A stretch of DNA of 64,000 bases. Origin: an uncultured Eubacteriales bacterium. Lineage in GTDB: Bacteria > Bacillota > Clostridia > Lachnospirales > Lachnospiraceae. The stretch covers positions 1 to 64,000 of the forward strand of contig ONBN01000016.1 in the NCBI GenBank assembly GCA_900316115.1, written 5' to 3'. Numbering within the stretch: the first letter of the stretch is position 1; the number at the start of each line of letters is the position of its first letter. Under the pieces are notes generated by a model, which was given only the letters and a program-made list of their open reading frames with translations, did no database searches and had not been told where the DNA came from. Of the stretch, positions 1 to 64,000 are shown piece after piece. The position numbers were made by a program, and so were the translations under genes.

Positions 1-93
1 GGAGAGCTTATAGGAATAAATATCTGCAATTATCAAGGTTCATTCGAGCCTATTTTATTGGCTCTGTTTTTTCATAACTTATTTGACACTACC
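1..93 (+). mobile_element. possible right end of an insertion element
   Basis: The stretch holds a short reading frame that ends at bases 11-13 (TAG), a stem-loop terminator, and then the sequence TTATTTGACACTACC, which looks like the terminal repeat of a transposable element. The adjacent dehydrogenase gene loses homology exactly here. What is seen is the gene break and the terminator; that the left side is an insertion sequence (perhaps a Mutator/IS256-type element) is inference, because only the last bases are inside the window and no transposase can be read. Confidence 0.35.
46..72 (+). terminator. intrinsic terminator
   Basis: GAGCC pairs with GGCTC across a 9-base AT-rich loop and is followed by TGTTTTTT. 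It would stop a plus-strand transcript entering from the left edge, as expected for the 3' end of a transposase gene. Confidence 0.6.
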
Positions 94-819
94 TGCTGTA
101 TTTACAAGCACTGCACAAGGTTTCATCCTTCTTAGTTCTCCTTCTCCGATCATATTTCTTGTAGATGGATTTAAGGGGATATGTAAGGATATGGCATCTG
201 ACACCTCAAGCACTTCTTTAAGTCCTGTAAATCGTACATAAGGATATTTTTCCTGCTGTCCGAAAAATGGGTCATATACAATGATTTCCTTGAAAAACGG
301 ACGCATTTTATCTGCAACATTTCTGGCAATATTTCCAAATCCCAAAAGTCCTAATACAGAATCCTTAACCCTTGGAAGTGCACCCATGTCTGACATCTGG
401 AAGCTTCCCTTTAAAAGAAGATCCCTTGCCTTTGTGATCCCACGCATCCCATTCAGGATATGTGCAATGGCTGTATCTGCCACTTCATCAATACAGTAAG
501 CCGGCACATTGGATACATAGATTCCTTTTTCCTTTGCAGCCTCCAGATCAATATTATCCACACCAATGGCATAACGTGCGATCACCTTACAATGATCCAT
601 TGCCTGTATTACCTCGTTTGTGATCTTTGAGAACTGTACCACCAGAGCATCACAGTCCTTTACATAGGGAATGATCTCTTCCGGTTCAAAAAATCCACCT
701 TTTCTGATTTTCGTAAGATCCACAATCTCCACGTTTTTCCCAAGCTTTGCATAAGCTTTTCTTTCTTCTTCCTGATCTTCATAATAGTAATCCGTGATCA
801 CAATTTTATAACTGTCCAT
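79..819 (-). pseudogene. D-isomer-specific 2-hydroxyacid dehydrogenase, C-terminus lost
   Basis: NAD-dependent D-2-hydroxyacid dehydrogenase, which reduces a 2-keto acid to the D-hydroxy acid. The 246 residues include the substrate-side motif ARYAIGVDNID and the nucleotide-binding motif GLLGFGNIARNV near residue 160. The family is normally 310-330 residues. The reading stops at VNTAGSVK, in the middle of the conserved VNTARG block, so the catalytic Glu and His regions are missing. The break coincides with the apparent end of a mobile element. The start ATG lies directly at the 3' end of the kinase gene, consistent with one operon. Almost certainly inactive. Confidence 0.8.
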
Positions 820-1856
820 TAAATGACTCCTGCCTTTTCCATAATTTTCAAGATTCCCCTGATACTTAAGGAATCTACCTGCGCCTCTTCTGTGATGGTT
901 GTGATCCTGGCCTTTTCAAAAATCTGCTTCAGCACAAATCCATACAGCCTGCACCTTTCCTCCTGACCGATCAGCACGAATTCCTGAGGTGTCTCACTGC
1001 TGATACTTTCCAGCTGTCCCAAAGCTTTCATATCTTCTGCTGCAAGCAGAGCCTAGAAAAACAGATCTCCTTCATACCACCCGGTATCCAGCAATACTTC
1101 CAGAAACCTGGGATACATAAGTGTACGCAATATTCCGGCTTTCTGGTTCCAGTGCACTGCCTGACGGATCACGTTTTCATCAAAGTAATCTTTGGGGCAC
1201 TCTTCTTTACTGTCCCGCTTTTCAACAGATTTTCCTACAAAGGTTTTTGCAAGAATTGCCTCATAAGCCTGTCCACTGATCGTAGTCAGACTTCCCCTGA
1301 TCTGTCCCTCTTTGTCAACAGGAATAAACTTTGTATGAGAAGACAGAACCACAGCCATTACCGGACGTTTGGAAGGGTATTCTTCCATCAGCCCTACCAT
1401 CTGGGTTTCCTCACCTCGCATAAAGTCTGCAGAACCTACTAATACAAATGGATCCTCCTGGCTGTCTTTTTTCATAGGATTTTTGATTCCCCTCACAAAA
1501 TACACCGGTATATCCTGCTGTGTCAGCTTCAGTTCTTTTACAAGAACCACATTTTTAGCCAGCTTATCCACATCGCAGGGAGCTTCCAGATGTTCCAGTT
1601 CACATAAACCGATTTCAGATGTGATCATTCCTGATGAAAAAATGCCCAGAATGTCTTTTTCTGTTAATCCAGCATCCAGGATAGCCTGACGGATGATCTC
1701 TTTTACACCGGACAGCAGCACATCCCTGCTGCCGGTGACTGCTGTATCACGAACCCCCACCTTTTTCCTTGCTTTTCCATATACCTTGCCTGTACAGTCG
1801 ATCACATAAGCTCTTGAATTAGTGGTTCCACAATCTACAGAAATATAATATGCCAT
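819..1856 (-). pseudogene. dgoK: 2-dehydro-3-deoxygalactonokinase with in-frame amber codon
   Basis: ASKHA-type sugar-acid kinase that phosphorylates 2-keto-3-deoxygalactonate. The N-terminus has the phosphate-binding motif DCGTTNSRAYV, and the middle has the family motif VLSSHTKFIPVD. The frame meets TAG at 1053-1055 after GDLFF and continues in the same frame as ALLAAEDMKALGQLE up to 819. Without the stop the product is about 345 residues, a normal length. The simplest explanation is a CAG to TAG change. It overlaps the upstream aldolase gene (TAATG) and adjoins the truncated dehydrogenase. The larger part could still be made, but it lacks the C-terminal helices. Confidence 0.8.
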
Positions 1857-2734
1857 TACAATACCCCCAGTTTTGCAAGAGATTCACGGATTGCATCTTT
1901 TTCCGCCTGGGAAGCCGGGATAAATGGTGCTCTGGGATATGCGGTAACAATTCCTCTGATGTCTGCAATTGCATAAATGGCAAGCTGAGTGGATCTTGCC
2001 AGATACATTACATCACGCAGCTTGTTGATCAGGAACTGAAGCTTCAGGGCCTCTTCACTTTCCCCTTTCATGGAATGATTCCACATCCTTGTACAAAGTT
2101 CTGGGAACACATTTCCGATTCCCGGAATATATGCTTTACATCCCAGGGCATGTGCTGATACCCAGATTGCCTCTGTACCAAGTGCCACATCAAAGTTTTC
2201 ATCTAACAGTTTCCTTGCATACTGCATAACATTGAATGTTGCATCCTTGATTCCTGCAAGTCCCTCTTCTTTTAATGCTTTCATAACAGACAGGCTTGTT
2301 TCATACCCCTGGAACTGGGGATTATGATATGCATAAAATGGAATCTCATTTTTTGTTTCCTTCAGGATATCGCTGTAATACTTTTTCAGGGAGTCATCTG
2401 CATACTTAAAATAATACGGGCCTACTGCAGAGGCTGCATCACAGCCAATATATGCTGCATGTTTTGTCAGTTCAATGGTATCCCTTGTTGTAGTTGTCCC
2501 TGTATGTACCACAATCCTTGTACCAGGAAGTGCATATTTTTTCACGATCTCTGCAACCTTTTTCCGCTCTTCCAGAGACATAAGAGGACCACAGCCATAA
2601 GAACCGCAAATGAACAGTCCATCCACTCTTGGAGACAGATATTCTACAAGCTTCTGAAGATTTTTTTCATCCAGGTTTCCCTGCTCATCAAAGGGAGTGA
2701 TCATTGGTGGAATAACACCTTTTAATTTGTTCAT
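1856..2734 (-). CDS. DapA/NanA-family lyase or aldolase
   Basis: Class I aldolase-fold enzyme of the dihydrodipicolinate synthase family, 292 residues, full length. Visible motifs are GSYGCGPLMSLEER (the pyruvate-binding GxxGE-type loop is altered), the catalytic Tyr in YAYHNP, and the Schiff-base Lys in LAGIKDATF. Next to a 2-keto-3-deoxy sugar-acid kinase and a 2-hydroxyacid dehydrogenase, a role as 2-keto-3-deoxy sugar-acid aldolase is more likely than lysine synthesis, but this is inferred from context. The stop overlaps the kinase start as TAATG, so the two are translationally coupled. Confidence 0.85.
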   Translation of the reverse strand: MNKLKGVIPPMITPFDEQGNLDEKNLQKLVEYLSPRVDGLFICGSYGCGPLMSLEERKKVAEIVKKYALPGTRIVVHTGTTTTRDTIELTKHAAYIGCDAASAVGPYYFKYADDSLKKYYSDILKETKNEIPFYAYHNPQFQGYETSLSVMKALKEEGLAGIKDATFNVMQYARKLLDENFDVALGTEAIWVSAHALGCKAYIPGIGNVFPELCTRMWNHSMKGESEEALKLQFLINKLRDVMYLARSTQLAIYAIADIRGIVTAYPRAPFIPASQAEKDAIRESLAKLGVL

Positions 2735-2766
2735 GTTTTTTATCCTTTCTTTTTTAGATTTCTTGT

Positions 2767-3474
2767 TTATTTTATACAGGCAACCATTGATACCGGAGAA
2801 GCTTCCAGTCCCTTAAATCGGACAGGAAATGCCGAAATCCACTGGATCTCATTTGTATTTTTCAGTTCCCTGAATTTTTTCACGTTTACGTCCTCATAAA
2901 TTAAAAGTGTACGGTAGGGTTTTCCCATCCCGGTATCCAAAAATGCATGATGTGCCGGAAATCCATCTGCTTCTCCTGTTACAGAACTGTCCACACTTAA
3001 AAAATCAACTGCAATGGCTTTAAGTCCCGGGAAATTACATCTCAGATACTCTGCTGCTTCCACAGAAAAGCATGGAAAATCATCCGCAAATTCTTTTGCG
3101 GACCGTTCCCGCAGTTCACTGTAACCTGTAGAAAAAAGCAGGATATCGCAGTTTCTGATCTCTTCCTCCCGGTTCATCAGCTCTGATAACTGTATTTTTT
3201 CTCCTTTTCCCTTGGGAAGTTCCAGCACAAAGGGTGCCGTATAATAGAAGTCTTCTGTCGGGATCTGATCAATGGTCATCCCTATGGGATTAAAATGACG
3301 GGGTGCATCCACATGGGTGCCATTATGCATATGATGGAAAACTGAAGAAGCGTTACAGGCCGCTCCCTTTTGTATTTCCTGTTCATACACTACCTTTTCC
3401 TCCGGATTGCCAGGCCACTTTGGGCTGCTTTCCTCCACCGGATAGCTTAATTCCATAAATTTCAAGAGATTCAT
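2767..3474 (-). CDS. cyclase-family metal-dependent hydrolase
   Basis: Protein of 235 residues in the cyclase / kynurenine-formamidase-like family (PF04199). The diagnostic metal-binding motif HNGTHVDAPRHF is present near residue 55, and a conserved AVDFLSVDSS block follows. These enzymes hydrolyse cyclic amides, formamides or lactones. It is the first gene of the minus-strand sugar-acid cluster, with AAGGAGGG before the ATG and 32 bases to the aldolase gene. A lactone-opening step ahead of the keto-deoxy acid steps would fit but is only a guess. Confidence 0.8.
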   Translation of the reverse strand: MNLLKFMELSYPVEESSPKWPGNPEEKVVYEQEIQKGAACNASSVFHHMHNGTHVDAPRHFNPIGMTIDQIPTEDFYYTAPFVLELPKGKGEKIQLSELMNREEEIRNCDILLFSTGYSELRERSAKEFADDFPCFSVEAAEYLRCNFPGLKAIAVDFLSVDSSVTGEADGFPAHHAFLDTGMGKPYRTLLIYEDVNVKKFRELKNTNEIQWISAFPVRFKGLEASPVSMVACIK

Positions 3475-3595
3475 CCCTCCTTACATAGGTTTTATTATCT
3501 ATTTTATCTGTGATTTTCTTTCCGGTAAACGCAGTCTCTTTTGAATTTCTTTCACTCTGATTTGTTTTTTCTGATATAATAAAAACACCTTATAA

Positions 3596-3766
3596 TCCAA
3601 AGGAGACACCTATGATAAAGACACGACTTCCCTGAATGAAGGAATCATTCTGAAATCCCTGAAGGAATCTGCACAGAAAAAGACTATCGTACTGGTATCG
3701 CACAGAGCCTCTACCATGCAGGTGGTAGATGTGGTATATGAAATGGAAAATGGCAGATTGTCCTGA
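3596..3766 (+). pseudogene. ABC exporter ATPase, C-terminal relic
   Basis: An open frame without its own start reads DKDTTSLNEG, then KTIVLVSHRASTMQVVD and VVYEMENGRLS before TGA. This matches the region after Walker B, the H-loop His and the last strand of a fused permease-ATPase ABC exporter. Everything before the D-loop is missing. This is a remnant of a deleted gene in an otherwise non-coding gap (3475-3933), not an active gene. Confidence 0.75.
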
Positions 3767-3834
3767 CTCCATGGCTTAGGCAAACTTCATATTCTATCTG
3801 GATTTTCCTAAACTTGATACATGGAAAATACTGA

Positions 3835-3863
3835 TTGAGAAACGAAGGTAAATTGGTTATAAT
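3835..3863 (+). promoter_or_regulatory. promoter of the HEPN/MNT pair
   Basis: TTGAGA and TATAAT are separated by exactly 17 bases. Transcription would start about 65 bases upstream of the nucleotidyltransferase start codon. Confidence 0.7.
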
Positions 3864-3933
3864 AAAATCAAGAAGAAAGATTTGTGAATTGAGAAACTTA
3901 TAGTATTATCAGCAAAAATTGAGGTGATGATAT

Positions 3934-4275
3934 ATGCCAAAAATTATGCAGGATTTAATTAAACAGTATGTGGAAGCTGTCAAGAAGATTTATGGTTCCC
4001 ATGTACGCCAGATAATCCTTTATGGTTCTTATGCAAGGGGTGACTTCCGCCCGGATTCTGATGTGGACATTATGATTCTGGTGGATATGTCTGATCTGGA
4101 GTTAAAGGCATATGCACAACAGCTCTCCTATATGACATATGATTTCAATCTGGATCATGATCTGGATATCAAACCTATTGCCAAAAGCGAAGCACATTTT
4201 AACAAGTGGATCGTGAACTATCCATTTTATTCCAATATTCATAAAGAAGGAGTCGTTTTGTATGGAGCAGCATAA
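3934..4275 (+). CDS. MNT-domain nucleotidyltransferase, antitoxin
   Basis: Minimal nucleotidyltransferase of 113 residues. The motif GSYARGDFRPDSDVDIM carries the GSxxxG and DxD elements that bind nucleotide and metal. In characterised HepT/MntA systems such a protein adds AMP groups to the HEPN toxin and silences it. Its frame overlaps the HEPN gene by 14 bases, the normal arrangement of these pairs, and both are served by the promoter at 3835. A weak RBS (GAGGTGATGAT) precedes the ATG. The assignment as antitoxin is by family and position. Confidence 0.85.
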   Translation: MPKIMQDLIKQYVEAVKKIYGSHVRQIILYGSYARGDFRPDSDVDIMILVDMSDLELKAYAQQLSYMTYDFNLDHDLDIKPIAKSEAHFNKWIVNYPFYSNIHKEGVVLYGAA

Positions 4276-4678
4276 TCTGGAAATGGGTACAAAACGTGAT
4301 TTGGTGTTGTATCGTCTGGAAACAGCCCGAAATGATCTGAAATCGGCAAGAGCATTATTTTCTATTGAAGATTATAAAGGAGCTAATAACAGAGCATACT
4401 ATTCCATCTTTCATGCAATTAATGCAGTACATGCTGTCAGCGGTAAAGCATATAAAAGGCATAAAGATGCCGTAGCAAACTTCAATAAGGATTATGTGAA
4501 GACAGCTATATTTCCAAGAGAAATTGGAAGGAAAATCGGTCAGGCAGAAGAAATTCGCCATGCCAGCGATTATGATGATTTTTATATTGCAAGTAAAGAG
4601 GAATCGGAACGACAGATTTCTGTTGCAGATGTATTTATAATTCTGGCAGAAAAATATTGTCTGGAACAGCTTGAATAG
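4262..4678 (+). CDS. HEPN-domain protein, toxin partner
   Basis: HEPN protein (PF05168 type) of 138 residues, largely helical. The family signatures are NRAYYSIFHAINAVH around residue 43 and EEIRHASDYDDFY around residue 97. The second carries an Arg-His pair and the DYDD tail rather than the canonical Rx4-6H RNase motif, so the catalytic residues cannot be assigned safely. AAGGAG lies in the end of the MNT gene. A strong terminator follows at once, so the pair is a self-contained module of the type often carried by mobile or variable regions. Confidence 0.82.
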   Translation: MEQHNLEMGTKRDLVLYRLETARNDLKSARALFSIEDYKGANNRAYYSIFHAINAVHAVSGKAYKRHKDAVANFNKDYVKTAIFPREIGRKIGQAEEIRHASDYDDFYIASKEESERQISVADVFIILAEKYCLEQLE

Positions 4679-4680
4679 CA

Positions 4681-4724
4681 GAAAGTACAGAACAAACATT
4701 CGCTTTTGTTCTGTACTTTCTTTA
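4681..4724 (+). terminator. strong intrinsic terminator after the HEPN gene
   Basis: A 16-base perfect stem (GAAAGTACAGAACAAA with its complement) closes an 8-base loop and is followed by TTTAT. It starts three bases after the HEPN stop codon. Confidence 0.9.
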
Positions 4725-4740
4725 TATGGGATGATATACT
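4712..4740 (+). promoter_or_regulatory. candidate uvrB promoter
   Basis: TGTACT, 17 bases, TATACT. The -35 hexamer lies within the 3' arm of the preceding terminator. The same TGTACT-N17 arrangement precedes murT and murB in this window, which raises the credibility of an otherwise poor -35. Confidence 0.5.
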
Positions 4741-4814
4741 GAAAACACAACCATAATAAAAGAAACCTATCTCAATTTGGGATAAATGAAATTTAATTAA
4801 AACAGGAGAAAACT

Positions 4815-6806
4815 ATGGATCATTTCAAACTTCATTCCGAATACAAACCTACCGGCGACCAGCCACAGGCCATTGATGAGCTGGTAAAGGGCTTCAAAGA
4901 GGGCAACCAATTTGAAACCTTATTAGGTGTTACCGGCTCAGGTAAGACCTTTACCATGGCAAATGTGATCGCACAGCTTAATAAGCCTACCCTGGTTCTT
5001 GCCCACAACAAGACCCTGGCAGCCCAGCTTTATGGGGAATTTAAAGAATTTTTTCCTGAGAATGCAGTCGAATACTTTGTATCTTATTATGATTACTACC
5101 AGCCAGAGGCTTATGTTCCCTCCTCTGATACGTATATTGCCAAGGACTCTGCCATCAATGATGAGATTGATAAGCTTCGTCTTTCCGCTACTGCTGCCAT
5201 GTCCGAGAGGCGTGATGTGATCATTGTATCTTCTGTTTCCTGTATCTATGGCCTGGGCTCTCCCCAGGAATTCCAGGACATGATGATCTCTCTTAGGCCT
5301 GGCATGACCAAAGACCGGGATGAAGTGATCCGTGAACTGATCGACATCCAGTACACCAGGAATGAAATGGATTTTCACCGCAGTACCTTCCGGGTACGTG
5401 GAGATACTCTGGAGATCTTTCCTGCCAACTATTCTGACAGCGCTATCCGTGTAGAATTTTTCGGCGATGAGATTGACCGGATCACAGAGATCGATGTGCT
5501 TACCGGCGAGATCAAATGTGAGGTTTCCCATGTAGGGATCTTCCCGGCATCTCATTATGTAGTGCCTATGGAGCAGATCCAGCGTGCAGCCAAGGCAATC
5601 GAAGAAGAACTTGAAGAACGTGTTACCTACTTTAAAAGCGAAGACAAGCTTCTGGAAGCCCAGCGTATTTCTGAACGAACCAATTTTGATATAGAAATGA
5701 TGAAAGAAACCGGCTTTTGTTCAGGTATTGAAAATTACTCCAGACATCTGGCTGGCCTTGCTCCCGGTCAGCCACCTTATACCCTGCTGGATTATTTCGG
5801 AGATGATTTTCTTCTGATCATTGATGAGTCCCATAAAACGGTCCCTCAGATCGGAGCCATGTATGCAGGTGACCAGAACCGTAAACAGACCCTGGTAGAC
5901 TATGGTTTCCGTCTTCCCTCTGCCAAGGACAACCGTCCTTTAAGCTTTGAAGAGTTTGAACAGAAACTGGATCAGGTTATGTTTGTGTCTGCTACCCCAG
6001 GAGAATACGAAGCAGACCATGAACTGCTCCGTGCGGAACAGATCATCCGTCCTACCGGCCTTCTTGATCCGGAAGTGGAAGTTCGTCCTGTAGAAGGGCA
6101 GATCGATGACCTGATCGGCGAAGTGAATAAAGAAGTGGAAAAGAAGCATAAGATCCTGATCACTACCCTGACCAAAAGAATGGCTGAGGATCTTACCCAG
6201 TATATGAAAGATGTAGGGATCCGCGTCCGTTATCTCCATTCTGATATTGATACATTGGAGCGTGCACAGATCATTCGTGATATGCGTCTGGATGTGTTTG
6301 ATGTGCTGGTAGGTATCAACCTGCTGCGAGAAGGTCTTGATATCCCGGAGATCACCCTTGTTGCGATCCTGGATGCAGATAAGGAAGGCTTCCTCCGTTC
6401 CGAAACCTCTTTGATACAGACCATTGGCCGTGCAGCCAGGAACAGTGAAGGTCATGTGATCATGTATGCGGATACTATGACAGATTCCATGCGCCAGGCC
6501 ATTGACGAAACCAGACGGCGCCGCCAGTTACAGGATGCCTATAATAAGGAACATGGTATTACGCCAACCACTATCAAAAAGGCTGTCCGTGACCTGATCG
6601 CTGTATCCAAAGCAGTTGCAGAAACAGAGGTGAAGCTTGCCAAGGATCCTGAATCAATGAGCAAAAAAGAGCTTACCAAGCTGATCTCCCAGGTAGAAAA
6701 ACAAATGCGTGCTGCAGCAGCTGACCTTAACTTTGAACAGGCTGCACAGCTTCGTGATAAGATGATAGAACTGAAAAAAAGCCTTGCCGAGCTTGAAGGG
6801 AATTGA
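4815..6806 (+). CDS. uvrB: excinuclease ABC subunit B
   Basis: UvrB, 663 residues, the damage-verifying helicase-like subunit of nucleotide excision repair. Visible are Walker A GVTGSGKT (about residue 38), the beta-hairpin region [12 protein letters not shown] used to probe DNA, the Walker B segment LIIDESHKT, helicase motifs ending in QTIGRAARN, and the C-terminal UVR coiled-coil that contacts UvrC. It is full length. The start has ACAGGAGA at good spacing. No uvrA follows, unlike many Firmicutes where uvrB and uvrA are adjacent. Confidence 0.98.
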
Positions 6807-6833
6807 TAAGATTCCCGGCCCGGCAGGGCTTTT
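6781..6833 (+). terminator. uvrB terminator overlapping the gene end
   Basis: GCCTTGCCG at the end of uvrB pairs with CGGCAGGGC, with an inner GGAAT/ATTCC stem, followed by TTTT. The stop codon sits inside the hairpin. Confidence 0.65.
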
Positions 6834-6898
6834 CCTATAAGACTTTGTGATTCGTTTTTTGTCTTTCTGATCTATTTCACCGTTCGTTTTTTCTTCTG

Positions 6899-8311
6899 TT
6901 ATATTGTCTTTTCAGCTTCCATCTTGATCTCATGATAAAGTTCTGAAAAGCTTTTTTTATTTTTACGTGCCAGTTCTGCCACACTGTCACTCTCCGGATA
7001 GCAATAGCATTCTCCTTCCCAGGTGCAGAATTTCACTTTTGCTGTCCCATAAGATGTACTCACCTTGCGGATCTCACGGCTCATTTTGGAACGGTGTACC
7101 TGGTAATACCGGATCCCTATAGCTGTAGTATGGGTAAATATCAGCTGCTCCATGATTTTTTGATCCTGCATTTTGCACAGAATACTTAATTTGTAGGCAG
7201 GACGGTTTTTCTTCATATAAATAGGCTGATACCATACATCCAGCGCTCCTGCCTGAAGCAGTTCCTCCATAACAAAGCCAAAGGTTTCTCCTGTGCAGTC
7301 ATCCAGGTTGCTTTCCAGCACCAGTACCTGATCCTGTTTTTGGCTGTCCAAGGCTCCTTTGCATCCACCAGCTGCCCAAACGCTGTCCTGCTGCCTGTTC
7401 TCTTCCGGTTCTTCAATCCACATGGCACGAAGGATCCCGGCAATCCCGTAATCCCGCTTGCCGCCACCCATACCAATCTTCTTGATGGTAAACTGCTCTG
7501 GCAGATGGTCTTTGGTACCAATAGCCGCTGCAATGGCTGCTCCTGTAGGAGTCACAAGCTCTCCCTGTACATGGGTAATGTGAAGAGGCAGCTGATAAGC
7601 CTGAGCAATGGCTGCTGTTGCAGGAACAGGAATTGGAAGAAGGCCATGCTGGCAGCGGATCTGCCCCTGTCCTTCATTTACAGAAGAAATAATGACTTCC
7701 TGTACCTGAAGATCATCCAGACAAATAGCTGCTGCTGCAATATCAATAATAGAATCCACTGCACCTACTTCATGAAAATGTACCTGATCCACAGGCTTAC
7801 CATGTACGCTTCCTTCGGCCTGCGCCAGGATATTGAAAATTTTAAGCGCCAGTTCCAGTGCGTGTGGGGTCATGCTCCCTGCCTGAAGGATCCTTGTGAT
7901 CTCCTGAAGATTTCTTCCATGGTGATGACCATGTTCATGGACGCTGTCATGATGAACATGGTCTTCATGAGTATGCCCCTCATGAATATGCCCCTCATGA
8001 ACATGCCCTTCATGGATATGTTCTTCATGGATATGCTCTCCATGAGCATGTTCTTCATGACCATGTCCGTGAAGATATTCCATATCATGGTCATGATTAT
8101 CATGATCCAGGATCACATTAAAATCACAGACCCTTAAACCGGACTTTGTCACATTTGTGATCTCAGTTTTCCATCCATCAAGAGGAAGGCTTTCCAGAGT
8201 TTTTATCAGGTGCTCCGGATCAGCCCCAAGATCCAGAAGGGCTGCTACTGTCATATCCCCACTGATCCCGCTGGAACAATCCAGATAAATCTTTTTTCCA
8301 TTTTTCTGCAT
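6899..8311 (-). CDS. larC: nickel pincer cofactor biosynthesis protein LarC
   Basis: LarC (TIGR00299 family), 470 residues. It inserts nickel into the pincer nucleotide cofactor in a CTP-dependent reaction. The N-terminus YLDCSSGISGDMTVAALLDLGA is typical, as are VHFHEVGAVDSIIDI and the C-terminal ESNLDDCTGE. Residues about 70-135 are a His-rich array of HxH units separated by Glu, Gly and Asp, presumably a nickel-storage or chelating loop. The gene is a single frame, whereas some lactobacilli need a frameshift to make LarC. No larA, larB or larE is nearby, so it serves an enzyme encoded elsewhere. Confidence 0.93.
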   Translation of the reverse strand: MQKNGKKIYLDCSSGISGDMTVAALLDLGADPEHLIKTLESLPLDGWKTEITNVTKSGLRVCDFNVILDHDNHDHDMEYLHGHGHEEHAHGEHIHEEHIHEGHVHEGHIHEGHTHEDHVHHDSVHEHGHHHGRNLQEITRILQAGSMTPHALELALKIFNILAQAEGSVHGKPVDQVHFHEVGAVDSIIDIAAAAICLDDLQVQEVIISSVNEGQGQIRCQHGLLPIPVPATAAIAQAYQLPLHITHVQGELVTPTGAAIAAAIGTKDHLPEQFTIKKIGMGGGKRDYGIAGILRAMWIEEPEENRQQDSVWAAGGCKGALDSQKQDQVLVLESNLDDCTGETFGFVMEELLQAGALDVWYQPIYMKKNRPAYKLSILCKMQDQKIMEQLIFTHTTAIGIRYYQVHRSKMSREIRKVSTSYGTAKVKFCTWEGECYCYPESDSVAELARKNKKSFSELYHEIKMEAEKTI

Positions 8312-8341
8312 ATATAAATACTTCCTGTTTTCTCTTTATTC

Positions 8342-8369
8342 GTAACTGCAAAAAGTACCAGGCAGTTAC
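8342..8369. promoter_or_regulatory. perfect inverted repeat in the larC leader
   Basis: GTAACTGC and GCAGTTAC are separated by 12 bases and lie between the larC promoter and start codon. It could act as an operator or as an RNA stem-loop. It does not match the known NikR operator. Confidence 0.5.
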
Positions 8370-8389
8370 CTTTATTCACTCTGCCCTTT

Positions 8390-8418
8390 ATTATAAAGCA
8401 AAAGCCTGTTCCTCTCAA
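8390..8418 (-). promoter_or_regulatory. larC promoter
   Basis: On the minus strand TTGAGA, 17 bases, TATAAT. The transcript would begin about 70 bases before the larC ATG and include the inverted repeat. Confidence 0.75.
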
Positions 8419-8423
8419 CCCAA

Positions 8424-8457
8424 AAAGAAAAGCCGTTGTTTCATAACAACCGCTTTT
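8424..8457 (-). terminator. terminator of the peptide-catabolism operon
   Basis: On the minus strand AAAAGC and TTGTT segments pair back across a short loop and are followed by TTCTTTTT. It lies nine bases beyond the stop of the last peptidase gene, marking the operon end. Confidence 0.75.
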
Positions 8458-8465
8458 CCTCATTT

Positions 8466-10253
8466 TCAGTCCTTGACAGGACTTGTTACATTTTTAAGCC
8501 ATTCTTTTTCTTCTTCCGGCAAAAAGGCATTAACCTTCTCATATACCATTTCATGATACTGATCCAGCCACTTCTTTTCCTCACAGTCCAGATATTCCAT
8601 TTTTACGGCAGAAAGATCAATAGGACAAAGAGTCAGTGTTTCAAAATGTAAAAATCCTTCCTGTGAATCTTTTACACACAAAAGCAGATTCTCTGTGCGG
8701 ATCCCATGGCTTCCTTCCATATAAACACCAGGCTCATCGGAAGTGATCATTCCCTCCGTAAAAACCGTCCGAAGGTGATCCGGCAATCTCCAGTGGATAA
8801 AGTTAGGCGGCTCGTGCACATTCAAAAGCGCACCCACTCCATGACCGGTTCCATGATTAAAGTCCAGTCCATGCTCAAGCAGTGGCCCCCTTGCCAGATA
8901 ATCCAGCATCTGGCCATTGGTACCCTGATGGAATCTGGCTTTTGCCAGGTCGATCATTCCCTTTAACACCAGCGTATAGTGAAGCTTCTGTTCCTCTGTT
9001 ACTTCCCCCATTACAACTGTTCTGGTAATATCCGTTGTACCGGCTCTGTACTGTCCACCTGCATCCACAAGGTAAAATCCCTCTTTTTTGATCTGGGTAT
9101 CTGTTTCCTTAGTAGAAATATAATGGCACATAGCGGCATTTTTACCATAAGCAGAAATGGTTTCAAAGCTTGGCTCCAGATAACCCTCCTGCTCTCTTCT
9201 AAGCGCCTCCAGATGAGCCGCAGCTTCCATCTCCGTTACATGTGCATCTTCCGGGATATGCTTCAGCCAGTACATATATCTGGTCATAGCCACACCATCC
9301 CGCAGATGGGCACTCCGCGCCTGTTTCACTTCTTCCTGATTCTTCACTGCCTTCATCAGTACAGAGGGATTTGTTGCTTCTTTTTTGGTCACATGCTTTG
9401 GCAGGCAATGGTACAGTTCATCGCTTACCTTTTCCGGATCCATTAAAAGCGTACATTCTGGAAGATTCTCAGCAACCCGGATGATCTCATCATAATCTCT
9501 TACAAAGATCCTGTCCTTTTCCAGTACCTCTCTTTGTGCCTCATTAAGAGCACCACTTTGTACAAACAGGATGGCTCCGTCCAGGGTGATAATGGTATAA
9601 GCCTGGATCACCGGGCTGCAGGCAATATCCATTCCACGAAGATTATAAATCCAGGCAATGTCATCCAGGGATGTGACCAGATGCACATCTGCTCCCTGCT
9701 TTACCATTTCTTCACGGACACGCCCCAGCTTATCTGTCCTGCTTTCTCCTGCCTCATCCATTGTCAGGAACCAGGCAGGCGTTTTTTCCATTGCAGGCCG
9801 GCTCTCCCATGCTTCATCCACAATATCCCTGGAACTGCTGATATTGATCTTGTTTTTTCCAAGTACTGACCGGAGATTTTTTCCTTCTGATGCACTGATC
9901 ACCCTGCCGTCAAAGCCTGCCGTTTCTCCTGGTTTTAATTCCTGTGCCAGAAATTCCTCTAAGGTTGGCACCTTGGGCTGTCCGCTTTTAAACAGATGAA
10001 CCTCTGTACCTGCCAGCTGGTTTCCAGCTTGTACAAAGTAGCGTCCATCCACCCAAAGCCATGCGCCCTTTTGTGTTACCACCACAGTGCCTACACTTCC
10101 GGTAAAACCGGTAAGATATTTTCTTACTTTAAAATGCTCTCCAATATATTCAGAACCATGAAAATCATTGGTAGGTGCAATCCATGCATCTATCTCATAT
10201 TTTTTCATTACATTTCTGAAATTTTCCAGCCGTTTCCTGATTACCTCTGACAT
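8466..10253 (-). CDS. pepP: aminopeptidase P family protein (M24B)
   Basis: Three-domain Xaa-Pro aminopeptidase, 595 residues, which removes an N-terminal residue preceding proline. The C-terminal pita-bread fold shows all five metal ligands: Asp in LVDAGGQY, Asp in GTTDITRT, His in HGTGHGVG, Glu in TSDEPGVY and Glu in GIRTEN. The two N-terminal creatinase-like domains are complete, and no signal peptide is present, so it is cytoplasmic. Its start is five bases after the epimerase gene, and a terminator follows. It would let the cell use proline-containing peptides imported by the linked ABC system. Confidence 0.95.
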   Translation of the reverse strand: MSEVIRKRLENFRNVMKKYEIDAWIAPTNDFHGSEYIGEHFKVRKYLTGFTGSVGTVVVTQKGAWLWVDGRYFVQAGNQLAGTEVHLFKSGQPKVPTLEEFLAQELKPGETAGFDGRVISASEGKNLRSVLGKNKINISSSRDIVDEAWESRPAMEKTPAWFLTMDEAGESRTDKLGRVREEMVKQGADVHLVTSLDDIAWIYNLRGMDIACSPVIQAYTIITLDGAILFVQSGALNEAQREVLEKDRIFVRDYDEIIRVAENLPECTLLMDPEKVSDELYHCLPKHVTKKEATNPSVLMKAVKNQEEVKQARSAHLRDGVAMTRYMYWLKHIPEDAHVTEMEAAAHLEALRREQEGYLEPSFETISAYGKNAAMCHYISTKETDTQIKKEGFYLVDAGGQYRAGTTDITRTVVMGEVTEEQKLHYTLVLKGMIDLAKARFHQGTNGQMLDYLARGPLLEHGLDFNHGTGHGVGALLNVHEPPNFIHWRLPDHLRTVFTEGMITSDEPGVYMEGSHGIRTENLLLCVKDSQEGFLHFETLTLCPIDLSAVKMEYLDCEEKKWLDQYHEMVYEKVNAFLPEEEKEWLKNVTSPVKD

Positions 10254-10258
10254 TTTTC

Positions 10259-10975
10259 TTACTCTAATCCGTACTTGGCTGCAGCCTCGTCAATTGCTTT
10301 TCTGCATTTCTGAACACCGGCTTTGATTCCATCCGGATCCTTAAAGATCGCAGAAGAAAGGATGATTACATCCGGGTTACATGCGATCAGCGGATCCATG
10401 TTGTCATGACGAAGACCACCGTCAATAGCAAGTTCACACCGTGGATTCTTCTCATCGATCAGCTTTCTTGCTCTCTTAACCAGATCTACTGCAGATTTTC
10501 TCCATCCCCAGTTATCCTGTCCGTCTGTTTCATCTACACCATGGGTAACGATCTGCAGGCGGTCAATATCATTAATGGACTCATCAACAAAGCAAAGCGG
10601 TGTGTAGCATCCTACAGTAAGACCGATCTTCATGCCAAACTCACGGCAGTAATTGATTAGGTAAGCAAGAGGTGCACCGATAAAATGCTCTGCCGGTACG
10701 ATCAACATGGTACATCCGGCTTTTGCCAGCTTTTCAACAAACAGACGGTCACACTCGATGGTATAGATATGACATTCAATGTGCTTGTCTGTTACTTCAC
10801 GAAGTCCGGAAATGATCTGTGGACCTCCCATAAGCTGCATGTTTTTCAGGTCATACATATCTGCTGCATCTGAATGGATATAATCAACTCCGCCGTCAAT
10901 AGCCTCCAGAACCCTGTCTGCGATCCTTGCATAGCTTACATGTGCCAGTCCTGCTGCGATTTTAATGTGTTTCAT
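10259..10975 (-). CDS. ribulose-phosphate 3-epimerase family protein
   Basis: TIM-barrel protein of 238 residues in the Rpe superfamily. The metal ligands of the family are recognisable: His and Asp in YIHSDAADM, His in ECHIYTIE, and Asp in LAIDGGLRHDN. It is clearly diverged from housekeeping Rpe, and its true sugar phosphate is not evident. It is embedded between an amidohydrolase gene and pepP, an odd place for a pentose-pathway enzyme, which hints at a sugar-linked substrate for the operon. GGAGGAAATCATTATG gives a strong start. The 101-base gap upstream may contain a secondary promoter. Confidence 0.85.
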   Translation of the reverse strand: MKHIKIAAGLAHVSYARIADRVLEAIDGGVDYIHSDAADMYDLKNMQLMGGPQIISGLREVTDKHIECHIYTIECDRLFVEKLAKAGCTMLIVPAEHFIGAPLAYLINYCREFGMKIGLTVGCYTPLCFVDESINDIDRLQIVTHGVDETDGQDNWGWRKSAVDLVKRARKLIDEKNPRCELAIDGGLRHDNMDPLIACNPDVIILSSAIFKDPDGIKAGVQKCRKAIDEAAAKYGLE

Positions 10976-11076
10976 AATGATTTCCTCCTTCTTATCCTGA
11001 ATAATTTATTTTATTTTTTCAAAAATGCATTCAATGTTACTAATTTGTTACTTTCCCTTATAAAGCCGGAATCACT

Positions 11077-12246
11077 TCACATCTGATGTACAACCTTGCC
11101 ATCGATCAGTGTGCAGATACATACTGCATCCAGATTCTTTACAGGATTCTTATCAAATACTGCAATGTCTCCGTCTTTGCCAGGTTCAATGGATCCCAGC
11201 CGTTTCTCCATGCCAATGGCCTGTGCAGCATGAAGGGTGACTGCTTTCAAAGCTCCCTCTTCACTCATTCCTTTTCTGTGGCAGATTCCTGCACATACGA
11301 TCAGATTTTCCTCATGCATTCCCGGAAGATCGGTCATGATGGCAACCTTTACACCTGCTCTCTCCAGGATTCCTGCGGAAGATTCATCCTGGTGGATCAC
11401 TTCGTTTTTATGCGGAAATCCGGTAAATGGCCCAAGAATGGCAATCCTGTTTTTGGCAGCCAGTTCTTCCGGGATCAAATGTCCCTCAGAGCAATGTTCA
11501 ATGGTCATCTTCAATCTGAATTCTTCTGCAATACGGATGGCAGTCATAATATCATCTGCCCTGTGTGCATGAGCCTTTACAAGAAGTTCTCCCTTTACAA
11601 CAGGAACAAGTGCTTCCAGTTTCATATTGAAGGCAGGCATCTTATCAGGATCTCCTGCTGCCCGTTCCTTTTTATCCGCATATTCCTTTGCCTTAAAAAG
11701 GGCTTCCCGGATCAGTGCAGCCACACCCATTCTTGTAGATGGAGTCCGTTTACTGCCATATACATTCTTTGGATTCTCTCCAAAAGCCATTTTCATTGCA
11801 AGAGGCTCTTTGATCACCATCTGCTCCATGGTACGTCCCTTTGTTTTCATTGCAAGGAACTGTCCACCGATGGGATTGGCACTTCCAGGGCCTGTAGCCA
11901 CACAGGTAACGCCTGCCTCATAAGCCCTTCTAAACTCCGGATCCAGAGGATAAATCCCATCCAGTCCCCGCATTTCAGGAGTGATCGGATCATGCTCTTC
12001 ATTTCCGTCTACACCTGCATCACCGATCCCGGATTCAAAAATCCCAATATGGCAGTGTGCATCAATGATACCAGGCATAACAAAACCACCATGTACATCA
12101 ATCACCCTGCAGTTTTCCGGTGGATCAATGCTTTGTCCAACCTTTACGATTTTTCCGTTTTCCAACAGTACGCAGCCATTTTCCAGAGTTCCCTCTGCTC
12201 CCATGGTAACAATGGTACCGTTCTTTATGAGAACTGTTTCACTCAC
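11077..12246 (-). CDS. amidohydrolase, imidazolonepropionase/prolidase-like
   Basis: Metal-dependent amidohydrolase of 389 residues. The barrel ligands are visible as HxH in DAHCHIG, His in VKAHAHRADD, His in TIEHCSEGH and Asp in IMTDLPGM. The chosen start is GTG at 12246, preceded by GGGAGGTGG at six bases; a longer in-frame extension to 12294 has no RBS and overlaps the upstream gene. It overlaps the M3 peptidase gene by eight bases. Related enzymes cleave Xaa-Pro, Xaa-Arg or N-acyl dipeptides, which suits a peptide operon, but the substrate is unknown. Confidence 0.87.
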   Translation of the reverse strand: MSETVLIKNGTIVTMGAEGTLENGCVLLENGKIVKVGQSIDPPENCRVIDVHGGFVMPGIIDAHCHIGIFESGIGDAGVDGNEEHDPITPEMRGLDGIYPLDPEFRRAYEAGVTCVATGPGSANPIGGQFLAMKTKGRTMEQMVIKEPLAMKMAFGENPKNVYGSKRTPSTRMGVAALIREALFKAKEYADKKERAAGDPDKMPAFNMKLEALVPVVKGELLVKAHAHRADDIMTAIRIAEEFRLKMTIEHCSEGHLIPEELAAKNRIAILGPFTGFPHKNEVIHQDESSAGILERAGVKVAIMTDLPGMHEENLIVCAGICHRKGMSEEGALKAVTLHAAQAIGMEKRLGSIEPGKDGDIAVFDKNPVKNLDAVCICTLIDGKVVHQM

Positions 12247-13948
12247 AGCTTCCACCTCCCTGTATTTTCCCGGACAGCTGCTCCATCTGGGCAACTGCTT
12301 TCTCAGAAAGCTTCCGGATCACTCCATCCTCAAAAGGTACCTGAAGCCCGGCTTTATGAAGGGTGTCCGTAAAACCGTACTTTCCACTGTACCTTAGGAT
12401 ATCCATGTAACAGTTCCAGCCCTTTTCCCTGTCTTCCTCACTAAGGAAATGTACCTGCAAAGCACAGGTCTGTGCCAGCACATAATCAATATAATAGAAT
12501 GGCCATTTATAAATATGGGTCTGTCTCTGCCAGAATCTGCCCTCTGAAAGAAAGCTTTGATTTTCATAATGCCTGAAAGGTGTGTACTCCTGCTCCAGCT
12601 TTTTCCATAAATCCAGTCTCTGCTGTGGTGTCATCTCCGGATGGTCATATACAGTTTCCTGAAACTCATCCACTGCACAACCATAAGGAATAAAGGAAAG
12701 TGCTGTTTTCAGATGCTGATATTTATATCTGTCGATCTGGTTTTTGGGCATTACCTGGTCAAGATAAGGCCATACAAGAAATTCCATACTCATGGAATGG
12801 ATCTCAGCAAGATCACTGCCACATTCTTCTGTAAACCGGAACGGCTCTCCACGCTTCAGATAAGAATGGAAACCATGCCCGGTTTCATGGGCAAAGGTCT
12901 TCAGTGCTCCGAATGTGCCATTATAGGTTTCAAAAATAAACGGCATATTGTACCGGCCTACCAGATTGGAGTAAGCTCCATTGATCTTTCCGGGACGAAC
13001 TGCAAGGTCAAAATATTCTCCTCTTGTCAGATCATCATAATATACAGCTGTTTCTTTAGACATAGAGCCGTAAATCTTTTTAAAGGCCTTTACCACATTG
13101 TCCGTTATATCGTACTTTTCACCTGGGAAACTGAAATCCTCATCATAATGATAAAGCGTTTCCACACCCAGCCGTTTCCTTTGTTCCTCAAAAAGCTTTG
13201 ACACCACCGGAACCAGCTGTTCTTTTACTGCATTCCTGAAAGCTGCCACTTCTTTTTTTCCATAGCTTGTCCTTCCCATGGAACAATAACCGATCTGTGT
13301 GTAGCTGTCTTTTCCAAGTTTTCCGGCAATCTTTGCACGGATCTTTACAAGGCCGTCATAAACCTGATCCAGTTCCTGTGCAATCCCCTTCCAGCTTTCT
13401 TCCCATATTTTATAGTATTTGGACCGTTCCTTACGGTTCTCACTTGCTCCCATTTTTGAAAGGCTTACAAGGGGCACTTCCCCGTCTTCTGTTTTTGCCT
13501 TAAGAGTAGCCGTGATCTCTGAATATCTGGCAGAAAGCCTGTTTTCTTCTCTCAGATCCTCCAGGATTTCTTCTGAAAAGCACTGCTCCTTCAGGCTGGC
13601 CTTCCGAAAAGCTTCCTTTCCGGTAAAATAGGAAAGCTGCTCTTTAAAGGGTGTTTTTTCCATAGCACTGCTGAAACGGTTTTCCAGCGCTTCATATTCC
13701 GGCCGGATCTTATCGCACCAGGCAGCCTCCTCTTTATAAAAGGCATCTGTCACATCCATGGTATTGCGGATCTCACAGATGGTTGCCATTGTCTGGTATT
13801 TCACCATCAGGGTATCCAGATCCAGCATTGCGTCATAAGCTTCTTCCATTGTTTTCGCATTGGAAAAACGATTCAGTTCTTCTTCAAAGTGTTGTTTATA
13901 GGACACCATATCCATTCTTAAAAACGGGATATCCTTAAATTTGATCAT
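12239..13948 (-). CDS. M3 family oligoendopeptidase
   Basis: Zinc metallopeptidase of 569 residues (PepF/thimet class) that cuts medium-size peptides in the cytoplasm. The zinc motif HETGHGFHS lies near residue 350, and the downstream Glu ligand is in the segment AEIHSMSMEF. The protein is full length with no signal sequence. It overlaps the iron alcohol dehydrogenase gene by four bases (ATGA) and the amidohydrolase gene by eight, so the three are translated as a coupled set. Confidence 0.95.
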   Translation of the reverse strand: MIKFKDIPFLRMDMVSYKQHFEEELNRFSNAKTMEEAYDAMLDLDTLMVKYQTMATICEIRNTMDVTDAFYKEEAAWCDKIRPEYEALENRFSSAMEKTPFKEQLSYFTGKEAFRKASLKEQCFSEEILEDLREENRLSARYSEITATLKAKTEDGEVPLVSLSKMGASENRKERSKYYKIWEESWKGIAQELDQVYDGLVKIRAKIAGKLGKDSYTQIGYCSMGRTSYGKKEVAAFRNAVKEQLVPVVSKLFEEQRKRLGVETLYHYDEDFSFPGEKYDITDNVVKAFKKIYGSMSKETAVYYDDLTRGEYFDLAVRPGKINGAYSNLVGRYNMPFIFETYNGTFGALKTFAHETGHGFHSYLKRGEPFRFTEECGSDLAEIHSMSMEFLVWPYLDQVMPKNQIDRYKYQHLKTALSFIPYGCAVDEFQETVYDHPEMTPQQRLDLWKKLEQEYTPFRHYENQSFLSEGRFWQRQTHIYKWPFYYIDYVLAQTCALQVHFLSEEDREKGWNCYMDILRYSGKYGFTDTLHKAGLQVPFEDGVIRKLSEKAVAQMEQLSGKIQGGGSCE

Positions 13949-15126
13949 AATTTTTCTCCGTAACTTTCATCCATGATCTGAAGGAGTGTTTCCTTTGGTG
14001 CAAATGGAAGAACATTGAATACAAAATTTCCTTTCATTTCTTCAAACTGCTCTTTAGTCACTCCCAGATTGGAAAGTGTATTGTAAAGACCGATTTCTTT
14101 CAGGAAGCCTTCGATCTGTGCCGGAAGATGGGATGCTGCTTCCTCATCAGAAACCTGTGAAAGTGCAGGATCAAAAAGTCTTGCCACATCTGCACATTTT
14201 TCCGGTGTTTTTGTGATCTGGAATTTAATAAATGCAGGATACAGGCATGCCAGGCACTGTCCATGTGCGATCCTTGGTGTAACCCCTCCGATCACCTCAC
14301 TTAACGGATGCGGAATGGTTGCAGATGCATTACTCAGGGAAATCCCGGAAAATGCTGCTGCTCTTGACATAGCCTCTCTGTATTCCATATTGGAAGTATC
14401 CTTTACCAGCTTTGGAAGAACCTGTATGATGGTTCTCATGGCTCCTTTTCCAAGAAGCATGGTATAAGGAGATGCCAGTTCTCTTACATAGCTTTCAAAA
14501 GAATGGGTAAATGCGTCAAATCCTGTAATTGCAGTGGGATAAGGCGGCAGTGTACGGCAAAGCTCCGGATCAATGATGGCAACCCTTGGGAAAACAGCCT
14601 GATGGTAAACACATTCTTTATCATTATTTTCCTGGTCAGAAATGATCATTGCCTGGGTAAGCTCGCTTCCGGTTCCTGCAGTTGTTGGTACAGCGATCAC
14701 CGGCAGTACACTTTTTCCCGGAAGATCATATACAGCAGAAGGACTGGAATACTTGGAGAATACCTCTTTCCAGTGGATCTCTCCTGCATCATGGAACAAT
14801 GCCACGGATTTGGCTGTATCCATGGAACTTCCGCCACCTACAGCCAGTATTACCTGCAATTTTTCTTTATTTACGATCTCAATTGCCTTTGCAATTCCCC
14901 GGATATCCGGATTTGGAACAACTTCATCAAAATGCACATAACGGATTCCTGCTTTTTCCAGGATCTTTTTCACCCTGTCATATAAAGGCCGAAGTACATC
15001 TTCCTTATTTGTGGTAGTTACAAGCAGGCAGCTATCCCCATAGGATGCTACGATCTCCCCTGCTTTTTCAAGCTTTCCTGCACCAAAATCAATTCTGGTT
15101 GGCTGGTAAAACATAAAATCTGCCAT
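13945..15126 (-). CDS. iron-containing alcohol dehydrogenase
   Basis: Group III metal-dependent alcohol dehydrogenase of 393 residues. The NAD-binding GGGSSMDTAK, the metal-ligand regions GFDAFTHSFE, PHPLSEVIGG and HGQCLACLYP, and the conserved PTTAGTGSELTQ are all present. It interconverts an alcohol and an aldehyde or ketone. Inside a peptidase operon it may reduce aldehydes formed during amino-acid fermentation or act on a sugar moiety; the sequence does not decide. Strong GGAGGAAC before the ATG. Confidence 0.93.
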   Translation of the reverse strand: MADFMFYQPTRIDFGAGKLEKAGEIVASYGDSCLLVTTTNKEDVLRPLYDRVKKILEKAGIRYVHFDEVVPNPDIRGIAKAIEIVNKEKLQVILAVGGGSSMDTAKSVALFHDAGEIHWKEVFSKYSSPSAVYDLPGKSVLPVIAVPTTAGTGSELTQAMIISDQENNDKECVYHQAVFPRVAIIDPELCRTLPPYPTAITGFDAFTHSFESYVRELASPYTMLLGKGAMRTIIQVLPKLVKDTSNMEYREAMSRAAAFSGISLSNASATIPHPLSEVIGGVTPRIAHGQCLACLYPAFIKFQITKTPEKCADVARLFDPALSQVSDEEAASHLPAQIEGFLKEIGLYNTLSNLGVTKEQFEEMKGNFVFNVLPFAPKETLLQIMDESYGEKL

Positions 15127-15186
15127 TTGAGTGTTCCTCCTTTAATATGATTTAACGTAACTGTTCAGTCTCCTCACAGTTATAAT

Positions 15187-16380
15187 TTAATCCAGATTCA
15201 CTTTCTTTCCATCCATGTAAAGAGCGGTCAGATCATCTACATAATCGATCTTTTCCAGCGGATTTCCTTTCAGGCATACAAAGCTTGCCTTTTTCCCTGC
15301 TTCCAGAGAACCAAGCTCTGGCAGATCCAGAAGCTCTGCGCCGCCTCTGGTCGCTGCATCCAGAGCTGCCTTAGGTGTAAGGCCTGCCATAACCATCAGC
15401 ACCATTTCATGGGCTGCTGCTTCGTATGGATTAAACGGGCATCCTGCATCCGTTCCCATTGCGATCTTAACTCCTTTTTCCCAGCATCTTTTCAGTACAT
15501 CTCTGTGACGCTGCAGAACCTCTTTGCTCTTCTTATGATCCGGGTTATCCGGCTCCAGACGGATCCCTTCATTTACTGCATAATAAGGAGCACATAAGGT
15601 AGGTACAAGGAAGGTTCCCTGTGCAAGCATCTTATCCATAATATCCTCTGTCATAAACACACCATGCTCAACAGAATCCACACCTGCTTCTACACATCTG
15701 CGGATAGCTGTATTTCCATGGGCATGTACGCCCACCTTTCTTCCCCAGTTATGAGCTGTCTCGATTCCGGTTTTGATCTCTTCCCAGGTAAGTTCACATG
15801 GTCCTGGCTCCGGTCCTGGTGAATTAACACCTCCGGATACCATCAGCTTCACCACATCTGCGCCGTCCTTAATCACCTGGCGCACTGCTCCACGCATCTG
15901 ATCCGGATCATCAACTTCATAGCTGATCTCATAACCGTGTCCGCCTCTTGCACACACTGCATAACCGCAGGCAAGCACCTTAGGTCCTGGGATCAGTCCA
16001 CGGTTGATGGCATCACGGATACCAAGCACATAACCTTTATAAGAGCCAAGATCCCTGCATGCCACTACGCCTGCTTTCAGAAGCTGTTTTGCATGGGCAG
16101 CACCTTCGCATACCACATTTGCCATCTCACGGTTTTCATTTGCGTAATCCCCGCCGCCATGGCTGGTACTTCCAAGGAAATGCACATGGCAGTCAATAAA
16201 TCCTGGAACAACATATGCGTCCTTCAGGTCAACTACCTGATCTGCCTCTGTCTGATCTGCTTCTTCTCTTTTTTTCACCCAGAGGATCTGCTCCCCTTCT
16301 GTAAGCATTGCAAAATCTTCGATCACGGTTCCATCTGCATCTGCTGTATACAGCCATTTTCCCAAGTATAATGTTTTCAT
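15187..16380 (-). CDS. amidohydrolase, dipeptidase-like (subtype I)
   Basis: Second amidohydrolase of the operon, 397 residues, and clearly not a copy of the first. Ligands are visible as HxH in DCHVHFLGS, a candidate carboxylated Lys in VVKLMVSGGV, His in GVHAHGNTA, His in SVEHGVF and Asp in MGTDAGCPF. This pattern fits the binuclear family that includes Xaa-Pro, Xaa-Lys and Xaa-Arg dipeptidases and carboxypeptidases. It overlaps the M29 gene by four bases. Confidence 0.9.
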   Translation of the reverse strand: MKTLYLGKWLYTADADGTVIEDFAMLTEGEQILWVKKREEADQTEADQVVDLKDAYVVPGFIDCHVHFLGSTSHGGGDYANENREMANVVCEGAAHAKQLLKAGVVACRDLGSYKGYVLGIRDAINRGLIPGPKVLACGYAVCARGGHGYEISYEVDDPDQMRGAVRQVIKDGADVVKLMVSGGVNSPGPEPGPCELTWEEIKTGIETAHNWGRKVGVHAHGNTAIRRCVEAGVDSVEHGVFMTEDIMDKMLAQGTFLVPTLCAPYYAVNEGIRLEPDNPDHKKSKEVLQRHRDVLKRCWEKGVKIAMGTDAGCPFNPYEAAAHEMVLMVMAGLTPKAALDAATRGGAELLDLPELGSLEAGKKASFVCLKGNPLEKIDYVDDLTALYMDGKKVNLD

Positions 16381-17960
16381 TTTTCACCGCCTCCAAATCC
16401 GGTATTTAAGCCATCTGTTCCAGGCAGCACAAATCTGCCGTTTTCAATAAAAGCAACCTTGCTTCCGTCTTTTTTGATACCTCTTAAATACTTCACCTGA
16501 TGATAGGGAAGTGTAATATCTACATGATTTTCAAAATACACATTTTCTTTTTTGTCTCTGTCTTTTGTTACCTCATTTTCCCTGCACACCATCTCTTTAT
16601 GGTCATACATATTGTAAATCGGTGCATCCTCAGATCTTGCAAAACACGGATCACCAATTGCAATATGAGGGCCCATTTTCTCATAGATCAGGATCGGCAG
16701 TCTGCCTCCCAGCTGATATTTATGTGCAATGGAATAAGCCTTTGTATTGCTTCCGATTGCAAATTCTCCCATAGTCACTTGCTGATAAGGATATAAAAGT
16801 CGGTTCATCACATAATCTTTTCCCTCTTTGCAGCTGGCATCCACAACCCAGCCGTCCTTAAAGGTAAGCCGCAGGTCATGATAAAAGATCCCTTTCAGGC
16901 AGATCTCCTCCACATGGTAAAGCCCGGTTGTTCCGGTAAGTCTTGGAGTTGTGAAAACCTCTCCATAAGGAATATTCAGATCACCGCCGCAATTTAAAAA
17001 CTTTGTTTCTTTTTCCGGATCCTTCACAGGCCACAAACTGATCTTAATATCTGTTTCGTTTCCATTACAACCTTTGATCTCCACAGTCTCACAGGTATCC
17101 AGTCCATCGATCAGTACCTGCTGCAGCAGTTCAAATGGCTCAGACACTTCTGCATTCATCTGGAAAAAATCCTCAAAAATCTGTTCAAACTGATCACCCA
17201 CCAGCATATTTGGAAAAGCAACCTTGCAGAAAGAAATCTCAGAAGGCCGGATCCACTGTGCCTCAAAATCCCGCTTTTTCTGTGAAAGCTTTGTCAGCCA
17301 TTCTTTATTTTCCTCTGAAAGAGAAGCCTTCTCATTGGCTGTATCTACCACAGGCTCCATCCCAAACTGATCGATCCCGATCATTCCACAGGTATCCTTT
17401 AATTCCTTTTCATAGAAATATATGGCAGCTTTATACGCTTCCCACTCTGCATGAAAAAGCTCTTCATCCATTACATCCCCATGCTCAAGCAAGGGATCTG
17501 ACGGGCTCTGGCTTGCTGCATACAGAATATGAGGTGCAGTGATCACCGGTGTAAGGCCTTTTTCCTTTAATGCCTTTACCACTTCCTTTGCCAATGCTTC
17601 CTGGCCGATCTGATAAAAGAACCTTACTCTTTTTCTGTCCCTTCGGTCTCTGCTCTGACTGATAAAACCATGAAGAAATGCATCTGCAATGGTATTTCCC
17701 ATTGCCTGAAGTTTTTCTTCTTCAAGGCCAAACCAGAAGTGCATCATTTTCCGGTCTGTATCTGTAACTGGAAGTCCATATTCTTCCATCCAGCCTTCAC
17801 TTTCAGGATTTGCCTTTTCCAGGATCATTTCATAAGGATTATCTTTTCCGATCCGTACCAGGCTTTTTACAAAATCCTGTGCACGGTCTGCAGAAGTTTC
17901 CAGAAGCTTTTTTTTCCACTGCTCTTTTTCCACGATCTGTGTATCTTGTTCCTTCATCAT
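16377..17960 (-). CDS. M29 family aminopeptidase
   Basis: Metallo-aminopeptidase (AmpS/PepS/thermophilic aminopeptidase clan), 527 residues, longer at the N-terminus than the usual 410. The catalytic residues can be placed: Glu in IPYGEVFTTP, Glu in TMGEFAIGSN, His and Tyr in the following AHKYQ and LIYEKM, and His/Asp in PHIAIGDPC. Two adjacent ATG codons exist; the second has better spacing from AAGGAGG. It removes N-terminal residues from imported peptides in the cytoplasm. It follows the MATE gene after 11 bases. Confidence 0.9.
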   Translation of the reverse strand: MMKEQDTQIVEKEQWKKKLLETSADRAQDFVKSLVRIGKDNPYEMILEKANPESEGWMEEYGLPVTDTDRKMMHFWFGLEEEKLQAMGNTIADAFLHGFISQSRDRRDRKRVRFFYQIGQEALAKEVVKALKEKGLTPVITAPHILYAASQSPSDPLLEHGDVMDEELFHAEWEAYKAAIYFYEKELKDTCGMIGIDQFGMEPVVDTANEKASLSEENKEWLTKLSQKKRDFEAQWIRPSEISFCKVAFPNMLVGDQFEQIFEDFFQMNAEVSEPFELLQQVLIDGLDTCETVEIKGCNGNETDIKISLWPVKDPEKETKFLNCGGDLNIPYGEVFTTPRLTGTTGLYHVEEICLKGIFYHDLRLTFKDGWVVDASCKEGKDYVMNRLLYPYQQVTMGEFAIGSNTKAYSIAHKYQLGGRLPILIYEKMGPHIAIGDPCFARSEDAPIYNMYDHKEMVCRENEVTKDRDKKENVYFENHVDITLPYHQVKYLRGIKKDGSKVAFIENGRFVLPGTDGLNTGFGGGEK

Positions 17961-17971
17961 GCCCTCCTTGG

Positions 17972-19312
17972 TTACATTCCCTGTTTTTTCAGTTTCTCTT
18001 TGTAGTATTTACTGTGAAGAAACAGCCAGGTCAGGATCACAGAAGCAACCCATCCGCTGGGCACTGCCAGCCATACACCCATTTCTCCCCAGAAGTTTTT
18101 CAGAATATATGCAAGAGGAAGCCTTGCTCCCCAGTTTCCAACAAGAGTGATCGCCATAGGTATTGCCGTATTTCCGGTTCCCTGGATAAATCCATGAAGA
18201 ACTACCCAGTAAGAAGCCATAAAATATGCAATACTTAAAACCCTGATATAACTTTCTGCCATTTTTGCTACTGCAAGATCACTGCAGAAAAGCGATGGTA
18301 TGGCCTTTCCTGTTCCCCAGAATAAAAGCACCAGGAACAAACTGTAGCCATAAGCCCACATCAGACTGAAACGCTTTCCCTTTCTCACACGATCCGGATT
18401 TTTTGCCCCCAGATTCTGGCTTGTAAAAATACATAAGGACTGTCCGATCCCTGTGATTGGTATGTTTGCAAATGAATCAATCTTTGACCCTACGGTATAG
18501 GCTGTAACCACCTGAGTTCCAAGTGAATTTACTGCTATCTGCAGCACGATCATGCCGATGCTGTTGGCGCATTGCTGCACAGAGCAGGGAATTCCGTATA
18601 TAAAGCCCTGCTTGATCGCAGAAAGGCTTATTTTCAAATGAAATGGATTGTACCTGATCATTCCTTTTTTCGTATTTATATAGATAAGACAGCAGATAAA
18701 GGATATGGTCTGAGACAGAACTGTGGCAATGGCTGCACCTTTCACGCCCATGCCCAGCCCTCCTACAAAGGCCAGATCAAGTCCAATATTTAGTACTGCT
18801 GAGATCAGTAAAAGAACCAGCGGGATCACTGCATTCCCACTGCTGCGGATCAGTCCGCTTAATGTATTGTAGCCTGCAACACCTACAAGCCCTAGAAAAT
18901 AATATTTCAGATAAAGAACTGCTTCATCAAGTATTTCTGCCGGTGTACCGATCAGAGAAAGTAAAAATCTGGAGCCGAAAAAACCGATCAACATTGTTAT
19001 AACTGCAATCGCAAGGATCGTTGTAAGCATGGAATCCAGGGTGATCTTCTGCCCTTTTGCGTCCTTTTCACCGATCTTTCTGGCAAGAATGATCTCTGTA
19101 CCTGCCCCAAGACCGATCATTAAAGAGATCAGAAGGGTAATGATGGGAGTACTGGCTCCTACTGCTGCCAGGCTGTTTCCTCCTGCCACACGCCCTACGA
19201 TCACTGCATCCGCTGCGCTGTACAACTGCTGCAGAATATTACTTGCAAGAATCGGAAGGGTAAATAATGCCAGCCGTCTTTTTACCGGTCCTTCCGTCAG
19301 CAATTTTGCCAT
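17972..19312 (-). CDS. MATE family efflux transporter
   Basis: Integral membrane protein of 446 residues with about 12 hydrophobic helices in two homologous halves. The N-terminal ADAVIVGRVAGGNSLAAVG is the usual MATE signature. It uses a cation gradient to expel small organic molecules. Between a peptide importer and peptidases it might export a toxic product or surplus amino acids, but this is inferred from position only. The gene follows the binding-protein terminator, so it receives read-through or has a separate weak promoter. Confidence 0.93.
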   Translation of the reverse strand: MAKLLTEGPVKRRLALFTLPILASNILQQLYSAADAVIVGRVAGGNSLAAVGASTPIITLLISLMIGLGAGTEIILARKIGEKDAKGQKITLDSMLTTILAIAVITMLIGFFGSRFLLSLIGTPAEILDEAVLYLKYYFLGLVGVAGYNTLSGLIRSSGNAVIPLVLLLISAVLNIGLDLAFVGGLGMGVKGAAIATVLSQTISFICCLIYINTKKGMIRYNPFHLKISLSAIKQGFIYGIPCSVQQCANSIGMIVLQIAVNSLGTQVVTAYTVGSKIDSFANIPITGIGQSLCIFTSQNLGAKNPDRVRKGKRFSLMWAYGYSLFLVLLFWGTGKAIPSLFCSDLAVAKMAESYIRVLSIAYFMASYWVVLHGFIQGTGNTAIPMAITLVGNWGARLPLAYILKNFWGEMGVWLAVPSGWVASVILTWLFLHSKYYKEKLKKQGM

Positions 19313-19331
19313 TCTTTTTCATCCTTTCCCT

Positions 19332-19376
19332 CATAAAAACTTACGGGAGGGATTGCAAAATCAGCAATCCCTCCCG
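19332..19376 (-). terminator. terminator/attenuator between the binding protein and MATE genes
   Basis: A 13-base perfect stem (CGGGAGGGATTGC with its complement) with a 7-base loop lies just after the binding-protein gene. On the minus strand it is followed by TAAGTTTTTAT. It would keep the binding protein in excess over the downstream enzymes and protect its mRNA 3' end. Confidence 0.85.
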
Positions 19377-19427
19377 CGGGACTAACTTACTTTATGGAAT
19401 CCTCCATATATGCAGACCCTGCAATCT

Positions 19428-21059
19428 TTATTTTGTGATTGAAACATATTTGAAATCAAATTCATAACCATAAGTAAAGATTTCAAGACCCTGTACATTG
19501 CCTTTAATTGCCCAGTGATTCAGAGCGTATACCTGAGGAATGTAGATGAAGTTATCAAGTACCATTTTCTCAACATCCATCCATGTCTGGATTCTGTCGT
19601 TACCAACCTGTGTATGAGCTTTCTCAACTAATGCCTTGAACTCATCATTATCCCATTTGCCTTCATCATAGATGAACTGCATGAAGCCCTGAGGATCACG
19701 ATAATCGGAATCCTGTCCACCACCGATTACACAGTCAAATGTTCCCTCTGTAAGCATCGGAAGGATTACATTGAAATCAAGAACGCTTACAGGCATCTCG
19801 ATACCAAGGTTTGTTTTCCACATATTCTGGATAGCCTGAGCCTGAACTTTTCCGCTTTCCAGACACTGAATGGAGAATCCATCCTGCATATCTTCTTTTG
19901 TCTTGCCGATTTCTTCAAGGCCCTGATCCAGAAGCTGCTGTGCTCTTTCGATCTCGGACTGATCAGATGCATCTTTTACGATTGGGCCGGCCTGCTCACG
20001 GAAATCTCCGCCGTCAAGTCCTTTTACTCCGTAAGGAACAAGACCATAAGCTGCCAGATCTGCATTGTGCATTACCTGCTCTGCAAATACTTTACGATTG
20101 AAAGCGATGGATAATGCTTCACGGATGTTCTTGTTTGCAAGATATTCATTTGTGTTCGGATTGAATTCAATGAATGTATTTCTCAGAAGCTTGTTGTCAA
20201 CGATATTCTCGTCTGCATACTGATCAAGAAGCTCGTCACTGACTTTCAGAACACTCAGCTCATCATTCTGATACATACCCTGAAGAGTATTGGCATCAGA
20301 TGTAATTGTGATCTCGATCTTATCAAGCTTCACATTGTCTGCGTCCCAGTAATTCTCGTTCTTTTCCAGTGTCATGGAATTCTCATGTGTCCAGTCTGTT
20401 ACAACAAACGGTCCGTCTGCAACGATCTTGTCCACATCTGTTCCATAGGTATCTTTATACTCTTCTGCTGCTGCCTTCTGAACAGGCGCAAAGCTTGCAG
20501 ATGTTAAAAGGTCGATAAAGTAATCACATGGTTCACCTGTTGTAATCTCCAGTGTGCTGTCATCTACCGCTTTTACTCCAAGATCATCTTCTGTTGCTTC
20601 CCCATTGTAATAATTCTCAGCATCTTTGATGATGAAGTATTTGTAAGCAATAGCAGATTTCAGTTCCGGATCAAGCTCACGCAGGAAGCTGGCAACAACA
20701 TCGTCCATTGTTACATCTGTACCGTCAGCCCATTTTACACCATCACGAAGTGTAAGGGTATGTACGGTATAGTCATCATTGTGCTGATAATCCGTCATCA
20801 GGGCTGGTTCCCATCCCTGCTCATCATTTGTCTTTCTCAGCATTGGCTCATGAACAGCTGCCACTAAATTACCAGCTGCACCAGAGTTATTTACCCACAG
20901 ATCAAGTGTTGCAGGCTCATTGTTAAGGGAAAAATAAAATACCTGCTCATCTGCCAGTTCAGCATCTTCTGCATACACTGCTGTAGATGCTCCGATCGTT
21001 CCTACGCCAAGCATTGCAGTCAACATAAGACTCATACCTTTTGATACACGTTTGTTCAT
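19428..21059 (-). CDS. peptide ABC transporter substrate-binding protein
   Basis: Family 5 extracellular solute-binding protein (OppA/DppA type), 543 residues. The signal peptide ends near AVYAED. The mature start with FSLNNEPATLDLW and the later LRDGVKWADG are typical. No lipobox cysteine is present, which is unusual for a Gram-positive binding protein; the protein should be cleaved by ordinary signal peptidase and then be held by the permease or the wall. It is the last of five transporter genes; GGAGGTAAAG precedes the ATG. Confidence 0.92.
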   Translation of the reverse strand: MNKRVSKGMSLMLTAMLGVGTIGASTAVYAEDAELADEQVFYFSLNNEPATLDLWVNNSGAAGNLVAAVHEPMLRKTNDEQGWEPALMTDYQHNDDYTVHTLTLRDGVKWADGTDVTMDDVVASFLRELDPELKSAIAYKYFIIKDAENYYNGEATEDDLGVKAVDDSTLEITTGEPCDYFIDLLTSASFAPVQKAAAEEYKDTYGTDVDKIVADGPFVVTDWTHENSMTLEKNENYWDADNVKLDKIEITITSDANTLQGMYQNDELSVLKVSDELLDQYADENIVDNKLLRNTFIEFNPNTNEYLANKNIREALSIAFNRKVFAEQVMHNADLAAYGLVPYGVKGLDGGDFREQAGPIVKDASDQSEIERAQQLLDQGLEEIGKTKEDMQDGFSIQCLESGKVQAQAIQNMWKTNLGIEMPVSVLDFNVILPMLTEGTFDCVIGGGQDSDYRDPQGFMQFIYDEGKWDNDEFKALVEKAHTQVGNDRIQTWMDVEKMVLDNFIYIPQVYALNHWAIKGNVQGLEIFTYGYEFDFKYVSITK

Positions 21060-21083
21060 TTCTTTACCTCCTTTTAATAAAAC

Positions 21084-22052
21084 TTACCCGTTTATTAAGT
21101 GACAGGCCACTTTATGACCTGGACCACACTCTTTAAGTACCGGCGGCTGCTCAAAGCATACCGGCTTTGCATATGCACATCTTGTACAGAATTTACATCC
21201 CTTAGGTGAATTGATAGGGCTTGGAATCTCCCCTTCCAGCTTGATCCTGCTTCTCCCTTTTTCAATCTTGGGATTGGCCACCGGGATTGCGGAAAACAGT
21301 GCCTTGGTATAAGGATGCTGAGGATTCTCATACAATTCCTTATTGGTTGCATATTCCATAATGCTTCCCAGATACATAACTGCTACAGTATCAGAAATAT
21401 AACGTACCATAGACAGGTCATGGGCAATAAAAATATAGGATAATCCTTTATCCTGCTGCAGCTTCAGAAGAAGATTCATAACCTGGGCCTGAATGGAAAC
21501 ATCCAAAGCACTGATCGGCTCATCACAAATGATCAGTTCCGGTGACATAGACAAGGCTCTGGCAATGCCAATACGCTGTCTCTGCCCTCCAGAGAATTCA
21601 TGAGGAAAACGGCTTGCATGCTCTTCATTTAAGCCTACCGTTTCCAGAAGCTCGATTACCCTGTCTCTTTTCTCCTCTGCGCTCATATGAATGGCATGAT
21701 TCAGACCCCAGCCCTCAGAAATCAACTGAGAAACTGTCATACGCGGACTTAAGCAGGCATATGGATCCTGGAAGATCATCTGAATGCTTCTTGCCAGATC
21801 CTGGCGGAACCTTTTAGTGCTTTTTCCGCTGATATCCTTTCCATTTAAGGTGATCTTTCCTTCTGTAGGCTCATAAATACGGATCAGTGTCCGTCCAAGA
21901 GTGGATTTACCACATCCGGACTCCCCTACAAGCCCTAATGTTTTTCCCCTCTCAACTTCAATGCTGACGCCGTCTACGGCCTTTACTACTTTACGTCCTT
22001 TTATTTTGAAATATTTTTTCAGATCTTCTGCTTTTAAGATTACATCACTCAT
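21084..22052 (-). CDS. oligopeptide/dipeptide ABC transporter ATPase (OppF type)
   Basis: ABC ATPase of 322 residues. Walker A GESGCGKS, signature FSGGQRQRIGIARAL, Walker B LIICDEP and the H-loop IAHDLSM are intact. The C-terminal Cys-rich extension (residues about 285-315, CKFCTRCAYAKPVC) is the oligopeptide-transporter tail that in homologues binds an iron-sulfur cluster. It pairs with the OppD-type subunit, which it overlaps by eight bases. Confidence 0.95.
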   Translation of the reverse strand: MSDVILKAEDLKKYFKIKGRKVVKAVDGVSIEVERGKTLGLVGESGCGKSTLGRTLIRIYEPTEGKITLNGKDISGKSTKRFRQDLARSIQMIFQDPYACLSPRMTVSQLISEGWGLNHAIHMSAEEKRDRVIELLETVGLNEEHASRFPHEFSGGQRQRIGIARALSMSPELIICDEPISALDVSIQAQVMNLLLKLQQDKGLSYIFIAHDLSMVRYISDTVAVMYLGSIMEYATNKELYENPQHPYTKALFSAIPVANPKIEKGRSRIKLEGEIPSPINSPKGCKFCTRCAYAKPVCFEQPPVLKECGPGHKVACHLING

Positions 22053-23091
22053 GCTTCGCTACCTCCCGTTCTGTAATGGGATTGACTGTCCTTACTGCTT
22101 TCTTATGGTACAGCCAGCAGGAAGCATAATGATTTTCACCCTGCTGTGAATATGCCGGAGGATACATGGTTGAACATACCTTCATAGCATATGGACATCT
22201 GGCTGCAAAAGGACATCCGGCCGGAGGATTAAACAGATCTGGCGGTGTACCGAGGATCGGATGCAGCGGTTCCCTGTTGCTGGTATCTTCCGGAGGAATC
22301 GACTGAAGGACGCCCCAGGTATACGGATGTGCAGGATGCTCGAAAATATCTTCTGCATGTCCGTATTCCATGATCTTTCCTGCATACATAACTGCAATAT
22401 CGTCTGCAATATTTGCAACAACTCCCAGGTCATGAGTAATCATGATCACGGAAGTATCGTACTGTTTCTGAATATCCTTGATCAGATCCAGGATCTGCGC
22501 CTGTATGGTAACATCCAATGCAGTGGTAGGCTCATCTGCGATCAAAAGCTTAGGATTCACTGCCATTGCCAGTGCGATCATAGCACGCTGTCTCATACCA
22601 CCTGAAAATTCATGAGGATACTGCTTGAATCTCTGCTCCGGACTTGGGATCCCGGCCATTGCCAGAGTATCCAGTGCGATCTTCTTTGCTTCTTCTTTTG
22701 TTTTATTTCCATATTTCAGAATACCTTCCACGATCTGTTTTCCAATGGTCATGGTAGGATTCAGACTTGTCATAGGGTCCTGGAAGATCATGCGGATCTC
22801 CTGAGCCCTGATTTTCTGCATTTCTTTTTCTTTTAATTTTGCCAGGTCTTTGCCGTCAAACCAAATCTCTCCCTTTTTCAGAAGCCCCTTTGGCTTTGAT
22901 GGATTCAGGCCGATAATGGATTTGGCAGTTACGGATTTACCGCATCCGGACTCTCCTACTATACCAAGACTTTTGCCTCTCTCAAGGGAAAAGCTGACGC
23001 CTCTTACAGCCTGTACTTCTCCTGCATAGGTTTTGAAAGAGAAGGTAAGGTCTGTTACATCCAACAAGGTTTTTTCATTTCGGTTCCCCAT
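22045..23091 (-). CDS. oligopeptide/dipeptide ABC transporter ATPase (OppD type)
   Basis: ABC ATPase of 348 residues with Walker A GESGCGKS, signature [15 protein letters not shown], Walker B LLIADEP and H-loop ITHDLGV. The Cys-containing C-terminal tail ([14 protein letters not shown]) matches its OppF partner. Energises peptide uptake at the inner face of the membrane. Confidence 0.95.
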
Positions 23092-23104
23092 GTTTGTTTC
23101 CTCC

Positions 23105-24043
23105 TTACTGTCTCATTCTCGGGTCAAGGGCATCTCGTAAGCCATCACCCATCAGGTTAAAGCAAAGCATTGTAATACAGATCAAAAGTGACGGGAATAA
23201 AAGCTGGTATGGATAGCTAAGCAGCTTATTGGCACCATCGCTTGCAAGTACACCCCAGCTTGCTGTTGGAAGCGGAACACCCAGTCCGATATAGCTGAGG
23301 AATGCCTCTGAGAAAATAGCGCTTGGAATAACATTGGCCATACTGATAATGATAGGGCTCATAGCATTTGGAAGAAGATGCTTCATAATAATGTGAAGGC
23401 TTCCTGCACCCATGGTCCTGCTGGCCATAACAAACTCTGATTCTTTTAATGAAAAGACCTGACCTCTGAAAAGTCTGGCCATACCGATCCATCCGGTTAC
23501 TGCAATAGCCAGGATGATAGGAAATACACCCGGCTTCATGATCAGGATCAGAAGCACTACCCACAGCATCTGTGGAATAGATGCGATCAACTCACAGAAA
23601 CGCATCATGATATTATCTGCCACACCACCAAAATATCCTGCGATACCTCCGTAAAGGATACCAATGGTACCGTTAAGGATGGCAACGATAAAGGCAATCA
23701 TAAGACTGACTCTTGCACCCTCCCAGCAGCGTACAAAAATGTCTCTGCCCAGTTCATCTGTACCGAACCAGTGCTCTGCTGACGGGCTTTGATTAATTGC
23801 AAACCAGTCCTGCTGGTCATATGTATATTTGCTCACCATTGGCTGGAAAATCGCCATTCCAATGATCAGAACCAGGATCACAGCGGATACCATGGCTACT
23901 TTATTTCCCCGAAATCTCCTCCATGCATCACTCCAGTATGTAAGAGAAGGTCTGGACATCTTGTCCGCATTCACATGAGCGGAGTCATCTCTTTCAAAAA
24001 GGCTGTCTTCCAGATCCTGCAGATCCATTTCTTTTGTCTCCAT
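23105..24043 (-). CDS. oligopeptide/dipeptide ABC transporter permease (OppC type)
   Basis: Permease of 312 residues. A hydrophilic N-terminal tail of about 50 residues precedes six membrane helices and a domain with HWFGTDELGRDIF, the hallmark of OppC/DppC proteins. The EAA loop (ASRTMGAGSLHIIMKHLLPN) contacts the ATPases. Thirteen bases separate it from the OppD gene. Confidence 0.95.
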   Translation of the reverse strand: METKEMDLQDLEDSLFERDDSAHVNADKMSRPSLTYWSDAWRRFRGNKVAMVSAVILVLIIGMAIFQPMVSKYTYDQQDWFAINQSPSAEHWFGTDELGRDIFVRCWEGARVSLMIAFIVAILNGTIGILYGGIAGYFGGVADNIMMRFCELIASIPQMLWVVLLILIMKPGVFPIILAIAVTGWIGMARLFRGQVFSLKESEFVMASRTMGAGSLHIIMKHLLPNAMSPIIISMANVIPSAIFSEAFLSYIGLGVPLPTASWGVLASDGANKLLSYPYQLLFPSLLICITMLCFNLMGDGLRDALDPRMRQ

Positions 24044-24054
24044 GAACTCCCCTC

Positions 24055-24990
24055 CTATCCTGCAATTCTGATACGTGGGTCAACCAGACCGTACACGATA
24101 TCTACAACGAAATAACAGACAACAGATATAAAAGAAAAGATGATGGTCAGACCCATGATCATTGTATAATCTGAGTTCTGGATCGCAGTGATCATTGACT
24201 GTCCAATACCTGGTACATTAAAAATCTTCTCAATTACAAAGTTACCTGTAAGAACACCTGCACACATAGGTCCAAGAGATGTTACAAGAGGAAGGAATGA
24301 GTTACGGAGCATATGCTTTCTTACGATCTCATTCTGGCTTAAGCCCTTGCTCTTGGCTGTGTAGATATAATCCTGTCCCATGGTATCCAGCATGCTGGTC
24401 CTCAGCATTCTGGCATAGTAGGCAATATTGGTAAAAGCAGCTGCTCCAATAGGAAGAACTGCATATTGCCATCCTTTCCATCCCTGGATAGGGAACATCT
24501 TCCATTCTACTGCAAAATATCTCTGGATCAGGGATCCAAATACAAAGTTGGGAATGGAAACTCCCAAAATCGCAAGTATGATAACAAAATAATCAACAAA
24601 CCCCTTATTTTTCAATGCTGCTAAAGCACCAAGTACGGAACCGATCAGACATCCGATCAGTACACCGCCAAACCCGATAATTGCTGAAACCGGCATACCA
24701 GATGTAACATTGCCAATAACTGTCTGGCTCTTATATTTCATGGATACGCCAAAATCTCCGTGAAGAAGATTCTTCATATAAATCAGATACTGTTCAAACA
24801 GAGGCTTATTCAGGCCGTACTGCTCATATAACGCTTCCTTTACACTATCCGGTGTCTCTCTGGTAATCTCAAAGGGCTGTCCCGGTACTGCATGCATCAG
24901 AAAGAATGTTACTGTTGCTACCAGAAACAGCGTAATGAGCATTGACACAAAACGCTTTGCTACATATTTTGCCATTTGCATCCCCTCCAT
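24055..24990 (-). CDS. oligopeptide/dipeptide ABC transporter permease (OppB type)
   Basis: Permease of 311 residues with an N-terminal helix, the periplasmic-side segment RETPDSVKEALYEQYGLNKP and the C-terminal VDIVYGLVDPRIR typical of OppB/DppB. It is the first gene of the minus-strand train and lies downstream of a near-consensus promoter at 25096-25124. GGAGGGGATGCAAATG provides the start. Confidence 0.95.
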   Translation of the reverse strand: MEGMQMAKYVAKRFVSMLITLFLVATVTFFLMHAVPGQPFEITRETPDSVKEALYEQYGLNKPLFEQYLIYMKNLLHGDFGVSMKYKSQTVIGNVTSGMPVSAIIGFGGVLIGCLIGSVLGALAALKNKGFVDYFVIILAILGVSIPNFVFGSLIQRYFAVEWKMFPIQGWKGWQYAVLPIGAAAFTNIAYYARMLRTSMLDTMGQDYIYTAKSKGLSQNEIVRKHMLRNSFLPLVTSLGPMCAGVLTGNFVIEKIFNVPGIGQSMITAIQNSDYTMIMGLTIIFSFISVVCYFVVDIVYGLVDPRIRIAG

Positions 24991-25008
24991 TGATAAATGA
25001 TATGTAAT

Positions 25009-25150
25009 AATATATTCTCAACCGCTCGGGCACAGTTGAACATTTTGTATACTCTTTTGAGACAATTTAAATTGCATTTTGTAGATTATGCATAGAGTAT
25101 AACCGACATATATTCTCTTGTCAATAAAAAATATTCAAAAATATATTCTT
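25009..25150. repeat. three copies of an ATATATTCT motif between divergent genes
   Basis: AATATATTCTC (25009), CATATATTCTC (25107) and AATATATTCTT (25140) share one orientation and flank both divergent promoters. They could be operators for the regulator encoded at 26694, or just AT-rich sequence. Confidence 0.4.
25096..25124 (-). promoter_or_regulatory. promoter of the peptide transporter operon
   Basis: On the minus strand TTGACA, 17 bases, TATACT, a near-perfect vegetative promoter. The leader to the OppB-type gene is about 100 bases. Confidence 0.85.
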
Positions 25151-25158
25151 TTATCGTG

Positions 25159-25187
25159 TTGACATTTTTTTCTCATTGTGATAATGT
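25159..25187 (+). promoter_or_regulatory. tryptophanase promoter
   Basis: TTGACA, 17 bases, TAATGT on the plus strand, back to back with the transporter promoter 34 bases away, so a single regulator could control both directions. Confidence 0.8.
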
Positions 25188-25199
25188 TTTTTTACAAGA

Positions 25200-25231
25200 T
25201 ATTTGCATGGTGCTTATTTCTGTTGCAAATA
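25200..25231 (+). promoter_or_regulatory. stem-loop in the tryptophanase leader
   Basis: TATTTGCA and TGCAAATA form a perfect 8-base inverted repeat around a 16-base loop, right after the expected transcription start. It may be an operator or an RNA element. No Trp-containing leader peptide of the TnaC type is visible. Confidence 0.5.
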
Positions 25232-25273
25232 CCAACTATTTCCATTATAATTACACAAGGAGGGTCCTATTTT

Positions 25274-26659
25274 ATGAAGTACATGACCGCAGAACCGTTT
25301 CGTATCAAAATGGTAGAGCCAATCACCAGATCCACCAAAGCCCAGCGCCAGCAATGGCTTCAGGAAGCCGGATACAATGCATTCCGGCTGAAATCCGAAC
25401 AGGTTTATATCGACTGTATTACAGACAGCGGTACAAGCGCAATGAGCCAGGCACAGTGGTCAGCTATGATGATGGGTGACGAAGCCTATGCAGGATGCCG
25501 CAGCTTTTACCGTCTGGAAGCTTCCGTACAGGATATTTTTGGCATGCCTTACGTACAGCCAACCCACCAGGGCCGTGCAGCCGACTACATCATGACTCAG
25601 ATCTATTGCCGTCCAGGTGCTTATGCGATTGGTAATATGCACTTTGACACATTCAGAGGCAATGCTGAGATGATGGGATGCCTGCCTGTAGACTATGCCA
25701 TTGATGAAGGTATGGATACTGCTTCTGCTCCTCATCCTTTCAAAGGAAATATCGACCTTAATAAGATGCAGAGCCTGATCGATGAGAAGGGTGCAGAGAA
25801 TATCTGCGTATGTATCATCACCATTACCTGTAACAATAATGGTGGACAGCCTGTATCCATGCAGAATATCCGTGAAGTCAGCGCTCTTTGCAAGAAATAC
25901 AATATCCCGGTTGTTCTTGACAGTGCACGTATGGCTGAGAATGCTTACTTTATTAAGACAAGAGAGCCTGGCTATGAAAATAAGAGCATCAAAGAGATCA
26001 CCAATGAAATGTTCAGTTACTGTGAGACAGCTACCATGTCCAGTAAAAAGGACGGTCTTGTAAATATCGGCGGTCTTTTTGTTACAAGAAATAAGAGTGT
26101 TTATGAGCAGGCTAATCAGCTTGCCATTGTACATGAAGGATTTATTACATACGGCGGTATGTCCGGCCGTGATATGGAAGCACTTGCTGTAGGCCTTCAG
26201 GAAGCTTGCGAATTTGATTACCTTGACTACCGTATCAAACAGGTAGCTTATCTTGGTGAGAAATTAAAAGAAAGAGGAGTTCCGATCATCGAACCTACCG
26301 GAGGCCACGGTGTTTATGTAGACGGACGCCGTTTCTTCCCGCAGATCCCACAGAGCGAATTCCCAAGCCAGCGTCTTGTATGTGCACTTTATGAAGAGGC
26401 AGGTGTACGGGCTGTTGAGATCGGTGCATGTGCTTTCGGTTCCATTGACAAGATCACCGGCGAGCCTATTTATCCGGCTATTGAGGCTATGCGTATTGCC
26501 ATCAACCGTCGTGTTTACACCAATACCCATATGGATGTGATCGCCAATGCACTTGGTGACATCTATGAGAAGAGAGATCAGTATCGAGGCATGAAGATCG
26601 TTCATCAGGGCTCTATCCAGTCCCTGCGTCACTTCACAGCCGGATTTGAACTTTTATAA
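25274..26659 (+). CDS. tnaA: tryptophanase (PLP beta-eliminating lyase)
   Basis: Enzyme of 461 residues that splits tryptophan into indole, pyruvate and ammonia, or tyrosine into phenol in the sister family. The PLP lysine is in TMSSKKDGLVNIGG. Two diagnostic sites favour tryptophanase over tyrosine phenol-lyase: the VEIG tetrad in GVRAVEIGACAFG (TPL has MERG with a substrate-binding Arg) and LRHFTAGF near the C-terminus (TPL has LRFFTARF). The N-terminal half, however, resembles TPL (AEPFRIKMVEPIT). The start is ATG at 25274 behind ACAAGGAGGGT; the frame is open further upstream without an RBS. Confidence 0.88.
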   Translation: MKYMTAEPFRIKMVEPITRSTKAQRQQWLQEAGYNAFRLKSEQVYIDCITDSGTSAMSQAQWSAMMMGDEAYAGCRSFYRLEASVQDIFGMPYVQPTHQGRAADYIMTQIYCRPGAYAIGNMHFDTFRGNAEMMGCLPVDYAIDEGMDTASAPHPFKGNIDLNKMQSLIDEKGAENICVCIITITCNNNGGQPVSMQNIREVSALCKKYNIPVVLDSARMAENAYFIKTREPGYENKSIKEITNEMFSYCETATMSSKKDGLVNIGGLFVTRNKSVYEQANQLAIVHEGFITYGGMSGRDMEALAVGLQEACEFDYLDYRIKQVAYLGEKLKERGVPIIEPTGGHGVYVDGRRFFPQIPQSEFPSQRLVCALYEEAGVRAVEIGACAFGSIDKITGEPIYPAIEAMRIAINRRVYTNTHMDVIANALGDIYEKRDQYRGMKIVHQGSIQSLRHFTAGFELL

Positions 26660-26693
26660 ATACCAATAATCTTCCCCAAAAGGAGAACATACT

Positions 26694-27359
26694 ATGCTGA
26701 ATGTTGATTTTTACAGACCTATTGTTGAATTTCTGGCCCTTTACATGGGTTCCAATACAGAAGTGATCCTGTGTGACACCAAGAATATCCTTCTTATCGA
26801 GAATTCCATGGATGAAGAACGCTTTGAGGGCGCTCCTATCGGCGAGATGCAGCAGGCTCTGATCCAGAATCCGGAGTGCAGGGATATCCCCTACAATATC
26901 AATTACCGGACCCTGTCCAAAACCGGTGAGAAAGTCCGTTCAGCGACTCTGTTCATCCGTGATGCAGAAGGCACTCTCGAGGGGCTGCTTACTATTAACC
27001 AGGGCGTCGGCGAGCTTGTACGCCTGCGTAATATGCTGGACATGCTGATCAGCGGAGAACAGAACCATAATGTGCTCCACAAATCCAAGCATGGCAGCTC
27101 AACAAAGCAATCTTATGAAGCACTGACCCTGTCTGTGACAGAGATCATAGACAGGGTTCTGGAGGAAGCTACCATCCGTTTTGGCGCTCCCCCTAACAGA
27201 CTGACTGCCAACGAAAAAATTTCTACTATCCGTGAGATGGACGGCAGAGGTGTTTTCCTGGCAAAAGGCTCCGTCAATGAAGTGGCAGATAAGCTTGGCA
27301 GTTCCAAAGCCACGATTTATCGATATCTTCACCAGCTGGAGGCTGAAAACAATAAATAA
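26694..27359 (+). CDS. YheO/DauR-type PAS and HTH transcriptional regulator
   Basis: Protein of 221 residues with an N-terminal YheO-like PAS domain (YRPIVEFLALYMGSNTEV, then ATLFIRDAEGTLEGLL) and a C-terminal HTH_22 domain (EVADKLGSSKATIYRYLHQLE). Such regulators control amino-acid catabolic genes; DauR, for example, controls D-arginine use. It lies 34 bases after the tryptophanase gene in the same direction and most probably controls it, the divergent peptide operon, or both. Confidence 0.88.
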   Translation: MLNVDFYRPIVEFLALYMGSNTEVILCDTKNILLIENSMDEERFEGAPIGEMQQALIQNPECRDIPYNINYRTLSKTGEKVRSATLFIRDAEGTLEGLLTINQGVGELVRLRNMLDMLISGEQNHNVLHKSKHGSSTKQSYEALTLSVTEIIDRVLEEATIRFGAPPNRLTANEKISTIREMDGRGVFLAKGSVNEVADKLGSSKATIYRYLHQLEAENNK

Positions 27360-27378
27360 TAAAGGATAGATATTTAAT

Positions 27379-28491
27379 ATGGCACAGATCATTGATGTGG
27401 AAAAAGCCAGAACCGCCCTTACAGAATGCGGATATACAGTGGAGAATATCAGTCAGATCAATGAAGGAAGCAACCACTATGTATTTGATGTGACTCTGGC
27501 AGGCGGCAAACCTGCTATCTGCAAATTCGCCAAGATCCGGGAAACAGAAGAAGGGCTTTCACAGGAAAACAAAGATACATTGTTTGGCGGTACCCTTTCC
27601 CTTGGCAGGGAAGCATATCTTTTCCGTATGATCCGTCAGGAAGCAAAGGTTCCCACGCCGGAAGTATACGGAGTACATGATTCTCCTTATGGGAAGTTTA
27701 TCCTCCTTGAAAGGATGAGCGGTATCTCTCAGAAAGAGTGTATGGTACAAAGCGGTTATTCTAAGAAGGTATTTCTTGACAGCATGAAATATCTTGGCCG
27801 TGATTTTGCACGTATCCAGAATATTACATTCCCCACTTTTGGGAATATTATGGAAGACTCCGTGATCGAGCCTTCTGATATGACAAATTTTTCAGACCGT
27901 TTCCTTCAGGTGGTTGACATGCGGCTTCTTCGCTGTCAGCAAAAGGAAGTATTCACTCCCCAGGAGCAGGAAGCAGTAACAAAGTTTTTCCATGCAAAGC
28001 TGGACTCCTTACGCTCCTGCTTTGATAAGGACAAAATGCCTCCTGTACTGGTCTTTACAGACATGCATGCTGAGAATTTCTTCACAGATGCACAGGGAGT
28101 TCCCACCGGATATTTTGACCTGGAATCTGCGCAGGCAGCTCCTGCTGCCCTTGAATTCTATGGATTCCGGTTCTTCCTCTATAACTATTATGACCATACC
28201 TGTTTTGAGGAAGCTGAAAAAGCATTTTTTGATGGTTATCAGGAAGCTGGCGGTAAATATACCCCCACTTCTGCTTCAGATTTTGAAGCCATTGATTTTC
28301 TTGCAGGATGCCGTCTTCTTGAACTTGCCCAGTCCTATTGGGGGTACATTGACGGGATCCGTGATACCTGGGGACAGGATATGAAGGATTTGCTGTTCCA
28401 TTATATGGACACTGGTGTGATCGATTACGATGCAGTAGGCAGTATCTGGAGGCAGCGTGATAAGCAGCCCCTCACCCCGGCCCGCCCATAA
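27379..28491 (+). CDS. aminoglycoside-phosphotransferase-family kinase, substrate unknown
   Basis: Protein kinase-like fold of 370 residues. The N-terminal lobe has GSNHYVFDVTL and a Lys in AICKFAK; the catalytic Asp region is VFTDMHAENFF and the metal-binding Asp is in GYFDLESAQAAP. The family covers small-molecule kinases (fructosamine, choline, methylthioribose, homoserine, antibiotic). The gene follows the regulator after 19 bases, so it belongs to the tryptophanase operon. Which molecule it phosphorylates cannot be told. A weak ACAC/GTGT hairpin with a T-run follows. Confidence 0.75.
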   Translation: MAQIIDVEKARTALTECGYTVENISQINEGSNHYVFDVTLAGGKPAICKFAKIRETEEGLSQENKDTLFGGTLSLGREAYLFRMIRQEAKVPTPEVYGVHDSPYGKFILLERMSGISQKECMVQSGYSKKVFLDSMKYLGRDFARIQNITFPTFGNIMEDSVIEPSDMTNFSDRFLQVVDMRLLRCQQKEVFTPQEQEAVTKFFHAKLDSLRSCFDKDKMPPVLVFTDMHAENFFTDAQGVPTGYFDLESAQAAPAALEFYGFRFFLYNYYDHTCFEEAEKAFFDGYQEAGGKYTPTSASDFEAIDFLAGCRLLELAQSYWGYIDGIRDTWGQDMKDLLFHYMDTGVIDYDAVGSIWRQRDKQPLTPARP

Positions 28492-28499
28492 TCACACTC

Positions 28500-28528
28500 T
28501 TGTGTTTTTTTTAAAGATATGATACAAT
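28500..28528 (+). promoter_or_regulatory. promoter of the riboswitch-controlled transporter
   Basis: TTGTGT, 17 bases, TACAAT. The leader to the binding-protein gene is about 250 bases and holds the RNA element described next. Confidence 0.65.
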
Positions 28529-28547
28529 CAACCTCGGTTAACGGAAT

Positions 28548-28577
28548 GCAGCGGAAGGGGGAGCGCCCTGCCGCTGC
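28548..28577 (+). other. GC-rich stem-loop upstream of the aptamer
   Basis: GCAGCGG pairs with CCGCTGC, with a further GGG/CCC stem inside. It sits between the promoter and the TPP-like domain and is not part of a normal TPP riboswitch. Confidence 0.6.
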
Positions 28578-28608
28578 GATCACATTATACATATATGATG
28601 ACGAAAAC

Positions 28609-28750
28609 CAGATTGCGAGGGAGCCTGTAATTCCAGGCTGAGAGGATCCCGTAAGGATCGACCGAAACCTGTCCACCATACACTGGTGGATTGTCAGCAT
28701 CTGCCTGAAAGTCATTTTTCAGTACATGCTGCGGTATGTACTTTTTTTTT
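28609..28750 (+). promoter_or_regulatory. TPP-riboswitch-like RNA with altered P4/P5 arm
   Basis: A P1 helix is formed by CAGATTGC (28609) and GCATCTG (28697). Inside it come GAGGGAGCC, the P3 hairpin GCCTG/CAGGC, the invariant TGAGA, a GATCC/GGATC hairpin, GACC, and AACCTG; these match the order of the THI-box. The following arm differs: TCCACC/GGTGGA forms its own stem, and GGATTGTCAGC replaces the usual GGATAATGCCAGCG, which holds the diphosphate pocket. A terminator with a competing CTGAAA/TTTCAG hairpin follows, so control of transcription is plausible. Ligand: thiamine-related, or changed. See findings. Confidence 0.6.
28721..28750 (+). terminator. riboswitch expression-platform terminator
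   Basis: AGTACAT pairs with ATGTACT across an 8-base loop, followed by nine T. It lies in the leader, 33 bases before the start codon. Hairpin 28705-28722 overlaps its 5' arm and could act as antiterminator. Confidence 0.85.
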
Positions 28751-28782
28751 GGCAGAAAATCAAATCTACGGAGGACTTTACA

Positions 28783-29814
28783 ATGAAAAAAAGAATCACC
28801 CCAGCACTCTCCCTGGCGCTCTGCCTGGGCCTTACCCTTGGAAACACCAGCACAGCATTTGCTTCTGATGCCAAGACCATTGACTCATTAAAAATCGCAT
28901 TTTCCCCTTACGCAGACTCTGATACCATTACAACTGCTACAGAGCCGCTGGAAAATCTCTTAAAAGAAACCCTGCTTGAAAAAGGCTATGATGTGGAAAA
29001 TGTAGACATGACTGTTGGTACCAGTTACACAGCTGTAGGACAGGCATTAAGCGCAGGCAGTGCAGACATTGGCTTTATTTCCGGAGGCAATTACGTACTT
29101 TTCTCTGATGACTGCGATGTGCTTCTCACAGCACTCCGCTATGGGATCAACAAGGACTCTGATGATCCGAAAGACTGGAATGACGGCACCATCGAAGAAA
29201 ACACAGAGGACATGTCCACCTATTACCGTTCCATCCTTCTTGCAGGTCCCAGTGAAAAAGGACAGGCACTTCTTGAAAAAGTGAACAACGGGGAAGAACT
29301 TACCTGGGACGATTTAAATGATGCTACCTGGGCTGTTATGGGACCAACCTCTGCTTCCGGCTATATTTACCCAAGCCTGTGGCTGCTTCAGCGTTATGGC
29401 AAAGGCATCAGTGACCTGGATCACGCAGTAGAATCTGATTCCTATACTACTTCTCTTGCACGGCTTGCATCTGGACAGGCGGATATTATGGTATCCTATG
29501 CACACATCCGTACCAAATATGCGCCGGAATGGAAAGAAACATTTGGCGGTACAGATGATATGGTAAATCAAACTGGTGTGATCGGTGTAACAGACAAGAT
29601 CTACAACGATATGATCGCTTACAGCAAAACTTCTGAAGTGATGGCTGATGATGATTTCCGCCAGGCTCTTGGGGATTCCTTCATCGAAATTGCTCAGACA
29701 GAGGAAGGAAAAGACATCATCAGTGTATTCAGCCAGGTTGGCTATGAATGGGGCGATGACTCCAATTATGATGGTGAACGTGAAGCGCAGAAGCTTCTGA
29801 AATCCGAAGAATAA
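28783..29814 (+). CDS. PhnD-type ABC transporter substrate-binding protein
   Basis: Binding protein of 343 residues (PF12974, phosphate/phosphite/phosphonate family). A signal peptide ends near AFASDAKT with no lipobox Cys at the cleavage site. The mature start SLKIAFSPYADSDT, the segment GSADIGFISGGNYVL and GPTSASGYIYPSLW are typical. Family members bind phosphonates, phosphite or other small anions. The TPP-like leader suggests a thiamine-related cargo, but this is inference. The ATG at 28783 follows CGGAGGA; an upstream in-frame ATG at 28726 lies inside the terminator and is not credible. Confidence 0.88.
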   Translation: MKKRITPALSLALCLGLTLGNTSTAFASDAKTIDSLKIAFSPYADSDTITTATEPLENLLKETLLEKGYDVENVDMTVGTSYTAVGQALSAGSADIGFISGGNYVLFSDDCDVLLTALRYGINKDSDDPKDWNDGTIEENTEDMSTYYRSILLAGPSEKGQALLEKVNNGEELTWDDLNDATWAVMGPTSASGYIYPSLWLLQRYGKGISDLDHAVESDSYTTSLARLASGQADIMVSYAHIRTKYAPEWKETFGGTDDMVNQTGVIGVTDKIYNDMIAYSKTSEVMADDDFRQALGDSFIEIAQTEEGKDIISVFSQVGYEWGDDSNYDGEREAQKLLKSEE

Positions 29815-29819
29815 GGAAG

Positions 29820-30611
29820 GTGATTCCCATAAAGCTCCAGATCAGGCATATTCATAAAACCTTTAATAACCATGTTTTGGCACTGGAAGACGTAAGCTTT
29901 TCCATTTCCCAGGGCGAATTTGTCTCTGTGATCGGTCCCTCCGGTGCAGGAAAAACTACTTTGTTCCGTATGTTAAATGGTACAGAAAGCTGTACAGACG
30001 GTCAGATCCTTATGGATGACCATTCGCTTGAAAACATGCATGGATCAAAAAAACGGCGGCTTCAGAAAAACATTTCTACCATTTATCAGGATTTCTGCCT
30101 TGTAGAAAACAGTTCCTGTCTGGAAAATGTGCTTACTGCCGCACTTCCTGACATGGGCTTTTTCCCTGCAGTTCTGGGGCTTTATGGCACTGGCCGTACA
30201 AAAACGGCCCTTCAGATGCTTACCAGGGTAGGTCTGGCAGAAAAGGAACAGGAGCCGGTAAAGAACTTGTCCGGCGGTCAGAAGCAGCGGGTAGCCATTG
30301 CCCGTGCTTTAATGCGCCATCCTTCCCTGCTTCTTGCTGATGAACCCATCGCTTCCCTGGACCCTGTTACAGGCCGTCAGATACTGTCCCTTTTAAAGGA
30401 CATTCAACAAAAGGACGGTGTAACGGTTCTTATGAACAGCCACAATCTAAAGCTTTCCATGGAATTTTCCCAGCGTCTCATCGGACTGAACAATGGCAGA
30501 ATTGTTTTTGACGGTTCTCCTGATGAGATAAATGATTCTGTGATCCGTACCATATACGGTGATTCCAGGATCAGCCCTCCAGATAATAACAGAAAGGAAG
30601 TGGAGCTATGA
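29820..30611 (+). CDS. PhnC-type ABC transporter ATPase
   Basis: ATPase of about 263 residues with Walker A GPSGAGKTT, signature LSGGQKQRVAIARAL, Walker B LLADEP and the switch His in MNSHNLK. The start is unclear: the only standard codon is GTG at 29820, but that GTG is part of an extended Shine-Dalgarno match (AAGGAAGGTGAT). By spacing, the start would instead fall at an ATA codon at 29829. It overlaps the permease gene by four bases. Confidence 0.88.
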   Translation: MIPIKLQIRHIHKTFNNHVLALEDVSFSISQGEFVSVIGPSGAGKTTLFRMLNGTESCTDGQILMDDHSLENMHGSKKRRLQKNISTIYQDFCLVENSSCLENVLTAALPDMGFFPAVLGLYGTGRTKTALQMLTRVGLAEKEQEPVKNLSGGQKQRVAIARALMRHPSLLLADEPIASLDPVTGRQILSLLKDIQQKDGVTVLMNSHNLKLSMEFSQRLIGLNNGRIVFDGSPDEINDSVIRTIYGDSRISPPDNNRKEVEL

Positions 30612-32149
30612 CCAGAAGCAGTAAACGCAGGTGGAAGCATCTGGCCTGCTTCCTTCTTTTTTTATGTCTGTTTCTTTTTACAGCAGTCTATACACAATGT
30701 GACCCTGCCTTATTCTGGAAACGCCGTGATCATCTTAGTGACATTCTGTCAGGTATGTTTCCTCTGGATCTGGCTTATATCCCACACATTCTTACCCCGC
30801 TTTTTTATACCATCCAGATGTCTGTTACAGGTACTGTGATCGGATCCCTTCTTGCTGGTATTTTGGCACCTGTGTGTGCAGATTCCATGGATTTTCCAAA
30901 ATGGAGCCGATATATTTTCCGGTTTCTCATACAGATCCTCCGGTCTTTTCCTGCACTGATCCTTGCCCTTTGTGCCACCTTTCTTTTTGGTCTTGGCACT
31001 TTTGCAGGTACCTTTGCCATTATCCTGTATACCTTTGCCATTATGACCCGCCTTACCTATCAGGATATGGAAGCAGCTTCGCCCCTGGCTTATCAGGCAC
31101 TGCGGACTATGGGCACTTCCCGTTATCCTGCGTATATCCATGGGCTTTTCCCGGAAATCGCCCCATCCTTTTTCACAAATGCGCTGTATATGCTGGAAAC
31201 CAATGTTCGACACAGTTCCATCCTTGGCTATGTGGGAGCCGGAGGAATTGGCCTTCTTCTCAATGAAAAAATATCCTGGCTGGAATATGGAAAAGTGGGA
31301 GCCATTTTACTAGTACTTTTTATGGCTGTCTTTGTGATTGAGAATCTCAGCCGTTATCTGGCTGCCCTGATCCGTAAAGAACGGACATTAAAAAAACAGT
31401 ATATAAAACTGCTTTTGCTTCTTCTGGCAGCCCTGTTTCTTGTTTGCACCATCACTTTATCACCGCCGGATTTCAGCAGGACAAGCCTGCAGGCCCTGAA
31501 AAATATGTTTTCCGGATTGTTTTCACCAGACTGGGGATTTTTCTTTTCCACAGGAAAGGACGGGCTTTTTGCCCTTATCCTTGAAACCCTTTGTATCGCT
31601 TTTGCCGGTACTGTGGTAGGCGCTGTTTTCTCTGTACCTTTGGCATTTGTAAATACCAGCCGTTTTGTACCTGATCCTGCTGCCTTCTTCTTTAATCTGG
31701 TGATCATTGCCATCCGGTCCATCCCCTTCCTGATCTACGGTCTGATCTTTATTCGTGTATCCGGCCCAGGCCCTTTTACAGGAGTGCTGACCCTTTCCAT
31801 GTGCAGCATCGGACTTCTTACAAAGCGTTTTACCGAAGCCCTGGAAGCCCTGGATCTAAAACCTTACCATGCCCTATTGGCTATAGGTACCCATCCGATA
31901 CCAGCGATCTGTCATGCCATTTTGCCTCAGCTAAGACCTGTCTTTATATCCATCTTCCTGTATCGGTTTGATGTAAACATCCGTGAGGCTTCTGTACTTG
32001 GCCTTGTAGGTGCTGGTGGCATTGGTGCACCACTGATCTTTTCCATGAATCAATATGCCTGGGAAAAGGCTGGTGCTATCCTTCTTGGCTTAATTTTGCT
32101 GGTTTGGCTTATTGACATGATTTCAATCAAGATTAATCATCTTTTATGA
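30608..32149 (+). CDS. PhnE-type permease, two domains fused
   Basis: Membrane protein of 513 residues made of two PhnE-like permease domains in tandem. Each half ends with an EAA-type loop (EAASPLAYQALRTMG in the first, EALEALDLKPYHALLAIG in the second) and a signature GYVGAGGIG or GLVGAGGIG. One polypeptide therefore supplies the whole channel, whereas the usual transporter uses a dimer of a 270-residue PhnE. Starts at ATG overlapping the ATPase stop (ATGA). Confidence 0.88.
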   Translation: MTRSSKRRWKHLACFLLFLCLFLFTAVYTQCDPALFWKRRDHLSDILSGMFPLDLAYIPHILTPLFYTIQMSVTGTVIGSLLAGILAPVCADSMDFPKWSRYIFRFLIQILRSFPALILALCATFLFGLGTFAGTFAIILYTFAIMTRLTYQDMEAASPLAYQALRTMGTSRYPAYIHGLFPEIAPSFFTNALYMLETNVRHSSILGYVGAGGIGLLLNEKISWLEYGKVGAILLVLFMAVFVIENLSRYLAALIRKERTLKKQYIKLLLLLLAALFLVCTITLSPPDFSRTSLQALKNMFSGLFSPDWGFFFSTGKDGLFALILETLCIAFAGTVVGAVFSVPLAFVNTSRFVPDPAAFFFNLVIIAIRSIPFLIYGLIFIRVSGPGPFTGVLTLSMCSIGLLTKRFTEALEALDLKPYHALLAIGTHPIPAICHAILPQLRPVFISIFLYRFDVNIREASVLGLVGAGGIGAPLIFSMNQYAWEKAGAILLGLILLVWLIDMISIKINHLL

Positions 32150-32161
32150 AACCTAATATGG

Positions 32162-32190
32162 TTTACATGAATTATAAAATATGATAAAAT
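32162..32190 (+). promoter_or_regulatory. promoter of the BlaI-like regulator
   Basis: TTTACA, 17 bases, TAAAAT, just downstream of the permease gene. Confidence 0.65.
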
Positions 32191-32193
32191 TAA

Positions 32194-32270
32194 TCACGAA
32201 TCGTTGAAGGGCATTTGTCGTGAACCGTGATGGTCTTTGTATGATTATCCAGAACACAGGCGCACGGTTC
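32194..32270 (+). promoter_or_regulatory. overlapping inverted repeats in the regulator leader
   Basis: TCACGA (32194) pairs with TCGTGA (32218), and GAACCGTG (32222) pairs perfectly with CACGGTTC (32263). The two pairings share two bases and start at the expected +1, so they may be alternative RNA folds or autoregulatory operators. Confidence 0.5.
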
Positions 32271-32289
32271 TGACAGGGAGGAGAAATGT

Positions 32290-32640
32290 ATGAGAAAGCC
32301 AGACAAAGGATTAACGCCCATGGAACAGGAGGTTATGAAGGTTCTGTGGGAAAGTCAGCACGAACTTACAAACAGTGAGATTGCAGAATATATGAAGGAT
32401 CAGAAGGTCAGCGTAGCATCCGTTGCACAGACCATGAAGCGGCTCCTTGAAAAGGGCGCTGTCTGTGTAGGAGATCATGTTCTTGTATCGAATGTATATG
32501 CAAGGACATTTCGTCCATGTATGAGCCGCAGGGAATTTGTCCTGGAGGAGCTGATCCGGCTGCGTGACAGCGCATACCGTGACCAGGCAACCGGTACCCA
32601 GGAGATCCTGGATATCCTTGTAAAAGAAAGCAAAGCATAA
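32290..32640 (+). CDS. BlaI/MecI/CopY family repressor
   Basis: Winged-helix protein of 116 residues. LTPMEQEVMKVLWES and SVASVAQTMKRLLEKG are the DNA-binding part of the penicillinase-repressor family, and the C-terminal helices would dimerise. No BlaR/MecR sensor peptidase or beta-lactamase gene is adjacent, so it must work alone or on distant targets. GGGAGGAG precedes the ATG at six bases. Confidence 0.83.
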   Translation: MRKPDKGLTPMEQEVMKVLWESQHELTNSEIAEYMKDQKVSVASVAQTMKRLLEKGAVCVGDHVLVSNVYARTFRPCMSRREFVLEELIRLRDSAYRDQATGTQEILDILVKESKA

Positions 32641-32684
32641 CTGCAGGGAATTCCCATCAGTTACATACAGCTGAAACAAAAAAG

Positions 32685-32740
32685 AAGCCTTTGGATGAGG
32701 TACAGTTATGTGATGTATCTCCATTCCAAAGGCTTTTGTG
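32685..32740. terminator. bidirectional terminator
   Basis: AAGCCTTTGGA and TCCAAAGGCTT form an 11-base stem with A-rich and T-rich flanks, between the convergent BlaI-like and xpt genes. Confidence 0.8.
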
Positions 32741-32742
32741 TT

Positions 32743-32826
32743 ATCTGATCTTTACGTCATCTGAACTTTTTGCTGTCTGATTTATGTGCTTTCTGATTGG
32801 TGCGTTCGTTATCTGATGCTTCACTC
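32743..32826. repeat. degenerate 16-base tandem repeat
   Basis: Five units start with (A/G/T)TCTGA at 32743, 32759, 32775, 32791 and 32811; the fourth is four bases longer. The array covers the 3' untranslated region of xpt and its last codons. Confidence 0.55.
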
Positions 32827-33393
32827 TCTGAATGTGAGGGATGTGTCGCTCATGGAATCAATGATCGCCAGGGATTCCAGACGTACTCCCATATCACGGA
32901 TCTGCTGTCCACCGGACTGGAAGCCTTTCTCAATCACAATGCCAGCTCCCTCAAGAGTAGCTCCGGATTTCTTAACAATATCGATCAGTCCTAAAAGAGC
33001 GCATCCATTTGCAAGGAAATCATCGATGAGAAGAACATGATCCTGCTCTGTAAGGAATCGCTTTGCAAGGATCACATCATAAACTTTCTTGTGGGTAAAG
33101 GATTCTACCTTCGTGGTATACATCTCCCCATCCAGATTAACGCTCTGTGCCTTCTTTGCAAATACTACCGGAACATGGAAATACTGTGCAGCAATGCAGG
33201 CAATCCCAATACCGGAAGCCTCAATGGTAAGAATCTTTGTGATCGGGCAGTCAGCAAAACGGGCTTTAAACTCCTTGCCGATCTCATTGATCAGGTCAAT
33301 ATCCATCTGATGGTTCAGAAAGCTGTCTACCTTAAGAATATTTCCCGGCTTTACCACACCATCCTTAAGAATGCGGTCTTTTAAAAGTTTCAT
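32821..33393 (-). CDS. xpt: xanthine phosphoribosyltransferase
   Basis: Xpt, 190 residues, converts xanthine and PRPP to XMP in purine salvage. The PRPP loop [17 protein letters not shown] and [16 protein letters not shown] are diagnostic. The promoter is close to the gene (33435-33463) and the leader is only about 35 bases, so the purine riboswitch that controls xpt in Bacillus is absent here. Confidence 0.96.
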
Positions 33394-33434
33394 GTTTTTT
33401 CTCCTTTTTTCTGGACGTAATGTAAATTAATACT

Positions 33435-33463
33435 ATGATACGCTATTCTTCAGGGAAGTTCAA
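33435..33463 (-). promoter_or_regulatory. xpt promoter
   Basis: On the minus strand TTGAAC, 17 bases, TATCAT. Its -35 overlaps the alternative-frame end of the upstream lipoprotein gene. Confidence 0.65.
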
Positions 33464-33529
33464 TCCTTTCCTGAACTTTCTGCCTTTGTTGGGGCAGGCG
33501 CTTTCGTTGGGGCAGGACTTTCTGTTTGT

Positions 33530-34852
33530 TCAGGTGCCTTTGTTGGTGTTACGTCTTTTGTTGCTGCCGGAAGGTGTCTCTGCTGGTACAGGCGTCTCTG
33601 TTGGTGCCGGAGTCTCTGTTGGTACCGGTGTTTCCGTTGGATCCGGCACGATCTGAGATTTCAGGTAAAAACCATTATCCACAAGGATCTGATAATTATC
33701 CTTATCAATCACCTGCGCCTCACAGGTATAAGTACCAATGATCTTCTTTCCATTATCATACTGCTCATAATCATTAACCTCTGGCTTATCTCCCTGCAGA
33801 TAGGTATCTACCATCTGGGCACAGGCCTTTGCCAGTTCACGGCCATCCAGGAACAGGGTAAAATCCTGCTGATCCATGGCGATTTCCTTTACAGAATCAG
33901 CTTCTGCTCCCACACCAGTGATCATAGGCCAGCTATCCTGGGAAATCCCTTCTTCGTTCAGTACCTGTATTACCTGGCTGGCAAATCCGTCATAGGCTGT
34001 ACAGATAATATCCGGGGTTCCCTCTTCCTGATAGTTTTCTTTTATAATCTCCTCGAATCTGGATCTTGCACTGTCCTCGCTCCATCTCATAACAGCTGAA
34101 TCATCAAAAGAAGATTTCTGGGATCTGCATACCAGGGTACCGTCATCCAGGTACTCCTGCAGGCTTTCCATCAGTCCGTTATAGAAAAACAGTGCTCCAC
34201 CGTCATCCGGGGATCCCATAAGGAATTCTATGGTTATGGATTCCTTATTCTCTCTTGCTTTTTCCAGGTCTGCCTTTTTAATAATGGCATCCCCTACATC
34301 ATTTCCTGCTTTTCTTGCATCAAAGGTAATATAATAATTTACCGCATCTGTATCACGGATCAGCTTGTCATAAGCAAATACCGGTATAGAATCTGTATCC
34401 TGTTTTACCTCTTCCAGAACCTCTGTAAGAGAATATTCATCTACAGGAGAGATCACCAGTGCTGCAGCCTCATCTTCCTTTGCCTGGCGGATCTGTGCGA
34501 TCTGGGTATCTGCATCATCATCTGCATAATAAGCTTTCGGTGCATACCCTGCGTTTTCCAACTGCTGCAGAAGTTCTTCCTCTTCCAGTATATGTCTTTC
34601 ATCCTGACGGTCTGTGGAAAAAAGGACACCTACGATTATTGCAGGTTCTTCTTCCTCTGTTTCCTTAGCATCTGTTTCCTCTTCCTTTGGTACTTCAGTA
34701 ACCGTCTCCTCACTGTCACCTTTTCCTTCTTTTTCAGTTTCCACACTTTCATTAGCTGCTTCTGTGGCTTTATTGGAACCGCAGCCTGTCATCAGAACCG
34801 AAAATGCTGCCACACTTAATAACCATGCTTTTCCTGCAGTTTTATTAATCAT
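33530..34852 (-). CDS. sugar-type periplasmic-binding lipoprotein with frameshifted Pro/Thr tail
   Basis: Binding protein of 440 residues (type 1 periplasmic-binding fold, galactose/rhizopine class). The lipobox is LMTGCG, followed by an acidic linker. The fold starts at IIVGVLFSTDRQDER and contains ALVISPVDEYSLTEV and IICTAYDGFAS. The C-terminus has TETPVPTETPAPTETP repeats and then breaks off as SNKRRNTNKGT. Removing one A from the run at about 33562 restores the repeat (PTKAP, TESPAPTKAP) to a stop at 33460. No permease or ATPase is adjacent, so it may be a sensor or orphan binding protein. Confidence 0.85.
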   Translation of the reverse strand: MINKTAGKAWLLSVAAFSVLMTGCGSNKATEAANESVETEKEGKGDSEETVTEVPKEEETDAKETEEEEPAIIVGVLFSTDRQDERHILEEEELLQQLENAGYAPKAYYADDDADTQIAQIRQAKEDEAAALVISPVDEYSLTEVLEEVKQDTDSIPVFAYDKLIRDTDAVNYYITFDARKAGNDVGDAIIKKADLEKARENKESITIEFLMGSPDDGGALFFYNGLMESLQEYLDDGTLVCRSQKSSFDDSAVMRWSEDSARSRFEEIIKENYQEEGTPDIICTAYDGFASQVIQVLNEEGISQDSWPMITGVGAEADSVKEIAMDQQDFTLFLDGRELAKACAQMVDTYLQGDKPEVNDYEQYDNGKKIIGTYTCEAQVIDKDNYQILVDNGFYLKSQIVPDPTETPVPTETPAPTETPVPAETPSGSNKRRNTNKGT

Positions 34853-34868
34853 AACACATTCCTCTTTC

Positions 34869-35414
34869 TTATATGCCTTTATACTCTCTTGCCAGACTCT
34901 TCAGATATTCCCTGTATGCCTGGCCTGCCCTTTTAGGTTTTGCGATATGTACGCTTTTCCCCATGCGGGTCAGCCAGCCGTAAAACTCCGGATCCTCCGC
35001 AGTCTGTACAGTTGCTGTAAAATACCCTGGGTCTTTTTCTTTATACTGGACCAAAGGACCGAACCAGCGGCTGATCTCCTCACGCACAGCTTCTTCACAT
35101 AAAAGCTTGATCTGCTTTTCCTCTTCCTGGAGCTGTGTCCTTGAAGTCTCCCGGGCAGGTGCAGCTGCTCCATGCGCTTTCCCTTCGCCTGCCAGATAAT
35201 AACCGCCTGGCTTTCCTCTTTTGTACTGGATATCCATTCCAAAGGAGCGGAGCACTTCCATATCATCATAAATGCTTTTTCGCTCTGCGGATATGCCCTG
35301 CTCTGTTAATTCATCCAGGATCTCCTGCATGGACACTGTATGATCCTCCCCTGTCCTTTGCAGGATCCTTTCAAGATATAAGATCTTTCCCTTTTGATTA
35401 TATGACTTTGCCAT
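34869..35414 (-). CDS. HTH/WYL-type transcriptional regulator, short
   Basis: Protein of 181 residues. An N-terminal winged helix (MQEILDELTEQGISAERKSI, then YDDMEVLRSFGMDI) is followed not by a full WYL domain but by about 90 residues that resemble its C-terminal extension (GYFTATVQ, FYGWLTRMGKSVHI). It lacks the WYL core, so it may be a shortened member. It sits between the gatD-murT operon and the lipoprotein gene; the target is unknown. Confidence 0.7.
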   Translation of the reverse strand: MAKSYNQKGKILYLERILQRTGEDHTVSMQEILDELTEQGISAERKSIYDDMEVLRSFGMDIQYKRGKPGGYYLAGEGKAHGAAAPARETSRTQLQEEEKQIKLLCEEAVREEISRWFGPLVQYKEKDPGYFTATVQTAEDPEFYGWLTRMGKSVHIAKPKRAGQAYREYLKSLAREYKGI

Positions 35415-35420
35415 ATTCTC

Positions 35421-36158
35421 CTACTCCTCTGTCTGGCCGCTTTTTACAAATCTATGGTATACATATGCGTTTGCCTCTGCCTCCTGGCTGTCATCAAGAG
35501 GTGCCAGTTCTACAGGCTTCTGATACTTCTGTTCAAGGGCACGGGCGATCAGCCAGTCTGCAAGCTGAGGATTCTTGGGAAGAAGTGGTCCATGAAGATA
35601 AGTACCGATCACGTTTTTGTATACTACCCCTTCATAGCCTGTCTTACCGTCATTCCCTGAGCCGTATAATACCTTTCCAAGAGGCTTATTTTCCCCTATA
35701 AATGTCCTTCCGCCATGGTTTTCAAATCCAACTACAGGCATATCAAACAAATCGCTTTTAAGCACGATATTGCTGATCAGACGACCTTCTCCCTGCTCTG
35801 TATAAAGGTCAACCAGATCAAGTCCTGTAATGGTTCCCTGGTCTGTTTTGTAATATTTTCCAAGAAGCTGGTACCCGCCGCAAATAGCGATCACCACGCC
35901 TCCTTTTTCCACATAATCCTTAAAATCAGCCTGAATCTCTTTTAATTTCTCGCATACAAGCATCTGTTCCCTGTCGGATCCTCCGCCAAGAAGCACAATA
36001 TCCAGCCTTGAAAAATCAATCTGGTCTCCCAGTTCAAAGGGGATGGTCTCTGCATCGATCCCGCGCCACTGACAACGCTTCATCAGGCACTGGATATTTC
36101 CTCTGTCGCCGTACAGATTCAGAAGATCCGGGTATAAATGTCCGATGGTGATTTTCAT
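35421..36158 (-). CDS. gatD: lipid II isoglutaminyl synthase, glutaminase subunit
   Basis: Class I glutamine amidotransferase of 245 residues (CobB/CobQ-like). The nucleophile Cys is in VIAICGGYQLLG and the catalytic His in TYLHGPLLPKNP. With MurT it amidates the alpha-carboxyl of D-Glu in the peptidoglycan stem. The gene overlaps murT by four bases, the standard arrangement. Confidence 0.93.
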   Translation of the reverse strand: MKITIGHLYPDLLNLYGDRGNIQCLMKRCQWRGIDAETIPFELGDQIDFSRLDIVLLGGGSDREQMLVCEKLKEIQADFKDYVEKGGVVIAICGGYQLLGKYYKTDQGTITGLDLVDLYTEQGEGRLISNIVLKSDLFDMPVVGFENHGGRTFIGENKPLGKVLYGSGNDGKTGYEGVVYKNVIGTYLHGPLLPKNPQLADWLIARALEQKYQKPVELAPLDDSQEAEANAYVYHRFVKSGQTEE

Positions 36159-37492
36159 TCCTTCTCTCCCTCCATCCTTTTCAGAATATTCCTTGTGCTA
36201 AATAAAGCGGTATAATTTACAAGCACATAAAGGTTGGATACTCCATCCTCCACCCTTGCACGGATCGCCTTTTCTACATCAGCTTCCAGCATGGATGGGA
36301 TATCCACATATTTCAGACGCAGACGCATGTCCTGGCACCGGATACCGCTGACTGTAATAGACTTCACAGAAGGATCCATCAGCCGGTCAAAATCCACATC
36401 CCACAGCCAGGAAATGTCCCTGCCATCCTGTGCATTGTCATTGATGGTAATGATAATGTCCTTAGGGGATGTGTCCTGCATCACTGCAGAAATATTCTGG
36501 TTAAAACCAGCCGGATTCTTGGCAAGGTTCAATGTAACGCCACAGCCTTTGATCCGAAACTGTTCCATTCTTCCGTTTTCAGGATTAAACTTACTTAACA
36601 TATCCTGAAAATGGCTGGCATCAAAGCCTGCAGTCCTAACCCCTGCATAAGCTGCCAGTATGTTATACACATTATAAAATCCACGATAATTTGCCAGAAG
36701 CTTACGGCCTTCTACCTGGAAAGACAGCTGATCGGCTACCTTTACATCTGTGGCATCATAGTCCAGTGCAGGTCTTGCAAACCCACATTTTGGACATTTG
36801 TAGTCTCCCAGCTGGCTGTAATGATAGAAACTGTACTGGAGACGTTCTCCGCATCTTTTGCAGAATCTGCCCTCACGGATCTCATTGGTATCGTTTTTAA
36901 GTACCTGTTTACTGATACCATAGGTAATATACGGATTCCCGCAGTCCATAGCCAGATATGCAGACAATGCATCATCTCCGTTTACGATCACCTTCATCTT
37001 TGGAACTTTACGGATCATCTCTTCCAGAATATTCATGGTAATATCAATCTCTCCGTACCTGTCCAGCTGATCCCTGAAAAGATTGGTCATCACCATATAA
37101 TCCGGCTGAAGATGAGGGAAAACGTGTCTTGTAGAGGCTTCATCCACCTCTATACAGGCATAGTCCGCATCCAGCCGACCATTTAATCCTGCTGATAGTA
37201 CAAAGGCTGCCACAACACCGTTGATCATATTGGAGCCTGTATGATTGCACACAACCTTCTGGCCTTCTGCCTCCAGTGCTGCACAAAGCATATTGTTGGT
37301 GGTTGTCTTGCCATTGGTTCCGCATGTTACAAAAATCTCTTTCCGCACCTGGGAAGAAAGCTCTTTCAAAATGTCAGGTGAAATCCGCAGGGCGATCTTC
37401 CCTGCCCAGGTCACACCCTGTCTGCCAAGCTTTTTACATACAAAGCCTGCAAATTTTGCCGCCCAGATGGCTGCAAGTGTTCTTATACTCAT
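36155..37492 (-). CDS. murT: lipid II isoglutaminyl synthase, Mur-ligase subunit
   Basis: MurT, 445 residues. The ATP-binding loop is TCGTNGKTTTNN, and the central domain includes the zinc ribbon pair CKRCGERL and CPKCGFARP characteristic of MurT. The C-terminal DUF1727 domain follows. It activates the glutamate carboxyl with ATP and receives ammonia from GatD. Promoter TGTACT-N17-TATACT lies about 45 bases upstream. Confidence 0.95.
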   Translation of the reverse strand: MSIRTLAAIWAAKFAGFVCKKLGRQGVTWAGKIALRISPDILKELSSQVRKEIFVTCGTNGKTTTNNMLCAALEAEGQKVVCNHTGSNMINGVVAAFVLSAGLNGRLDADYACIEVDEASTRHVFPHLQPDYMVMTNLFRDQLDRYGEIDITMNILEEMIRKVPKMKVIVNGDDALSAYLAMDCGNPYITYGISKQVLKNDTNEIREGRFCKRCGERLQYSFYHYSQLGDYKCPKCGFARPALDYDATDVKVADQLSFQVEGRKLLANYRGFYNVYNILAAYAGVRTAGFDASHFQDMLSKFNPENGRMEQFRIKGCGVTLNLAKNPAGFNQNISAVMQDTSPKDIIITINDNAQDGRDISWLWDVDFDRLMDPSVKSITVSGIRCQDMRLRLKYVDIPSMLEADVEKAIRARVEDGVSNLYVLVNYTALFSTRNILKRMEGEKE

Positions 37493-37534
37493 TGGTTTCT
37501 CTTGTTTGCCCTTTCTCTTTCTATATTCCGTTAT

Positions 37535-37563
37535 AGTATACCCTTTTCCTTTTAAAAAGTACA
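37535..37563 (-). promoter_or_regulatory. murT-gatD promoter
   Basis: On the minus strand TGTACT, 17 bases, TATACT. Confidence 0.6.
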
Positions 37564-37580
37564 GACCCCAAAATTTCCAA

Positions 37581-37730
37581 AGAAATCAGCACAGATAAAC
37601 ATATAGAATTAAACACGTAGGAACAAAAACTCGCAGAAATAAATACACAGAAATAAATGCATAGAAATAAATGCATAGAAATAAAAACACACAGAAATAT
37701 AAAAATCAAAAATAAATACGCAGAAATAAA
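37581..37730. repeat. AT-rich tandem repeat, 14-base period
   Basis: AGAAATAAAT units start at 37635, 37649, 37663 and 37677 with an exact 14-base period; degenerate copies lie at 37581, 37693 and 37722. The array fills the gap between the murT promoter and the rplQ terminator and encodes nothing convincing. Confidence 0.7.
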
Positions 37731-37778
37731 AAACTGCTGCAGGAGCAGCAGGCATAAACCTGACGTCTTGCAGCAGTT
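37724..37778 (-). terminator. terminator of the alpha ribosomal operon
   Basis: AACTGCTGCA and TGCAGCAGTT form a 10-base stem; on the minus strand a T-rich tract follows, 20 bases after the rplQ stop. Confidence 0.85.
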
Positions 37779-37798
37779 CATAAATTCAATATGGTAAA

Positions 37799-38335
37799 TT
37801 AAACAAGCTCGATCAGAACTTCCATAGCGCCATCACCTTTACGCTGTCCGATCTTTACGATTCTTGTGTAACCGCCGTTACGGTTAGCATACTTAGGAGC
37901 GATCTCCTCAAACATTTTCTTAACAAGATCAACTTCTTTTGTATTTTTCTTTCTTCCAGCAGCTTTTACCGGAACTTCTTTTACAGGATAGAATACTTTC
38001 AGCATCTGACGACGAGCGTGCAGTCTGGAAGGAGCATCTTTCTTGATCTCTTTCTGAACTTCATCGTATACGGTTTTCTTCTTGCCGTCTACAACTTCTT
38101 TTACTCTTTTGCCTTCAGCATCTTTTCTTGCAACTTTTGCAGTTACAGTAACTGTCTCGAAATTGTCTCTCTCACGAACAGCCATAGCGATCATGCTCTC
38201 AGCGATCTTGCGGATCTCTTTTGCTTTTGCTTCAGTGGTAACGATCTTTCCATGGTATAAAAGGCTTGTTACCTGGCTTCTGAGAAGTGCTTTTCTCTGA
38301 TCAGATGTTCTGCTTAATTTTCTATATTTTGCCAT
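37799..38335 (-). CDS. rplQ: ribosomal protein L17, extended form
   Basis: L17, here 178 residues; the usual bacterial length is 110-130. The N-terminus [18 protein letters not shown] and the C-terminus [17 protein letters not shown] are canonical. A lysine-rich insertion of roughly 50 residues (about 60-120) separates them. The start is the ATG at 38335 behind GGAGGAAAA; a longer open frame reaches 38404 without an RBS. Last gene of the alpha operon. Confidence 0.95.
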
Positions 38336-38439
38336 GTTATTTTCCTCCATCTGTGGGACAGCGGTACACGCTTGTTCGGTCTTACTGTACCGCTGCTTTG
38401 GCATCCCACTGTAATTATCATTTCATGTGTCCTGGCTGC

Positions 38440-39393
38440 TTATTCCTCAGTAGGCTGAAGCTGCAGACCAAGTTCTTTCAGTTTTGCAAGTACCTCTTCC
38501 AGGGACTTACGACCCAGGTTACGAACCTTCATCATATCATCGGAAGTCTTATTGCAAAGCTCTTCAACAGTATTAATACCTGCTCTCTTCAGACAGTTAT
38601 AGGAGCGGACGGAAAGCTCAAGCTCATCGATACTCATCTCAAGAACTTTTTCTTTCTCGTTGTCTTCTTTCTCGATCATAACCTCTGCTGTTCTTGCATT
38701 CTCGGAAAGATCAATGAAAAGACTTAAATGCTCACTTAACACCTTAGCGGCAAGGCTGACAGCCTCATCCGGATCCAGTGTTCCATTTGTGTATACATCT
38801 AATGTAAGTTTATCGAAATCTGTTACCTGACCAACACGGGTATTCTGAACAGTCATGTTGACTCTGTCTACAGGAGTGTAGATAGCATCTACTGCGATCA
38901 CGCCGATCGGCATGTCGTCTGTCTTACCTTTGTCAGCACTTACATAGCCGCGTCCTTTGGTAATGGTAAGTTCCATTGCCAGTCTGCAGTCTTTACCGCC
39001 ATTCAGTGTAGCGATAACCTGATCTGGATTCATGATCTCGATGTCCTGATCAGCCTGGATATCAGCAGCTGTTACAACACCTTTGCCCTCACACTCAATG
39101 TATGCGGTCTTAGGCTCATTATCAGCACTGTTATTCTTGATGGCAAGGCTTTTCAGATTCATGATGATCTCTGTAACGTCTTCTTTAACTCCTGGGATGG
39201 AGCTGAACTCATGAAGAACACCTTCGATCTTAACCTGGCTTACTGCGGCTCCCGGCAGGGAGGACAGCATGATTCTCCGAAGTGAATTGCCAAGTGTAGT
39301 ACCATATCCTCTTTCAAGAGGCTCTACCACGAATCTTCCAAATTTCTCGGATTTTTCGGTGATTTCGATTTTGGGTTTATTGAAATCAAACAC
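38440..39393 (-). CDS. rpoA: RNA polymerase subunit alpha
   Basis: RpoA, 317 residues. The N-terminal assembly domain has [18 protein letters not shown], and the C-terminal domain contains [17 protein letters not shown] and [11 protein letters not shown], which bind promoter UP elements and activators. Located between rpsD and rplQ as in most bacteria. Confidence 0.98.
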
Positions 39394-39453
39394 TATAATG
39401 TTCCCTCCTTCTGGGTTTAATCAACATTTGAGGGTATTTATGATTCAAAGGGC

Positions 39454-40047
39454 TTATTTAGAATACAGCTCGACGATAAGCATCTCGTTTACAGGAACGT
39501 CGATCTCTTCTCTTGTAGGAAGCTCTTTAACAACTCCCTTTAAGTTCTCCTGGTCAGCATCCAGCCAGTTCGGAACAAGTCTTCCTCCTGTGATCTCCAG
39601 GATTCCTTTATATCTCTCTGAACCTTTGCATTTCTCTTTGATTTCAACTGTGTCACCAGCTTTAACCAGGTAAGACGGAATGTTTACACATTTGCCGTTT
39701 ACCAGTACATGCTTGTGATCTACGATCTGACGAGCTTCTCTTCTTGTTCTGGCAAAGCCCAGACGGAAGATTACATTGTCAAGTCTTGTCTCCAACATGA
39801 TCATCAGGTTCTCACCTGTCTGACCTTTCATTCTGTCGGCTTTCTTGTAGTAGTTACGGAAAGGTTTCTCAAGTACACCGTAGATGAATTTTGCTTTCTG
39901 TTTTTCTCTTAACTGTGTACCGTACTCAGATACTTTACGGTTTGCACGTTTTAACTGTCTTGTGGATTTCTTATCAATTCCTAAATAAATCGGGTCAAGG
40001 CCAAGAGATCTGCATCTCTTCAGGACCGGTGTTCTATCTACTGCCAT
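39454..40047 (-). CDS. rpsD: ribosomal protein S4
   Basis: S4, 197 residues, primary binder of the 16S 5' domain. The S4 RNA-binding domain is at [19 protein letters not shown]. This is the zinc-free form: the N-terminus [14 protein letters not shown] has one Cys only. Unlike Bacillus subtilis, where rpsD stands alone, it is in the alpha operon, 18 bases after rpsK. Confidence 0.97.
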
Positions 40048-40065
40048 TGTGGCTTACCTCCTAAA

Positions 40066-40461
40066 TTAAACTCTTCTGCGTTTTGGTGGACGACATCCAT
40101 TGTGCGGAACCGGTGTTACGTCACGGATGCTTGTTACTTCAAGACCGCATGCCTGAAGGGCACGGATAGCAGCCTCACGGCCTGAACCAGGTCCTTTTAC
40201 CATAACGTCTACAGTTTTTAATCCATGAATTAAAGCAGCTTTTGTAGCTGTCTCAGCAGCCATCTGTGCTGCATAAGGGGTAGATTTCCTTGAACCTCTG
40301 AATCCAAGACCACCAGCACTTGCCCAAGAAAGAGCATTTCCTTCGTTGTCAGTCAGTGTAACGATTGTGTTATTGAAAGATGACTGAATATGTGCCTGTC
40401 CATGTTCAACGTTTTTCTTGACACGACGTTTTGTTACCGTTCTTTTCGTTGTTTTTGCCAT
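40066..40461 (-). CDS. rpsK: ribosomal protein S11
   Basis: S11, 131 residues, of the 30S platform. Contains [30 protein letters not shown] and the C-terminal [15 protein letters not shown]. Standard position after rpsM. Confidence 0.98.
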
Positions 40462-40510
40462 TTTAAAACTAACCTACGCTTTCCTTTTTCGATTAATTAT
40501 TTATAAGCTA

Positions 40511-40879
40511 TTATTTCTTCTTATTTGCTACTGTTCTCTTCGGACCCTTACGTGTTCTGGCATTAGTCTTAGTCTTCTGTCCACGAACCGGAAGTCCTTT
40601 ACGATGACGGATACCTCTGTAGCATCCGATTTCCTGCAGTCTCTTAATGTTGAGGGCGATTTCTCTACGAAGATCTCCTTCTACCATCATTGTCTCATCA
40701 ATGACAGCACTGATTTTCTTAACATCCTCGTCTGTCAGGTCTCTGACACGTGTGTCAGGATTAACACCTGCCTGAGCAAGGATCTTGTCTGCACTTGCTC
40801 TGCCGATACCATAAATATAGGTAAGGCCGATCTCAATTCTTTTCTCTCTTGGTAAGTCTACACCAGCTATACGAGCCAT
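40511..40879 (-). CDS. rpsM: ribosomal protein S13
   Basis: S13, 122 residues, head protein of the 30S subunit that contacts the 50S. Starts at [14 protein letters not shown] (40879) behind TGGAGGAAAC; the open frame to 40915 is not used. The C-terminus [12 protein letters not shown] is basic as usual. A 294-base structured spacer separates it from rpmJ. Confidence 0.98.
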
Positions 40880-40986
40880 GTACTGTTTCCTCCATTTTCT
40901 TTTACTGAAAGCCATTCGTCCTGTACACCACTTGTATCTCTACAAGGTGAAATGGGGTGCATCTGTACGCTGCTTTCTCCTTCATT

Positions 40987-41087
40987 CCTAATTGGGGTGC
41001 CTCGGTAATACACCCAGCCGCTTTGGCGTGTTGCGGCCTTTCCGATTTGTTGCGGCCAACGGGCCAACGTCGCCTCTCGGTATTAGG
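40987..41087 (-). other. structured RNA element upstream of rpsM
   Basis: On the minus strand CCTAAT and ATTAGG close a 101-base domain with inner hairpins (GGGTG/CACCC, TTGGC/GCCAA, GGCG/CGCC). Two direct repeats are seen: GGCCGCAACA twice, and TAATACCGAG versus TATTACCGAG. A second hairpin (CTTGT/ACAAG) lies closer to rpsM. Possibly a ribosomal-protein-responsive leader. Confidence 0.5.
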
Positions 41088-41173
41088 CAATACATGAATA
41101 GTTCATTATTTCATCAGTCTTGACAACCCATCCGGGTGTCTCAACTGCAGCCGCATACCACACAATCCAGTCA

Positions 41174-41287
41174 TCAACCCTGACGCTGTTTGTGTTTTGG
41201 ATTCTCACAGATAATTCTGATAGATCCTTTTCTTTTAATGACCTTGCATTTTTCGCAGATCGGTTTTACAGATGATCTTACTTTCAC
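41174..41287 (-). CDS. rpmJ: ribosomal protein L36
   Basis: L36, 37 residues, read on the minus strand from GTG at 41287: it begins [16 protein letters not shown] and ends [11 protein letters not shown]. The zinc ligands C-x2-C, Cys and His are all kept. GGAGGATTTCCAA gives the RBS. It is the first gene of the alpha segment, split from infA by the PTS gene. Confidence 0.95.
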
Positions 41288-41373
41288 TTGGAAATCCTCC
41301 TTCCGTAAAATATAGCATTAAAATCTGCAGTATGGGCGCACGTATACATAGACTATACATGCGTACAAAGTGT

Positions 41374-41402
41374 ATTTTAACATTATTATTCCTAAAAAGC
41401 AA
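41374..41402 (-). promoter_or_regulatory. promoter of the alpha ribosomal operon
   Basis: On the minus strand TTGCTT, 17 bases, TAAAAT. It restores expression of rpmJ-rplQ, which are cut off from the upstream operon by the infA terminator and the opposing PTS gene. Confidence 0.75.
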
Positions 41403-41561
41403 GTATATTTTTGATTTTTTTCTTAATAATAATCAGAAGTGGAATTTAACTTTTCAGCCATAATAATCAGAAATAAGTTACAGTTACTTTATTCATAGCA
41501 ACCAGTAATTAGCCCGGGACATTTATGTGTCTAAAAAATATTATACGAGGAGGATATCCTG

Positions 41562-43685
41562 ATGAAAGATAAAATATTTGGTGTACTGCAAAGGATCGGC
41601 CGCAGTTTTATGCTTCCCATAGCCATTCTTCCTGTGGCAGGCCTGCTTCTTGGTCTTGGCAGTTCCTTTACCAATCAGACTACCATTGCCACTTACCGGT
41701 TGGAGGGAATCCTTGGGGAAGGTACATTGCTGCACTCCCTGCTTGTGGTTATGAACCATGTGGGAAGTGCAATTTTTGACAATCTTCCGCTGATCTTTGC
41801 AGTTGGTGTAGCTATTGGAATGGCAAAAAAAGAAAAGGAAGTAGCTGCACTTGCTGCCTTGATTGCCTTTTTTGTTATGCATATTTCTATTAACAGTATT
41901 CTGGAACTTAAAGGGGATCTGCTTCCAGACGGAAGTATTTCCCCGGATGTACTGGAAGGTACTATCACTTCTGTATGCGGGATCACGTCCCTTCAGATGG
42001 GTGTGTTCGGCGGTATTATCGTAGGTCTTGGTGTGGCAGCCCTTCATAACCGTTTTTACAGGATCCAGTTCCCAAATGCCCTTTCCTTTTTTGCAGGCTC
42101 CAGGTTCATTCCTATTATATCCACTTTGGTATACATGGTAGTTGGCATTCTTATGTATTTTGTCTGGCCTTTGGTTCAAAACGGGATCTATGCCCTTGGA
42201 AGCCTTGTAACCGGCACCGGATATCTGGGTACGTTTTTCTTTGGTATCATAAAAAGAGCATTGATTCCCTTTGGACTCCACCATGTATTTTATCTTCCAT
42301 TCTGGCAGACTGCCCTTGGAGGCTCCTCGTATGTGGCAGGACAGCTGGTTTCAGGAGGCCAGAATATTTTCTTTGCCCAGCTTGCGGATGCAGCCAATAT
42401 TACCCATTTCAGTGCAGACGCCACCAGATATTTCTCCGGTGAATTTATTTTCATGATCTTCGGCCTTCCCGGTGCTGCCCTGGCCATGTATCGATGTGCC
42501 AGACCGGACAGGAAAAAGGCAGCCGGCGGTCTGCTTTTATCTGCAGCCCTTACCTCAATGCTTACTGGTATTACAGAGCCTCTTGAGTTTTCCTTTCTGT
42601 TTGTTGCTCCTGCTCTTTTTGGTGTGCAGGTACTCCTTGCCGGAAGCTGCTACATGGTAGCTCATATATTGAATATTGCTGTTGGTCTTACATTCTCCGG
42701 TGGACTGATCGATCTGTTTCTTTTTGGAATCCTTCAGGGAAATACAAAAACAGGCTGGCTGATGATCCTGCCTGCAGGTATTATATATTTCTTCTTATAT
42801 TATTTTTCCTTCTCTTTCCTGATCCGGAAATATGACCTGAAAACCCCAGGCCGTGAAGATGGCGCAGAAGAAACAAGGCTTTACACAAAAGCCGATGTAA
42901 GGCAGAAAGCACACAGCCAGACCAGTGCACTGATCGCTGAAGGCCTGGGCAGTGCTTCAAATATTCTGGATGTGGACTGCTGTGCTACAAGGCTGCGGAT
43001 CACTGTAAAAGATCCTTCCCTTGTGTCAGATAAAATCCTGAAAGCCTCCGGTGCAAAAGGTGTACTCCAAAAAGGTCCAAATGTACAGGTAATCTACGGA
43101 CCGCAGGTAACTGTGATCAAAGTGGATCTTGAAGAGTATCTTGCAAATCCTACTTCAGCCTCCCATATAGATTCTGCTATTTTAAGTGCTGATAAAACGC
43201 CAGAGGATTCCCATAGCTTTTCTTCTGATACAATTTCGCCTGATATGATTTTTTCTCCTGCCACCGGAACAGCTATGGAGCTTTCTCAGGTTAAGGACGG
43301 GGTATTTTCAGAAGGACTTATGGGGCCCGGGGCAGCCATTCTGCCTGAAGAAGGAAAAATCTATGCACCTTTTTCCGGAACTGTATCCATGGTTTTTGAT
43401 ACCAAACATGCTCTCTCACTTATATCAGACAATAAAATGGAAATCCTGATCCATATAGGCATCGACACAGTAAATCTGAAGGGAAGGTATTTCCATATTC
43501 ATACGTCCTCTGGTGAGAAGGTAAAAAAAGGCCAGCTTCTTGTTGACTTTGATCTGGAAGATATAAAAAAAGAAGGCTATCCGGTTGTCACGCCTGTTAT
43601 CCTGGTAAACGGTGAAGATCACAATGTACAGCTTGTGAAAAAAGGCAGGATACAAAAAGGTGAGGATTTTTTAATGGTTGAGTAA
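41562..43685 (+). CDS. PTS glucose/maltose-type transporter, EIICBA fused
   Basis: Phosphotransferase-system permease of 707 residues with domains in the order EIIC (about 1-420, ending at SFLIRKYDLKTPGRED), EIIB (about 450-530, phospho-Cys in DVDCCATRLR) and EIIA (about 560-707, phospho-His in ILIHIGIDTVNLKG). It imports and phosphorylates a glucose-class sugar. It is transcribed against the ribosomal genes on both sides. GAGGAGGATATCCTG precedes the ATG. The upstream gap has two copies of ATAATAATCAGAA (41424 and 41462), possibly regulatory. Sugar specificity is not determined. Confidence 0.92.
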   Translation: MKDKIFGVLQRIGRSFMLPIAILPVAGLLLGLGSSFTNQTTIATYRLEGILGEGTLLHSLLVVMNHVGSAIFDNLPLIFAVGVAIGMAKKEKEVAALAALIAFFVMHISINSILELKGDLLPDGSISPDVLEGTITSVCGITSLQMGVFGGIIVGLGVAALHNRFYRIQFPNALSFFAGSRFIPIISTLVYMVVGILMYFVWPLVQNGIYALGSLVTGTGYLGTFFFGIIKRALIPFGLHHVFYLPFWQTALGGSSYVAGQLVSGGQNIFFAQLADAANITHFSADATRYFSGEFIFMIFGLPGAALAMYRCARPDRKKAAGGLLLSAALTSMLTGITEPLEFSFLFVAPALFGVQVLLAGSCYMVAHILNIAVGLTFSGGLIDLFLFGILQGNTKTGWLMILPAGIIYFFLYYFSFSFLIRKYDLKTPGREDGAEETRLYTKADVRQKAHSQTSALIAEGLGSASNILDVDCCATRLRITVKDPSLVSDKILKASGAKGVLQKGPNVQVIYGPQVTVIKVDLEEYLANPTSASHIDSAILSADKTPEDSHSFSSDTISPDMIFSPATGTAMELSQVKDGVFSEGLMGPGAAILPEEGKIYAPFSGTVSMVFDTKHALSLISDNKMEILIHIGIDTVNLKGRYFHIHTSSGEKVKKGQLLVDFDLEDIKKEGYPVVTPVILVNGEDHNVQLVKKGRIQKGEDFLMVE

Positions 43686-43689
43686 GAAT

Positions 43690-43745
43690 ACCAAAAGTAA
43701 AAGGCTGCTGTAACCATTCCCTGCACAGGAATGAATACAGCAGCC
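43690..43745 (-). terminator. terminator after infA
   Basis: GGCTGCTGTA/TACAGCAGCC with an inner CATTCC/GGAATG stem; on the minus strand TTTTACTTTT follows. It ends the rpsJ-infA transcript and may also act on the convergent PTS mRNA. Confidence 0.85.
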
Positions 43746-43789
43746 CTTAATCAGTTCATAAACTTAAAAGTATAAACTTAAAACGGATC

Positions 43790-44008
43790 TTATTTATCTC
43801 TCCAGATGATCCTGCCCTTGGACAGATCATATGGCGAAAGTTCAATCGTTACTTTATCTCCCGGAAGAATACGGATGAAGTTCATACGCAGCTTTCCGCT
43901 GATATGTGCAAGAACCACATGCTTATTCTCCAGTTCAACCTTAAACATTGCATTTGGAAGTTTTTCCAGAACAGTACCTTCCACTTCAATAACATCTGCT
44001 TTTGACAT
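43790..44008 (-). CDS. infA: translation initiation factor IF-1
   Basis: IF-1, 72 residues, an S1-like OB fold that blocks the A site during initiation. Sequence [20 protein letters not shown], then [17 protein letters not shown], is canonical. It is the last gene of the upstream ribosomal segment; in most Clostridia rpmJ follows directly. Confidence 0.98.
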
Positions 44009-44051
44009 TGATTAACCTCCTGTGTCTGTCATCTGAAAACGAATATTTCAA

Positions 44052-44807
44052 TTATTTTGTAAGCGTCAGAATCTCCGGTTCACCATCTGTGATCAGGATC
44101 GTATTCTCATAATGTGCTGAAAGAGAACCATCCATTGTTACAACAGTCCACTCATCATCCAGCCAGGCTACATCCGGACATCCCAGATTGATCATCGGCT
44201 CAATGGCAAGTGTCATTCCCGGAATCAGCTTAACGCCTCTGCGTTTCTGCGGGAAATTGGGGATCTGCGGATCCTCGTGAAGATGTGTGCCGATCCCATG
44301 GCCCACCAGATCACGGACAATACCATAATGGTATTTTGCCGCATAAGCTCCGATGGCCTTTGAAATGTCATTAAGATGATTTCCTGCTTTCGCATACTTG
44401 ATCCCCTCGAAGAAACACTGCCTGGTCACATCCATCAGCTGTCTGGCCTCCTGGGAGACTTCTCCCACTGCATAGGTACGCGCTGCATCTGAATGGTATC
44501 CTTTATAGATCAGTCCGGCATCGATCTTCACCAGATCGCCGTCCCGTATAACCTTATCCTCCGAAGGAATCCCATGAACAACCTCGTCATTCAGGCTGAT
44601 ACAGAAAGATCCTGGAAAACCTCCATAGTTTAAAAAGTTTGGAATACACCCAAGAGAACGGATCATTTCTTCACCGATACGATCCAGTTCCTTTGTGGTG
44701 ATCCCAGGTTTAATATAAGGAATAAGTCCGTCATGCACCTTTTCAAGGAGATGTCCGGATTCCCTCATAAGTTCGATTTCATGCTCTGTTTTTATAGTAA
44801 CTGACAT
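44052..44807 (-). CDS. map: methionine aminopeptidase, type I
   Basis: MetAP, 251 residues, removes initiator methionine. Metal ligands are found in VKIDAGLIYKGYHSDAARTY, LVGHGIGTHLHEDP, AIEPM and the last Glu in YENTILIT. No N-terminal zinc finger extension. It follows adk by 14 bases. Confidence 0.97.
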   Translation of the reverse strand: MSVTIKTEHEIELMRESGHLLEKVHDGLIPYIKPGITTKELDRIGEEMIRSLGCIPNFLNYGGFPGSFCISLNDEVVHGIPSEDKVIRDGDLVKIDAGLIYKGYHSDAARTYAVGEVSQEARQLMDVTRQCFFEGIKYAKAGNHLNDISKAIGAYAAKYHYGIVRDLVGHGIGTHLHEDPQIPNFPQKRRGVKLIPGMTLAIEPMINLGCPDVAWLDDEWTVVTMDGSLSAHYENTILITDGEPEILTLTK

Positions 44808-44821
44808 TTGTTTTCCCCGTT

Positions 44822-45466
44822 TTATTCACCAAGGATAGCCACGATATCACCAAATACCTCCTCAAGGTCCTTGGTTCCATCTACTGTCTTTAAAACACCC
44901 TGGTTTGTATAATAATCAATCAGTGGCTGTGTCTGCTCATGGTATACATTCAGACGCTTCTGCACGGTCTCTGGCTTGTCATCATCACGAAGGACAAGAT
45001 CTTCTCCACATGCATCGCATACGCCTTCTGTCTTTGGTGACGCATATACAACATGATAAGTAGCACCACATTTCAGGCAGGCACGTCTTCCACCCATACG
45101 TCTTACAATATTCTCATCCGGAACATCTACATCGATTGCAAAGTCGATCTTGCTTCCCAGATTCTCAAGTGCCTTTGTAAGACACTCAGCCTGAGGAATG
45201 GTCCTTGGAAATCCATCAAGAACATATCCGTTTTCTGCATCAGACTGCTGAATCCTGTCAACAACAAGATCGCATGTAAGTTCATCCGGTACTAAAAGCC
45301 CCTGATCCATATATGTTTTTGCTTTTTTGCCAAGCTCTGTTCCGTTCTTAATGTTTGCACGGAAAATATCGCCTGTGGAAATATGGGGAATACCATATTT
45401 TGCAGCGATCTTCTTAGCCTGTGTACCCTTGCCGGCGCCCGGCGCTCCTAACATAACGATTCTCAT
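44822..45466 (-). CDS. adk: adenylate kinase
   Basis: Adk, 214 residues, AMP + ATP to 2 ADP. P-loop [13 protein letters not shown], substrate motif [11 protein letters not shown]. The LID carries a four-Cys zinc site (CLKCGATYH and CDACGEDL), as is usual in Gram-positive organisms. A stem-loop and possible promoter lie in the 121-base gap after secY. Confidence 0.98.
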
Positions 45467-45547
45467 AAAATACCTCCTGCATAGGATTACTGCGGAATAC
45501 TATCTATTAATTAAATAGCTTCCTATAGGTTTCCTCTTATTTTAAGC

Positions 45548-45578
45548 AAGGCTGCGATGCAAAAAGCACCGCAACCTT
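45548..45578 (-). other. stem-loop between secY and adk
   Basis: AAGGTTGCG and CGCAGCCTT pair (one G-U) on the minus strand just past the secY stop, without a clean T-run. It may be a leaky terminator or processing site. Confidence 0.5.
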
Positions 45579-45587
45579 ATCATGGCT

Positions 45588-46904
45588 TTATTCGTTCAGG
45601 AAGCCCTTGTAATTGCGGACAAGCATCTGGGATTCGATCTGTTTCACAGTCTCAAGGATAACTCCTACGATAATGATGATGGATGTACCACCAAAGGAAA
45701 CATTTGCTCCAAATACACCGTTAAAGATGAACGGAATAACTGCCACAATAATCAGGCCAACTACACCAATAAAGATTATATAATTCAGGATTTTAGTCAG
45801 ATAATCTGACGTAGGCTTACCAGGTCTGATACCTGGGATAAAACCACCCTGTTTCTTGATATTGTCTGCTACTTCCAGTGGATTGAAGGTAATGGAAGTA
45901 TAGAAATATGCAAAGAAGATACAAAGTAAGATGTACACTACCAGACCCCATGTATATTGAAGCTGGCTTGGATTACACCAGTTGTTGGAAGAAAGGCCAC
46001 GAAGGATCTCACTGCCAATACCTGTACCGTTTGCTTTTCCTGCCATCTGGGCAATTACACCTGGGAAGGACATAATGGAAGAAGCAAAGATAACAGGGAT
46101 AACACCTGCTGTATTTACTTTCAACGGAATATTAGTTGTCTGGCCACCCATAAGCTTTCTTCCAACCATCTTCCTGGAATACTGTACAGGGATTCTTCTC
46201 TCTGCACCGTTCAGGATCAAAACGAAAACAACCATTACGATAATGATGGCTGCAATGATCAGTCCGGCAAGCATTCCTTTTGCAATCGTCTTACCTTTAA
46301 TAAAGTTCTCATACAGAACTGTCAGATCACTTGGGATACGGGATACGATATTAACAGTAAGTACGATGGAAATACCATTTCCAACACCCTTCTCTGTAAT
46401 ACGCTCACCAATCCACATCAGCATTGCAGAACCTGCTGTCAGGCACACAACAACTGTAAATCCTTTGAAGAAGTTCATGTTCGGGATAAGTCCCTGACGT
46501 CCAAATCCGATTGCCATGGCAATAGATTCAAACAGTGCAAGACCAACCGTTACATAACGAGTAATCGCTGTGATCTTCTTCCTTCCTTCTTCACCATCTC
46601 TCTGCATCTCTTCCAGTGCCGGAATGGCAATGGTAAGCAGCTGCATGATAATGGAGGAAGTGATGTACGGTGTAATGTTCAATGCAAAGATTGACATCTG
46701 AGTAAAGGAACCACCGGTAAATGCATCAAAGAAGTTAAATGCATCGCCGGTATTCTGTTTAAACCAGTCCTTAAAGAAATCGCTGTCCACTCCAGGTACC
46801 GGGAGCTGTGATCCAATACGGATCACAAGAATCATCCACAGTACATAGAGCAGTTTACGCCGCATTTCTTTAACTCTGAAAATATTTTTCAGATTTTCTA
46901 ACAT
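45588..46904 (-). CDS. secY: protein translocase subunit SecY
   Basis: SecY, 438 residues, ten membrane helices, the channel of the Sec translocon. The plug-region start GSQLPVPGVDS, the helix ending TAGSAMLMWIGERITEKGVGNG and the cytoplasmic loop with RRIPVQYSRKMVGRK are typical. Starts at the last base of rplO (TAATG overlap). Confidence 0.98.
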   Translation of the reverse strand: MLENLKNIFRVKEMRRKLLYVLWMILVIRIGSQLPVPGVDSDFFKDWFKQNTGDAFNFFDAFTGGSFTQMSIFALNITPYITSSIIMQLLTIAIPALEEMQRDGEEGRKKITAITRYVTVGLALFESIAMAIGFGRQGLIPNMNFFKGFTVVVCLTAGSAMLMWIGERITEKGVGNGISIVLTVNIVSRIPSDLTVLYENFIKGKTIAKGMLAGLIIAAIIIVMVVFVLILNGAERRIPVQYSRKMVGRKLMGGQTTNIPLKVNTAGVIPVIFASSIMSFPGVIAQMAGKANGTGIGSEILRGLSSNNWCNPSQLQYTWGLVVYILLCIFFAYFYTSITFNPLEVADNIKKQGGFIPGIRPGKPTSDYLTKILNYIIFIGVVGLIIVAVIPFIFNGVFGANVSFGGTSIIIIVGVILETVKQIESQMLVRNYKGFLNE

Positions 46905-47344
46905 TAGATCACCTCGACGGTACCACCAGCAGCCTCGATTTTTGCTTTTGCAGTCTCGCTGACAGCATTTACTTTGACATTAAGTTTCTTTGTCAACTCA
47001 CCATTTCCAAGGATCTTAACTCCGTCTCCTGCTTTGGAAATTGCTCTGCTTTCAAGTAAACTCTCAACAGTTACTTCTGCACCATCCTCAAAACGGTTCA
47101 GAACGTCAACATTGATTGCAATGATCTCTTTAGAATTTCTGTTTGTGAATCCTCTCTTTGGCAGACGTCTGTATAAAGGCATCTGTCCACCTTCAAATCC
47201 CGGTTTCTTGTGTCCGGAACGTGCTAACTGTCCTTTATGGCCTTTTCCGGCTGTTTTGCCGTTTCCTGAACCATGTCCACGGCCTCTTCTGAAGTTATCG
47301 CTATGCTTAGAACCATCAGCTGGTCTTAAGTTTGATAATTCCAT
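46904..47344 (-). CDS. rplO: ribosomal protein L15
   Basis: L15, 146 residues. The Gly/Lys-rich N-terminus ([20 protein letters not shown]) inserts into 23S rRNA. Overlaps secY by one base. Confidence 0.98.
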
Positions 47345-47381
47345 TTTGGCACCTCCTTTTAGTATTCAACTCTTTTAACTA

Positions 47382-47564
47382 TTATGCTTCTTCTACTTTT
47401 ACCAGGTGCTGTACCTGCTGAATCATTCCTCTGGTTGCAGCATTATCCGGCATCTCAACTGTTTTATGCATCTTTGTAAGACCCATAGCCTTAACAGTCA
47501 GTTTGTGCTTCGGAACTGCGCCAATAGGAGATTTTACTAATGTAACTTTTAATGTGTTTGCCAT
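47382..47564 (-). CDS. rpmD: ribosomal protein L30
   Basis: L30, 60 residues, with VTLVKSPIGAVPKHKLTVKA and TRGMIQQVQHLVKVEE. Standard place between rpsE and rplO. Confidence 0.97.
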   Translation of the reverse strand: MANTLKVTLVKSPIGAVPKHKLTVKAMGLTKMHKTVEMPDNAATRGMIQQVQHLVKVEEA

Positions 47565-47578
47565 TTTCGTATTCCTCC

Positions 47579-48088
47579 TTAAGCCAGAATCTCATCAACA
47601 GATTTACCGCGAAGTTTAGCAACTTCTTCCGGAGTCTTTAACTGTCTTAAGCCTTCGATGGTAGCAAGAACAACATTCTGTTTGTTTCTGGAACCCATAC
47701 ATTTTGTACGGATGTTTTTGATACCTGCTAACTCGATTACCGCACGGGCAGGACCACCAGCGATAACTCCAGTACCTTCCGGAGCTCTCTTCAGAAGCAT
47801 CTGTGCGCTTCCGTAGTTTCCTACAAAATCATGGGTAATAGAACCATTCTCATCTCTGGCAACTGTAACTAATTTCTTCATTGCATCCTCTTTTCCTTTG
47901 CGGATCGCTTCAGGAATCTCGGCTGCTTTTCCTAAACCTGCGCCAACGTGTCCATTGCCGTCACCGACAACAACTAAAGCTGTGAAACGGAAGTTACGAC
48001 CACCTTTAACAACCTTTGTAACACGCTTGATTGACACTACTTTATCTTCTAATTCTAACTGACTAGCATCAATAAGATTACGTTTCAT
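47579..48088 (-). CDS. rpsE: ribosomal protein S5
   Basis: S5, 169 residues, accuracy protein of the 30S subunit. The dsRBD-like part holds [19 protein letters not shown] and the second domain [20 protein letters not shown]. Confidence 0.98.
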
Positions 48089-48106
48089 GTGTTTTCGCTC
48101 CTCCTT

Positions 48107-48475
48107 TTAGAATTTCAGTCCAGCTTCTCTTGCTGCCTCTGCCAATGCTTTTACTTTACCATGGTAAATGTAACCGCCTCTGTCAAAAACTACGCTTTCG
48201 ATGCCAGCCTCTAAAGCCTTTTTACCGATCACGGTACCAAGAACTGCTGCAGCTGCTACATCGTCTGTGTTCTCAAGCTGTGCTTTTACATCTTTCTGAA
48301 GAGTAGAAGCAGATACTAAAGTCTTGCCAACAGTGTCATCGATAATCTGTGCATACATATGCTTGTTTGAACGAAATACTGCAAGACGAGGAGTCGTAGC
48401 AGTGCCGTTTAAATGATGACGTAATCTTCTATGCTTTTTCTGACGAATTTCCGCCCTAGATGCTTTATTAATCAT
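48107..48475 (-). CDS. rplR: ribosomal protein L18
   Basis: L18, 122 residues, a 5S rRNA binder. Contains [20 protein letters not shown] and the C-terminal [20 protein letters not shown]. Lies 31 bases before rpsE. Confidence 0.98.
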
Positions 48476-48492
48476 TTTCTCACTCTCCTTAA

Positions 48493-49032
48493 TTATTTCT
48501 TACCAGTCTTACCAACTTTACGTCTGATAACTTCATCAGCATACTTGATACCTTTGCCCTTGTATGGCTCAGGTCTTCTCTTATCTCTGATCTCAGCCGC
48601 AAACTGTCCAACCTTCTCTTTGCTGATACCGGATACGATGATCTTGTTGTCTTCAACTTTTGTCTCAATACCGTCCGGATCTTCCATTTCAACCGGGTGA
48701 GAATATCCAAGGCTTAATACAAGCTTTTTACCCTGTTTTGCTGCTTTATAACCAACACCGTTTACCTCAAGTGTTTTGGAATAGCCTTCGCTTACTCCGA
48801 CTACCATGTTGTGGATAAGGCTTCTGGTCAATCCATGAAGGGATTTCATCTTCTTAAGATCATTTGGTCTTGCTACTACTACATGACCATCTTCAACTTT
48901 GATTTCCATTTCTGTAGGAAGCGCTCTTTCAAGTGTTCCTTTTGGTCCCTTTACAGTTACTACATTACCCTCAGCAATAGATACCTCAACTCCTGCCGGG
49001 ATAGCAACTGGAAGTCTACCGATTCGTGACAT
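48493..49032 (-). CDS. rplF: ribosomal protein L6
   Basis: L6, 179 residues, two related folds: [17 protein letters not shown] at the start and [18 protein letters not shown] at the end. Preceded by a spacer with two hairpins. Confidence 0.98.
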
Positions 49033-49061
49033 ACTGTGTGTCCTCCTTACTTAGATTATCG

Positions 49062-49134
49062 GAGGGGAATCTGTTCCCCCTCTGTTTTCAGTGCTGCGCC
49101 TTTGGTGTGCATCAGTGTAAGCTTGTCAGCTTAC
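49062..49134 (-). other. two stem-loops in the rpsH-rplF spacer
   Basis: GTAAGCT/AGCTTAC (49117-49134, touching the rpsH stop) and GAGGGG/CCCCTC (49062-49082). No T-run follows, so they are not ordinary terminators. Confidence 0.55.
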
Positions 49135-49532
49135 CAAACGAATGCCAGTACCTCGCCGCCTACCTGCTGTTTACGAGCTTCTTTATCTGTGATAACGCCC
49201 TTATTTGTAGAGATGATTGCTACGCCCAGTCCACCAAGAACCTTTGGAAGCTCATCTTTACCAGCATACACACGAAGACCTGGTTTGGAGATTCTCTTTA
49301 AACCTGTAATGATCTTCTCGTTTTTGTCTTCACCGTATTTCAGTGTGATATGGATTGTCTTGCTTGCTCCATCCTCAACTAAATCATACTTTGTGATGTA
49401 TCCCTCATCTAAAAGAATGTTTGCGATAGCAATTTTCATTTTGGATGCCGGAACGTCTACTGTGTCATGTTTTGCAGTGTTAGCATTACGAATTCTTGTA
49501 AGCATATCTGCGATTGGATCGCTCATTGTCAT
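49131..49532 (-). CDS. rpsH: ribosomal protein S8
   Basis: S8, 133 residues, primary 16S binder. [18 protein letters not shown] at the start and [18 protein letters not shown] near the end. In Escherichia coli S8 represses the spc operon; the 141-base spacer upstream deserves attention. Confidence 0.98.
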
Positions 49533-49652
49533 GTAAGTTTCCTCCTCATTCAGACTTTACATGTCTTAGATATATTTAAATTTGCGTGTTACCTTGTTCA
49601 GCAACATCCCTTACCAGGTTCATACTATGCCTGACGGCCTGTACTCACCAGG

Positions 49653-49664
49653 GTTCGGGATGGG
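49653..49664 (-). other. 5S rRNA loop-C-like 12-mer in the rpsZ-rpsH spacer
   Basis: The minus strand reads CCCATCCCGAAC, ten bases past the rpsZ stop, identical to the universal loop C of 5S rRNA. The spacer also has repeated CCTGGT(A/G)A elements. No helix III equivalent is evident around it. Confidence 0.4.
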
Positions 49665-49673
49665 TCTTATATC

Positions 49674-49859
49674 TTACCAGCTAGCTTTCTTAACTCCCGG
49701 GATCTGACCCTTGTAAGCTAACTCACGGAAGCAGATTCTGCAGATTCCGTATTTTCTTAAATATGCATGTGGACGTCCACAAATTCTGCAACGATTGTAC
49801 TCTCTGGTAGAGAATTTTGATCCACGCTGCTGTTTGATTTTCATTGCTGTTTTAGCCAT
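49674..49859 (-). CDS. rpsZ: ribosomal protein S14 type Z
   Basis: Zinc-binding S14, 61 residues, with [10 protein letters not shown] and CRICFREL supplying four Cys ligands. Standard position between rplE and rpsH. Confidence 0.98.
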
Positions 49860-49878
49860 GAATCTTTCCTCCTATCAA

Positions 49879-50418
49879 TTACTTTGCAAACGGCATATTG
49901 AATAATGTCAGTAATTCGCGGGCTTCTTCATCTGTCTTAGCTGTGGTAACGAAGATAATGTCCATACCTCTTACTTTATCAACTTTATCATACTCTACCT
50001 CAGGGAAGATCAGCTGCTCTTTAATACCCAGTGCATAGTTTCCTCTGCCGTCGAAAGCATTTGGATTAACACCACGGAAGTCACGTACACGTGGAAGAGC
50101 AAGATTGATAAGACGATCAGCGAACTCATACATCTTTTCTCCTCTTAATGTAACCTTGCATCCGATAGGCATTCCTTCTCTGATCTTGAAGTTAGCAACG
50201 GATTTCTTAGCTTTTGTTGCAATTGCTTTCTGGCCTGTAATCAGCTCCATATCAGCGATTGCTGAGTCAAGAAGTTTTGCGTTTTCTTTTGCTTCACCAA
50301 CACCCATGTTAATGACGATCTTCTCGAGTTTTGGCACTTCCATAACATTTTTGTATCCGAATTTTTTGGTCATGGCATCCATGATCTCTTTTTTGTAAAG
50401 CTCTTTTAATCTACTCAC
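49879..50418 (-). CDS. rplE: ribosomal protein L5
   Basis: L5, 179 residues, binds 5S rRNA and contacts the P-site t[19 protein letters not shown] and [17 protein letters not shown] are canonical. Confidence 0.98.
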
Positions 50419-50440
50419 TTATGTCTGCCTCCTCTCTCAA

Positions 50441-50755
50441 TTAATCATCAATTACTTTACCGGTTGCTTTTGCAACACGGACTTTTTTGTCTCCGTTCAT
50501 CTGGAAACCTACTCTGGTAGCTTTTCCATCAACCAGTAACATAACATTGGAGATGTGAAGAGGAGCTTCCTTTGTAACGATTCCACCCTGCTGGTTTGCA
50601 GCAGACGGTTTGGTGTGCTTTGTAACGATGTTTACGTTCTCAACAAGAACTGTGCTGTTCTTTGCATTTACTGCAAGAACCTTTCCTTCTTTACCTTTAT
50701 CTTTTCCAGCGATTACTGTAACAGTGTCGCCTTTTTTAATTTTCATAGCTGACAT
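50441..50755 (-). CDS. rplX: ribosomal protein L24
   Basis: L24, 104 residues, with the KOW motif [20 protein letters not shown]; assembly initiator of the 50S subunit. Confidence 0.97.
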
Positions 50756-50766
50756 TAGGCACCCTC

Positions 50767-51135
50767 CTATAATACTTCCGGAGCTAAGGAAACGATCTTC
50801 ATGAATTTCTTCTCACGAAGCTCTCTGGCAACTGGCCCAAAGATACGTGTTCCTCTCGGAGTTAAGTCGTCTTTAATGATTACGGCAGCATTTTCATCGA
50901 AACGGATATAGGATCCATCTTTACGACGAGCGCCCTTCTTTGTTCTTACTACAACTGCCTTTACTACATCACCCTTCTTAACAACGCCGCCTGGTGTTGC
51001 ATCTTTGACAGTAGCAACGATAGTATCGCCAATGTTTGCATATCTTCTTGTAGAGCCACCCATAACACGAATACAAAGGATTTCTTTTGCACCAGTGTTG
51101 TCGGCAACTTTCAGTCTTGTTTCCTGCTGAATCAT
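50767..51135 (-). CDS. rplN: ribosomal protein L14
   Basis: L14, 122 residues: [18 protein letters not shown] and the C-terminal [20 protein letters not shown]. First gene after rpsQ. Confidence 0.98.
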
Positions 51136-51149
51136 ACTGGTCTTCCTCC

Positions 51150-51404
51150 TTATTTCACTTTCTCTACAATCTCAACCAGTCTCCATCTCTTGTCCTTGGA
51201 CAGCGGTCTGGTCTCCATTACTTTAACGGTATCACCAATATTGCACTCATTATTTTCATCATGAGCTTTTAATTTATATGTTCTCTTCACGATTTTTTTG
51301 TAAAGAGGATGTTTTACATGGTCTTCAATAGCAACTACAATGGTCTTGTCCATCTTATTGCTGACAACCTTACCCACACGGGTTTTTCTCAGATTTCTTT
51401 CCAC
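51150..51404 (-). CDS. rpsQ: ribosomal protein S17
   Basis: S17, 84 residues, OB fold: [20 protein letters not shown] and [20 protein letters not shown]. Confidence 0.98.
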
Positions 51405-51425
51405 GATTGTTTCCTCCTATATTCA

Positions 51426-51635
51426 CTATTTGGAAGCGTTAGCCTGCTCAGTGATTACTGTCTGGATTCTGGCAATATTTCTGCGAACCTCTTTGATTCG
51501 TCCTGTATTGTCTAATTGATTTGTTGCATTCTGAAATCTCAGATTGAAAAGTTCTTTCTTAGCAGCTACTAATTCTTCATTTAATTCAGAAGCTGATTTT
51601 GTTCTTAAATCTTCTACGAATTTATCAATTTTCAC
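51426..51635 (-). CDS. rpmC: ribosomal protein L29
   Basis: L29, about 69 residues, at the peptide exit. The likely start is GTG at 51635 ([14 protein letters not shown]), five bases after the extended Shine-Dalgarno AGAAGGCGGTGAT. An in-frame GTG at 51644 lies inside that Shine-Dalgarno. It overlaps the end of rplP. Confidence 0.92.
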
Positions 51636-52062
51636 TGTTATCACCGCCTTCTAACTCTGCACGAGAAACTATTTTACATTTACATGGTAACTTGTGCATT
51701 GCAAGACGCAACGCCTCACGGGCGATATCCTCGGATACACCTGCGATCTCGAACATTACACGTCCTGGCTTAACAACTGCTACCCAGTACTCCAGAGCAC
51801 CTTTTCCGGAACCCATACGAGTTTCTGCTGGTTTTGCTGTTACCGGTTTGTCTGGGAAAATCTTGATCCAAACTTTACCACCACGTTTGATATAACGAGT
51901 CATAGCAACACGGGCTGCCTCGATCTGATTGGATCTGATCCAGCAAGGCTCTGTAGCAACAAGGCCGAAATCACCGTAATTGATCTGGTTGCCTCTAAGT
52001 GCTTTGCCTCTCATGGAGCCACGGAATTGTTTACGACGTTTTACTCTTTTTGGCATTAACAT
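51625..52062 (-). CDS. rplP: ribosomal protein L16
   Basis: L16, 145 residues: [20 protein letters not shown], then [19 protein letters not shown]. Sits near the A-site tRNA. Overlaps rpsC by one base. Confidence 0.98.
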
Positions 52063-52718
52063 TATTTATCGCTCCCTTCCTTAGTTCCTTTAGTCGGAAG
52101 TACTTCACCGTTGTAGACCCAAGCTTTTACGCCAACTTTTCCATAGGTGGTGTCAGCTTCCGCAAAACCATAATCAATATCTGCACGAAGTGTCTGAAGC
52201 GGAATAGTTCCTTCGCTGTAGAACTCTGTACGAGCCATATCAGCACCGCCAAGACGTCCGGATACGGATGTTTTGATACCTTTTGCTCCGGCCTTCATAG
52301 TTCTCTGCATTGTAGATTTCATTGCACGTCTGAAGGAGATACGGTTCTCAAGCTGTAATGCAATGTTCTCTGCTACTAACTGAGCATCTCTGTCAGGTCT
52401 CTTAACCTCTTTGATGTCAACGATTAATTTCTTTGTTGTATATTTAGCAAGCTCTGCTTTAACTTTCTCGATCTCAGCGCCGCCTTTACCGATAACGATA
52501 CCAGGTTTTGCTGTGTAGATGATAATCTTAACTCTGTCAGATGCTCTCTCGATCTCGATCTTGGAAACACCTGCGCTGTATAATTTCTTTTTCAGGAAAG
52601 ATCTGATATTATAATCTTCTACCAGATAGTCTGCAAATTCGCCTTCTGCATACCATCTTGAATCCCAATCTTTGATAACACCGACTCTAAGGCCATGTGG
52701 GTTAACTTTCTGTCCCAT
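52062..52718 (-). CDS. rpsC: ribosomal protein S3
   Basis: S3, 218 residues, mRNA-entry protein with a KH domain ([19 protein letters not shown]) and a C-terminal domain carrying [20 protein letters not shown]. Confidence 0.98.
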
Positions 52719-52729
52719 GTTTTTCCTCC

Positions 52730-53119
52730 TTATCTTTCATCCAGCACGATGGTGATATGGCTTGTTCTCTTCTCGATTCTGTAAGCCCTACCCTGTGCTC
52801 TCGGCTGAATTCTCTTCATTGTAGGTCCTTTGTTTGCAAAGCACGCTGCAACATAGAGGTTGTCTGCGTTCATTCCGTTGTTGTTCTCAGCATTTGCAAT
52901 AGCTGACTCAAGCAGCTTCTTTACAACGCTGGAAGCGTATCTCGGATTATATGTCAGGATTCCAAGTGCTGTCTGCACATCTTTGCCACGGATTGCATCT
53001 AATACGTAGCAGGCTTTCTGAACAGAAATTCTTGCATAAGATAATTTTGCAGACGGCCTTGTCTCTCTATTACTCTCATTTCTGGCTCTCTTAATCTGGC
53101 TTCTATGTCCCTTTGCCAT
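52730..53119 (-). CDS. rplV: ribosomal protein L22
   Basis: L22, 129 residues, whose hairpin lines the exit tunnel: [20 protein letters not shown], then [16 protein letters not shown]. Confidence 0.98.
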
Positions 53120-53167
53120 TTTTAAGTGCCTCCTTTCGTCTTATTCAATATACATCTCATATCAGAA

Positions 53168-53214
53168 CACCCAGGTCACTTAAATCGCCTTGCGGTTCAT
53201 TAAGTGTCCAGGTG
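53168..53214 (-). other. long stem-loop in the rpsS-rplV spacer
   Basis: CACTTAA/TTAAGTG forms a perfect 7-base stem, extended by CACC and GG pairs around a T-T mismatch, with the loop containing CCGCAAGGCG. No T-run follows. Confidence 0.6.
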
Positions 53215-53236
53215 AATAACACATTGTATGTGCCAA

Positions 53237-53518
53237 TTAGCGAACGCCGGATTTCTTTTCGTCTTTACCGTGTCCTCTGTAAGTTCTTGTAGCCACGAAC
53301 TCGCCGAGCTTGTGTCCTACCATGTCCTCTGTAACATATACCGGAACATGCTTTCTTCCGTCATGGACAGCGATTGTATGTCCAACGAAGGACGGGAAGA
53401 TTGTGGAACGACGAGACCATGTTTTAATTACGGATTTATCATTTGCAGCATTTAAAGCATCGATCTTTTTCAGTAAGCTCTCATCTGCAAAAGGTCCTTT
53501 TTTCAGTGAACGAGACAT
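53237..53518 (-). CDS. rpsS: ribosomal protein S19
   Basis: S19, 93 residues, 30S head: [19 protein letters not shown], then [20 protein letters not shown]. Confidence 0.98.
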
Positions 53519-53533
53519 TCTTAATCCTCCTTA

Positions 53534-54379
53534 TTATTTTGATAAAGCTTTGCCATCGCGTCTTCTTACGATGAGCTTGTTGGACTGTTTGTTTTTCTTT
53601 CTGGTCTTCAGGCCGAGAGCCGGTTTACCCCAAGGAGTACATGGACCTGGACGTCCGATACCGGTCTTTCCTTCACCACCACCATGCGGATGGTCGTTAG
53701 GGTTCATAACAGAACCACGAACGGTAGGTCTGATACCCATGTTACGTTTACGTCCTGCTTTACCAATGTTAATCAGGTTGTGGTCTCCGTTTCCGATAAT
53801 ACCTACAGTAGCACGGCATACGATCGGAACCATTCTCATCTCGCCAGATGGAAGACGAAGAGTAGCATATTTTCCTTCTTTTGCCATTAACTGAGCACCG
53901 TTACCAGCAGAACGAACCATCTGTCCGCCCTTTCCAGGATGAAGCTCAATGTTATGAATCATAGTACCAACCGGGATAAGCTCTAATGGAAGGCAGTTAC
54001 CTACACGAACCTCAGCTTCCGGACCATTCATGATCTTCTGACCAACCTTAAGTCCTTCCGGAGCAAGGATGTAAGCTTTCTCGCCGTCTGCATAGCAGAT
54101 CAGTGCGATATTTGCTGTTCTGTTCGGATCATACTCGATAGTCTTAACAGTTGCCGGAATACCATCTTTTCTTCTCTTGAAGTCGATGATTCTGTATTTT
54201 CTTCTGCTTCCGCCTCCGCGGTGTCTTACAGTAATTTTACCCTGATTGTTACGGCCGGCGTTTTTCTTTAAGGAAACAACCAATGATTTCTCTGGCTTTG
54301 AAGCTGTGATCTCTGAGAAGTCAGAACCGGTCATATGTCTTCTGGACGGTGTATATGGGTTATAACTCTTGATTCCCAT
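53534..54379 (-). CDS. rplB: ribosomal protein L2
   Basis: L2, 281 residues, near the peptidyl transferase centre. Contains [18 protein letters not shown] and GVVMNP-like region [18 protein letters not shown] with the conserved His. A 134-base spacer with a stem-loop separates it from rplW. Confidence 0.98.
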
Positions 54380-54437
54380 TTCAGTTCTCCTTTCAAATTT
54401 GTTCTCACGCTTTTGAATGCGTATATCCGCGATATTC

Positions 54438-54495
54438 AGAGTGCCAAGGATTCATAAGAATGAGGGATGGAAGCGTAGCTTCCGAAGTGCACTCT
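54438..54495 (-). other. stem-loop in the rplW-rplB spacer
   Basis: AGAGTGC/GCACTCT (7 perfect pairs) encloses a second hairpin GGAAGC/GCTTCC. It lacks a T-run. Confidence 0.6.
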
Positions 54496-54513
54496 CACAT
54501 CGCAACCTGTCAA

Positions 54514-54813
54514 TTAAAGGCCTTCAAAGATCTCGATATCCTTGCTGTCCTCTGTAAGAGCAACGATAGCCTTTTTAGTCTTAGCTGTTTTTCCAACAAC
54601 CATACCACGACGTCTTTTCTTTCCGTCAAGGTTCATTGTGTTTACAGCTTTAACCTTTGTTCCTTCAAACATTTTCTCCACAGCTTCTTTGATCTGTGTC
54701 TTATTTGCTTCCGGGTGTACTAAGAATGTGTACTTCTTTTCTCCCATAGCATTCATGGACTTTTCAGTAATCACAGGTTTCAGGATTACGTCGTAATACT
54801 TAATGTCTGCCAT
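54514..54813 (-). CDS. rplW: ribosomal protein L23
   Basis: L23, 99 residues, docking site for trigger factor and [21 protein letters not shown] and [23 protein letters not shown] overlap with rplD. Confidence 0.98.
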
Positions 54814-55433
54814 TATGCGTACACCTCCTCGATTGTTGCTACAGCGTCCTTGGTAACAACTAATGCGCCGTGTTTCATAACATCGTATACATTGATTGTT
54901 CCTGGTGTAGCAGTCTGTACATCAGTGATGTTTCTTGCAGAAAGGATCACATTCTTGTCATCCTGTGCAGTAACAACAAGAGCTTTCTCTGCTTTCAGGT
55001 TTGTAAGAACCTTCTGCATCTCTTTTGTCTTGATCTGGTCAAGCTTCAGCTCGTCTACAACGATCAGCTTGTTATCCTGAACTTTGGAAGTAAGAGCGGA
55101 TTTTAATGCTGCTCTTCTTTCTTTCTTATTGATCTTTACTTCATAATCTCTTGGAGTAGGAGCAAAAATAATTCCGCCGCCTGTCCACTGTGCTGCACGG
55201 ATGGAACCCTGTCTTGCATGACCAGTTCCTTTCTGTCTCCATGGTTTTCTTCCACCGCCGCTTACTTCAGAACGTGTTTTAGCTTTCTGAGTACCCTGGC
55301 GTTTATTTGCAAGCTGGCGAACAACTGCAAGATGAACAAGATGCTCGTTGATCTCAACACCAAACACTGCATCGTTCAGCTCCATTGTTCCAACTTCTTT
55401 GCCTTCCATATTATAAACAGTTACGTTTGCCAT
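54813..55433 (-). CDS. rplD: ribosomal protein L4
   Basis: L4, 206 residues, with the tunnel loop [20 protein letters not shown] and [16 protein letters not shown]. In several bacteria L4 regulates the S10 operon through the leader; a structured leader is present here. Confidence 0.98.
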
Positions 55434-55454
55434 CTGTGTGCTCCTCCTTTCTCA

Positions 55455-56087
55455 TTATAAGGACTTTACTGTCTCTTTGATTGTTACCAAAGATTTCTTA
55501 GGTCCTGGAACAGCACCCTTAACTAACAGTAAGTTATTCTCAGCATCTACACGTACGATCTCAAGGTTCTGAACTGTTACTTGCTCATGTCCCATATGTC
55601 CAGCCATGTGTTTTCCTTTGAAAACCTTGCTCGGGTCAGAACAAGCACCGTTGGAACCTGCATGGCGATGATATTTGGAACCATGAGCCATAGGTCCTCT
55701 GGACTGTCCGTGTCTCTTGATCGCACCCTGGAAACCTTTACCTTTGGAAACAGCTGTTGCATCAATGTGCTCACCTGCTGCAAAGATATCAGCTTTAATT
55801 TCCTGTCCTACTTCATATTCAGCTGCATTGTCAAAACGGAACTCTTTCAGGAATCTCTTTACGTCAACGCCAGCTTTTGTAAAGTGGCCTTTCTCCGGCT
55901 TGTTGACCAGTTTCTCTCTGATCTCGCCAAAGCCAACCTGAACTGCTGCATATCCGTCGTTCTCTTCTGTCTTAACCTGAGTAACGACACATGGGCCTGC
56001 CTGTAATACGGTTACAGGAATCAGCATTCCTTCGTCATTGAAGATCTGCGTCATTCCAACTTTTGTAGCTAAAATAGCTTTCTTCAT
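55455..56087 (-). CDS. rplC: ribosomal protein L3
   Basis: L3, 210 residues: [20 protein letters not shown] and [20 protein letters not shown]. Initiates 50S assembly. Confidence 0.98.
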
Positions 56088-56107
56088 TCTTTCTTCCTCC
56101 TATAGCG

Positions 56108-56158
56108 GATTACCCGGATGGGTAATCATATAATAAATAGCTAAATGCTCATGCATTT
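56108..56158 (-). other. two stem-loops in the rpsJ-rplC spacer
   Basis: GATTACCC/GGGTAATC (56108-56127) ends three bases upstream of the rplC ribosome binding site; AAATGC/GCATTT (56143-56158) lies behind it. Confidence 0.6.
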
Positions 56159-56182
56159 ACATTAGGAAAGCAATGCGTTCAA

Positions 56183-56500
56183 TTATTTGGTTTTCATTTT
56201 GATGTCAATGTGAACGCCTGCTGGCATCTCCAGTCTGGACAGTGCGTCTACTGTCTTCTGGGTAGGTGCTACGATATCGATCAGTCTCTTATGTGTTCTC
56301 TGCTCAAACTGCTCTCTGGAGTCTTTATATTTGTGAACAGCACGCAGGATTGTAACAACTTCCTTCTTAGTAGGAAGCGGTACCGGTCCGCTGACTGTTG
56401 CTCCATTCTTCTTTACAGTGTCGATGATTTTAGCTGCAGATGCATCTACTAACTGATGATCATAAGCTTTTAATGTGATTCTCATTACCTGATTTGCCAT
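56183..56500 (-). CDS. rpsJ: ribosomal protein S10
   Basis: S10 (also NusE of the antitermination complex), 105 residues: [19 protein letters not shown], then [20 protein letters not shown] and [20 protein letters not shown]. First gene of the operon. Confidence 0.98.
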
Positions 56501-56720
56501 AAAAAAAGTCTCCTCCTATTCGTACTCTCAATCAGTACGACAAGCGGCGACTGTACACATCTCCGTGTGTGTCCTAAGACATCTTTCCACACGCCCATCC
56601 CTAGATGGTCTTCTGAACTTGTACAGTGACTTGTCGTCAGTTTCCTAACTTGACATTCGCTCCACGGAAAACCTGCCATTTGGCAGCAACCTCGCGCTTC
56701 ATAGCTATCATGTCACAGCA
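56501..56720 (-). promoter_or_regulatory. S10-operon leader RNA
   Basis: A leader of about 220 bases precedes rpsJ. ACGACAAG (56537) pairs with CTTGTCGT (56630), and ACTGTACA (56550) with TGTACAGT (56620), making a long composite stem; inside lies CGTGTG/CACACG. This resembles the Firmicutes S10 leader that responds to an operon-encoded ribosomal protein. Confidence 0.7.
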
Positions 56721-56726
56721 AGTAAT

Positions 56727-56755
56727 AGTATACACAATGTTATTCCTGATTGCAA
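56727..56755 (-). promoter_or_regulatory. promoter of the S10-spc operon
   Basis: On the minus strand TTGCAA, 17 bases, TATACT, about 230 bases upstream of rpsJ. Confidence 0.8.
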
Positions 56756-56789
56756 GGCTTTTTTCAAAAAAATTGTATTTTTTCAAAAA

Positions 56790-56844
56790 CATAAAAAAAG
56801 TTAAAAGAAACGCCTGTGAAAATACATTTTGTACTTCCCAGGCG
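56790..56844 (-). terminator. terminator of the murB-rapZ-whiA operon
   Basis: CGCCTG/CAGGCG with an AT-rich inner stem, followed on the minus strand by TTTCTTTTAACTTTTTTT. Confidence 0.75.
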
Positions 56845-56849
56845 CCTTT

Positions 56850-56895
56850 GCTTTTCTTTTATTTTGCTTTTCTTTTATTTTGCTTTTCTTTTTAT
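56850..56895. repeat. 16-base tandem repeat, 2.8 copies
   Basis: GCTTTTCTTTTATTTT occurs at 56850 and 56866 and in part at 56882, between the stop of the membrane-protein gene and its terminator; purine-rich on the transcribed strand. Confidence 0.75.
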
Positions 56896-56907
56896 ATAGA
56901 AGAAAGA

Positions 56908-58002
56908 TCATTCTTCCTCATCGTCATATTCATCCTCTTCTTCTGCGAAGATATCTGAATAATCAAGAAGCGTTACCTTTGTGATATCGTCTCTTACGAT
57001 CTCCGGTGAATCCCCTTCTTCCTTTGCTTTGTCAGCAAGCTGTGCTGCTGTCATTCTTGGAATAGCCATTCTTTTGATCTCGGCCGGTTCCTCAGGAATC
57101 TCTTCTTTCACTGATTCCTCCAAGGAATCGGGGATTTGGGCTTTTTTTTTGTGTGTTACCACTTTTCTTGTCTCGTCCAGCTGCTGTTTTTTTTTGCGTA
57201 CCGGCTGCTGATACTCATCTTCTGCAGTAGCGGCTGCAATCTCTTTTTTCAAAACCTCATGAGCTTCGCTGGTAGCTGTCTGGACTGCTTTCTCCGGACG
57301 GTCATCCTCTTCCTCATTCGGTTCGTCCTCTTCGATCTCATCTACAAAGCCACCGGTACGTACTGTACGCTTCGGTTTCTTCTTGGACTTTTTGCCTTCT
57401 GCTTTGATCTCGCGCTCTTCTTCTTTTAAGAGGCGTTCTTTTTTCTTTTCTTCCAGTTTCAGTTCTTTTTTGGATTTCACATATCCCGGTTCTGTATCCT
57501 CTGGAAGATCTTCTTCCTTTGGATCCTTTTTCCAGAGCTCTGCGATCACGTACAAGATAATCAGGAAAAATACTGCAAGTGCCAGAATGATCAGCCCTTC
57601 AATACTCTGTGTGGCTACCATAAGATAACCAATCAGCGGAATTGTCACTACAACTTTCGGCATATATTCGCCAATGGAAAGATTCACAGGAGACTCCTCC
57701 AGTGCATCCGGATTGACTGCTGTACCTGTGCCGCTGGCAAGATCAACGCTGGCAATATCATAACGCCATGCATTATCATCTTTCTGTGCAAGGATTCTGT
57801 CTCCCACTGTCATCTCAGATGACTTCACAGGGATCGCATATGTAACTGAACCCATAGGAAGATTGGATTCCTGGTCTGCATGATCGCGAATCTCTGTAGT
57901 TACTCCGAAAAACGGAGGTAATGCCAGTGCAAGTATACTTAATATGGTGCAGATCACCACAAAATGTACAATAAACTTCAGTACCTTTGACATTTTAAAC
58001 AT
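56908..58002 (-). CDS. membrane protein with signal-peptidase-like outer domain and charged tail
   Basis: Protein of 364 residues. An N-terminal helix (residues 8-30) is followed by about 90 outer residues that resemble the beta-fold of signal peptidase I/SipW (NLPMGSVTYAIPV, VGDRILAQ) but without the Ser-Met catalytic motif. Then come a second helix near 130-155 and a cytoplasmic tail of about 200 residues rich in Lys and Glu, probably coiled or disordered, ending in a run of acidic residues. The last gene of the murB-rapZ-whiA operon. Function unknown; an inactive peptidase-like scaffold is only one possibility. Confidence 0.6.
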   Translation of the reverse strand: MFKMSKVLKFIVHFVVICTILSILALALPPFFGVTTEIRDHADQESNLPMGSVTYAIPVKSSEMTVGDRILAQKDDNAWRYDIASVDLASGTGTAVNPDALEESPVNLSIGEYMPKVVVTIPLIGYLMVATQSIEGLIILALAVFFLIILYVIAELWKKDPKEEDLPEDTEPGYVKSKKELKLEEKKKERLLKEEEREIKAEGKKSKKKPKRTVRTGGFVDEIEEDEPNEEEDDRPEKAVQTATSEAHEVLKKEIAAATAEDEYQQPVRKKKQQLDETRKVVTHKKKAQIPDSLEESVKEEIPEEPAEIKRMAIPRMTAAQLADKAKEEGDSPEIVRDDITKVTLLDYSDIFAEEEDEYDDEEE

Positions 58003-58043
58003 TCCTCTCTTTCATATGGCTTTAACATGCAAAGCACTGTATC

Positions 58044-58298
58044 TTACTGATTGCTCAGATATTTCTCAATGCTGTCCATCGCAGCTTCTTCATCCTCTCC
58101 ATTTACATAAAGAGTGATCTCCTCACCTGTGTCCAACCCCAGTGTCATCATACCCATAATACTTTTGGCATTTACTTTTTTCTTGCCAATCTCTACATGA
58201 ATCTCACTGTTGAACTGACTTGCCACCTGTACAAGCTGAGCAACAGGATGCGCCTCCAGACCAGTAGACAGATTAATGGTGATTGGTTTTTTGATCAT
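58044..58298 (-). CDS. HPr-like protein lacking the phospho-His (Crh-like)
   Basis: HPr-fold protein of 84 residues. The active-site loop reads GLEAHPVAQLV instead of GLHARPA: His15 is Glu and Arg17 is His, so normal phosphorylation by EI is not expected. The HPr-kinase site is kept (NAKSIMGMMTLG, Ser46). In Bacillus subtilis the Crh protein, with Gln at position 15 and Ser46 kept, is encoded directly after whiA in the same type of operon. A role in catabolite regulation rather than sugar transport is therefore likely. Overlaps whiA by four bases. Confidence 0.85.
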   Translation of the reverse strand: MIKKPITINLSTGLEAHPVAQLVQVASQFNSEIHVEIGKKKVNAKSIMGMMTLGLDTGEEITLYVNGEDEEAAMDSIEKYLSNQ

Positions 58299-59254
58299 AA
58301 TAATTCCTCCTCGTCCCCCCTCAGTTCCTCTGCAATCATTGAAAGCTTTTTCAATCTGTGGTTTACACCTGACTTTCCCACCTGAGGGTTCAACATCATT
58401 CCTAATTCTTTTAATGTAGCCTCCGGATATTGCAGCCGCAGTCTGGCGATCTCCCCCAGGCCTTCACTCAGGCTTTCAAACCCGGCCTTTCTTTCGATCA
58501 GTCGTATATCCTCCACCTGCTTCACTGCTGCATTTACCGTTTTGTTAATATTCGCAGTCTCACAATTCACCTTACGGTTGACTGAATTACGCATTTCTTT
58601 CAGGATACGGATATTCTCCAGATCCATCAGTGCCACATTCGCCTCCATAACGGCAAGTATATCAACGATCTGCGCACCTTCTTTCACATAGACCACGTAT
58701 GATTTCTTACGTAAAACGATCTTCGCATCAATATGAAAACTGCGGATGATCTCCTGCAACTGTTGTGCTTTTTCTTCATCAGGACAGACAATCTCGAAAT
58801 GGTATCCTTTCTGTGGATCGCTGATGGAACCTGATGTAAGAAAAGCTCCCCGTATAAATGCACGCTTACAGCAGTTCCTCTGAAGGATCATTGTATTGCC
58901 AAGCTTAAGCGTACCATCGCTGCTTCCCTTCACAACAAGCTTCACAGCCTCAAGAATTTCCAGAGCCTGTTCCGTCTCCCGTGTGGTCACATGATAAACT
59001 TTACATCTCTTAAGATGTGCGCTCTCATGAACGGTAATATCTGTTTCTATATTAAATGTTTTTTGCAAAATTGTAAAGCACTTTCTTGCAACCCACTGAT
59101 TTTCCGTCTGCACCCATAAAACCAGTTCCTGACCCTGGGTACACTTCAGTTTGCCGCATAACAGATACATGGCAGCCAGCTCTGCGATCTGGCAGTGCCT
59201 GGATGCTCCTGTACGCTTGGAAAGTTCTTCTTTCACCATCCCTGAAAAAGACAT
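58295..59254 (-). CDS. whiA: DNA-binding protein WhiA
   Basis: WhiA, 319 residues, with an N-terminal LAGLIDADG-derived domain (CKRAFIRGAFLTSGSISDPQ) and a C-terminal HTH (LSEGLGEIARLRLQYPEATL, then MLNPQVGKSGVNHR). In Firmicutes it influences cell division and chromosome segregation. It follows rapZ after 14 bases; the yvcK/glmR gene normally found between them is absent. Confidence 0.96.
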   Translation of the reverse strand: MSFSGMVKEELSKRTGASRHCQIAELAAMYLLCGKLKCTQGQELVLWVQTENQWVARKCFTILQKTFNIETDITVHESAHLKRCKVYHVTTRETEQALEILEAVKLVVKGSSDGTLKLGNTMILQRNCCKRAFIRGAFLTSGSISDPQKGYHFEIVCPDEEKAQQLQEIIRSFHIDAKIVLRKKSYVVYVKEGAQIVDILAVMEANVALMDLENIRILKEMRNSVNRKVNCETANINKTVNAAVKQVEDIRLIERKAGFESLSEGLGEIARLRLQYPEATLKELGMMLNPQVGKSGVNHRLKKLSMIAEELRGDEEELL

Positions 59255-59268
59255 CTTCCCACTCCTTC

Positions 59269-60144
59269 TTATTTTTTAAGAAGCCGGTCCTTCTCTACAT
59301 CCCTGTGTTCCAGGCGAAAACCGTACTCATTATTCTTGATCAGCCTGCTGTATAGTTCCCTTGCAATGGTAACAGAACGATGCTTGCCGCCTGTACATCC
59401 TATGGCGATTACCAGGCTTGTTTTTCCCTCCTGAACATAATTGGGAATCAGAAAATTCACCATATCCTCCAGCTTTCCCATAAACCTTTTGGCAGTCTCA
59501 TTGTCCATTACATAATTAAACACACTGTCATCAAGCCCTGTCATAGGACGAAGCTCATCCACATAATAGGGATTAGGAAGGAACCGCACATCAAATACCA
59601 GGTCAGCATCAGCAGGGATCCCGTATTTGAAACCAAAGGACAGGACAGAGATCATCATATTTTTGAATTCTTCATTATCCACAAATATCTTCTCAATCTC
59701 CTGGCGCAGTTCCCTTGTAAGCAGATGGCTGGTATCGATAATATAGTCCGCCTTTCTGCGGAGAAATTCCATTTTCTTTCTTTCCAGACGTATACCTTCA
59801 TCGATCCGTCCGGACATTGCCAGCGGGTGGCTTCTTCTTGTCTCTTTGTACCGCTTCACAAGAACGGAATCCTCTGCATCCATAAAAAGGATCTCAAACT
59901 GATAACCGGCTTCCTGCATCTTATCCAGGATCAGTTCCAGTTCTCCCATGGATCCGCTTCTTGCATCAATGCCAAGAGCCACATTCTGTACATCCTCTCC
60001 ATAGATCTCCGGCATCAGGGATACAAATTTCTCCAGCAGCGGGATCGGCAGATTATCTACACAGAAATATCTTGCATCCTCCAGCATTTTCAAAGCAGCT
60101 GTTTTCCCTGCACCGGATACACCTGTTACAATTACAAATCGCAT
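59269..60144 (-). CDS. rapZ: RNase adapter RapZ / nucleotide-binding protein YvcJ
   Basis: RapZ family P-loop protein, 291 residues. Walker A VTGVSGAGKTAALKMLED, DNLPIPLLEKF, SFGFKYGIPADADLVFDVRF and the C-terminal AIGCTGGKHRSV are all conserved. In Gram-positive bacteria it is linked to competence and cell-wall precursor control. Lies 13 bases after murB. Confidence 0.97.
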   Translation of the reverse strand: MRFVIVTGVSGAGKTAALKMLEDARYFCVDNLPIPLLEKFVSLMPEIYGEDVQNVALGIDARSGSMGELELILDKMQEAGYQFEILFMDAEDSVLVKRYKETRRSHPLAMSGRIDEGIRLERKKMEFLRRKADYIIDTSHLLTRELRQEIEKIFVDNEEFKNMMISVLSFGFKYGIPADADLVFDVRFLPNPYYVDELRPMTGLDDSVFNYVMDNETAKRFMGKLEDMVNFLIPNYVQEGKTSLVIAIGCTGGKHRSVTIARELYSRLIKNNEYGFRLEHRDVEKDRLLKK

Positions 60145-60157
60145 TTTTTATCTCCTG

Positions 60158-61069
60158 TTAAAAGTCCCCCAGAAATTTCACCTCTGGTTCAAGCTTTACA
60201 TTGTATTTCTCATAAACGGTGTCCTGTACATGCTCCATCAGTTCACATACATCCTTTGCTGTAGCACCGCCTGCATTGATCACAAAACCGCAGTGTTTTT
60301 CGGAAACCTGTGCTCCTCCATGGGTGTATCCCCGAAGACCGCTGTCCATGATCAGCTTTCCTGCAAAATATCCTTCCGGCCGCTTAAATGTACTGCCTGC
60401 ACTGGGATATTCCAAAGGCTGCTTGCTGATCCTTCTCTGAGCCAGATCCTTCATTGTTTCCCGGATCTGTTCCGGATCTCCTTTTTTCAGGGAGATCACC
60501 GCTTCCAGTACCGTATATCCAGCCTCTTTGATCACACTGGTCCGGTAACCCATGGCAAGCTCCTGAACCGGAATCCTGCGGATCTGCCCTTCGCCGTCCA
60601 GCACAGTGGCTTCTTTTAATACATCTTTCATTTCCCCGCCATAGGCTCCTGCATTCATCACTACAGCACCGCCTAATGTCCCTGGAATGCCTGCTGCAAA
60701 TTCAAAGCCAGTAAGGGATGCTGCTCTGGCTGCCTGGGCGATCCCTGAAAGAAGGGTGCCTGCCTGTGCCCGGATACAGTCTCCTTCTACCTGGATCTGT
60801 GCCAGATTACGGTATGTCTGAATGATCACACCACGGAAACCACTGTCACTTACCAGAAGATTGCTCCCATTACCCAGGATGAAATAGGGTTCCTGCTCCC
60901 GGATACAAATCTCACGGATCTTCTTTATTTCTTCTATTGTATTAGGAAGGAGAAAAAGATCTGCCGGTCCTCCAATCCTGAATGTTGTGTGTCGGCTCAT
61001 AGGCTCGTTTGTAAGCACTCTGTCATTCCCCAGCAGTTCTGTTAATTCCTCTGTCAATCTCTGTTTCAC
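60158..61069 (-). CDS. murB: UDP-N-acetylenolpyruvoylglucosamine reductase
   Basis: MurB, 303 residues, makes UDP-MurNAc with FAD and NADPH. FAD motif NGSNLLVSD, GIPGTLGGAVVMNAGAYGGE, and the catalytic Ser in YPSAGSTFKRP with GLRG after it. Type II (short) enzyme. The probable start is GTG/ATG at 61069 with GAGGATTTATTTTGTG in front. Confidence 0.97.
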   Translation of the reverse strand: MKQRLTEELTELLGNDRVLTNEPMSRHTTFRIGGPADLFLLPNTIEEIKKIREICIREQEPYFILGNGSNLLVSDSGFRGVIIQTYRNLAQIQVEGDCIRAQAGTLLSGIAQAARAASLTGFEFAAGIPGTLGGAVVMNAGAYGGEMKDVLKEATVLDGEGQIRRIPVQELAMGYRTSVIKEAGYTVLEAVISLKKGDPEQIRETMKDLAQRRISKQPLEYPSAGSTFKRPEGYFAGKLIMDSGLRGYTHGGAQVSEKHCGFVINAGGATAKDVCELMEHVQDTVYEKYNVKLEPEVKFLGDF

Positions 61070-61108
61070 AAAATAAATCCTCTATCTTTCTATTAGGGTA
61101 CGCTGTCT

Positions 61109-61137
61109 ATTTTACCATCTGATGAAAAAAAAGTACA
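61109..61137 (-). promoter_or_regulatory. murB operon promoter
   Basis: On the minus strand TGTACT, 17 bases, TAAAAT. Confidence 0.6.
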
Positions 61138-61260
61138 GGATAACACATATTTTTTTCTTTTTTCCTAATACTATGATTACAGTGTAAAAAATCCGATCCC
61201 ACCTGTGTTTGCACAAGGGTGGGTGAATGCCCTTGGGACACACCCAGGGAAGGAGCTAAT

Positions 61261-61680
61261 ATGTGGAATCAGTTATTTCTTCTTATTATTGGTTTTTCTG
61301 CTGGCATTATGATCGCCGGTGGTGAGGTAGGGCTTCTCATCGGTCTTTCCATTGTGCCCAGATACGCAGGGATCACTCATACAGGCAAACATATTTTATT
61401 ATATGAAGATTCCATTCTTCTTGGAACAGTACTTGGAAATCTATTTTTCCTGTGGAACTGGCAGATCCCGGGAGGCCTGCCCTTTCTTATTCTCTATGGA
61501 CTTTTCTCAGGCCTTTTCCTTGGCGGCTGGATCATGGCACTTGCAGAAGTGGCAGACATTTTTCCTATCTTTGCAAGGCGTACCAGATTCTCAGAAGGCC
61601 TGCCAAAAGTAATCCTGGCCATTGCCCTTGGAAAAACCCTGGGATCTTTATTCTACTATTATAAAGAATGGTTTCCCTGA
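61261..61680 (+). CDS. spoVAB: stage V sporulation protein AB
   Basis: SpoVAB, 139 residues, four hydrophobic helices. Part of the channel that moves dipicolinic acid into the forespore. The family pattern IPRYAGITHTGKHILLYE and SEGLPKVILAIALGKTLGSL fits. The start is ATG at 61261 behind GGGAAGGAGC; an upstream GTG (61219) is rejected. A sporulation promoter is expected in the 190-base gap to murB; ACATATTT...TAATACTA (about 61143-61173) is a weak sigma-G-like candidate. Hairpins AAGGG/CCCTT and GGGTG/CACCC lie just before the RBS. Confidence 0.82.
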   Translation: MWNQLFLLIIGFSAGIMIAGGEVGLLIGLSIVPRYAGITHTGKHILLYEDSILLGTVLGNLFFLWNWQIPGGLPFLILYGLFSGLFLGGWIMALAEVADIFPIFARRTRFSEGLPKVILAIALGKTLGSLFYYYKEWFP

Positions 61681-61725
61681 TCTTAAGAGCCGTATATCAT
61701 GAACCACTTATAACAGGAGGTTGTT

Positions 61726-62196
61726 ATGGACGCAGACAACAAGCAGAAAAAACAGGAAGAATACGAACAGTACGTAAAACAGATCACCCCATCCCATAAT
61801 CTGGGTCTGAACATGGCAAAAGCATTTCTCACCGGTGGGCTGATCTGTATGGCAGGACAGGGGATCACAAATTTCGCCCTGTGGCTGGGCAGTGATCTGG
61901 ACGATGCCCGGATCTGGTGCTCTGTTACCCTGGTATTCATCAGCGTGCTGCTTACCGGATTTAACATTTACCCTAAAATTGGGAAATTCGGCGGTGCAGG
62001 AAGTCTGGTTCCTATCACAGGATTTGCCAATTCCGTGGCAGCACCTGCTATTGAATATAAAGCAGAAGGACAGGTTTTCGGGATCGGCTGCAAGATTTTT
62101 ACCATTGCAGGTCCTGTGATCCTTTACGGTATTTTAAGTTCCTGGTGTCTTGGCATTATCTATTACATCTTAAAAATGATAGGAGTAGTGGCATGA
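61726..62196 (+). CDS. spoVAC: stage V sporulation protein AC
   Basis: SpoVAC, 156 residues, a mechanosensitive membrane channel component for Ca-dipicolinate in spores. A charged N-terminus precedes AFLTGGLICMAGQGITNF; the last segment PITGFANSVAAPAIEYKAEG is highly conserved in the family. ATGA overlap with spoVAD. Confidence 0.95.
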   Translation: MDADNKQKKQEEYEQYVKQITPSHNLGLNMAKAFLTGGLICMAGQGITNFALWLGSDLDDARIWCSVTLVFISVLLTGFNIYPKIGKFGGAGSLVPITGFANSVAAPAIEYKAEGQVFGIGCKIFTIAGPVILYGILSSWCLGIIYYILKMIGVVA

Positions 62197-63269
62197 ATAC
62201 AACGCAGAATTTACAGACAGGCAAAGCAAGTCTTTCCTTTCACAGACCTGTATTTATCCAGAGCTGTGCCTCTGTTGCAGGAAAAAAAGAAGGAGAAGGG
62301 CCGCTTGGCTCCTGCTTTGACCAGGTATGGGAAGATCCTATGTTTGGAATGGATACCTGGGAAGCAGCAGAAAGCACCATGCAAAAGCAGGCTGCCTTTC
62401 TTGCCCTCCAAAAAGCAGGCCTTACTCCCTCGGATCTGCGGATGGTTTTCGCAGGAGATCTTCTTGCACAGACTACTGCCTCCTCTTTCGGGATCGCAGA
62501 TATGGGCATTCCTTTTTACGGACTTTTCGGCGCATGCTCTACCATGGGCGAATCCCTTTCCCTTGGTTCCATGGCTGTAGCTGCAGGTTATGGAGATCAT
62601 ATTCTCTGCGCCACCTCCAGCCACTTTGCCAGTGCGGAAAAAGAATTCCGTTTCCCCTTAGGCTACGGCAATCAACGGCCTTTATCTGCCACCTGGACAG
62701 TTACAGGAAGCGGTGCCTGCATTCTTTCTTCTGAACCACCGGAAGAAAAAAGCCCTGGTGTGCCTTCCCCTCTTCGATCAGGAAAAAACTGCATCCAGAT
62801 CACAGGACTCACTACAGGAAGCCTGGTAGATTACGGATTTAAAGATTCCATGAATATGGGTGCGTGTATGGCTCCTGCTGCCTGCCACACCATCCGTCAG
62901 AACCTGCTGGACTTTCACAGGAAGCCTTCTGACTATGACCAGATCATTACCGGCGACCTTGGCAGTGTAGGACAACAGATCCTTCTGTATCTTCTTTTAA
63001 AAGAAAATATCGATATCAGAAGCCGCCATCAGGACTGTGGGCTTCTGATCTTTGACAATTCCTCCCAGGATACCCATTCCGGCGGAAGCGGCTGTGGCTG
63101 CTCTGCAACTGTTCTTGCTGCCTATATCCTGCCAAAGCTTCTTTCCGGCACATGGAAAAAAATTCTGTTTGTTCCTACAGGCGCCCTTCTTTCCAAAACC
63201 ACCTTTAATGAAGGTGATTCCATTCCAGGCATTGCCCATGGTGTTGTGCTGGAACATGTATCTTTATAA
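62193..63269 (+). CDS. spoVAD: stage V sporulation protein AD
   Basis: SpoVAD, 358 residues, thiolase-like fold that binds dipicolinic acid. Contains SAGDLLAQ-type segment FAGDLLAQTTASSFG, PFYGLFGACSTMGESL and YPLGYGNQRP-like FPLGYGNQRPLSATWTVTG. The start is the ATG at 62193 overlapping the spoVAC stop; the longer frame from 62145 lies inside spoVAC. Confidence 0.95.
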   Translation: MNTTQNLQTGKASLSFHRPVFIQSCASVAGKKEGEGPLGSCFDQVWEDPMFGMDTWEAAESTMQKQAAFLALQKAGLTPSDLRMVFAGDLLAQTTASSFGIADMGIPFYGLFGACSTMGESLSLGSMAVAAGYGDHILCATSSHFASAEKEFRFPLGYGNQRPLSATWTVTGSGACILSSEPPEEKSPGVPSPLRSGKNCIQITGLTTGSLVDYGFKDSMNMGACMAPAACHTIRQNLLDFHRKPSDYDQIITGDLGSVGQQILLYLLLKENIDIRSRHQDCGLLIFDNSSQDTHSGGSGCGCSATVLAAYILPKLLSGTWKKILFVPTGALLSKTTFNEGDSIPGIAHGVVLEHVSL

Positions 63270-63286
63270 ACACTTAGGAGGTTATT

Positions 63287-63643
63287 ATGGATTACCTGAA
63301 CGCATTCTGGGTAGGCGGTCTGATCTGTGCACTGGTACAGATCCTGCTGGATAAAACAAAACTGATGCCAGGAAGAGTTATGGTGCTTCTTGTGTGTGCC
63401 GGTTCACTTCTTGGCGCACTTGGGCTTTATCAGCCACTGCTGGATTATGCAGGAGCCGGAGCAGCAGTCCCCCTTCTTGGATTCGGAAATACATTATGGG
63501 TTGGAATGAAAGATGCTATTAATGAAGACGGCGTGCTCGGACTTTTCATGGGAGGCTTTACCTCCTGTGCTGCAGGCGTTTCTGCTGCCCTGATCTTTTC
63601 CTATATTGCCAGCCTGATTTTTAAACCCAAAATGAAAGAATGA
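63287..63643 (+). CDS. spoVAE: stage V sporulation protein AE
   Basis: SpoVAE, 118 residues, membrane protein: AFWVGGLICALVQILLDKTK, then GAAVPLLGFGNTLWVGMKDA. It resembles SpoVAC in part, as known for the family. TAGGAGGTTATT precedes the ATG. Confidence 0.95.
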   Translation: MDYLNAFWVGGLICALVQILLDKTKLMPGRVMVLLVCAGSLLGALGLYQPLLDYAGAGAAVPLLGFGNTLWVGMKDAINEDGVLGLFMGGFTSCAAGVSAALIFSYIASLIFKPKMKE

Positions 63644-63685
63644 AAAAAGTTAAATAAAAATCCTAAAACAGATGGAGGCCAAAAC

Positions 63686-64000
63686 ATGAGTGACACCCTT
63701 TATATCCAGACAGACGAAAACATGGAGGTTCATCACCCCCATGTTTATCTGCAGGATATTGTAAAGCTGTCCTGCAGCAATACTAAAATTTTAAACAGAC
63801 TCCGTGTACTTCCTGTGATCAATCTGAATCCTGACCGGCCGGGACGTTATGTTCTGTCTGTCATGGATCTGATCAAGGAAATCCAGAAAAAAGAACCGGA
63901 TCTGGATATCACTCACATTGGAGAACCTTCTTTTATTATCACTTACCAGAAGGAGCCTGTCACCAACCTTGTATGGCGCTGGTGTAAGGTCATCTTTGTG
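63686..64000 (+). CDS. spoVAA: stage V sporulation protein AA, partial
   Basis: The first 105 residues of SpoVAA are read from ATG at 63686 (GATGGAGGCC in front) to the window edge. MSDTLYIQTDENMEVHHPHV and VYLQDIVKLSCSN fit the outer domain. It comes after spoVAE, whereas in Bacillus spoVAA is the first gene of the operon. Confidence 0.75.
   Translation, partial: MSDTLYIQTDENMEVHHPHVYLQDIVKLSCSNTKILNRLRVLPVINLNPDRPGRYVLSVMDLIKEIQKKEPDLDITHIGEPSFIITYQKEPVTNLVWRWCKVIFV

Follow-up and report, generated by a model that had tools for sequence, protein, structure and literature searches.

A leader RNA upstream of a PhnDCE-type importer

The window (the whole 64,000-nucleotide, or 64 kb, stretch of DNA analysed here) carries on its plus strand three genes for an importer of the PhnDCE type: a PhnD-type substrate-binding protein of 343 aa (28783–29814), a PhnC-type ATPase (29820–30611) and a PhnE-type permease with two permease stretches in one chain (30608–32149). 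PhnC and PhnE score above the phosphonate equivalog cut-offs (TIGR02315, 282.6 bits with a cut-off of 266.1; TIGR01097, 434.7 bits with a cut-off of 216.7), whereas PhnD, which matches PF12974 at 121 bits, falls far below the PhnD equivalog cut-off (37.4 versus 261.1 bits) and reaches 79.7 against a cut-off of 112.05 on the wider subfamily model TIGR01098. Compared with PhnDCE importers of phosphonate or phosphite, PhnC, PhnE and the fold of PhnD are alike, and the PhnD score below the cut-off and the thiamin-type leader described below are different. The fold of PhnD was predicted with a pLDDT of 36 from one sequence and of 88.1 with 28 sequences. In a PDB search it matched HtxB, PtxB, PhnD and Mycoplasma p37 alike, so that phosphite and hypophosphite binders were not separated from thiamin binders; a PDB sequence search with PhnD alone gave no match. 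Mycoplasma p37/Cypl and MG289 are thiamin-binding lipoproteins (PF06646). The PF06646 model (CypI/p37, gathering score 27 bits) listed no match up to E 10 for the window PhnD, and scored 25.1 and 25.0 bits on the relatives P0071 and P0087.

Directly upstream of the leader is a gene for an APH-type kinase (27379–28491, plus strand), and farther upstream one for a beta-eliminating lyase of the tryptophanase/tyrosine phenol-lyase group (25268–26656, plus strand), which scores above the general tryptophanase cut-off and below the specific ones listed. Blautia glucerasea has the same arrangement, in which a tryptophanase-like enzyme, a PAS/HTH regulator and an APH-type kinase are followed by the leader and PhnDCE. 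Elsewhere in the window, Rfam recognises two ribosomal protein leaders on the minus strand, S10-Clostridia (56631–56710, 94.6 bits) and S4-Clostridia (40987–41042, 47.2 bits).

The leader, also on the plus strand, includes a hairpin, P0 (28548–28577), whose loop is GGAGCG (28560–28565). This hairpin lies outside the coordinates given in the first-pass annotation and was missed there. A linker (28578–28608), variable in length in the RNA class described below and near-invariant in its 3′ part in three PhnD leaders, joins P0 to the 5′ strand of P1, CAGATTGC (28609–28616, with one bulged T). The following segment, 28615–28664, corresponds to the pyrimidine half of a TPP riboswitch and consists of GCGA, GGG, the P3 hairpin GCCTG/CAGGC (28623–28638), TGAGAG (28639–28644), the P3a hairpin GATCC/GGATC (28645–28659) and GACCG, in which GACC was read at 28660–28663. 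TGAGAG is invariant in the class alignment and corresponds to J3/2, which in TPP riboswitches forms the pyrimidine pocket (PMC11477058). Downstream lie a CTG/CAG plus TCCACC/GGTGGA hairpin (28669–28697; the TCCACC/GGTGGA stem itself is at 28672–28690), the 3′ strand of P1, GCATCTG (28697–28703), and an intrinsic terminator (28721–28750) made up of a hairpin at 28721–28742 and nine T at 28742–28750. Folding energies also predict an antiterminator spanning 28695–28731, in which CAGCAT (28695–28700) pairs with ATGCTG (28726–28731) and which overlaps the P1 3′ strand; both of its strands are identical in loci L004 and L013. The P1 strands, P3, TGAGAG, GACC, the TCCACC/GGTGGA stem and the terminator with its nine T had all been described earlier, and each was confirmed in the sequence. 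The fold of 28605–28760 was better than all 200 of 200 shuffled sequences (z −3.1), and that of the aptamer alone was weakly above the shuffles (z −1.96, with 8 of 200 equally good). By eye, the GGAGCG loop and L3 could form a kissing pairing.

Two other genomes have this leader before this gene, G250 (94% identical) and G063, which belongs to another genus, and with the window these make three known independent PhnD leaders. When 250 genomes of the family were searched for PhnD, nine had a relative, the window's own genome (G000) included; the leader was present in two of the nine (G000, and G063 at 86% identity) and missing from the other seven. In the genus, the full leader was found in 2 of 64 genomes (G000 and G250), four further BLAST matches being short. 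The GTDB contigs contained nine loci, including Blautia glucerasea at 97% identity, which places the window near Blautia. No class core was found at seven PhnD relatives of 46–54% identity (L005–L011) or at seven of 50–55% identity (L050–L056), and no Rfam family reached the gathering score in the 16 PhnD loci scanned. Conservation of the leader on all PhnD relatives is ruled out by these relatives (46–55% identity) lacking the core; conservation next to this transporter, whose absence would have spoken against the first-pass reading, is seen in the window and two close relatives and not at that greater distance. Between the window and L004, compensatory changes affect both strands of P3, P3a and the TCCACC stem.

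Relation to TPP riboswitches and to a wider RNA class

The leader at 28609–28750 had been proposed to be a TPP riboswitch variant in which the pyrimidine half is retained and the diphosphate half is gone, and this is supported. RF00059 could be fitted to it only over positions 13–53 of 105, with 16.1 bits against a cut-off of 54.3, a score at which unrelated Rfam families match the leader similarly weakly. None of the Rfam families reached the gathering score on the leader, nor did TPP anywhere in the 64 kb window. A canonical TPP riboswitch is ruled out by this score, and because only the 5′ half aligned, the canonical 3′ arm is missing. P2, P3, UGAGA, P3a and ACC of the pyrimidine half are present in the RF00059 and class alignments, and the P4/P5 diphosphate arm with its conserved sequence is absent from the window leader, as judged from the sequence and the RF00059 alignment. 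The window's own genome has two full-length TPP matches slightly below the cut-off, one of 51.3 bits before a gene reading as thiT (judged from the protein sequence alone) and one of 51.1 bits before thiC, which was confirmed at that place. The canonical TPP riboswitches of L014 and L017, in the same genus, have a 5′ half that is near-identical.

A model of the three PhnD leaders that contains no P0 or upstream sequence (R1) gave matches at E 0.01 in 85 of 397 genomes of the family. The loci then read (L020–L047 and 20 further chosen matches) were of two kinds, canonical TPP riboswitches and leaders that lacked the canonical 3′ half, the latter often positioned 143–327 nt downstream of a canonical TPP riboswitch. 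Eighteen class members were identified among the R1-fetched loci, one of them (L029) in the flank of a canonical match, and all 18 had the GGAGCG hairpin. The hairpin was also present in L014 and L138, fetched without any class model containing P0, and in the window, L004 and L013. Members share with the window the GGAGCG hairpin, GCGA, UGAGAG and GACCG. Since R1 led to a group of leaders before thiW and thiM, confinement of the leader to PhnD operons is ruled out; these relatives and the GGAGCG hairpin are absent from the first-pass account.

The covariation of the class was determined in an alignment of 19 sequences (A4), in which P0 was joined to the core and the window and L004 were included. 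Of its cells, 95.0% were paired, compared with 74.2 after shuffling; 72 cells were changed on both sides (18.2 shuffled), and the covariation score was 0.557 (0.137 shuffled, and at most 0.122 for slid versions). Covariation was strong in P0, P3 and P3a. The P2 pairs never vary, and 16 of the 19 sequences have an A-G mismatch at the outermost P3 pair (columns 44–59). Covariation in homologues, on which the earlier reading had been staked, was thus found both in the PhnD leaders (P3, P3a and the TCCACC stem) and class-wide (P0, P3 and P3a), and that reading was not refuted. Of 38 members (the 42 class loci minus four near-duplicates), 15 have long complementary P1 helices that exceed their shuffles (at most 5 of 100 as good), and P1 as a general contiguous helix is ruled out by this count; the window P1 is not above its shuffles by the contiguous-helix measure (66 of 100 as good).

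We sorted 146 core-like matches by the canonical 3′ half and GCGA, leaving the hairpin unused; identical copies and matches with less than 60 nt of 3′ sequence were left out. Forty-two had GCGA, 97 were canonical without GCGA and seven had neither, these including L045, L122 at 1531 and a real TPP riboswitch missed by the rule (L122 at 1304). The rule labelled one GCGA member, L107, as canonical through a chance match, although R3, a model whose training set was 16 thiW leaders and nothing else, gives it 91.9 bits. Counting only stems in which 7 or more of 10 positions pair, the GGAGCG hairpin was found in 35 of the 42 class cores, 19 of the 42 members having been fetched with a model that contains P0 (R2), and in none of the 97 canonical TPP cores, one of which has a GGAGCG loop and no hairpin. 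In four more class cores the loop sits on a stem in which 6 of 10 positions pair, and in L111, L116 and L117 the loop is one letter off and the stem is seen by eye.

On the 64 kb window, R3 with E up to 1 gave two matches, at 28592–28664 (34.8 bits) and at 28546–28578 (21.9 bits), which are in class order and are split by the long linker. R3 scored 10.2 and 10.7 bits on the canonical TPP riboswitches of the window's own genome, and up to 43.4 bits on canonical riboswitches elsewhere (L034). Because the latter score exceeds the 34.8 bits of the window core, the core score alone is no proof of class membership. What separates the class from TPP riboswitches is the GGAGCG hairpin together with the missing 3′ half; the core by itself does not, and P0 with its GGAGCG loop is the element that marks the class. 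The class shares P2, P3, UGAGA, P3a and GACC with RF00059 and differs from it in lacking the P4/P5 arm, in the extra upstream GGAGCG hairpin and in the GCGA before GGG.

At E 0.001, R2 had matches in 26 of 64 genomes of the genus and in 86 of 391 genomes of the taxonomic class, and many of these matches are canonical TPP riboswitches. Loci were retrieved for the best matches only, so the counts of class members are lower bounds. Fifteen of the 391 genomes supplied L107–L121, which satisfy the anatomy rule and come from nine families other than that of the window. Rfam, scanned at the gathering score on 24 of the 42 class loci, recognised TPP as the only family, and the class regions of L036 and L022, searched down to E 10, gave nothing relevant. 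These results establish a real, covarying RNA class that is related to the TPP riboswitch and unrecognised by Rfam where scanned.

Other features were observed in individual loci. L045 (G179:C2:192149-192253), which lies before a gene reading as thiE, combines a TPP-like 5′ half with an odd 3′ half, has no GGAGCG hairpin and is perhaps another variant. L122 at 1480–1640 (G576) is a borderline member without GCGA: it closely follows a canonical TPP riboswitch, its core is class-like, and a short-stem GGAGCG loop lies upstream. In L025, L036, L039 and L046, a possible outer long-range helix, GGAAACG/CGTTTCC, seen by eye, would enclose P0 and the core, and a recurring AAAGGAGG precedes it. In L022, L065 and L066, P0 is very GC-rich and terminator-like, with TTTT or TTTTT directly after it.

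Gene context and thiamin genes

The first recognised gene behind the 42 class loci, called by BLAST to five references and with near-duplicates (L065/L066, L079–L081) counted in, is thiW in 37, thiM in two (L046 and L118) and PhnD in three. Three ThiW references and one ThiM reference pass the equivalog cut-offs, and Pfam agrees. In L029 another open frame precedes the recognised gene, and no thiW start could be located in L108. Both thiW and thiM are thiazole-salvage genes. With thiW or thiM behind 39 of 42 class loci, the variant falls among leaders of thiamin-precursor genes, and for that reason "phosphonate" is a doubtful name for the window importer.

Twenty-seven of the 42 class loci have a canonical TPP riboswitch no more than 520 nt upstream. 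Ten have none in that distance, the three PhnD leaders (the window's included) among them, and five have shorter upstream sequence with none counted, although L068 shows the 3′ part of a TPP riboswitch at its edge. The HMP-PP riboswitch (thiS motif, Atilho et al. 2019; PMC6478431) occupies the same niche as much of the class, behind a TPP riboswitch and before thiW or other thiazole genes, while the window leader stands before PhnD and has no TPP riboswitch in the 520 nt upstream; in C. lundense the order is TPP riboswitch, HMP-PP riboswitch, thiW. As published there, however, it is one terminator hairpin with an embedded aptamer and an ON switch, whereas the class has separate hairpins and a TPP-like core, and the window leader has a separate terminator. 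On this architecture, as far as the published description gives it, the HMP-PP riboswitch as such is ruled out.

The drafts of the three genomes with a PhnD leader are 91% (G000), 99% (G250, which agrees with G000) and 89% (G063) complete. Of 13 genomes searched for ThiM, six had a match above the cut-off (G309, G259, G223, G207, G265 and G047) and two more a weak one; ThiM was not found in G000, G250, G063, G033 and G042. ThiG at E 1e-30 was found in 9 of 41 class-bearing genomes and in none of G000, G250 and G063; partial matches in these three, of 25 to 32 bits (32 bits in G000 and G250), are above the Pfam cut-off of 23, cover about one-third of the profile and are not taken as ThiG. ThiC was present in 21 of the 41 class-bearing genomes, two as fragments, so that de novo HMP synthesis is not general among them; G000 and G250 have ThiC and ThiE, neither of which was found in G063. 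The thiE gene of G000 is located together with a gene reading as thiD. G063 lacks more thiamin genes and also has a thiW-type class copy (L060). From its gene content, the organism with the window's own genome seems able to synthesise the pyrimidine and couple it with a thiazole phosphate, but a gene that would supply the latter was not found; we infer from this gap that phosphorylated thiazole is one candidate cargo of the importer.

Proposed ligand and predicted sign of the switch

TPP is held at both ends in its riboswitches: G42 and A43 of J3/2 sandwich the pyrimidine ring, which intercalates there, and the opposite end is bound by P4/P5 together with Mg ions (PMC11477058; also PMC10573300). 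The class keeps the J3/2 pyrimidine site and is without P4/P5. It likely works as a riboswitch, and the reading that we favour, with somewhat more confidence than doubt, is that the window leader belongs to a class that combines the TPP pyrimidine half with an upstream GGAGCG hairpin in place of any P4/P5 and that would sense some thiamin metabolite with a pyrimidine but not TPP itself, HMP-PP being the most likely one. As the ligand taken alone, HMP-PP is a tentative choice, which we would hold with a little less than even confidence. By this reading, the ring of the ligand would stack at UGAGA just as that of TPP does in its own riboswitch, and the second ligand contact would fall to the GGAGCG hairpin. 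Binding would close P1 (28609–28616 with 28697–28703), free the terminator at 28721–28750 and switch PhnDCE off, whereas without ligand CAGCAT (28695–28700) would pair with ATGCTG (28726–28731) as the antiterminator. PhnDCE would import a thiamin precursor, perhaps phosphorylated, and not a phosphonate.

P1 leaves the terminator free, and its 3′ strand shares 28697–28700 with the antiterminator; the two are therefore mutually exclusive. In the nascent RNA (28600–28733), the antiterminator state is calculated at −40.9 kcal/mol and the P1 state at −37.0 kcal/mol. Once the terminator is complete, P1 plus terminator has −44.5 kcal/mol (free minimum −46.3) versus −42.4 kcal/mol for the antiterminator; with P0 included, the gap is just −69.8 versus −68.4. 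The window platform is accordingly modelled, by prediction, as ligand-OFF. The TCCACC stem and GGATTGTCAGC, read in the first-pass annotation as a rebuilt ligand arm, are common to the three PhnD leaders only; the remaining class members that were read have a different 3′ part or none. That interpretation is not supported, and this part, an insert of the PhnD type, is more likely expression platform than ligand arm. In the thiW/thiM platforms, P1 affected Shine-Dalgarno accessibility without consistent direction among 16 chosen members, two of which gave no start codon and one of which (L107) had a misplaced site.

The predicted OFF sign fits badly with an HMP-PP signal calling for thiazole uptake, given that the precedent at the same genetic place is an ON switch (PMC6478431), and for this reason HMP-PP is only our first choice. 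Three explanations offer themselves: an incorrect OFF prediction, a PhnDCE that takes up the pyrimidine side, or thiamin or thiamin monophosphate as the ligand. The last of these would leave the RNA class as described and make it an OFF switch by which enough product stops the import of thiazole or other precursors. It would suit the kept pyrimidine half, the lost diphosphate arm, the predicted OFF platform and the thiazole-salvage genes; the published HMP-PP precedent, an ON switch, speaks against it, and we regard it as unlikely but worth keeping in view. That the leader is a divergent TPP riboswitch still binding TPP seems improbable. Its 5′ half is clearly homologous, and the canonical riboswitches of L014 and L017 are near-identical there, but it has no P4/P5 pocket, the members share a P0 hairpin with a nearly invariant loop, and a second TPP sensor would be redundant in the 27 of 42 loci that follow a complete TPP riboswitch.

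A structured leader that binds a protein, or acts by another route without a small ligand, with the TPP-like half as an architectural relic, could be argued from P0 as a strong separate hairpin and from the variable 3′ part. We consider this quite improbable, in that the invariant positions coincide with the pyrimidine-ring site of TPP riboswitches, and thiamin-precursor genes come first in 39 of 42 loci, the other three being PhnDCE. One could also envision that a real phosphonate or phosphite importer captured the leader, which in the window would no longer report on thiamin. PhnC and PhnE pass the phosphonate equivalog cut-offs, and the PhnD fold has matches to HtxB, PtxB and PhnD and also to Mycoplasma p37. 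Nevertheless, PhnD itself has only 37.4 of the 261.1 bits of its equivalog, and the class nucleotides are kept with covariation between two genera, which makes such a capture very hard to credit.

A description of the class RNA was not found in the open-licence literature searched (supplementary files excluded), including passages of PMC8632094, PMC11109978 and PMC6429828. The leader is likely a previously undescribed RNA sensor, which would regulate the uptake of vitamin B1 building blocks. If this is true, a widespread riboswitch was re-engineered by evolution for another ligand via one of its two ligand-holding arms, and such a modular change of ligand becomes directly testable. The class adds an RNA unrecognised by Rfam to the well-studied vitamin pathway of Clostridia, and it suggests a testable function for importers currently named phosphonate transporters. 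A bolder proposal, which we would sooner doubt than accept, is that this is a second natural class of precursor riboswitch, a TPP riboswitch minus the diphosphate arm plus a 5′ docking hairpin, spread in Clostridia as a second input behind TPP riboswitches, and that in Blautia relatives PhnDCE imports a phosphorylated precursor, for example thiazole phosphate, replacing ThiG and ThiM. In the absence of ThiM, phosphorylation of an imported precursor might fall to the APH-type kinase encoded upstream of the leader.
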